A DNA stretch of 20,495 nucleotides, taken from a virus. How positions within the stretch are numbered: position 1 is the stretch's first letter; every line of letters starts with the position of its first letter. Shown here piece after piece: positions 1-20,495 of the stretch. The stretch is taken from positions 1-20,495 of IMG/VR virus record IMGVR_UViG_3300042691_027647; one strand, 5' to 3'. The notes below the pieces were generated by a model. It searched no databases. It was given only the letters and a program-made list of their open reading frames with translations, and had not been told where the DNA came from. Both the position numbers and the translations under genes were made by a program.

Positions 1-29
1 CATAATTATAATTCAAAGGAGAAAACAAT

Positions 30-431
30 ATGGCTAGTAGAGACCTAAAAACAAATATTAAAGTGCAAAACGCTTTAAATATTGCATCAATTACAACTAA
101 TGGAACAACTGCTGGAGTTGAAATTGATACCCAAGGTTATGAATCAGTAACATTCGAAGTTATTACTGGTGCAAGAACCGACGGAACAGTAACTCCACTT
201 ATTCAAGAAACTGATACTTCAGGTTCTTATAGTGGTTCAGTAAGCGATGATGATTTAGTTGGATTAGAAGCGGATTCTGCTCTTTCAACTGCTCATTCTC
301 GTTCAAGAATCGGATACATTGGAACTAAAAGATATGTAAAATTATCTTTGGTTTCAACTGTTATTACCTCTGGCTTAACAGCTGGTGGTTCAGTTATTCT
401 TGGAGACCCAAAATCAGCACCAGTTGCATAA
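30..431 (+). CDS. Small head decoration/structural protein
   Basis: A 133-residue protein rich in Thr, Ser and Gly with predicted beta structure and no signal or membrane segment. The pattern MASRDLKTNIKV, then a YESVTFEV strand, an 'IQETDTSGSYS' segment and a late RYVKLSLV strand matches the small structural proteins commonly encoded just after the major capsid gene of tailed phages, which probably decorate the head. The start is well supported: AAGGAG lies at 16-21, 8 nt before the ATG, one of the few strong ribosome binding sites in the late region. The capsid gene would lie just left of the window. A hairpin terminator follows directly. The class is fairly sure; the exact role (decoration or other head protein) is inferred. 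Confidence 0.72.
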   Translation: MASRDLKTNIKVQNALNIASITTNGTTAGVEIDTQGYESVTFEVITGARTDGTVTPLIQETDTSGSYSGSVSDDDLVGLEADSALSTAHSRSRIGYIGTKRYVKLSLVSTVITSGLTAGGSVILGDPKSAPVA

Positions 432-438
432 ATTAATT

Positions 439-466
439 AGAGGGGCATAAAAACCCCTCTTTTTTT
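439..466 (+). terminator. Rho-independent terminator after decoration gene
   Basis: A perfect 7-bp stem AGAGGGG/CCCCTCT (439-445 and 454-460) with an 8-nt loop is followed by a run of T to 466. It separates the head gene before it from the connector genes. Downstream genes must be reached by partial read-through or by a promoter in the short gap to 483, where no clear promoter is seen. Confidence 0.88.
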
Positions 467-483
467 AACTAAAAAATTATATC

Positions 484-756
484 ATGCTAGTAAAAGTATT
501 AAAAACCACTAAAGCCTCAAAAAACGAATCAGGAATTGAAATATTTGAATATTTAGAAGGCGAAATTTATGACATTTACCAAGACTTAGCCGAAGTTTTT
601 ATTAAAGAAGGTTGGGGAGAAAAAGCCATTGATAATTTAGAAAATGATGAAGAAGTTAATGAAGAAAAAGCCCTTGATGACTTAGAAAACAAAGCCATTG
701 ATAATTTAGAAAATAAAGAATTTAAACCAAAAAGAGGAACTAGAAATGCCAAGTAA
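484..756 (+). CDS. Small acidic protein with KAIDNLEN repeats
   Basis: A 90-residue protein. Its first 45 residues (MLVKVLKTTKASK..., then a DLAEVFIKEGWGEK segment) resemble the short proteins encoded between capsid and connector genes in many phages, whose usual form is 'V-K-V-L ... G ... LA..LI..G.AE'. The second half is an acidic tail containing the unit KAIDNLEN/KALDDLEN three times, ending in a basic patch (FKPKRGTRNAK). No Shine-Dalgarno is visible upstream (AT-rich leader). It overlaps the next gene by 11 nt. Function is unknown; a minor head role is inferred only from position. Confidence 0.65.
   Translation: MLVKVLKTTKASKNESGIEIFEYLEGEIYDIYQDLAEVFIKEGWGEKAIDNLENDEEVNEEKALDDLENKAIDNLENKEFKPKRGTRNAK
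622..714 (+). repeat. Three 24-bp in-frame repeats
   Basis: Copies lie at 622-645, 667-690 and 691-714. The first and third are identical over 24 bp, and the middle one is diverged and directly abuts the third. Each encodes K-A-(I/L)-D-(N/D)-L-E-N. A 21-nt acidic spacer separates the first two copies. The identity at third codon positions suggests a recent duplication or repair by slippage. Confidence 0.9.
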
Positions 757-1087
757 ATTTCAAAATACAAGAGAATTTGCGGAAGTTGTTATTGCAAATG
801 GAGGAACAACTTCTACCTCTTACGAATTAGGTGGAACTCATTTAGTCGGGGTTTTAATTCCCGCTAGCATAACTGGCACTAAATTAACTATAGAAGGTTC
901 AATTGATGGAACTAATTTTTATCAATTATATGGCTCAAGCTCAGGAACTGCAAAAGAAATTAAAATAAGTGCTAACAAATTTATTGAAATTGAAAGCAAT
1001 TACGATAATCCTTTTAATTTTATAAGATTAGTTTCTAACGCAGAAGAAGGTGCAGAAAGAATTTTAAAAATAGTTTGCAATCCATAA
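746..1087 (+). CDS. Small beta-rich virion protein of unknown role
   Basis: A 113-residue protein with alternating hydrophobic strands (TYELGGTHLVGVLIP, TKLTIEGSIDGTNFYQLY, KFIEIESNYDNPFNFIRLV). The pattern 'L.IEGS.DGTNF..L' followed by '..NPF.FIRLVS' is like the beta-sandwich decoration or fibre modules that phages encode near the head-tail joint. It starts 11 nt inside the previous gene, with a weak AGAGGAA upstream, and ends 3 nt before the connector. I do not recognise a specific family. A head decoration or tail accessory role is an inference from position. Confidence 0.6.
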   Translation: MPSKFQNTREFAEVVIANGGTTSTSYELGGTHLVGVLIPASITGTKLTIEGSIDGTNFYQLYGSSSGTAKEIKISANKFIEIESNYDNPFNFIRLVSNAEEGAERILKIVCNP

Positions 1088-1090
1088 AAA

Positions 1091-1666
1091 ATGACAGTAT
1101 CGCCGATAAATTATATATTAACAACCGACGCAACAAGTGAAGTTATAACTTTAGCCGAGATTAAAACTTTCTTAAAAGTTGACGGCACTGATTACGATAG
1201 TATTTTAACGCCTTTTATTAAAGTCTCTCGTCAAATTGGAGAAAAAATAACGGGGCGTGATTTTGTTGAAAAAGAATATAAAACATTTCTAGATTCTTTT
1301 CCTTATTGCCACGGAATAGAAATTAGAAAAAGTAAATTAAAATCGATTACTTCAATTCAATATTACGATGTTAATAATGCTCTTCAAACATTAAGTTCAA
1401 GCGATTATTATTTTACTAATGATGCAGATTATTCATCAATCTATATTAATAACGATAAAACATTTCCAACAACTTACGAGAGAAAGCAAGCGGTTATAAT
1501 TACTTTTAAAGTTGATTATCCAAACTTTCCCGCAACATTAAAACAAGCAATGCTTAGTGTTTGTGCTTATCTATATGAGAATGCTGGAGATTGCGTAAAC
1601 GAAAATAATTCACAATTTAAATCTTTGTTTTTTCCATATATTGTATCACAAAAATTTATTATATGA
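1091..1666 (+). CDS. Head-tail connector (gp6/phiE125 gp8-like)
   Basis: A 191-residue protein. The N-terminal stretch 'VITLAEIKTFLKVDGTDYDSIL' followed by a helix ending 'IGEKITGRDF' (about residues 18-58) is the hallmark of the phage connector family (HK97 gp6 / phiE125 gp8 type), which forms the adaptor ring under the portal. A beta hairpin (FLDSFPY, then IEIRKSKLKSITSIQYYD) and a C-terminal helical half (PATLKQAMLSVCAYLYENAGD) complete the usual arrangement. Length is typical. No Shine-Dalgarno is visible. Its stop overlaps the start of the head-closure gene in an ATGA junction, suggesting coupled translation. Confidence 0.85.
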   Translation: MTVSPINYILTTDATSEVITLAEIKTFLKVDGTDYDSILTPFIKVSRQIGEKITGRDFVEKEYKTFLDSFPYCHGIEIRKSKLKSITSIQYYDVNNALQTLSSSDYYFTNDADYSSIYINNDKTFPTTYERKQAVIITFKVDYPNFPATLKQAMLSVCAYLYENAGDCVNENNSQFKSLFFPYIVSQKFII

Positions 1667-2055
1667 AATGTCAATCAATCAAAAGAAATGTAAATAAAGT
1701 TTGCATTGGCGATTTTAGAGAGAAAATTAAAATACAAACAACTTCAATTGCTCCAAATAATGCACCTAACGGACTTTCAAGCGTAGCATTTACAACAGTT
1801 GCGGAAGTGTGGGCAATGATTAAAACAAATGCATCAAGAGAATTTGTCGATGGCGTTAATATTGAGAATGGTTTGAACACTGATTTTTATGTTCGTTTTA
1901 ATACTGCAATTCCTTTGACCAAACAACTTTGGATAGAATACAAAAATAATTTATATAAAATAACTAACACCGACAACATCGATAAAATGGATAACATAGT
2001 GCGGTTAAGAAGCACAGAGAAAGGCGATAAAACAATTAATGCTAATAAACGATGA
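1663..2055 (+). CDS. Head closure/head-tail adaptor (SPP1 gp16-like)
   Basis: A 130-residue protein with the typical head-tail joining layout: 'GDFREKIKIQ' strand near residue 17, a loop with 'NAPNGLSSVAFTTVAEVWAMIK', then 'SREF..G..IE....FYVRF' and a C-terminal 'WIEYKNNLYKITNTDNIDKMDNIVRLRS' strand pair. These are the signature segments of the Phage_H_T_join/gp16 family, which plugs the connector after DNA packaging. It overlaps the genes on both sides by 4 nt (ATGA). A slightly longer basic N-terminus (MKCQSIKRNVNKVCI) precedes the domain, so a later start is possible but no better ATG is seen. Confidence 0.85.
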   Translation: MKCQSIKRNVNKVCIGDFREKIKIQTTSIAPNNAPNGLSSVAFTTVAEVWAMIKTNASREFVDGVNIENGLNTDFYVRFNTAIPLTKQLWIEYKNNLYKITNTDNIDKMDNIVRLRSTEKGDKTINANKR

Positions 2056-2525
2056 TTAAAGTAAAAGCTGGCTCAAGCAACGAAAAAACAATGAAATTTT
2101 TATATGAATTGCCAGTTGAATTAACAAAAGCAATTCGTCAAGGCTTTTACACATCGGGAAAGCAATTAGTCGCAGATTTAAACAAAGATATGAAAGCCCC
2201 TAAAAGTGGTAGAGCTTACAAAGTTTATCGTGGAGTTAGTGGTAAACTAAAGAAGCCTAAATTGCATATTGCATCAGCCCCAAACGAAACGCCTGCAATC
2301 ATTACGGGTAAGTTTAGAAAGTCCGTTGATTTTGCCGTTAGAGGCAATAGAACTCTTGAATTTGGTGCAAATCAATCAGCTCCAGAATATGCGGAATTTT
2401 TAGAAAATGGAACTTCTAAAATGGAAGCAAGAGAGCCGTTTAAACGGACAGTTTTAAAGCTTAAAAATAAAATTAAATCAAACATAGATATTCAGTTAAA
2501 AAAAGCATTGGAGGGTAAGAAATGA
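2052..2525 (+). CDS. HK97 gp10-like tail completion protein
   Basis: A 157-residue protein with 'ELPVELTKAIRQGFYTSGKQLVADLNKDMKAPKSGR' (N-terminal helix and loop), 'APNETPAIITGKFRKSVDF', 'YAEFLENGTSKMEAREPFKRTVLKLKNKI'. The 'G.LR.S', 'YA.FLE.GTSKM.ARPF' pattern is diagnostic of the HK97 gp10-like family, which acts at the head-tail joint. It joins both neighbours through ATGA overlaps. Its C-terminus overlaps a GGAGG site that serves the next gene. Confidence 0.85.
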   Translation: MIKVKAGSSNEKTMKFLYELPVELTKAIRQGFYTSGKQLVADLNKDMKAPKSGRAYKVYRGVSGKLKKPKLHIASAPNETPAIITGKFRKSVDFAVRGNRTLEFGANQSAPEYAEFLENGTSKMEAREPFKRTVLKLKNKIKSNIDIQLKKALEGKK

Positions 2526-3592
2526 AAGGGGTTTACATAGTAAATAGATTAAAAGAAATTTTACCAAAATATACCGATGATTTTTCAACAATAATTAATG
2601 TCTCTTCATTAACAAGAAGCGGGACGACGATTACCTGCACAACTGCAACCGCTCATGGGTTATCAACTAATGATTATGCAACAATTCGAGGTGCAAAAAA
2701 TCCAATTGCTTTAAGCTCAATTACCTTTTCAAATGGAATTGCAACAGCAACAGCATCAACCGACCACGAATTAACCGACCCTTCTAAATATTCTCCAGCA
2801 AATTTACCTTTATATGTTGAGATTGCGGGAGCTAGTGGATATAATGGCGTAAAAGAATTAGTAAGCGTTCCAAATAATTTAACATTTAAATTTAAAGTAA
2901 GTGGAAGCCCGTCAACTGTATCGGGTGGTTATTTATTATTAGAAGACCAAGAAGGTTATAATGGTTATAAACAAATTACAAAAATTGATGCAACTTCTTT
3001 TTCTTACCAAACAACTGGCTCTATGCTATCGCCAGCGCAAGGAACGATTCAAGTAAGTTGCTTAACTAGAATTGACCACGCACCAACGCCAGCAAGAATA
3101 CAACAATATTATTCAACAAATTCAAGTGATATTTCACAAGTCTGGGCTTTTGTTGTTCTAAGTCAAAATCAAGCTTTTAAAGATGATACAATTGTTGGCG
3201 ATTCATCTTCTTCAAATAAAAAAAATGAGTCTTATTGGAATACATCTATGCAACAATTTAATATTTATGTTGTAATTCCTTCAGCAGGCTCAACCCTTGG
3301 CGGTATTTCACAAGACCAAGCAAAAACTTATTTAAACCCGCTTTTAAAATGCTTAGCAAATTATATTTTTGTAAGTGATTTAAAAGAAGAAAAAACTCAA
3401 CCATGCCAATTTATTGGCGATGAAGCAGATGATTACATTGAAGCAAGATATACACACAGGTTTGATTTTACAGTTCCAAACATTATACAAACAGAAGATA
3501 CGGCAGATTTCGACAATGGAACACCATTAAAAATAATCGATGGAATATTTCAAGATAACAACCTTGAATTTTATGTTAATACTAGAAGTTAA
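2522..3592 (+). CDS. Tail terminator (Mu gp37 slot) with inserted beta domains
   Basis: A 356-residue protein. The terminal parts, residues 1-25 (YIVNRLKEILPKYTDDFSTI) and about 185-345 (APTPARIQQYY..., 'VWAFVVLSQNQ', 'QFNIYVVIPSAGSTLGGISQDQAKTYLNPLLKCLANYIF', 'YTHRFDFTVPNIIQTED'), match the terminator-like protein encoded just before the gp38/sheath pair in Mu-type tails. Between them, residues 28-178 hold Ig-like/FCCH-like beta modules: an outer one (28-58 plus about 141-178) apparently interrupted by a second (66-140). The same module type occurs in the baseplate J gene. GGAGG precedes the start. Family placement is good; the nested-domain reading is my inference. Confidence 0.75.
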   Translation: MKGVYIVNRLKEILPKYTDDFSTIINVSSLTRSGTTITCTTATAHGLSTNDYATIRGAKNPIALSSITFSNGIATATASTDHELTDPSKYSPANLPLYVEIAGASGYNGVKELVSVPNNLTFKFKVSGSPSTVSGGYLLLEDQEGYNGYKQITKIDATSFSYQTTGSMLSPAQGTIQVSCLTRIDHAPTPARIQQYYSTNSSDISQVWAFVVLSQNQAFKDDTIVGDSSSSNKKNESYWNTSMQQFNIYVVIPSAGSTLGGISQDQAKTYLNPLLKCLANYIFVSDLKEEKTQPCQFIGDEADDYIEARYTHRFDFTVPNIIQTEDTADFDNGTPLKIIDGIFQDNNLEFYVNTRS

Positions 3593-3610
3593 TCATAGTT
3601 TTTAGGGTTG
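3590..3610 (+). repeat. 21-bp late-operon repeat, copy 1
   Basis: The sequence AATCATAGTTTTTAGGGTTG (3591-3610, with the preceding T also shared) recurs exactly at 10604-10624. Here it begins inside the TAA stop of the terminator gene and is followed by about 52 nt of AT-rich leader before the next ATG. The gap 3593-3662 is otherwise empty. It could be a phage-specific promoter or operator element, or a recombination linker. Confidence 0.85.
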
Positions 3611-3662
3611 CCAAAATTTATATTTTTAGCATTATTTCAATATAAAAATTAAATTTTATTTT

Positions 3663-3845
3663 ATGAAATTAAAAATAAATCAAGATATTAAAACGCCAAA
3701 TGGCAAAGTCTTTAAAGATTCAATTATTGAAGTTGATGATATTGACGGAGTGCCCTCAGAAATATTTTGGCGTAATAGAATAAGAGATTCAGCAATTGAT
3801 AATTGCGTTGAAATTGTATCAACTCAAAAAAAGGTAAATAAATAA
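3663..3845 (+). CDS. DUF2635 protein (Mu gp38-like)
   Basis: A 60-residue protein placed directly before the sheath gene, as gp38 is in Mu. The short motif 'I-E-V-D-D-I-D-G-V-P-S-E-I-F-W-R-N-R-I-R-D' with the Trp-Arg pair, followed by 'CVEIV', fits DUF2635, whose usual ending is '..V....YW.RRL.DGDV'. It is likely a minor tail component; the biochemical role is not known. It overlaps the sheath gene by 1 nt (TAATG). No Shine-Dalgarno is visible; the leader is AT-rich and carries the repeat described at 3590-3610. Confidence 0.78.
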   Translation: MKLKINQDIKTPNGKVFKDSIIEVDDIDGVPSEIFWRNRIRDSAIDNCVEIVSTQKKVNK

Positions 3846-5401
3846 TGGGTGCATCATTTCCAAATATAACTGCAAATATTAAATCAGCTTTAACCGCCAA
3901 AAATGCGGGAGAGCGTTCAATTTTGTTAGTCGGTTGCATGATTAGTGGAACTGCTTCAAGCGGTCAACTAAAAGAAGGCATTATTTCTAAAAAAGAATTT
4001 AATGATTTCTTTGGTGCTAAATCACAAATTGCAAAAGCTGGTAGAGCCATGATTGATGCTCTTTCAGTTTCTAAAATTAAACCTAAAATTAGTGCAATTG
4101 GTTTAATTGATAATGCTTCAGGCGTTGCATCAACAGGAACAATAGCTTTTAGCGGAACAGCTACCGAAGCAGGAACTTTAACAGTTTATATTGATTCAAT
4201 TAGAAATGGTAAATATGAATTAGCCGTTGCCAGTGGTGCAACCGCTAGCTCAATTGGTGCTAATTTAGAAACTTTAATTACCGCCAATACTTATTCTCCA
4301 GTAACCGCAGTAAACACAACTGGTTCAGTTGCTTTAACTGCTAATAACGATGGAGTTCAAGGAAACACAATCGGACTTAAAATAGTTGGTTCAGTTGCTG
4401 GAATTACTGCAACACTTACAGCAATGGCGAGCGGTGCAACTAATCCAGTTTTAACATCTTTATTTGATCCAGTTGTTGACCAAAGATACACCTCGATTGT
4501 TTACCCTGCCGAGTGGGGAACTTCAACTTTAACAGCTTTCACAGAAGCAAGATTTAATGTTGATAATAAAATTATTGATGGCATTGGTATAACTTCTAAA
4601 CCTGATACTTATTCAAATACCAACACCGCAGGCGATGCTTTAAATCAAAAAACTTTAGCATACTTAGGAATACCATTAATTGCAACATCAACTCACAAAG
4701 GCGGAGCAATCTTTGAAAGCCCAATTGTTATTGCTTCTTATTTTGCTTGCCTAAGAGAATTAAGATTAACAGAAGGTGCAAATGTATCATCAATTACAAC
4801 TAATGGACAATCAATTGGCGGTAGCTTCTTTGGTGGCATACCTTATCATAATACTCCATTTAATTTGCTTCCAACCATTGAAACTGGGCATGATTTTACA
4901 GATGCAGAATGTGTAGAATTAGAAAATAGCGGAATTACTTTGCTTAGAAATAATCCATCAAATACAACTATTATTTGTAATGAAGCGGTTACGACTTACA
5001 AAACAGATGCATTAGGACAAATTGATAAAACATTTAAATATATTAACTATGTTGATACATTAACAATTGTTCGTGATTATGTTTTCCAAAATCTTAAAGC
5101 TGATTTCTCGCAACATATTCTAACAACTGGTCAACTAATAGCTGGTCGCCCTATGGTTAATCGTGAAGGCTTTATTGCTAAAATGATGGGCTATTATGGA
5201 GCTTTATCGGGTTATAAAACTGGTAATAATAATTATGTATTATTAAGAGCTGGTAGCGAAGAAGCTAATGCATTTAAACAAGCTTTAGAAAATTCAATTG
5301 TGATTACTTTGGTTGATGGAAAAATCACCGCAGAATCAATCGCAAATATTGTTTCACAAGTTAGACAACTTATTGTTAATTTCACTCCAACCTTTGAATA
5401 A
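3845..5401 (+). CDS. Contractile tail sheath protein (Mu gpL-like)
   Basis: A 518-residue protein with the Mu gpL sheath layout. The N-terminal 'AGERSILLVGCMISGTASS' segment is followed by 'FFGAKSQIAKAGRAMIDAL'. An inserted beta domain (about 100-200) has repeated 'G-T-I-A-F-S-G-T-A', 'A-S-S-I-G-A-N-L' and 'A-N-N-D-G-V-Q-G-N-T-I-G-L' motifs. The central 'RYTSIVYPAEW' comes next, and the conserved C-terminal region has 'EGFIAKMMGYYGALSGYKTG', 'LVDGKITAESIANIVSQVRQLIVNFTPTFE'. It polymerises around the tube and contracts at infection. Length is normal for Mu-type sheaths. The next gene (tube) starts 2 nt after the stop. Confidence 0.93.
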   Translation: MGASFPNITANIKSALTAKNAGERSILLVGCMISGTASSGQLKEGIISKKEFNDFFGAKSQIAKAGRAMIDALSVSKIKPKISAIGLIDNASGVASTGTIAFSGTATEAGTLTVYIDSIRNGKYELAVASGATASSIGANLETLITANTYSPVTAVNTTGSVALTANNDGVQGNTIGLKIVGSVAGITATLTAMASGATNPVLTSLFDPVVDQRYTSIVYPAEWGTSTLTAFTEARFNVDNKIIDGIGITSKPDTYSNTNTAGDALNQKTLAYLGIPLIATSTHKGGAIFESPIVIASYFACLRELRLTEGANVSSITTNGQSIGGSFFGGIPYHNTPFNLLPTIETGHDFTDAECVELENSGITLLRNNPSNTTIICNEAVTTYKTDALGQIDKTFKYINYVDTLTIVRDYVFQNLKADFSQHILTTGQLIAGRPMVNREGFIAKMMGYYGALSGYKTGNNNYVLLRAGSEEANAFKQALENSIVITLVDGKITAESIANIVSQVRQLIVNFTPTFE

Positions 5402-5403
5402 TT

Positions 5404-5748
5404 ATGGCAATTTTAGATTACGGCAATTTATCAATTAATGGAACTGTTATCTCTTACGAGGGAGCGGTTAAAATTGAAGCAGGCTCAAAAAAGCGTATTG
5501 TAAATCCACAAGTTAATGGTGGCAAAATAATTACAACTGATATTTCAACAAATGTAAGTAAAATTACAGTTAAAGTAAGGGTTACGCCCGAAAGCAATGC
5601 ACAGTTTGACGCTTTCTTTAATAATGGAGATAATAATACTATCTCTTTTAGAGACCAAAACTTTTCAGCTTGTTTGTTAGAAATGCTTCCAGAGCGTGAA
5701 GATTTATCAACTGTTGATTATGTATTTTTAGGCGACCCTGCAATTTAG
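5404..5748 (+). CDS. Tail tube protein (Mu gpM-like)
   Basis: A 114-residue protein matching the Mu gpM tail-tube family: 'LDYGNLSINGTVISYEGAVKIEAGSKKRIVNPQVNGGKIITTDISTNVSKITVKVRVTPESN..FDAFFNNGDNNTISFRDQNFSACLLEMLPER'. The family pattern is 'G...V..GG.....I..N.S.I.V.V...', with a hexamer-forming beta barrel. It lies between sheath and tail assembly chaperone as in Mu. No Shine-Dalgarno is visible; it starts 2 nt after the sheath stop. Confidence 0.88.
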   Translation: MAILDYGNLSINGTVISYEGAVKIEAGSKKRIVNPQVNGGKIITTDISTNVSKITVKVRVTPESNAQFDAFFNNGDNNTISFRDQNFSACLLEMLPEREDLSTVDYVFLGDPAI

Positions 5749-5753
5749 TTTTT

Positions 5754-6209
5754 ATGGACAATATTACTTTTGATTTACAAACTCCATTAAAAGTTCAAGC
5801 CAATGTTGACGGCAAGAATGTTTTTAATGATTTAGATAAAATTTATTTAAAAGCTCCGACTTATAAAGATAAGGATAAAACTCTTGTATTAAAGAAAAAG
5901 TTTATTGAAGCAATCTTTGCAATGACTGCAACAATTCAAAAGCAAGATGCTCAAGAGCAAATAGGCGAAGGCAAGCTTGATTCAAAAGCAATTAAAGCAA
6001 TTTTATTCGCTTCTAAAGATTTTGATATTGTGGCATATTTTAAACATTTTGAAAGCCTTTTAATTAATGTTGCTTTTAAAGATGAAGATATGAAGCAACC
6101 TTTGATTAGTAGCGAAGTTCAAAAGATTGATGAATCAGATTTTGAGGAGCTATTGGCTAAATATATTGAGGTTTTTTTTATTGTTTCTTGGATGAAGACT
6201 CTAAACTAG
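5754..6209 (+). CDS. Tail assembly chaperone, short form (Mu gp41-like)
   Basis: A 151-residue protein in the slot between tube and tape measure, where Mu-type phages encode gp41. The first half is 'ITFDLQTPLKVQANVDGKNVFNDLDKIYLKAPTYKDKD', typical of the Phage_TAC family that starts with a beta-rich 'L..P......V.TL.LR.PT..D' unit. The rest is helical and acidic. It probably binds the tape measure during tail assembly and is absent from the virion. The last codons run into a T tract at 6172-6179 where a -1 shift would replace the terminal VSWMKTLN with a longer tail. Confidence 0.82.
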   Translation: MDNITFDLQTPLKVQANVDGKNVFNDLDKIYLKAPTYKDKDKTLVLKKKFIEAIFAMTATIQKQDAQEQIGEGKLDSKAIKAILFASKDFDIVAYFKHFESLLINVAFKDEDMKQPLISSEVQKIDESDFEELLAKYIEVFFIVSWMKTLN

Positions 6210-6349
6210 AAACTATTATTTGCAACCTCGCATATTTTTATAAAGGGTCGGCAAGTATGGACTGGTTAGAGTCGCAACCAATACCAAAGCTTTTAAGGTT
6301 ACAAAAAGAAGCAGAAAAAATTAACAAACAACTAGAAAAAAATGTTTAA
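5754..6349 (+). CDS. gp41-gp42 fusion by -1 frameshift
   Basis: The -1 frame after 6179 is open to TAA at 6347-6349. It encodes YCFLDEDSKLETIICNLAYF followed by 'YKGSASMDWLESQPIPKLLRLQKEAEKINKQLEKNV', giving a fusion of about 198 residues. The extension looks like a real protein: it has a helical, Trp-containing 'DWLESQPIPKLLRLQKEAE' segment like the gp42 part of Mu-type chaperones. It has no start codon of its own suited to the segment. The frameshifted long form is a conserved property of tail chaperone genes (shown broadly for dsDNA phages, Mu included). Without it, 6210-6341 would be an unexplained gap. The fusion overlaps the tape measure start by 8 nt. Confidence 0.8.
6173..6179 (+). 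other. Programmed -1 slippery heptamer T TTT TTT
   Basis: In the gp41 frame the codons are GTT TTT TTT ATT. The last T of GTT plus two TTT codons form the canonical X-XXY-YYZ heptamer. Slipping back one base leads to TTT TTT TAT TGT and into the long open -1 frame. Confidence 0.8.
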
Positions 6350-7763
6350 AGTTTCATACATATACGATTTAGTTGATAATATAAGCCCTCAATTAAAAAA
6401 GATACAATCAAACCTAGAAGCTACCAAAAATACAGTCCACTCTATTGCAGGGCAGATGTCAACATCATTTAGTAATTTAAGCAATACTATAAAAAAAACC
6501 AGCCAATCATTTAATAGTGCAGGTACTACATTGGCTCCATTATCGGCAACGATGGGATTAGTAGCAACAAAAGCAATATCTTCAGCATCTAATTTTGAAA
6601 CCCTAGGCATTCAGTTAGAAATTCTAACAGGCTCAGCTGAAAAGGGAAAGAAATTATTTGAAGAATTAGATAAATATTCAATAGATTCACCTTTCAATTT
6701 ACCAGAAGTGGTTCAAGCAACTAGAACATTGTTAGGTTCAAATATAGCATTAGAAGATGTTGTTGCAACAACTAAAATGCTTGGTGATGTTTCAGCAGGC
6801 TCAGGAGCAGATATTAAATCATTAGCGGTTGTTTATGGGCAAGTTGCAGGTATGACAAAATTACAAGGGCAAGATGCAATGCAATTTGTAAGTAATGGTA
6901 TTCCTATTTGGGCATTATTACAAAAAGCAACTGGAAAAAGTATAGATCAATTGAGAGAGTTAGCAACTGATGGAAAAATATCATTTGATATTGTAAAGAA
7001 AGCATTGACTCAGGCTACCGAGAAAAATGGAATGTATTATAAAGCAACTGAAAAACTTTCTAAATCTCTTGGAGGTCTTTTTTCAACACTTGTAGACCAA
7101 GTCAATAAAGCTTTTGGTCAATTAGGTGCGGAAATGGCAAAAGCAATTGATCTATCAAGTAATATTACAAACATCACCGATGCTATTGAAAAACTTACAG
7201 ATAAATTTAAATCTTTATCACCCGAAGCAAAAAGATTTATTACTTATGGAATTTTAATAGCTGCCATATTAGCACCAGTAGTGTTTATTTTAGGTTCTCT
7301 TGCTGGTGTTTTGGCATTAGCCACACTAGGTGTTATATTGTTTGGTAAAGCAATAACAAAGGTATTTACAGCAAACCCTTGGATACTTGGCTTGCAACTT
7401 GCTATTCTTACGATGTTTTTATTTAAAGACGAGTTAATAATAATTTATGATTTTTTAAAAGATAAATTAGTAAGTGCTTTTGATTATGTTGCGGATAAAA
7501 TAAAAATGGTAATGGATTTAATAAATAAATTTAGAACTGATTCAGCGGTTGTTTTAAACTTCTTAGGACTCGAAAAAATGGCAAATTTCGTTTCACCAGA
7601 AATTAACCAACCATCGCAAATTAATAAATCACAAAGCTTGACGGCTGGTGGTGAGTTAAATGTAAACATAAAAGGATTGCCCAAGGGTTCTAACTCTAAT
7701 TTTACGCCAAGACCTAATAGTTTCTTGCCCGTTGGTATTAATTCAGTATTTGCGGGGACTTAA
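6342..7763 (+). CDS. Tape measure protein
   Basis: A 473-residue protein. A basic, low-complexity helical N-terminus ('LVDNISPQLKKIQSNLEATKNTVHSIAGQMSTSF') is followed by the tape measure domain: 'SNFETLGIQLEILTGSAEKGKKLFEELDKYSIDSPFNLPEVVQATRTLL', then 'VYGQVAGMTKLQGQDAMQFVSNGIPIWALL' and 'GKISFDIVKKALTQAT'. Hydrophobic segments at about 298-330 (ITYGILIAAILAPVVFILG...) and 345-360 are typical of these proteins. It sets tail length and is ejected with DNA. At about 0.15 nm per residue (the known tape relation) the tail would be near 70 nm, short for a Mu-type tail. It starts 8 nt inside the frameshifted gp42 stop. Confidence 0.88.
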   Translation: MFKVSYIYDLVDNISPQLKKIQSNLEATKNTVHSIAGQMSTSFSNLSNTIKKTSQSFNSAGTTLAPLSATMGLVATKAISSASNFETLGIQLEILTGSAEKGKKLFEELDKYSIDSPFNLPEVVQATRTLLGSNIALEDVVATTKMLGDVSAGSGADIKSLAVVYGQVAGMTKLQGQDAMQFVSNGIPIWALLQKATGKSIDQLRELATDGKISFDIVKKALTQATEKNGMYYKATEKLSKSLGGLFSTLVDQVNKAFGQLGAEMAKAIDLSSNITNITDAIEKLTDKFKSLSPEAKRFITYGILIAAILAPVVFILGSLAGVLALATLGVILFGKAITKVFTANPWILGLQLAILTMFLFKDELIIIYDFLKDKLVSAFDYVADKIKMVMDLINKFRTDSAVVLNFLGLEKMANFVSPEINQPSQINKSQSLTAGGELNVNIKGLPKGSNSNFTPRPNSFLPVGINSVFAGT

Positions 7764-8953
7764 TGACTATATTCGATACTTCACGATTACCAGATGGACA
7801 ATTTAAAGACGCTTATTTTTATTACCAAGACCAAAGCGGAAGCGGTGGAAGAAAAACAATTACTCACGAATATCCAAATAAAAAAGAAAGATATGTTGAG
7901 GATAATGGCGGTTTAGAAAAGAAATTTACAATTACGGCTTATACTGATGATAATGTTGATTATGCGGAAAGAGATGATTTAATATCGGCTTTAGATGAAA
8001 GTGGCGTAGGAACATTGACTCACCCAGAATTTGACGATTTACAAGTTGTTTGCACAGGATATACTTTTTCATCAAGCATTAAAGAACTTGGCATTACAAA
8101 ATTTACAATAGAATTTGAAGTTGCATCCCTTAACATATTACCAATAGCTATTGACGGCAATAAAGGCTTTCTTGATAGCTTAAAATCTAAAATATTAGGT
8201 GATAATGAAAAAGCTTTTGATGCTGGCTGGAAAAGTGTTAAAAATGCAAAGAAAAAATTTGATTCAGGAGTTAAGACTCTAAAAAGAACGGCAAATAAAA
8301 TAAACAATGTTGCAAAACAAATTCAAGGCTTAGGCAATAGCTTTGCAGATTTAACAACCTCTTTAAATCAAATAGTTTTAAGTGCAAATAGATTAGTTCA
8401 ATCGCCGTCAATCCTAGCATCAAACTTACGCACTTCATTTGATAATCTTGCCGTTGCTTATAATAATTCAAAAGATGTTTTTGAAACAACTAAGAAACTA
8501 TTTGGATTTAATGAAAGCGATCAACAAGCAAATGGCAAATCACAATTACAAAAAGATATTAAAGCAAATCAAGACCAATTAAATAATTTTGTTAATGTTG
8601 CGGTATTAGCAACCGCTTATAATGCTTCAGCGAATATCGAATATAATAATTTGCAAGAATTAAATCAGGTGATAAACGATTTAGAAAATGGATTTAATCA
8701 ATTACCAGATGTTGATAGAAATTTGCGAGATTTATTAATTCAAATGAAGATTGAAGCAACAAAGATATTTTCACAATTAGCGATTAGCTTGCCAAATGTC
8801 GCAGATTATGAAGTGTTTAATCCTATTAGTTTAAATTGCCTAGTCTATAAGCTTTACGGCTCTTTAGAACTAAAAGAAACGATTAGATTATTAAACAACT
8901 TTGGCGATACAACAAGGATTAAAGGCAACATTAAAATCTTAACAAATGTCTAA
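7763..8953 (+). CDS. DNA circularisation/tail protein (Mu gpN-like)
   Basis: A 396-residue protein. Residues 5-130 fit the DNA circulation N-terminal domain: 'LPDGQFKDAYFYYQDQSGSGGRKTITHEYPNKKERYVEDNGGLEKKFTITAYTDD..YAERDDLISALDESGVGTLTHPEFDDLQVVCTGYTFSSSIKELGITKFTIEFE', including the GGR...HEYP and LTHP signatures. The remainder is long and helical, with Asn/Gln-rich coiled-coil-like runs. In Mu the equivalent gpN is a baseplate protein, and the circularisation name is historical. It overlaps the tape measure by 1 nt (TAATG) and the hub gene by 8 nt. Confidence 0.88.
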   Translation: MTIFDTSRLPDGQFKDAYFYYQDQSGSGGRKTITHEYPNKKERYVEDNGGLEKKFTITAYTDDNVDYAERDDLISALDESGVGTLTHPEFDDLQVVCTGYTFSSSIKELGITKFTIEFEVASLNILPIAIDGNKGFLDSLKSKILGDNEKAFDAGWKSVKNAKKKFDSGVKTLKRTANKINNVAKQIQGLGNSFADLTTSLNQIVLSANRLVQSPSILASNLRTSFDNLAVAYNNSKDVFETTKKLFGFNESDQQANGKSQLQKDIKANQDQLNNFVNVAVLATAYNASANIEYNNLQELNQVINDLENGFNQLPDVDRNLRDLLIQMKIEATKIFSQLAISLPNVADYEVFNPISLNCLVYKLYGSLELKETIRLLNNFGDTTRIKGNIKILTNV

Positions 8954-10106
8954 AATTTATCTCGAAGTAAGCGGTAAAAAATATGAAGGCTTTACAGATA
9001 TTGCCGTTAATAGTTCAATTGAAAATTTTTGCTCTTCATTCTCATTTTCAACAACCGTAAAAGAAAAAATTAGTTTTTTAGGAAAAAGGACTGGTCAAAT
9101 TGTTAATAATATTAAATTGCAAAGTGAAGTAAGGGTATTTGTAGATAATATATTAGTTTTAACGGGATATATTGAAAATCTTGATTTAGATTATTCATCA
9201 GAAAGCCACACAATAATTTATTCTGGTAGAGATATTGGGGGAGATATTGTTGATTCGTCTATTATACAGCAAACTTATAAACAAAGAAATTTTGAAGTTT
9301 TGCTAAAAATGGTTTTGGCAAAAAATGGTTTTGATAAAATAAAAATTATTAATAAAGTCGGGACTTTAAAGCTAGAAAAAAATGAAATTATAAAAACTGA
9401 GGGTGGCGAAAAAATATTTGAATTTATGGATAGATACGCCAAGAAATTACAAGTCATATTAAAAATTAACGAATATGGTAATTTATTAATTATGCGTGAA
9501 GATGATACTGTTGTAAAAAATATGTTAATTAACAATGGAACAGAAGATAATAATATACTTTCAGCTAATCTTCAATTAACAACAAAAGATAGATTTAATG
9601 TAATACAAATATTTTCACAAGCGAATAATAAAACTCATACAAAATCAGGAATAAGCCAGAGAGGAAGTGCAAAAGACAAAGAAATTAGAACTACAAGAAG
9701 ATTAACAATAGACATGCACACAGCTAGTGAATCAAAAACATTAAACGCCCTTGCTCAATGGAATATTAATGTCAGAAGAGCCAAAGGTTCAAGATATTCT
9801 TGTAAAGTTGTTGATTTTTATTCAGAAAGAATACAAAAAATTTTATTATTAGACCTTGGCTACGATCAAGTTTGGAGACCGAATACATTAGTTGATGTAG
9901 TTGATAATGTCGCACAAATTAAAGGAATTTTTCTAATTCAGGGCGTTCAATTTACACAAAGTTTACAAGGTTCTTTTACAACTCTTGACATTGTAGAGAG
10001 AGGTTCTTTTACAGATATTAATCCTTCAATAAACGGCAACATAAGTAGCTCATTTGCAGATGGATTAATAGAGTCTGCAAGTTCTATTTTAGATTTGGTT
10101 AATTAA
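8946..10106 (+). CDS. Baseplate hub protein (Mu gp44/gpP-like)
   Basis: A 386-residue protein. The N-terminal 'IYLEVSGKKYEGFTDIAVNSSIENFCSSFSFSTTV', then 'VRVFVDNILVLTGYIENLDLDYSSESHTIIYSGRDIGGDIVDSSI' is the signature of the Mu gp44 family, which forms the gpD-like hub at the tail tip. The middle 'KIFEFMDRYAKKLQVILKINEYGNLLIMRED' also fits. It lies between gpN and the spike gene, as in Mu. The start is set by the ATGTCTAA overlap with the preceding stop; no Shine-Dalgarno is visible. The 24-nt gap after it separates it from the convergent spike gene. Confidence 0.87.
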   Translation: MSKIYLEVSGKKYEGFTDIAVNSSIENFCSSFSFSTTVKEKISFLGKRTGQIVNNIKLQSEVRVFVDNILVLTGYIENLDLDYSSESHTIIYSGRDIGGDIVDSSIIQQTYKQRNFEVLLKMVLAKNGFDKIKIINKVGTLKLEKNEIIKTEGGEKIFEFMDRYAKKLQVILKINEYGNLLIMREDDTVVKNMLINNGTEDNNILSANLQLTTKDRFNVIQIFSQANNKTHTKSGISQRGSAKDKEIRTTRRLTIDMHTASESKTLNALAQWNINVRRAKGSRYSCKVVDFYSERIQKILLLDLGYDQVWRPNTLVDVVDNVAQIKGIFLIQGVQFTQSLQGSFTTLDIVERGSFTDINPSINGNISSSFADGLIESASSILDLVN

Positions 10107-10130
10107 AGTATCTTAATATTCTTTATATTT

Positions 10131-10610
10131 TTAAGCAATTAATCCATGATTTTTTAAAGTAGTAATAATACTCGCAATTGCAACTCTTGATTCAGCATCA
10201 ATTATAGTTCCACTTGCTGGGTTGGCTATTGTTGGTTCTTGACTTCCGACAACTTTTATATTGCTAACTTTATAAGAAGTTGCATTGATAGATTTATCGC
10301 AATCAGTATCGCCTGTAATAGTGTTTTTACTAGCTCCAGCCTTAAATCCATTGTTTGACTTTCTGTTTTTTATTTCGCTATCACCTTCCGCAAGGCTTGA
10401 TTGCGTAGCTACATCATAAGGAATACCAAACAAATTAGTTTTACTTCCTAACCCACCAAATAACAAAACAAGCGTTGATTCACTAGGCTTCACCCTGCTT
10501 TGCGTTCCATAAGGATAAATTAATAATACATCATCAAATATTTCGTTTTGATATGAAACAACCGTTGCGTAAGTGCCATCGGTCTTAGTTATGTAGCCTT
10601 TTATAATCAT
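10131..10610 (-). CDS. Baseplate spike protein (Mu gp45-like), reversed
   Basis: A 159-residue protein. The N-terminal OB-like part 'IIKGYITKTDGTYATVVSYQNEIFDDVLLIYPYGTQSRVKPSESTLVLLFGGLGSKTNLFGIPYDV' matches the Mu gp45/gpV pattern (Y-G-x-x-S near the 'pyG', then 'p..sE.lvLf.gG...n...ip.d'). The later 'SNNGFKAGASKNTITGDTDCDKSI' repetitive part would form the beta-helical spike. It lies exactly in the gp44-gp45-gp46 slot but on the minus strand, opposite every other tail gene. There is no matching long inverted repeat at its ends by eye. It seems intact, with no internal stop. It must be expressed from its own promoter or have been inverted recently. Confidence 0.8.
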   Translation of the reverse strand: MIIKGYITKTDGTYATVVSYQNEIFDDVLLIYPYGTQSRVKPSESTLVLLFGGLGSKTNLFGIPYDVATQSSLAEGDSEIKNRKSNNGFKAGASKNTITGDTDCDKSINATSYKVSNIKVVGSQEPTIANPASGTIIDAESRVAIASIITTLKNHGLIA

Positions 10611-10624
10611 AGTTTTTAGGGTTG
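10604..10624 (+). repeat. 21-bp late-operon repeat, copy 2
   Basis: Exact second copy of the element at 3590-3610 (AATCATAGTTTTTAGGGTTG plus a preceding T). Here it covers the start codon of the reversed spike gene (ATGATT on the minus strand, 10610-10605) and lies about 49 nt before the ATG of the gp46-like gene on the plus strand. The divergent gap 10611-10673 is otherwise AT-rich, with a weak TTGATA (10631-10636) and TAATAA (10654-10659) pair that could be a promoter. Confidence 0.85.
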
Positions 10625-10673
10625 TTTAAATTGATAATTTTAAATAATTTAAATAATAAAACTTTTTTAAAAA

Positions 10674-11099
10674 ATGGCAATAGATTTTAAGTTAAATCAA
10701 GATAAAGGTTATTTCGATATTGATATAGAAAATGGCGATTTTGCTAAAACTGATAGTTTAGATACCGCCGTTTATATGTCTGTTTTTTGCGATAAAAGAG
10801 CAAATGCAGTAAGCGAGCCAACACTTAGAAGAGGGCATTTTACCAATCAATTTAGTCGTGTAAGTGGCTATGAAGTGGGTTCGTTGCTTTGGCTACATAC
10901 AAACCAAGCCAAAAATATTAACACTTCACTAATTGAGAGTGCGGTAAAAGATGGTTTAAGATGGTTGATTGATGATGAGATTATATCTAAAACAAATGTA
11001 AAGGCGACTAAATCGAATACTCAAGTAAACATTGAAATCGATTTAATTAACAAATTTCAATCTAACAGCAAATATTATAATCTTTTTGTAAATCTATGA
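10674..11099 (+). CDS. Baseplate protein, Mu gp46 family
   Basis: A 141-residue protein. 'MAIDFKLNQDKGYFDIDIENGDFAKTDSLDTAVYMSVFCDKRA' followed by 'TLRRGHFTNQFSRVSGYEVGSLLWLHTNQAK' carries the R-R-G-(H/W) and G-S-L-L-W-L signatures of the GP46 family, the wedge/baseplate protein encoded just before baseplate J in Mu-like phages. It overlaps baseplate J by 4 nt (ATGA). No Shine-Dalgarno is visible; translation starts after an AT-rich leader that follows the 21-bp repeat. Confidence 0.86.
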   Translation: MAIDFKLNQDKGYFDIDIENGDFAKTDSLDTAVYMSVFCDKRANAVSEPTLRRGHFTNQFSRVSGYEVGSLLWLHTNQAKNINTSLIESAVKDGLRWLIDDEIISKTNVKATKSNTQVNIEIDLINKFQSNSKYYNLFVNL

Positions 11100-12436
11100 T
11101 TGAATTTTCTTCAATATCACAAATTCAACAAAGAATAACCAACGCTTTAATCCTTTCGGTTAATGCTGGGCAAATTGATAGTTCTAAACACATTGACCCT
11201 AATATTAGAAATAGTTTAGCTGGTGGTATTGTTAGCTCAATGTCAGCTGGCTTTGATGAAAATAATGATTATATAAAAGAATTATTAAAACAATTATTTC
11301 CGCAAACAGCAACAGGAACTTATTTAGAATTGTGGGCAACTTGGTTTGGTATCAATAGAAAGACAGCGATTAAAGCCGAGGGTTATGTTGTTTTTAGTGG
11401 AGTTGCTACAACATCAATCCCAACAGGAACGGCGATACAAAAAGCCGACGGCACGCAATACGAAACGCAAGCACTTGGCACGATCGCAAGCCAAACAATT
11501 GGGCTTTCTAGTTTAACAAGAAGCGGAAGCACCGCCACCGCAACAACTGCATCAAATCACAATTTAGCAACTGGCGTTTCTGTTGTAATTGCTGGAGCGG
11601 GTCAATCAGAATATAACATAACAGCAACAATTACGGTTATTTCAAATACTCAATTTACATTTACAGTTTCAGGAACCCCAGCAACTCCAGCGACAGGGAC
11701 AATAACAGCAAATTCAACAACCGCTTATGTTCAAATTAAAGCCTTAGATTACGGCGTTGCTGGCAACTCTTTAGGAGGTTCACAACTTACATTAGTTAGT
11801 CCTATTGTTGATGTTGATGATAGTTGTTTTTTGAGTTATGATGGCTTGTTTGGTGGGCTTGATATTGAAAGCGATGAAGCTTTAAGAGTTCGTTTAAGAG
11901 ACCGCACTTCTAATTTTACCGCACCTTTTACCGCATCGGGATTGCCTGTTTTTATCAGAGAAAAAATTGCTGGTGTTGGTAGAATTTGGGTTCAAACAGC
12001 CACACCATCAGCAGGCTACGCAACTATTTATTTTACTAGAGATAATGATTTAAATATTATCCCGACAGCATCACAAGTTAATGCGGTTAAAAATGCAATC
12101 ATAAATGAAGATGATGGAATTAAGCCAGCAAATACGCCCGACGCTTATGTTATTGTTGCCTCACCAACTCCAGTAAGTGTTAATATTACATTTGCAACAC
12201 TTAGCCCAAACACAACGGCGATGAAAACCGCAATCACTGAAACCCTAACTGATTATTTTAAAAGCGTTGCCGTAAGTGTTGGCGGAGATATTACTTTAAG
12301 TGAATTAAATTCAATAATTTACAGTGTAGTAGATGAAGATGGTAATTCACCAACTTATACTTTATCATTACCATCAGCAACAACAACCGTTTCTGATAGT
12401 GAATTAGCAATCTTGGGGGCGATTACATATCCATGA
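11096..12436 (+). CDS. Baseplate J / gp47-like protein with inserted beta domain
   Basis: A 446-residue protein. The N-terminal 'LLKQLFPQTATGTYLELWATWFGINRKTAIKAEGYVVFSG...IPTGTAIQKADGTQYETQ', the central 'VQIKALDYGVAGNSLGGSQLTLVSPI' and the later 'SDEALRVRLRDR...GVGRIWVQTATPSAGYATIYFTRD' define baseplate J, a wedge protein. Between 'LGTIASQTIGL' and 'TANSTTAYVQ' sits an extra 70-residue module (about 137-206: LTRSGSTATATTASNHNLAT..., ending 'TPATPATGTI'). It is the same Ig-like/FCCH-like unit as in the tail terminator. It starts and ends with ATGA overlaps. Confidence 0.9.
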   Translation: MIEFSSISQIQQRITNALILSVNAGQIDSSKHIDPNIRNSLAGGIVSSMSAGFDENNDYIKELLKQLFPQTATGTYLELWATWFGINRKTAIKAEGYVVFSGVATTSIPTGTAIQKADGTQYETQALGTIASQTIGLSSLTRSGSTATATTASNHNLATGVSVVIAGAGQSEYNITATITVISNTQFTFTVSGTPATPATGTITANSTTAYVQIKALDYGVAGNSLGGSQLTLVSPIVDVDDSCFLSYDGLFGGLDIESDEALRVRLRDRTSNFTAPFTASGLPVFIREKIAGVGRIWVQTATPSAGYATIYFTRDNDLNIIPTASQVNAVKNAIINEDDGIKPANTPDAYVIVASPTPVSVNITFATLSPNTTAMKTAITETLTDYFKSVAVSVGGDITLSELNSIIYSVVDEDGNSPTYTLSLPSATTTVSDSELAILGAITYP

Positions 12437-13041
12437 TTTTAAAACCTAGAACACAAATAGAACAAGCGGATATCTTAGCTCAATATTTAAGAGACGATGT
12501 TTTGCATGAGGGTAAAAATAAAGAAGGCTCAACACTTCGTAAAGTTCTTTTAGGGCTAGCTACGGAATGGTTAAACTTTAGAGATAAAATAAACGAAGTT
12601 GCTAACGAATATAATCCACAAATAACAACTGCATTAATTGAAGAGTGGGAAGGGTTTGTTGGCATTCCTGATTCATGCATTCCAGTAGCTTCAACAATAG
12701 AGCAAAGAAGAATAAATATTTTGTTAAAACTAGCGGGAATTAACGCAACAACTGCAAAACAATTTAAAAACATTGCATCAATTTTAGGTTATTCGATTCA
12801 AGTTTCTAATGGCGTTGATACTTCAACTTTTCCTTTAACATTTCCTTTCTTGTTAATTAGTCAAGCGTCAGCACCTTTTACAATTGTTATAACATTGCCC
12901 GCATCAATACAACCATCGGGCTTTCCATTGACTCTTCCTTTTACTTTAACCGAGCAACAACCCGCAATTTTAAATTGTTTGTTTAATAAGCTTAAACCAG
13001 CAAATACTCAATTATTTTTTAGGTATTCAAATGCAATATAA
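12433..13041 (+). CDS. Tail/baseplate protein, Mu gp48-like (DUF2313)
   Basis: A 202-residue protein. 'ADILAQYLRDDVLHEGKNKEGSTLRKVLLGLATEWLNFRDKINEVANEYNPQITTALIEEWEGFVGIPDSC', then 'TIEQRRINILLKLAGINATTAKQFKNIASILGYSIQVSNG' and 'FPLTLPFTLTEQQPAILNCLFNKLKPANTQLFFRY' are the conserved segments of DUF2313. It follows baseplate J as gp48 does in Mu, and completes the wedge by joining the fibre. The ATGA overlap couples it to baseplate J; the fibre gene follows after a 17-nt T-rich gap. Confidence 0.87.
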   Translation: MILKPRTQIEQADILAQYLRDDVLHEGKNKEGSTLRKVLLGLATEWLNFRDKINEVANEYNPQITTALIEEWEGFVGIPDSCIPVASTIEQRRINILLKLAGINATTAKQFKNIASILGYSIQVSNGVDTSTFPLTFPFLLISQASAPFTIVITLPASIQPSGFPLTLPFTLTEQQPAILNCLFNKLKPANTQLFFRYSNAI

Positions 13042-13058
13042 TTTTAATTTTATTTACT

Positions 13059-14276
13059 ATGTCAGATATTAATACTTCAAAGGTCGATGGCAATACAGTC
13101 TCAGCTAGTGAGTTTAATCAATTAGCAGAAATTGATAATCTTATTAGCACAAGTGGACAAACTCCATCAACAACTAATTTAGAGCAACAAGCAATTGCAT
13201 CAGCTCGTTATTCAAGTGCTGGCAATTTCTTCACTGATTCAGGAACGGCAAATGCTTATGTATTAAGCCCCGTTTCACCTTTTAAATCACCAGTTTCAAG
13301 CACGGCTGGAGAAGGTTATTATAATGGAATGGTTATTCGCTTTCGTGCTGGCAATGCTAATAGCGGTGCATCAACTGTTAATGTTAATAATGCTGGTTCT
13401 AAAAGTTTAGTTAAATCAGATGGCTCTACAGCCTTAACCACTGGTGATATTCCAGCAAATACAGAAGTTGAGTTTGTTTATAATGGAACTAACTTTGTGC
13501 AAAGTCTTGGTAAAGTTCCAGCCACCACCACCAATCAAGGCGTTTCTTACCTTAACAACCCAATCAAAATAGTAAATGACGGCTCTTCCCCAAGTGACAC
13601 TGTTGGTTTTATTGGCGGGACATTTATAACTTCATCGGGTTCAGTTGTCTTACTTTCGACCATAACAAAAAAAATTCAAGCAAGCGGAGCGTGGATAGCT
13701 GGAACTGGACAAAATGGATTAGATTCGGGGGCAAGAACTGCAAGCACATTTTATCGAACTTATGTTATTCAAAATAATACAACTTTGGCTTATGATATTT
13801 TGTTTAGCACTTCTGCAACATCGCCTACAGTTCCTAGTGGTTATACTAATTTGGGAATTATTGATTATGCTTTTATTCGAGTTAATGGATCAAATAACAT
13901 TGCAACTGCAAAATGGGATGTAAACGATAAACGACTTGTTTTAGGCGCTGGTGAAAGTATACAAGTTTTTAGCGGAGTTGCTACTGGAGCTGGAAATACG
14001 ACAATTCTAAATACAACCGAAACACTAGAATTTGTCGTTAGAATTTATTTAGCAACCGCAAGTGCTGGGGGTTCTGATATTACAGTTTATGGAAGTGAGC
14101 ATGCCTCAGGAGATTTTAACGATTGCATTTCTGTTGGAACGAATAACGGACTCCAAGCAATGGGCGGAGGCTCTGTTTATACAACAGATGGTAAAATCTA
14201 CTGGAAAAACTTTTCAACAGCTGGTGGCGTATCAAACCAAACTTGCAAAATCAAATCAATCAAAATTAGGAGTTAA
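13059..14276 (+). CDS. Tail fibre protein
   Basis: A 405-residue protein in the fibre position. After an N-terminal 'SKVDGNTVSASEFNQLAEIDNLISTSGQTPSTTN' segment it carries the well-known fibre region 'FFTDSGTANAYVLSPVSPFKSP', 'GYYNGMVIRFRAGNANSGASTVNVNNAGSKSLVKSDGSTALTTGDIPANTEVEFVYNGTNFVQS'. The C-terminal half (from about residue 170) is beta-rich, with Gly, Ser and Asn repeats, and is less conserved, as expected for a receptor-binding tip. No catalytic site is apparent. It lies before a fibre-assembly-like gene, 5 nt away, with AGGAG between. Confidence 0.8.
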   Translation: MSDINTSKVDGNTVSASEFNQLAEIDNLISTSGQTPSTTNLEQQAIASARYSSAGNFFTDSGTANAYVLSPVSPFKSPVSSTAGEGYYNGMVIRFRAGNANSGASTVNVNNAGSKSLVKSDGSTALTTGDIPANTEVEFVYNGTNFVQSLGKVPATTTNQGVSYLNNPIKIVNDGSSPSDTVGFIGGTFITSSGSVVLLSTITKKIQASGAWIAGTGQNGLDSGARTASTFYRTYVIQNNTTLAYDILFSTSATSPTVPSGYTNLGIIDYAFIRVNGSNNIATAKWDVNDKRLVLGAGESIQVFSGVATGAGNTTILNTTETLEFVVRIYLATASAGGSDITVYGSEHASGDFNDCISVGTNNGLQAMGGGSVYTTDGKIYWKNFSTAGGVSNQTCKIKSIKIRS

Positions 14277-14281
14277 TTATT

Positions 14282-14722
14282 ATGTTATTTAAACAAAAAC
14301 AAGCCAACGGAACTTTTACTTTTTTCGAGTCAGATTTAAATTTTGATGTCGATGTTGCAACTAGAGCGACTAAAGACGAAGAAATTAAATATAACTTGGA
14401 TAAAGCCAAAGCACAAAAAATAAATGAAATTGGAAATGCAAAAGAAGAAGCTCTTTATGCACCAATCGCATATTTGAATACTTCTTTTTCAGCAAGCGAA
14501 AGAGCCTGCCAAAATATGCTCGGAAATTTAGTTTTAAATGGGGAAACTGTAGAGTGGCAAGACCTAAATAAAAAACCAATAATCATGACCAGAGCTCAAT
14601 TTCAAACTTTAGCAGTGATGGTCAAAAATCAAAGAAATGCTTCGTATTTTAAAGAAAGCGAATTGATGAAAAAAATTGGTTTAGCAAAAACACCGGAAGA
14701 ATTAAATTTAATTAAATGGTAA
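14282..14722 (+). CDS. Probable tail fibre assembly protein (DUF4376-like)
   Basis: A 146-residue protein. The C-terminal half ('FSASERACQNMLGNLVLNGETVEWQDLNKKPIIMTRAQFQTLAVMVKNQRNASYFKESELMKKIGLAKTPEELNLIKW') has the DUF4376-type outline: a Trp-Asp core, 'ita.qf..l...i..qr', then '..I..A.T.EEL..I.W'. The N-terminus reads 'LFKQKQANGTFTFFESDLNF'. Such proteins follow fibres in many phages and are thought to help fibre folding. AGGAG (in 'TTAGGAGTTAATTATTATG') gives a clear start. The specific chaperone role is inferred from position and domain. Confidence 0.7.
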   Translation: MLFKQKQANGTFTFFESDLNFDVDVATRATKDEEIKYNLDKAKAQKINEIGNAKEEALYAPIAYLNTSFSASERACQNMLGNLVLNGETVEWQDLNKKPIIMTRAQFQTLAVMVKNQRNASYFKESELMKKIGLAKTPEELNLIKW

Positions 14723-14723
14723 T

Positions 14724-15023
14724 ATGATCGAACTTTTAAAATCAGTATTCCTAAGCCCTAGAGGCACGCTATCAAGCAAGAGGTTAACTGGATTTCTTAT
14801 GATTACGCTTGCGGGTTTTCTAATTGCCTTGGGAATTATAAAAACATTTTATTTTGACAACTTAGCAACCTGCCCTGCAAGCATTCCCGCAATTATCGGG
14901 ATAACTTGCAAAGATTTTAGTCCGAATTTAACGGGTTTAGTCCGTGATTTGATTTATGGCGGGGTAGCTCTTTTAAGCTCGACTGTTTTTGAGAAAAAAT
15001 TTAAATCACCAGAAAATGAATAA
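14724..15023 (+). CDS. Two-TM membrane protein, holin candidate
   Basis: A 99-residue protein with two hydrophobic segments (about 21-41, LTGFLMITLAGFLIALGIIK, and 70-90, 'VRDLIYGGVALLSSTVF'), a charged C-terminus and the motif 'SSKRLTGFL' near the first segment, a motif seen in small phage membrane proteins next to lysis genes. Two cysteines (CP.., CKD) lie in the loop. It is the first gene after the fibre module, so it starts the putative lysis cassette. Holin function is a position-based inference; no decisive sequence test is possible. It starts 1 nt after the previous stop and overlaps the next gene by 8 nt. Confidence 0.55.
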   Translation: MIELLKSVFLSPRGTLSSKRLTGFLMITLAGFLIALGIIKTFYFDNLATCPASIPAIIGITCKDFSPNLTGLVRDLIYGGVALLSSTVFEKKFKSPENE

Positions 15024-15630
15024 CAATAATTTACAAGATTTATTTGAAAATTTGAAGGGTGGAACTGTTTTAGCCTTCTACAGAAGCGGTCTCATAGGTT
15101 CAATAATTCCATTTTTTACTCGAGAAAAAAAGGGCGAGCAAGTTCCGCATCATGTTGCTACTGCATATCAAGTTAAAAAAGAAGATTCGGCAACTATGTC
15201 AGTTTGCTCGTTTAAGCTATCGGAACAAGGGTTCCATGGTGGTAAATATCGCAATGTTGAAATAATAAAATATGATGGAATTTACTACACAACTGACGAA
15301 TATTTTCTGAAGCAAGATTTCATAAAGATGGGCTTCACTGACTTGACACCAGAACAGGAGAGCCTTGGCATTCAAGACGCAATAAGCCAGATTGGCAAAA
15401 AATACGGTTATTCGAGATTTATTTTAACCGCAGAAATTTTTGAAAAAATTTTACCAAAATCTTTTCAAAGAAAAATTTTTGCTAAGTTGAATAAAAAACA
15501 AGGTGAGAGGCTATGTTCTAGTCATGTTGTTTTCAATTTAAATTCAACTGGAAAATACAATATACCGACAGACCAAGCTTACTCTCCGAATGAAGTCATG
15601 AAACTTAAAAATGTATTTACCAATGTTTGA
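15016..15630 (+). CDS. Permuted papain-fold (C92/YiiX-like) hydrolase, lysin candidate
   Basis: A 204-residue protein. The pattern 'KGGTVLAFYRSGLIGSIIPFFTREKK...VPHHVATAY' (His46) and, far downstream, 'GERLCSSHVVFNL' (Cys167) matches the permuted NlpC/P60 family (peptidase C92, YiiX-type), in which the His-containing strand precedes the Cys. 'QDAISQIGKKYGYSRFIL' fits the helix before the second half. Family members cleave amide or lipid ester bonds, so it may act on peptidoglycan; no signal peptide is seen. Its neighbours are holin-like and spanin-like genes and no other lysozyme is visible, so an endolysin role is plausible but unproven. The ATG at 15016 is preferred over a TTG at 14989 because of the 8-nt overlap. 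Confidence 0.6.
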   Translation: MNNNNLQDLFENLKGGTVLAFYRSGLIGSIIPFFTREKKGEQVPHHVATAYQVKKEDSATMSVCSFKLSEQGFHGGKYRNVEIIKYDGIYYTTDEYFLKQDFIKMGFTDLTPEQESLGIQDAISQIGKKYGYSRFILTAEIFEKILPKSFQRKIFAKLNKKQGERLCSSHVVFNLNSTGKYNIPTDQAYSPNEVMKLKNVFTNV

Positions 15631-16288
15631 TTTTTTGACAAAAATTAACATGATTATGACTTTTTTTAAACTAATTAAAGATCATAAAATTGTCAAAATT
15701 TCGGTTCTGATTTTAATAATTTTATGCGGTTTGTTTTTTTATGCTATTCATGAATTTAAAGATAATTCAATATATATTGACAACAAAGAAGATAGCGAAA
15801 TAAAAGAATCAATAAAATCAATTTTAACAAGATGCGGAGACAAACACGCCCTAGGTGTTTCAACCATATCAACCGAAACAAATATTGAATATCACGCACA
15901 ATTTAAAGAGATTTTTTCATGCGATTTTTTATTAAATTCATCAAATTGTTTGGTTGATTTATCGGGGGACAAATTCCCATTTGCTGGCGATTATATTGTC
16001 GATGAAAGCACTTACCAATTTTTAGTTGAGATTTCGCAAAAAGAAGATGTTAAAAAAATTTATATTCCCGAATTTGACATTGAAGAATACCCAACTATTA
16101 AAAGTTTATTGGAAAAATCTGTTCATTTTAAAAACGGATCAGCTAAAAATTTATTCATAACTGCAACACAAAACGCCGAAAAAAATTTAATTTATGTTAT
16201 TCACATGATTTCTTGGAACGAAGAGAGTTGTAAGGACGCAAGATATTTTTTAAATAAATTTAGAAAAAAATTACCAACAAATAAATAA
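15623..16288 (+). CDS. One-TM protein with large extracytoplasmic domain
   Basis: From ATG 15623 the protein has 221 residues: a short basic cytoplasmic stretch (FFKLIKDHKIVK), one membrane segment (about 26-44, ISVLILIILCGLFFYAI) and a roughly 170-residue soluble domain that would face the periplasm. Four cysteines lie in that domain: C in 'LTRCGD', 'FSCDFL', 'SNCLVD' and 'ESCKDA'. This single-TM topology resembles T4-type holins in outline only; there is no recognisable similarity. It sits between the C92 protein and spanins, so a lysis role is conceivable. A start at 15611 or 15650 is also possible. I do not recognise the family. Confidence 0.65.
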   Translation: MFDFLTKINMIMTFFKLIKDHKIVKISVLILIILCGLFFYAIHEFKDNSIYIDNKEDSEIKESIKSILTRCGDKHALGVSTISTETNIEYHAQFKEIFSCDFLLNSSNCLVDLSGDKFPFAGDYIVDESTYQFLVEISQKEDVKKIYIPEFDIEEYPTIKSLLEKSVHFKNGSAKNLFITATQNAEKNLIYVIHMISWNEESCKDARYFLNKFRKKLPTNK

Positions 16289-16291
16289 TTT

Positions 16292-16471
16292 ATGAACCTT
16301 ATTTTTATTTCATTATTTTTAACAAATGCTTTTTGTGTTTTTTTGTTTATTTTTTTGTTTTTAAAAATAGAAAAATTGGAAGAAAAACAAGAAAAAGAAT
16401 ATCAACATTTGCTTAAAAATATCAGGCATATTGGTAAATTTTTAGAAGAAAATTCAAATAAAAAAATATGA
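16292..16471 (+). CDS. 59-residue TM plus coiled-coil protein
   Basis: A 59-residue protein (MNLIFISLFLTNAFCVFLFI... then 'FLKIEKLEEKQEKEYQHLLKNIRHIGKFLEENSNKKI'): one long membrane segment (3-24) followed by a charged helix of coiled-coil character. It starts 3 nt after the preceding stop and overlaps the spanin gene through ATGA. The layout is that of a small membrane anchor, for example an antiholin or spanin-like accessory; I do not recognise it. Support comes from spacing, overlap and the clean hydrophobic/charged split. Confidence 0.6.
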   Translation: MNLIFISLFLTNAFCVFLFIFLFLKIEKLEEKQEKEYQHLLKNIRHIGKFLEENSNKKI

Positions 16472-16716
16472 AAAACAAAATTATATTTTATTCAATTTTA
16501 TTTTTAATAGCTTTGTGCATAAAGCCAGTTGTTGGCTTCATGACTGAAGCGAGAGACTGCAAATTTGAACTTGAAAATTTCAAACAAGCAGAAATTAACA
16601 ATAAAAAAATAATAACTAATAATAAAATTTATGTTAAAAAACTTAAAGAAAATTTACTTGACGGTGATGTTGCTTTTCGCATCAAGTTGCTCAAACAAAT
16701 CAATCCCAGTGAATAG
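16468..16716 (+). CDS. Inner-membrane spanin (Rz-like)
   Basis: An 82-residue protein: one TM segment (residues 4-22, KIIFYSILFLIALCIKPVV) and a short periplasmic, highly charged helix (MTEARDCKFELENFKQAEINNKKIITNNKIYVKKLKENLLDGD). This is the standard i-spanin layout. The next gene, a lipoprotein, starts at 16631 in another frame within it, which is the classic Rz/Rz1 arrangement. It fuses inner and outer membranes in the last step of lysis. Sequence similarity to lambda Rz is not visible, as is usual for spanins. The call rests on layout and partner. Confidence 0.68.
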   Translation: MKNKIIFYSILFLIALCIKPVVGFMTEARDCKFELENFKQAEINNKKIITNNKIYVKKLKENLLDGDVAFRIKLLKQINPSE

Positions 16717-16894
16717 CGGTTGCATGGAATTTTGCGAGCAAATACCAGATCCAAAATTACAAATGTTTAAGCAAAATTTAAATAACGATACTTTTAATTT
16801 TTTGGTTGAAGTCCACAACCTCAAACATTGCGGTTGCTTAACTGAGCAAAGCGAAATCATTGCTTGTCAAAAAAAATATCAAGTAGAACAATGA
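16631..16894 (+). CDS. Outer-membrane spanin lipoprotein (Rz1-like)
   Basis: An 87-residue protein with a signal sequence 'LKKIYLTVMLLFASS' ending in a lipobox-like A-S-S-C, so Cys20 would be the lipidated residue. The mature part has five more cysteines (CMEFCEQ, HCGC, ACQ). It starts inside the i-spanin gene (overlap 16631-16716) in a different frame and extends past its stop, so the two genes overlap rather than being fully embedded. Unlike lambda Rz1 it is not proline-rich. The C-terminus overlaps the next ATG by 4 nt (ATGA). Confidence 0.7.
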   Translation: MLKNLKKIYLTVMLLFASSCSNKSIPVNSGCMEFCEQIPDPKLQMFKQNLNNDTFNFLVEVHNLKHCGCLTEQSEIIACQKKYQVEQ

Positions 16895-17400
16895 AAATAA
16901 TGTTATTTTTTTTATTATTTTTTTTAACAAAAAATTCTTTTGCAAGCCTTTATTTGAGCGGTGGTGTGCTATATCAAAAGCATTACGATAAATCCTTTTA
17001 TTTGCAAGAAAAAATATCACCAACCCTCTCTGCTGGTTATTTCACAAATTTTAAAAATATAACTGGAACGATTCAAACTAATCGAATTTCCAATTTTGTT
17101 CAGAAAGATTTTGTTAAAAATAAACAAAACGGCAAGGCTTATGAACTCAAGAGTCGATTGACTGCCGATAGTGTTTCAATTGGTTATAAATTTGGCAAAT
17201 TCAACCCCACATTTGCAATTTCTAATGTTCGATTAGAAAAAACTATTGACAAAAGAAAAATTAATCACGCCTTAATTTATTCCTTGAATCTTAATTATTT
17301 TTTTGGTAAAAATGTATCGGTTGCTACCGCAGTAATTGCTCCGAATAAAGAATTAGGGTTAACTTCTGCGGGATTAATATCATTTAATTATTATTTTTAA
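16891..17400 (+). CDS. Small outer-membrane beta-barrel protein
   Basis: From ATG 16891 (rather than TTG 16864) the protein has 169 residues. A hydrophobic signal peptide (IMLFFLLFFLTKNSFA, cleavage likely after residue 18) is followed by alternating amphipathic strands (YLSGGVLYQKHY, LSAGYFTNF, TGTIQTNRISNFV, ADSVSIGYKF, PTFAISNVRLEK, ALIYSLNLNYFFGK, SVATAVIAP, LTSAGLISFNYYF). The last residue is an aromatic F preceded by YY, the standard barrel-insertion signature. An 8-stranded barrel is likely. Phages carry such proteins (Lom/Ail type) to change the host surface or block superinfection; that role is inferred. It follows the o-spanin by an ATGA overlap. Confidence 0.75.
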   Translation: MKIMLFFLLFFLTKNSFASLYLSGGVLYQKHYDKSFYLQEKISPTLSAGYFTNFKNITGTIQTNRISNFVQKDFVKNKQNGKAYELKSRLTADSVSIGYKFGKFNPTFAISNVRLEKTIDKRKINHALIYSLNLNYFFGKNVSVATAVIAPNKELGLTSAGLISFNYYF

Positions 17401-17403
17401 AAT

Positions 17404-17958
17404 ATGAAAAAATTAGTTTTAAAAAGATACTATGCGAACAACGGAAATTATTCCGAGGTAAAGAAAGAAGGTAAAACTTTTAAATACGGCACGACAATTG
17501 GAGCCGTAATTGATCCATTAAAACCAAATTACCCTCCATTATTTTACACTATAGAGCCTGCCAAACTTTACGCTGGAAAAGAAAATAACTCGGATAATCC
17601 TAAAACAAAAGCAAATGAATCTTCTTGCATCTTAGCTGGTGAATATACTTGCACAATGACATTTTCAAATAAATTTCAAAAGCAATTGTATTTAATTAAA
17701 AATACAAAAAATAGAGCTGGCGGAAGATTTCATGGTGGAAATTCAATTGATAATTCTCAAGGTTGTATCTTACCATGCACAACTTTAGTTACTAACTTTT
17801 CTTCTCTTGGAATTGTTTATGATTATTATGGTAGTCAATCAGTAAAAGCTTTAGAAAAACTTTATCAAATAACTGGAGAAAAAGATTTTATCTTAGAAAT
17901 TGATGATGAGAATCAAGAAGAGAATTTTAATTTAATTAATTTATATAAAGGACATTAA
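17404..17958 (+). CDS. DUF5675 family protein
   Basis: A 184-residue protein. The 'SCILAGEYTCTMTFSNKFQKQLYLIKNTKNRAGGRFHGGNSIDNSQGCILPCTTL' stretch (residues about 74-127, His110 and Cys121 central) is characteristic of DUF5675, whose usual form is 'IPAGtY.v..t.S..F....p.l.nV..f.gI.IH.GN...dt.GCI'. The N-terminal 'LVLKRYYANNGNYSEVKKEGKTFKYGTTI' and 'FYTIEPAK' segments fit its beginning. The conserved His-Gly and Gly-Cys resemble an L,D-transpeptidase-like site, but no enzyme activity is proved. It follows the barrel gene by 3 nt and precedes the nuclease by 1 nt. Confidence 0.72.
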   Translation: MKKLVLKRYYANNGNYSEVKKEGKTFKYGTTIGAVIDPLKPNYPPLFYTIEPAKLYAGKENNSDNPKTKANESSCILAGEYTCTMTFSNKFQKQLYLIKNTKNRAGGRFHGGNSIDNSQGCILPCTTLVTNFSSLGIVYDYYGSQSVKALEKLYQITGEKDFILEIDDENQEENFNLINLYKGH

Positions 17959-17959
17959 T

Positions 17960-18379
17960 ATGATAATTTTCTTAATACTAATCTTACTAGCTTCACCAGC
18001 CCACGCCCAAGAGTTTTATGTCTATAAACCCGTAAAGATTACCGACGGCGACACGATTAAACTTGATGTTTCTAAGGAATCGCCTTTAATTAAAAAGCTT
18101 GGTTTAAGCGTTCGTATTAGTGGTATTGATACGCCAGAAAAAGGCTCGAAAGCTAAATGCAAAAAAGAAAATGCACTAGGACAACAAGCAACTAAATTTA
18201 CAACTGAATTGGTCGGAAATAAAGAATTGCTTTTATCAGAAGTCAAAAATGATAAATACGGCGGAAGAATCGTTGCTAATGTAAAAGTCGGGGGCGTTGA
18301 TATAGCTCAAGAGTTATTGAAAAAAGGGCTTGCAAGAGTTTATAATGATGGAGAAAAGAAAAAAAGCTGGTGCGATTAA
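17960..18379 (+). CDS. Secreted staphylococcal-type nuclease (SNase)
   Basis: A 139-residue protein with a signal peptide (MIIFLILILLASPAHA, cleavage after Ala16) and a complete SNase active site: D29/D31 in 'ITDGDTIKL', R52 in 'VRISGIDTPE' with D57, T58 and E60, and R103 in 'YGGRIVANV'. It should be a Ca2+-dependent nuclease of DNA and RNA acting in the periplasm or outside the cell. Four Cys-free catalytic motifs are all present and the length is normal. AAAGGA lies 8 nt upstream. It is the last gene of the plus-strand block and likely ends the late or accessory transcript. Its role (degrading incoming or host DNA, or nutrient scavenging) is inferred. Confidence 0.88.
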   Translation: MIIFLILILLASPAHAQEFYVYKPVKITDGDTIKLDVSKESPLIKKLGLSVRISGIDTPEKGSKAKCKKENALGQQATKFTTELVGNKELLLSEVKNDKYGGRIVANVKVGGVDIAQELLKKGLARVYNDGEKKKSWCD

Positions 18380-18513
18380 TCTTCTATTTTAAATTAACAA
18401 ATTAGTAATAAAAAATAGAACTTTTAGTAATAAATTAGTAGAAAAAGTGCCTTTAACCCGCTTAAACACTGTATCCAAAAAAATCGGATTTTTTTCAACT
18501 AAATAGAAGATTA
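18377..18513. repeat. 13-bp inverted repeat bracketing a non-coding stretch
   Basis: TAATCTTCTATTT at 18377-18389 (beginning in the nuclease stop codon) pairs perfectly with AAATAGAAGATTA at 18501-18513. The first arm can instead pair with AAAATAGAA at 18412-18420. Between lie two copies of TTAGTAATAAA (18402-18412, 18424-18434) and a third, shorter TTAGTAGAAA (18435-18444). Strand and function are open. Confidence 0.8.
18477..18495. terminator. AT-rich hairpin, possible bidirectional terminator
   Basis: Seven A (18477-18483) are followed by TCGGA and seven T (18489-18495), so the RNA from either strand forms a stem with a U run on its 3' side. It lies just after the nuclease gene and may terminate plus-strand transcription. 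The stem has no GC pair outside the loop, so strength is doubtful. Confidence 0.45.
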
Positions 18514-18520
18514 GGGAATC

Positions 18521-18548
18521 TTAAAGGTGTCGAATTCGACACCTTTAA
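18521..18548. repeat. Perfect 28-bp palindrome centred on GAATTC
   Basis: Each half reads TTAAAGGTGTCGAA toward the centre, with no mismatch and no loop. There is no T run on either side, so it is not a standard terminator. It could be a protein-binding operator, a cruciform, or part of a structured RNA. It directly abuts the long-range stem that starts at 18548. Confidence 0.9.
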
Positions 18549-18865
18549 AAACACAGCCCCCTACAAGAATTTACCACTAACCACAATTGCAATTAGCTTA
18601 CCTGCTTTTACAAGAAACTTTACAGGCACTCCGAAGATATGATTTATTATTCTTAAGCTATCACGATTAGACTTAGTCAACCGCTGTGTTTTACCGTCCC
18701 CTTATTTTGCCCTAGCTTGATACTTAGGTAAGCGATGAACCTACTAGGGCTTGCTCGTTCCAGAGGTCTTGGAGTTATTGCCTAAAACTAACATCTCTAT
18801 TAGCCTTTCCAAAACTTAACCGCTTGATTAATGACCCCTTTCGAGGATTGACTAGCTCGTTTTTT
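18548..18865 (+). ncRNA. Candidate structured non-coding RNA
   Basis: About 318 nt with no credible protein gene and a raised G+C content (27 and 28 of 60 bases in 18661-18720 and 18721-18780, against about a third elsewhere). Complementary segments seen by eye are a 10-bp closing stem (18548-18557 with 18683-18692) and nested inside it ACTAA/TTAGT (18576-18580, 18673-18677), TAGCTTA/TAAGCTA (18594-18600, 18654-18660) and CCTG/CAGG (18601-18604, 18623-18626). Next is a two-part hairpin GCCCTAG..TAGGT/ACCTA..CTAGGGC (18709-18750), then GTCTTGGA/TCCAAAAC (18766-18773, 18808-18815, one mismatch). A CGAG/CTCG hairpin then runs into six T, which suggests plus-strand transcription. I do not recognise it as tmRNA, RNase P RNA or a known class. 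Strand is uncertain. Confidence 0.4.
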
Positions 18866-18889
18866 AAGCGTCTAGTATGCTTTTATTTT
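18842..18889 (+). terminator. Two weak terminator-like hairpins before convergent genes
   Basis: CGAG/CTCG (18842-18845, 18856-18859) is followed by TTTTTT (18860-18865), and AAGC/GCTT (18866-18869, 18879-18882) by a TTATTTT run. Stems are only 4 bp. Their place, just before the end of the minus-strand operon at 18910, fits a boundary terminator for plus-strand RNA. Confidence 0.4.
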
Positions 18890-18909
18890 AAACTGCATTA
18901 ATTTAAAAG

Positions 18910-19095
18910 TCAAATTTTTGGAGTCGTATCCCAGACATAGCTAAAAAAAGAAATTATAAAAGATATAAAAATTATTATTTCCCTAGAATTCTCGTCCCAA
19001 TTTGTATAATTAAAATCGGCAAGAGCAAATCCCGTAAAAAAATACAATACCCCAAATACAATAAAGAAGATTAAAAAAGCTTTAAGTAATTTCAT
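18910..19095 (-). CDS. 61-residue membrane protein
   Basis: Two hydrophobic segments (about 4-26, LKAFLIFFIVFGVLYFFTGFAL, and 40-55, IIIFISFIISFFSYVW) are joined by a polar loop with 'DFNYTNWDENSRE'. It is the last gene of the minus-strand row of tiny membrane proteins and starts 3 nt after the preceding stop. No Shine-Dalgarno is visible, so it may depend on coupled translation. I do not recognise a family. Support comes from its place in a tightly spaced operon. Confidence 0.55.
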   Translation of the reverse strand: MKLLKAFLIFFIVFGVLYFFTGFALADFNYTNWDENSREIIIFISFIISFFSYVWDTTPKI

Positions 19096-19098
19096 AAA

Positions 19099-19218
19099 TT
19101 AGTAATTTACATTAATATACAATAACAACCACGAGTTGATTAAACTTGCTAATTTGATTGTTTTTGCGTAAAGAAATAATGTTCCAAATACTGCAATAGA
19201 GATTAATAAAGCTTTCAT
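19099..19218 (-). CDS. 39-residue membrane protein
   Basis: A very short protein, MKALLISIAVFGTLFLYAKT followed by IKLASLINSWLLLYINVNY, with one clear membrane segment and a second possible amphipathic one. It starts 1 nt after the preceding stop (TAGTATG) and ends 3 nt before the next gene. It is supported mainly by this spacing; function unknown. Confidence 0.5.
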   Translation of the reverse strand: MKALLISIAVFGTLFLYAKTIKLASLINSWLLLYINVNY

Positions 19219-19219
19219 A

Positions 19220-19462
19220 CTATTTGCAATATAATCTTAAAGACATTTGCTCACAAGCCCCAATCGCCCGCAGGTCTTTTGTTTTATCTGCTTTTATGCA
19301 ATCAAGAATAAACTTGCTTTGCTTTTCGCTATCGCAAATAGAGTCTTTACTACTTTTTATAATATTTGTTGAAAAGTGCAATGCAACAAAAGACAAAAAA
19401 ATTAAAGAAAATATACACATTCCCTTTTTCCATAACTCCCAAGGATCAAAATCAAAAATCAT
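19220..19462 (-). CDS. 80-residue membrane protein with Cys-rich tail
   Basis: An N-terminal 'MIFDFDPWELWKKGM' amphipathic stretch is followed by one membrane segment (about 16-34, CIFSLIFLSFVALHF) and a polar C-terminal domain with four cysteines (SICD, LDCIK, GACEQ, YCK). Such spacing may form disulfides if the domain is periplasmic. GGAGG lies upstream, within the end of the preceding gene, and the ATG follows its stop by 1 nt (TAATATG). Function unknown; the strongest ribosome binding site in the small-protein row supports translation. Confidence 0.62.
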   Translation of the reverse strand: MIFDFDPWELWKKGMCIFSLIFLSFVALHFSTNIIKSSKDSICDSEKQSKFILDCIKADKTKDLRAIGACEQMSLRLYCK

Positions 19463-19463
19463 A

Positions 19464-19616
19464 TTAAAACCTCCAAATTAAATAAACCAATGCAATCACG
19501 CTAACTACATAGCCAAAAGCATAATCAACCCTTTGCGATTTCCATGTAAGATGCAAATATTTATTATACATAAAAGAGTGAAAAAAGATAAAAAGTAAAG
19601 TAAAAATAAAAATCAT
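19464..19616 (-). CDS. 50-residue two-TM membrane protein
   Basis: The protein is MIFIFTLLFIFFHSFMYNKY followed by LHLTWKSQRVDYAFGYVVSVIALVYLIWRF: two membrane segments with a short basic, polar turn. It begins 1 nt after the preceding stop (TAATATG) and its last codons contain the GGAGG of the next gene. No Shine-Dalgarno of its own is visible. It is short enough to be missed by length cut-offs. Function unknown. Confidence 0.5.
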   Translation of the reverse strand: MIFIFTLLFIFFHSFMYNKYLHLTWKSQRVDYAFGYVVSVIALVYLIWRF

Positions 19617-19617
19617 A

Positions 19618-19767
19618 TTAAATAAAAATCATTAATAACATTAAAGCGTATGAAATAAATACTATTGAAACTGATTTAAGCAAATCTCCTTTTTCGCAGT
19701 AAAAATATAGGCTACCAAAAAAACTGACACAAAAAATTAAAATATAAACAAATGTTTCTACTGACAT
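19618..19767 (-). CDS. 49-residue two-TM membrane protein
   Basis: The protein is MSVETFVYILIFCVSFFGSL, then 'YFYCEKGDLLKSVSIVFISYALMLLMIFI'. Two membrane segments flank a short 'CEKGDLLK' loop. A run of G (GGGGG) about 6 nt before the ATG may act as a weak ribosome binding site. It begins 1 nt after the preceding stop. Function unknown; the packed operon layout is the main evidence. Confidence 0.5.
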   Translation of the reverse strand: MSVETFVYILIFCVSFFGSLYFYCEKGDLLKSVSIVFISYALMLLMIFI

Positions 19768-19768
19768 T

Positions 19769-19945
19769 TTAAACCCCCACAATTGTTATTAAATTAAAAT
19801 GCACTAACAAAATAAATAAAATTTTTAAAACAGCGTGAATAACTAATAAAACCGCCCCGACTAAACCCAATTTAGTAAGCCCTTTAATTCCGCTGATGAA
19901 GAACAAAAATCCAAGAAAAAATAAAATTTCTGATATATACAACAT
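19769..19945 (-). CDS. 58-residue two-TM membrane protein
   Basis: The protein is MLYISEILFFLGFLFFISGI, then 'KGLTKLGLVGAVLLVIHAVLKILFILLVHFNLITIVGV'. Two long hydrophobic segments are separated by a short basic turn. The ATG follows the stop of the nuclease-like gene with no gap (TAAATG), and GAGG lies a few bases upstream, inside that gene's end. Two-segment shape is holin-like, but no family is recognised. Translation coupling to the preceding gene is likely. Confidence 0.55.
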   Translation of the reverse strand: MLYISEILFFLGFLFFISGIKGLTKLGLVGAVLLVIHAVLKILFILLVHFNLITIVGV

Positions 19946-20296
19946 TTAAACCTCTAAAAATAAATATTCTGGATAAGTAAATTTTACCAACTTCCTTTTA
20001 ATAATATAAGCTGGCAATTTTTTTGTAAAAGGCGATTTAACATCTTCAATCACAAATGAATTTTTCTCAATGTCAAAATAAACAAAATCAGCTATATATT
20101 TAATTCCCCTTTCGGTTATGCCCTGCTTATCTTTAAAGCTAGGTAATAGATTAAACGGGCTTTGTTTTGTCAAATTTCTTATAACTCCCGCTTTCTGCAA
20201 TATTTCTAATTCCTTAAAACGCTTAGCCTCTTTTTTAGAATCAAAACCATCTTTGGTTTTAACATTCTTGTATTTGTTGCCCTTATAATAATTCAT
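19946..20296 (-). CDS. DUF1064 nuclease-like protein
   Basis: A 116-residue protein. 'KYKNVKTKDGFDSKKEAKRFKELEILQKAGVIRNLTKQSPFNLLPSF...GIKYIADFVYFDIEKNSFVIEDVKSPFTKK...YIIKRKLVKFTYPEYLFLEV' fits DUF1064, a small phage family with PD-(D/E)XK nuclease character. Candidate active residues are E23, D70 and the E84-D85-V86-K87 motif. It probably cuts branched or damaged DNA during replication or recombination; the enzymatic role is inferred from family. AGAGGG upstream of the ATG gives a good start. It overlaps the preceding gene by 14 nt and precedes the row of membrane proteins. Confidence 0.82.
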   Translation of the reverse strand: MNYYKGNKYKNVKTKDGFDSKKEAKRFKELEILQKAGVIRNLTKQSPFNLLPSFKDKQGITERGIKYIADFVYFDIEKNSFVIEDVKSPFTKKLPAYIIKRKLVKFTYPEYLFLEV

Positions 20297-20495
20297 ATTC
20301 CCTCTTTAAGTTTTCATAGTTATTCAAATATTCTGTAAATTTATCAGAGTTTGCAAAGCTTATTAATTCACAATAATGATTGTCCCTAATCGATTTCTCA
20401 TCTCCATAAGATAAAAATATTTCTATAAAATTATCATATTTTAATACAATAGAATAATTTTTAATTTTATAATCATCACGAAAATCACTTATTAC
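20283..20495 (-). CDS. Partial gene, C-terminal 70 residues
   Basis: A reading frame open from the right edge to TAA at 20285-20283 encodes 'VISDFRDDYKIKNYSIVLKYDNFIEIFLSYGDEKSIRDNHYCELISFANSDKFTEYLNNYENLKREYELL'. It is polar and of mixed helix and strand, with no membrane segment. The start lies outside the window. It overlaps the DUF1064 gene by 14 nt, so it is probably co-transcribed with it. I do not recognise the family. Confidence 0.6.
   Translation of the reverse strand, partial: VISDFRDDYKIKNYSIVLKYDNFIEIFLSYGDEKSIRDNHYCELISFANSDKFTEYLNNYENLKREYELL

Follow-up and report, generated by a model that had tools for sequence, protein, structure and literature searches.

The six very small open reading frames at positions 18910-19945 of the window (the whole stretch analysed, a linear virus record of 20,495 bases with its tail genes on the plus strand) are part of a larger unit, which begins behind a DUF1064 gene and has a noncoding RNA gene directly after its last frame. 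Four of the six frames, g1, g3, g4, and g6, are strongly supported by comparison with related phages as real genes under purifying selection, the RNA is an undescribed phage RNA family, and the block forms the 3' end of an early replication/recombination operon. The function that we tentatively favor for the small proteins is that of an early envelope-modifying kit, probably serving superinfection exclusion. The features of the region, in the order in which the minus strand is read and followed by the convergent late gene, are as follows.

20283-20495, minus strand: upstream early gene, cut by the window end; homologue of L108:3476-3817 by position and sequence only, with no family match
19946-20296, minus strand: DUF1064/Holliday junction resolvase gene of 116 codons (Pfam DUF1064, E 1.2e-15; PHROG 190, E 1.1e-26)
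19769-19945, minus strand: g1 (family F1), predicted membrane protein of 58 aa, ATG start
19618-19767, minus strand: g2, 49 aa, two predicted membrane segments, ATG start
19464-19616, minus strand: g3 (family F3), 50 aa, two predicted membrane segments with a K/R-rich loop, ATG start
19220-19462, minus strand: g4 (family F4), 80 aa, one predicted membrane helix and a C-terminal four-cysteine helical hairpin, ATG start
19099-19218, minus strand: g5, predicted membrane protein of 39 aa, ATG start
18910-19095, minus strand: g6 (family F6), 61 aa, two predicted membrane helices, ATG start
18885-18913, minus strand: putative promoter of the RNA gene, TTGACT-17-TAAAAT, overlapping the g6 stop codon
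18709-18878, minus strand: structured noncoding RNA (model R1) of about 170 nt, seven helices and a possible AAGCG/CGCTT pseudoknot
18509-18700, minus strand: second noncoding stretch, about 95% conserved in L004 and absent from L010 and L012
17960-18379, plus strand: convergent late gene, a staphylococcal-nuclease homologue (Pfam SNase, E 3.9e-15) that marks the end of the late transcript

The location, lengths (58, 49, 50, 80, 39, and 61 codons), and ATG starts that an earlier note had given for the six minus-strand frames are all correct, and its description of TAATATG-type junctions with 0-3 nt spacing holds equally: the resolvase gene abuts g1 with a gap of 0 nt, the gaps from g1 to g6 are 1, 1, 1, 1, and 3 nt, and the junctions are of the TAA-n-ATG or TAG-T-ATG type. 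The adjoining gene that it took to be nuclease-like and early is the DUF1064 gene, a Holliday junction resolvase according to PHROGs. With 44% T on the coding strand of the block, the row might be explained as open frames in T-rich noncoding DNA; chance open frames here look hydrophobic (56% of those of at least 39 aa in shuffled sequence pass a Kyte-Doolittle cut of 1.6), so that hydrophobicity alone is weak evidence for membrane genes, and g2 and g5 give no significant signal of selection. This explanation is nevertheless extremely improbable, given that a chain of six abutting ATG frames occurred in none of 2,000 dinucleotide shuffles of the block, in which the longest chain was two, and that conserved frames and dN/dS values speak for four of the six. 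For g1, g3, g4, and g6, it is refuted by the sequence comparisons.

The earlier note had looked to related phages, and to a dN/dS test on each short gene, for a decision on whether these frames are genes. In the relatives the frames are kept open, F1, F3, F4, and F6 recur in 5 to 10 other phage contigs each, and pairwise Nei-Gojobori estimates, in which some close pairs lie near 1 and are limited by small counts, point to purifying selection on all four families. The ratios are 0.33-0.61 for F1 (L010-L108, p 0.026), 0.22-0.55 in most of the larger-divergence comparisons for F3 (L010-L132, p 0.0002), and 0.24-0.62 for F4 (L009-L132, p 0.0002), with the exception of the window-L004 pair of F4 at 1.68; in that pair 37 of 39 C-terminal residues are identical and the membrane half is strongly different, and the high value is attributable to replacement of that half. 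For F6, the window and L004 copies give 0.22-0.32 against more distant copies, the window copy yielding 0.24-0.32 against L010, L012, L106, and L108 (p 0.0004 for L010 and 0.0003-0.0004 for L012). The test was non-significant for g2 (p 0.52) and g5 (p 0.2), which remain unproven as genes because L004 is their sole comparator; the g2 homologue there has 88% amino acid identity, and that of g5 has 95% identity with four changes, all at codon position 3. As for the membrane character claimed for all six, hydropathy counts for little in such T-rich sequence, and it is conservation in relatives that backs it: where a hydrophobic residue is changed by a single-base replacement, the new residue is again hydrophobic in 86% of cases, the expectation being 73%, an excess that comes from F1, F3, and F6 and is drawn from non-independent pairs, and which is therefore no more than supportive.

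Close relatives of the DUF1064 protein, 71-100% identical, were found in eleven other uncultured phage contigs (L002-L012), and searches with the small proteins added four further carriers (L106, L108, L132, and L139). Nothing matched in a blastn search of 4 kb of the window, or in tblastn searches with g4 and g6, against 50,697 phage records. Homologues of F1 are present in 10 further contigs, those of F3 in L008, L009, L010, L011, L106, L108, L132, L139, and L142 (the last being the same contig as the RNA-bearing L117), and those of F6 in L004, L010, L012, L106, L108, L086/G008, L113/G015, L116/G017, L169, and L170; g2 and g5 each have a single homologue, in L004. Reading of the loci, combined with profile searches across the loci obtained, gave the following cassette contents.

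Window: F1-g2-F3-F4-g5-F6-RNA
L004: g2-F4-g5-F6-RNA
L010: F1-F3-F4-F6-RNA
L106: F1-F2-F3-F4-F6-RNA
L108: F1-F2-F3-F6-RNA
L012: (short F1)-F2-(49-aa protein)-F6-RNA
L009: F1-F3-F4
L008 and L011: F1-F3
L139: F1-F2-F3
L132: F2-F1-F3-F4 (F1 and F2 swapped)
L142: F3 only
L002: two tandem F1 copies, then contig end

The order F1-(F2)-F3-F4-(g5)-F6-RNA is thus near-constant, while members are gained and lost singly and loss is frequent. The preceding nuclease is either the DUF1064 protein or a VRR-NUC-like one (L106, L108, L132, L139, and L142), and the cassette is undisturbed by this swap. Tandem duplications of F1 (L002, 5352-5677) and of F6 (L170, 6505-6913) indicate that the cassette also expands by duplication.

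In the two contigs of nearly 40 kb, G012 and G013, the cassette ends an operon of about 17 kb that encodes a DnaB-like helicase (recognized by eye) and RecT, and that converges with the lysis genes; an exonuclease and a NinB homologue (PHROGs) are encoded by the early operon in related contigs, and no integrase was recognized by eye. The late genes converge on the cassette and end in the SNase gene and lysis genes. Since the structural modules differ among the window, G012, and G013, the early block evidently moves between phages of different build. Its setting recalls the nin region of lambdoid phages, where an early operon likewise ends in genes for a NinB-like protein, the DUF1064 Holliday junction resolvase, and other recombination functions, the difference being that a membrane-protein cassette and an RNA gene follow here; to our knowledge, neither has been described in the nin region. 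The plus-strand tail operon of the window contains a 159-codon gene in opposite orientation (10131-10610, minus strand), and a similar arrangement is found in a contig of a Rickettsiales metagenome-assembled genome (MAG; L160, 12184-12663, minus strand); the window gene had no PHROG match and resembles a baseplate or spike protein by eye, in which case its inversion would be odd.

The small size of the cassette proteins and their one or two predicted membrane helices would also suit additional lysis proteins of the holin, antiholin, or pinholin-like kind. That role is very unlikely, because the cassette belongs to the early operon and runs opposite to the convergent late operon, which already holds a complete-looking lysis cassette with an endolysin-like gene, a spanin-like overlapping pair, and membrane proteins. 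In the window the overlapping pair (16468-16894, plus strand) consists of a membrane-anchored protein of 82 aa and a lipoprotein-like one of 87 aa in the layout of Rz/Rz1 spanins, without a family match in Pfam or PHROGs.

The host is probably a Rickettsiales-type bacterium, judging from sequence relationships. The window's tail sheath protein is 75% identical to one encoded in JALREU010000017.1, a contig of the MAG Rickettsiales bacterium JTM.66, with which the tail genes are collinear, and one further genome from this order (263 searched) carries two copies of the RNA in its contigs; the assignment is held at probable because phage contigs can be misbinned.

None of the six proteins had been recognized at first reading, and comparison with Pfam, PHROGs, PADLOC, and NCBIfam likewise gave nothing above noise. 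The best PADLOC values (a collection of defence proteins only), E 0.079 and 0.1, were to generic two-helix models, and thus lend no support to the suggestion of a membrane-targeting defence. The broader suggestion of a superinfection-exclusion, defence, or host-takeover module fared better in part: the block is a conserved, accessory set of small membrane-protein genes in the early region, but its members match no known exclusion, defence, or take-over family in these four collections, and described exclusion proteins had no significant cassette match in Pfam, PHROGs, or NCBIfam.

Structural predictions give the proteins more definition. AlphaFold models of the cassette proteins are of moderate confidence and their helices agree with hydropathy, both being predictions made in T-rich sequence. 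The g4 model (pLDDT 76) has helices at residues 7-37, 45-58, and 64-78, which form a membrane helix and, after it, a hairpin of two helices with four conserved cysteines; it had no structural neighbor with E below 0.001. The cysteines suggest an oxidizing compartment, and the hairpin would lie on the periplasmic side. Their spacing hinted at a kinship of F4 with the small lipoproteins whose genes neighbor F6 in L122 and L169, but this was rejected (profile comparison probability 0.5%). The g6 model is a two-helix hairpin (pLDDT 84), and F6 conserves D-[FI]-N-[FY]-x-N-W-x4-R at and after the turn joining the helices, a turn that would be periplasmic according to the positive-inside rule, applied by eye.

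Envelope modification for superinfection exclusion, the function that we favor with reservation, would proceed as follows. The small proteins would be made early, as gene order suggests, from the 3' end of the early operon and by coupled translation, which is suggested by the several cassette junctions that have no Shine-Dalgarno sequence. Inserted into the inner membrane of the host, with the hairpin of g4 disulfide-bonded and exposed on the periplasmic side, they would alter the envelope (inner membrane and periplasm) of the infected cell in such a way that the DNA of competing phages is kept out, with different cassette members perhaps acting on different competitors. Blocking of DNA entry by inner-membrane proteins is well established among phages (PMC10883804), Imm and Sp of T4 being examples (PMC11436027). 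P22 SieA, T4 Imm, and HK97 gp15 resemble the cassette proteins in being small, phage-coded, accessory, and variable between relatives, and in their inner-membrane location, which is predicted here. They differ in having no sequence similarity to the cassette, which comprises up to six different tiny proteins in one row; SieA, for comparison, has three helices and 162-164 residues (PMC10883804). It is the variable and dispensable composition, the membrane and periplasmic design, and this precedent that favor exclusion, a reading tempered by the lack of any match to known exclusion proteins in Pfam, PHROGs, PADLOC, or NCBIfam and of a fold match for g4, by the predicted nature of topology and insertion, by the dependence of g2 and g5 on one close relative each, and by the fit of other envelope functions.

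Chief among those other functions is host take-over, in which the small proteins would reprogram inner-membrane machinery of the host (transporters, proteases, division, or secretion) early in infection. It is consistent with the position in the early operon, with the presence of several unrelated families of one- or two-helix proteins, and with the well-documented action of small phage proteins on host factors (PMC11323111). The frequent loss and gain of members is, however, better suited to dispensable arms-race genes than to a core function; we regard take-over as the main rival, but a doubtful one. Variation of this kind in the last genes of an early operon is typical of anti-defence genes, and a membrane location would suit the blocking of membrane-acting host defences such as abortive-infection effectors or injection blockers. 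Counter-defence of this kind is unlikely, since no known anti-defence or defence family was matched (PADLOC covering defence proteins only) and no defence genes were identified near the homologues.

The RNA gene directly after g6 is the other component of the unit. In the window-L010 pair, 96% of RNA positions are identical while dS of g6 is 0.95, and the RNA stretch is conserved better than g6 itself. Pattern scans, the covariance model R1, and whole-contig searches recovered 16 copies of about 150-180 nt, 14 in virus contigs (the window included) and two in one MAG; the pattern scan of genome contigs had found nothing, and it was model R1 that detected the latter two. In a model-independent MAFFT alignment, 96.8% of cells are paired and 15 pairs are changed on both sides; in the final 16-sequence alignment, which is fitted to the structure, the paired cells amount to 98.1% and compensatory change on both sides affects 18 of 33 pairs, and controls with slid partners reach at most 45%. 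Comparative sequence evidence thus shows a conserved secondary structure with compensatory changes, with four versions of the outer 3' helix (window, L012, L112, and L111 types). The AAGCG and CGCTT segments are 100% paired but both invariant, and hence are no proof of a pseudoknot; free-energy folding of a single sequence gave z -1.4.

Several other identities for this stretch were considered and rejected. A coding function is contradicted by two findings: 15 of the 16 copies lack an in-frame ATG in the one frame that stays open, and variable columns are spread 9/9/11 over codon positions. Identity with an Rfam family, a tRNA, or a tmRNA found no matches: in searches of the window, L083, L086, L113, L116, L117, and L172 against Rfam 15, gathering scores were reached by tRNAs only, and no model, those of ROOL and GOLLD included, matched the R1 RNA. 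A simple terminator is disfavored by the absence of a terminator-like site there and by the presence of a promoter of its own. Contigs L094-L104, brought in solely by an 18-base pattern, are mostly chance matches.

The putative promoter, TTGACT-16/17-TAAAAT, stands exactly 6 nt before helix P1 in the window, L004, L010, L012, L106, L108, and L169, with the variants TTGATT in L012, TACAAT in L108, and TAATAT in L169; L113 and L170 have TTGACA-16-TATCAT slightly further upstream of the RNA. Taken one by one, the matches are weak (1-15% of random windows score equally), and the call depends on the fixed 6-nt distance, six of these sequences being closely related. From its position, transcription would be expected to start at the first helix. 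The RNA comes after phage tRNA genes in L116, L117, and L172, and after tRNA-like stretches, read by eye, in two more contigs, L111 and L112. It is best taken as an independent noncoding transcript with two genomic homes, the end of the early operon and the tRNA array.

Other noncoding elements occur in the vicinity of these RNA genes. The stretch at 18509-18700 of the window, possibly a further RNA module, contains AGCGGTT...TAATCGTGA, like a piece of the L112 noncoding region. Downstream of the RNA in two phages (L112, 2660-2695, and L117) is a pseudoknot-like element, AAGTGGGGAAt.TC.AAgAAAGTTCCACT, which recurs with 92% identity over 36 nt in a 530-nt noncoding gap of Vibrio phage vB_VpaP-MS02 (L118, 2501-2536), the pairing of loop and downstream segment being changed on both sides from GTCTAA/TTAGAC to ATCCAA/TTGGAT. 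MS02 was rejected as a carrier of the RNA itself, as model R1 was not above noise there and only this neighboring element is common to both. Long noncoding regions with repeated hairpins (loop GGGTAAAGA[AT]GA) and tRNA-like pieces are found in L086 (780-1700), L111, and L113 (930-1250), some of them behind a strong TTGACA-TATAAT promoter, and look like larger composite phage RNAs.

The proximity of g6 and the RNA raises the question of whether the two act together. F6 is present with 11 of 15 evaluable RNA copies (window, L004, L010, L012, L106, L108, G008, G015, G017, L169, and L170; the L114 contig, cut at the RNA, was not evaluable), and every F6-bearing contig in the set also has the RNA, the RNA contigs without a clear F6 being L111, L117, L171, and L172. 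With F6 in none of seven contigs without detected RNA, the association (Fisher p 0.004, from related contigs, some covered in part only) is suggestive only. A precedent is provided by OLE RNA, a bacterial RNA of about 600 nt, and its protein OapA, which has four helices and a basic cluster (PMC12265935); as here, a structured RNA is encoded beside the gene for a small membrane protein. By this analogy F6 would anchor or assist the adjacent RNA in a membrane ribonucleoprotein, as the co-occurrence and the direct adjacency of the two in six phages might suggest. Against it stand the four RNA contigs without a clear F6, the distance of hundreds of bases between F6 and RNA in others, and the few and related counts, F6 having been sought in only part of some contigs. 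The RNA here is moreover only about 170 nt, and the two-helix F6 carries an acidic conserved loop predicted to be periplasmic, in contrast to the basic cytoplasmic cluster of the four-helix OapA (PMC12265935). A role of F6 of this kind is accordingly judged highly unlikely, and so is a wider version, in which cassette and RNA are one unit with F6 and perhaps other members holding the RNA at a Rickettsiales-type inner membrane early in infection.

F6 has a second recurrent neighbor. A gene for an outer-membrane-barrel-like protein directly precedes F6 genes in L113/L122 (L122, 186-779), L169 (3087-3656, minus strand), and L170 (5840-6502). Its homologue in the window, beta-barrel-like with a signal peptide, is located in the late region (16864-17400, plus strand; 28% identity, E 2e-14) and had no match in Pfam or PHROGs.

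Small membrane proteins of phages are numerous and mostly ignored, and in this case comparison by itself is enough to establish at least four of six as real; the site that they occupy is a defined one and can guide the search for more of them. The RNA, which has a promoter of its own, covaries strongly, and occupies two kinds of genomic site, offers a compact counterpart to the puzzle of ROOL and GOLLD, structured phage noncoding RNAs of unknown function that occur near phage tRNA genes (PMC12286853). It shares with them its structured nature and tRNA-gene neighbors, and differs in its length of about 150-180 nt, against over 600-800 nt, and in its additional presence where a tRNA-free early operon ends. 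Should the host assignment be correct, the phages infect a group of obligate-intracellular bacteria from which few phages are known, and the cassette would supply concrete genes for tests of envelope control.
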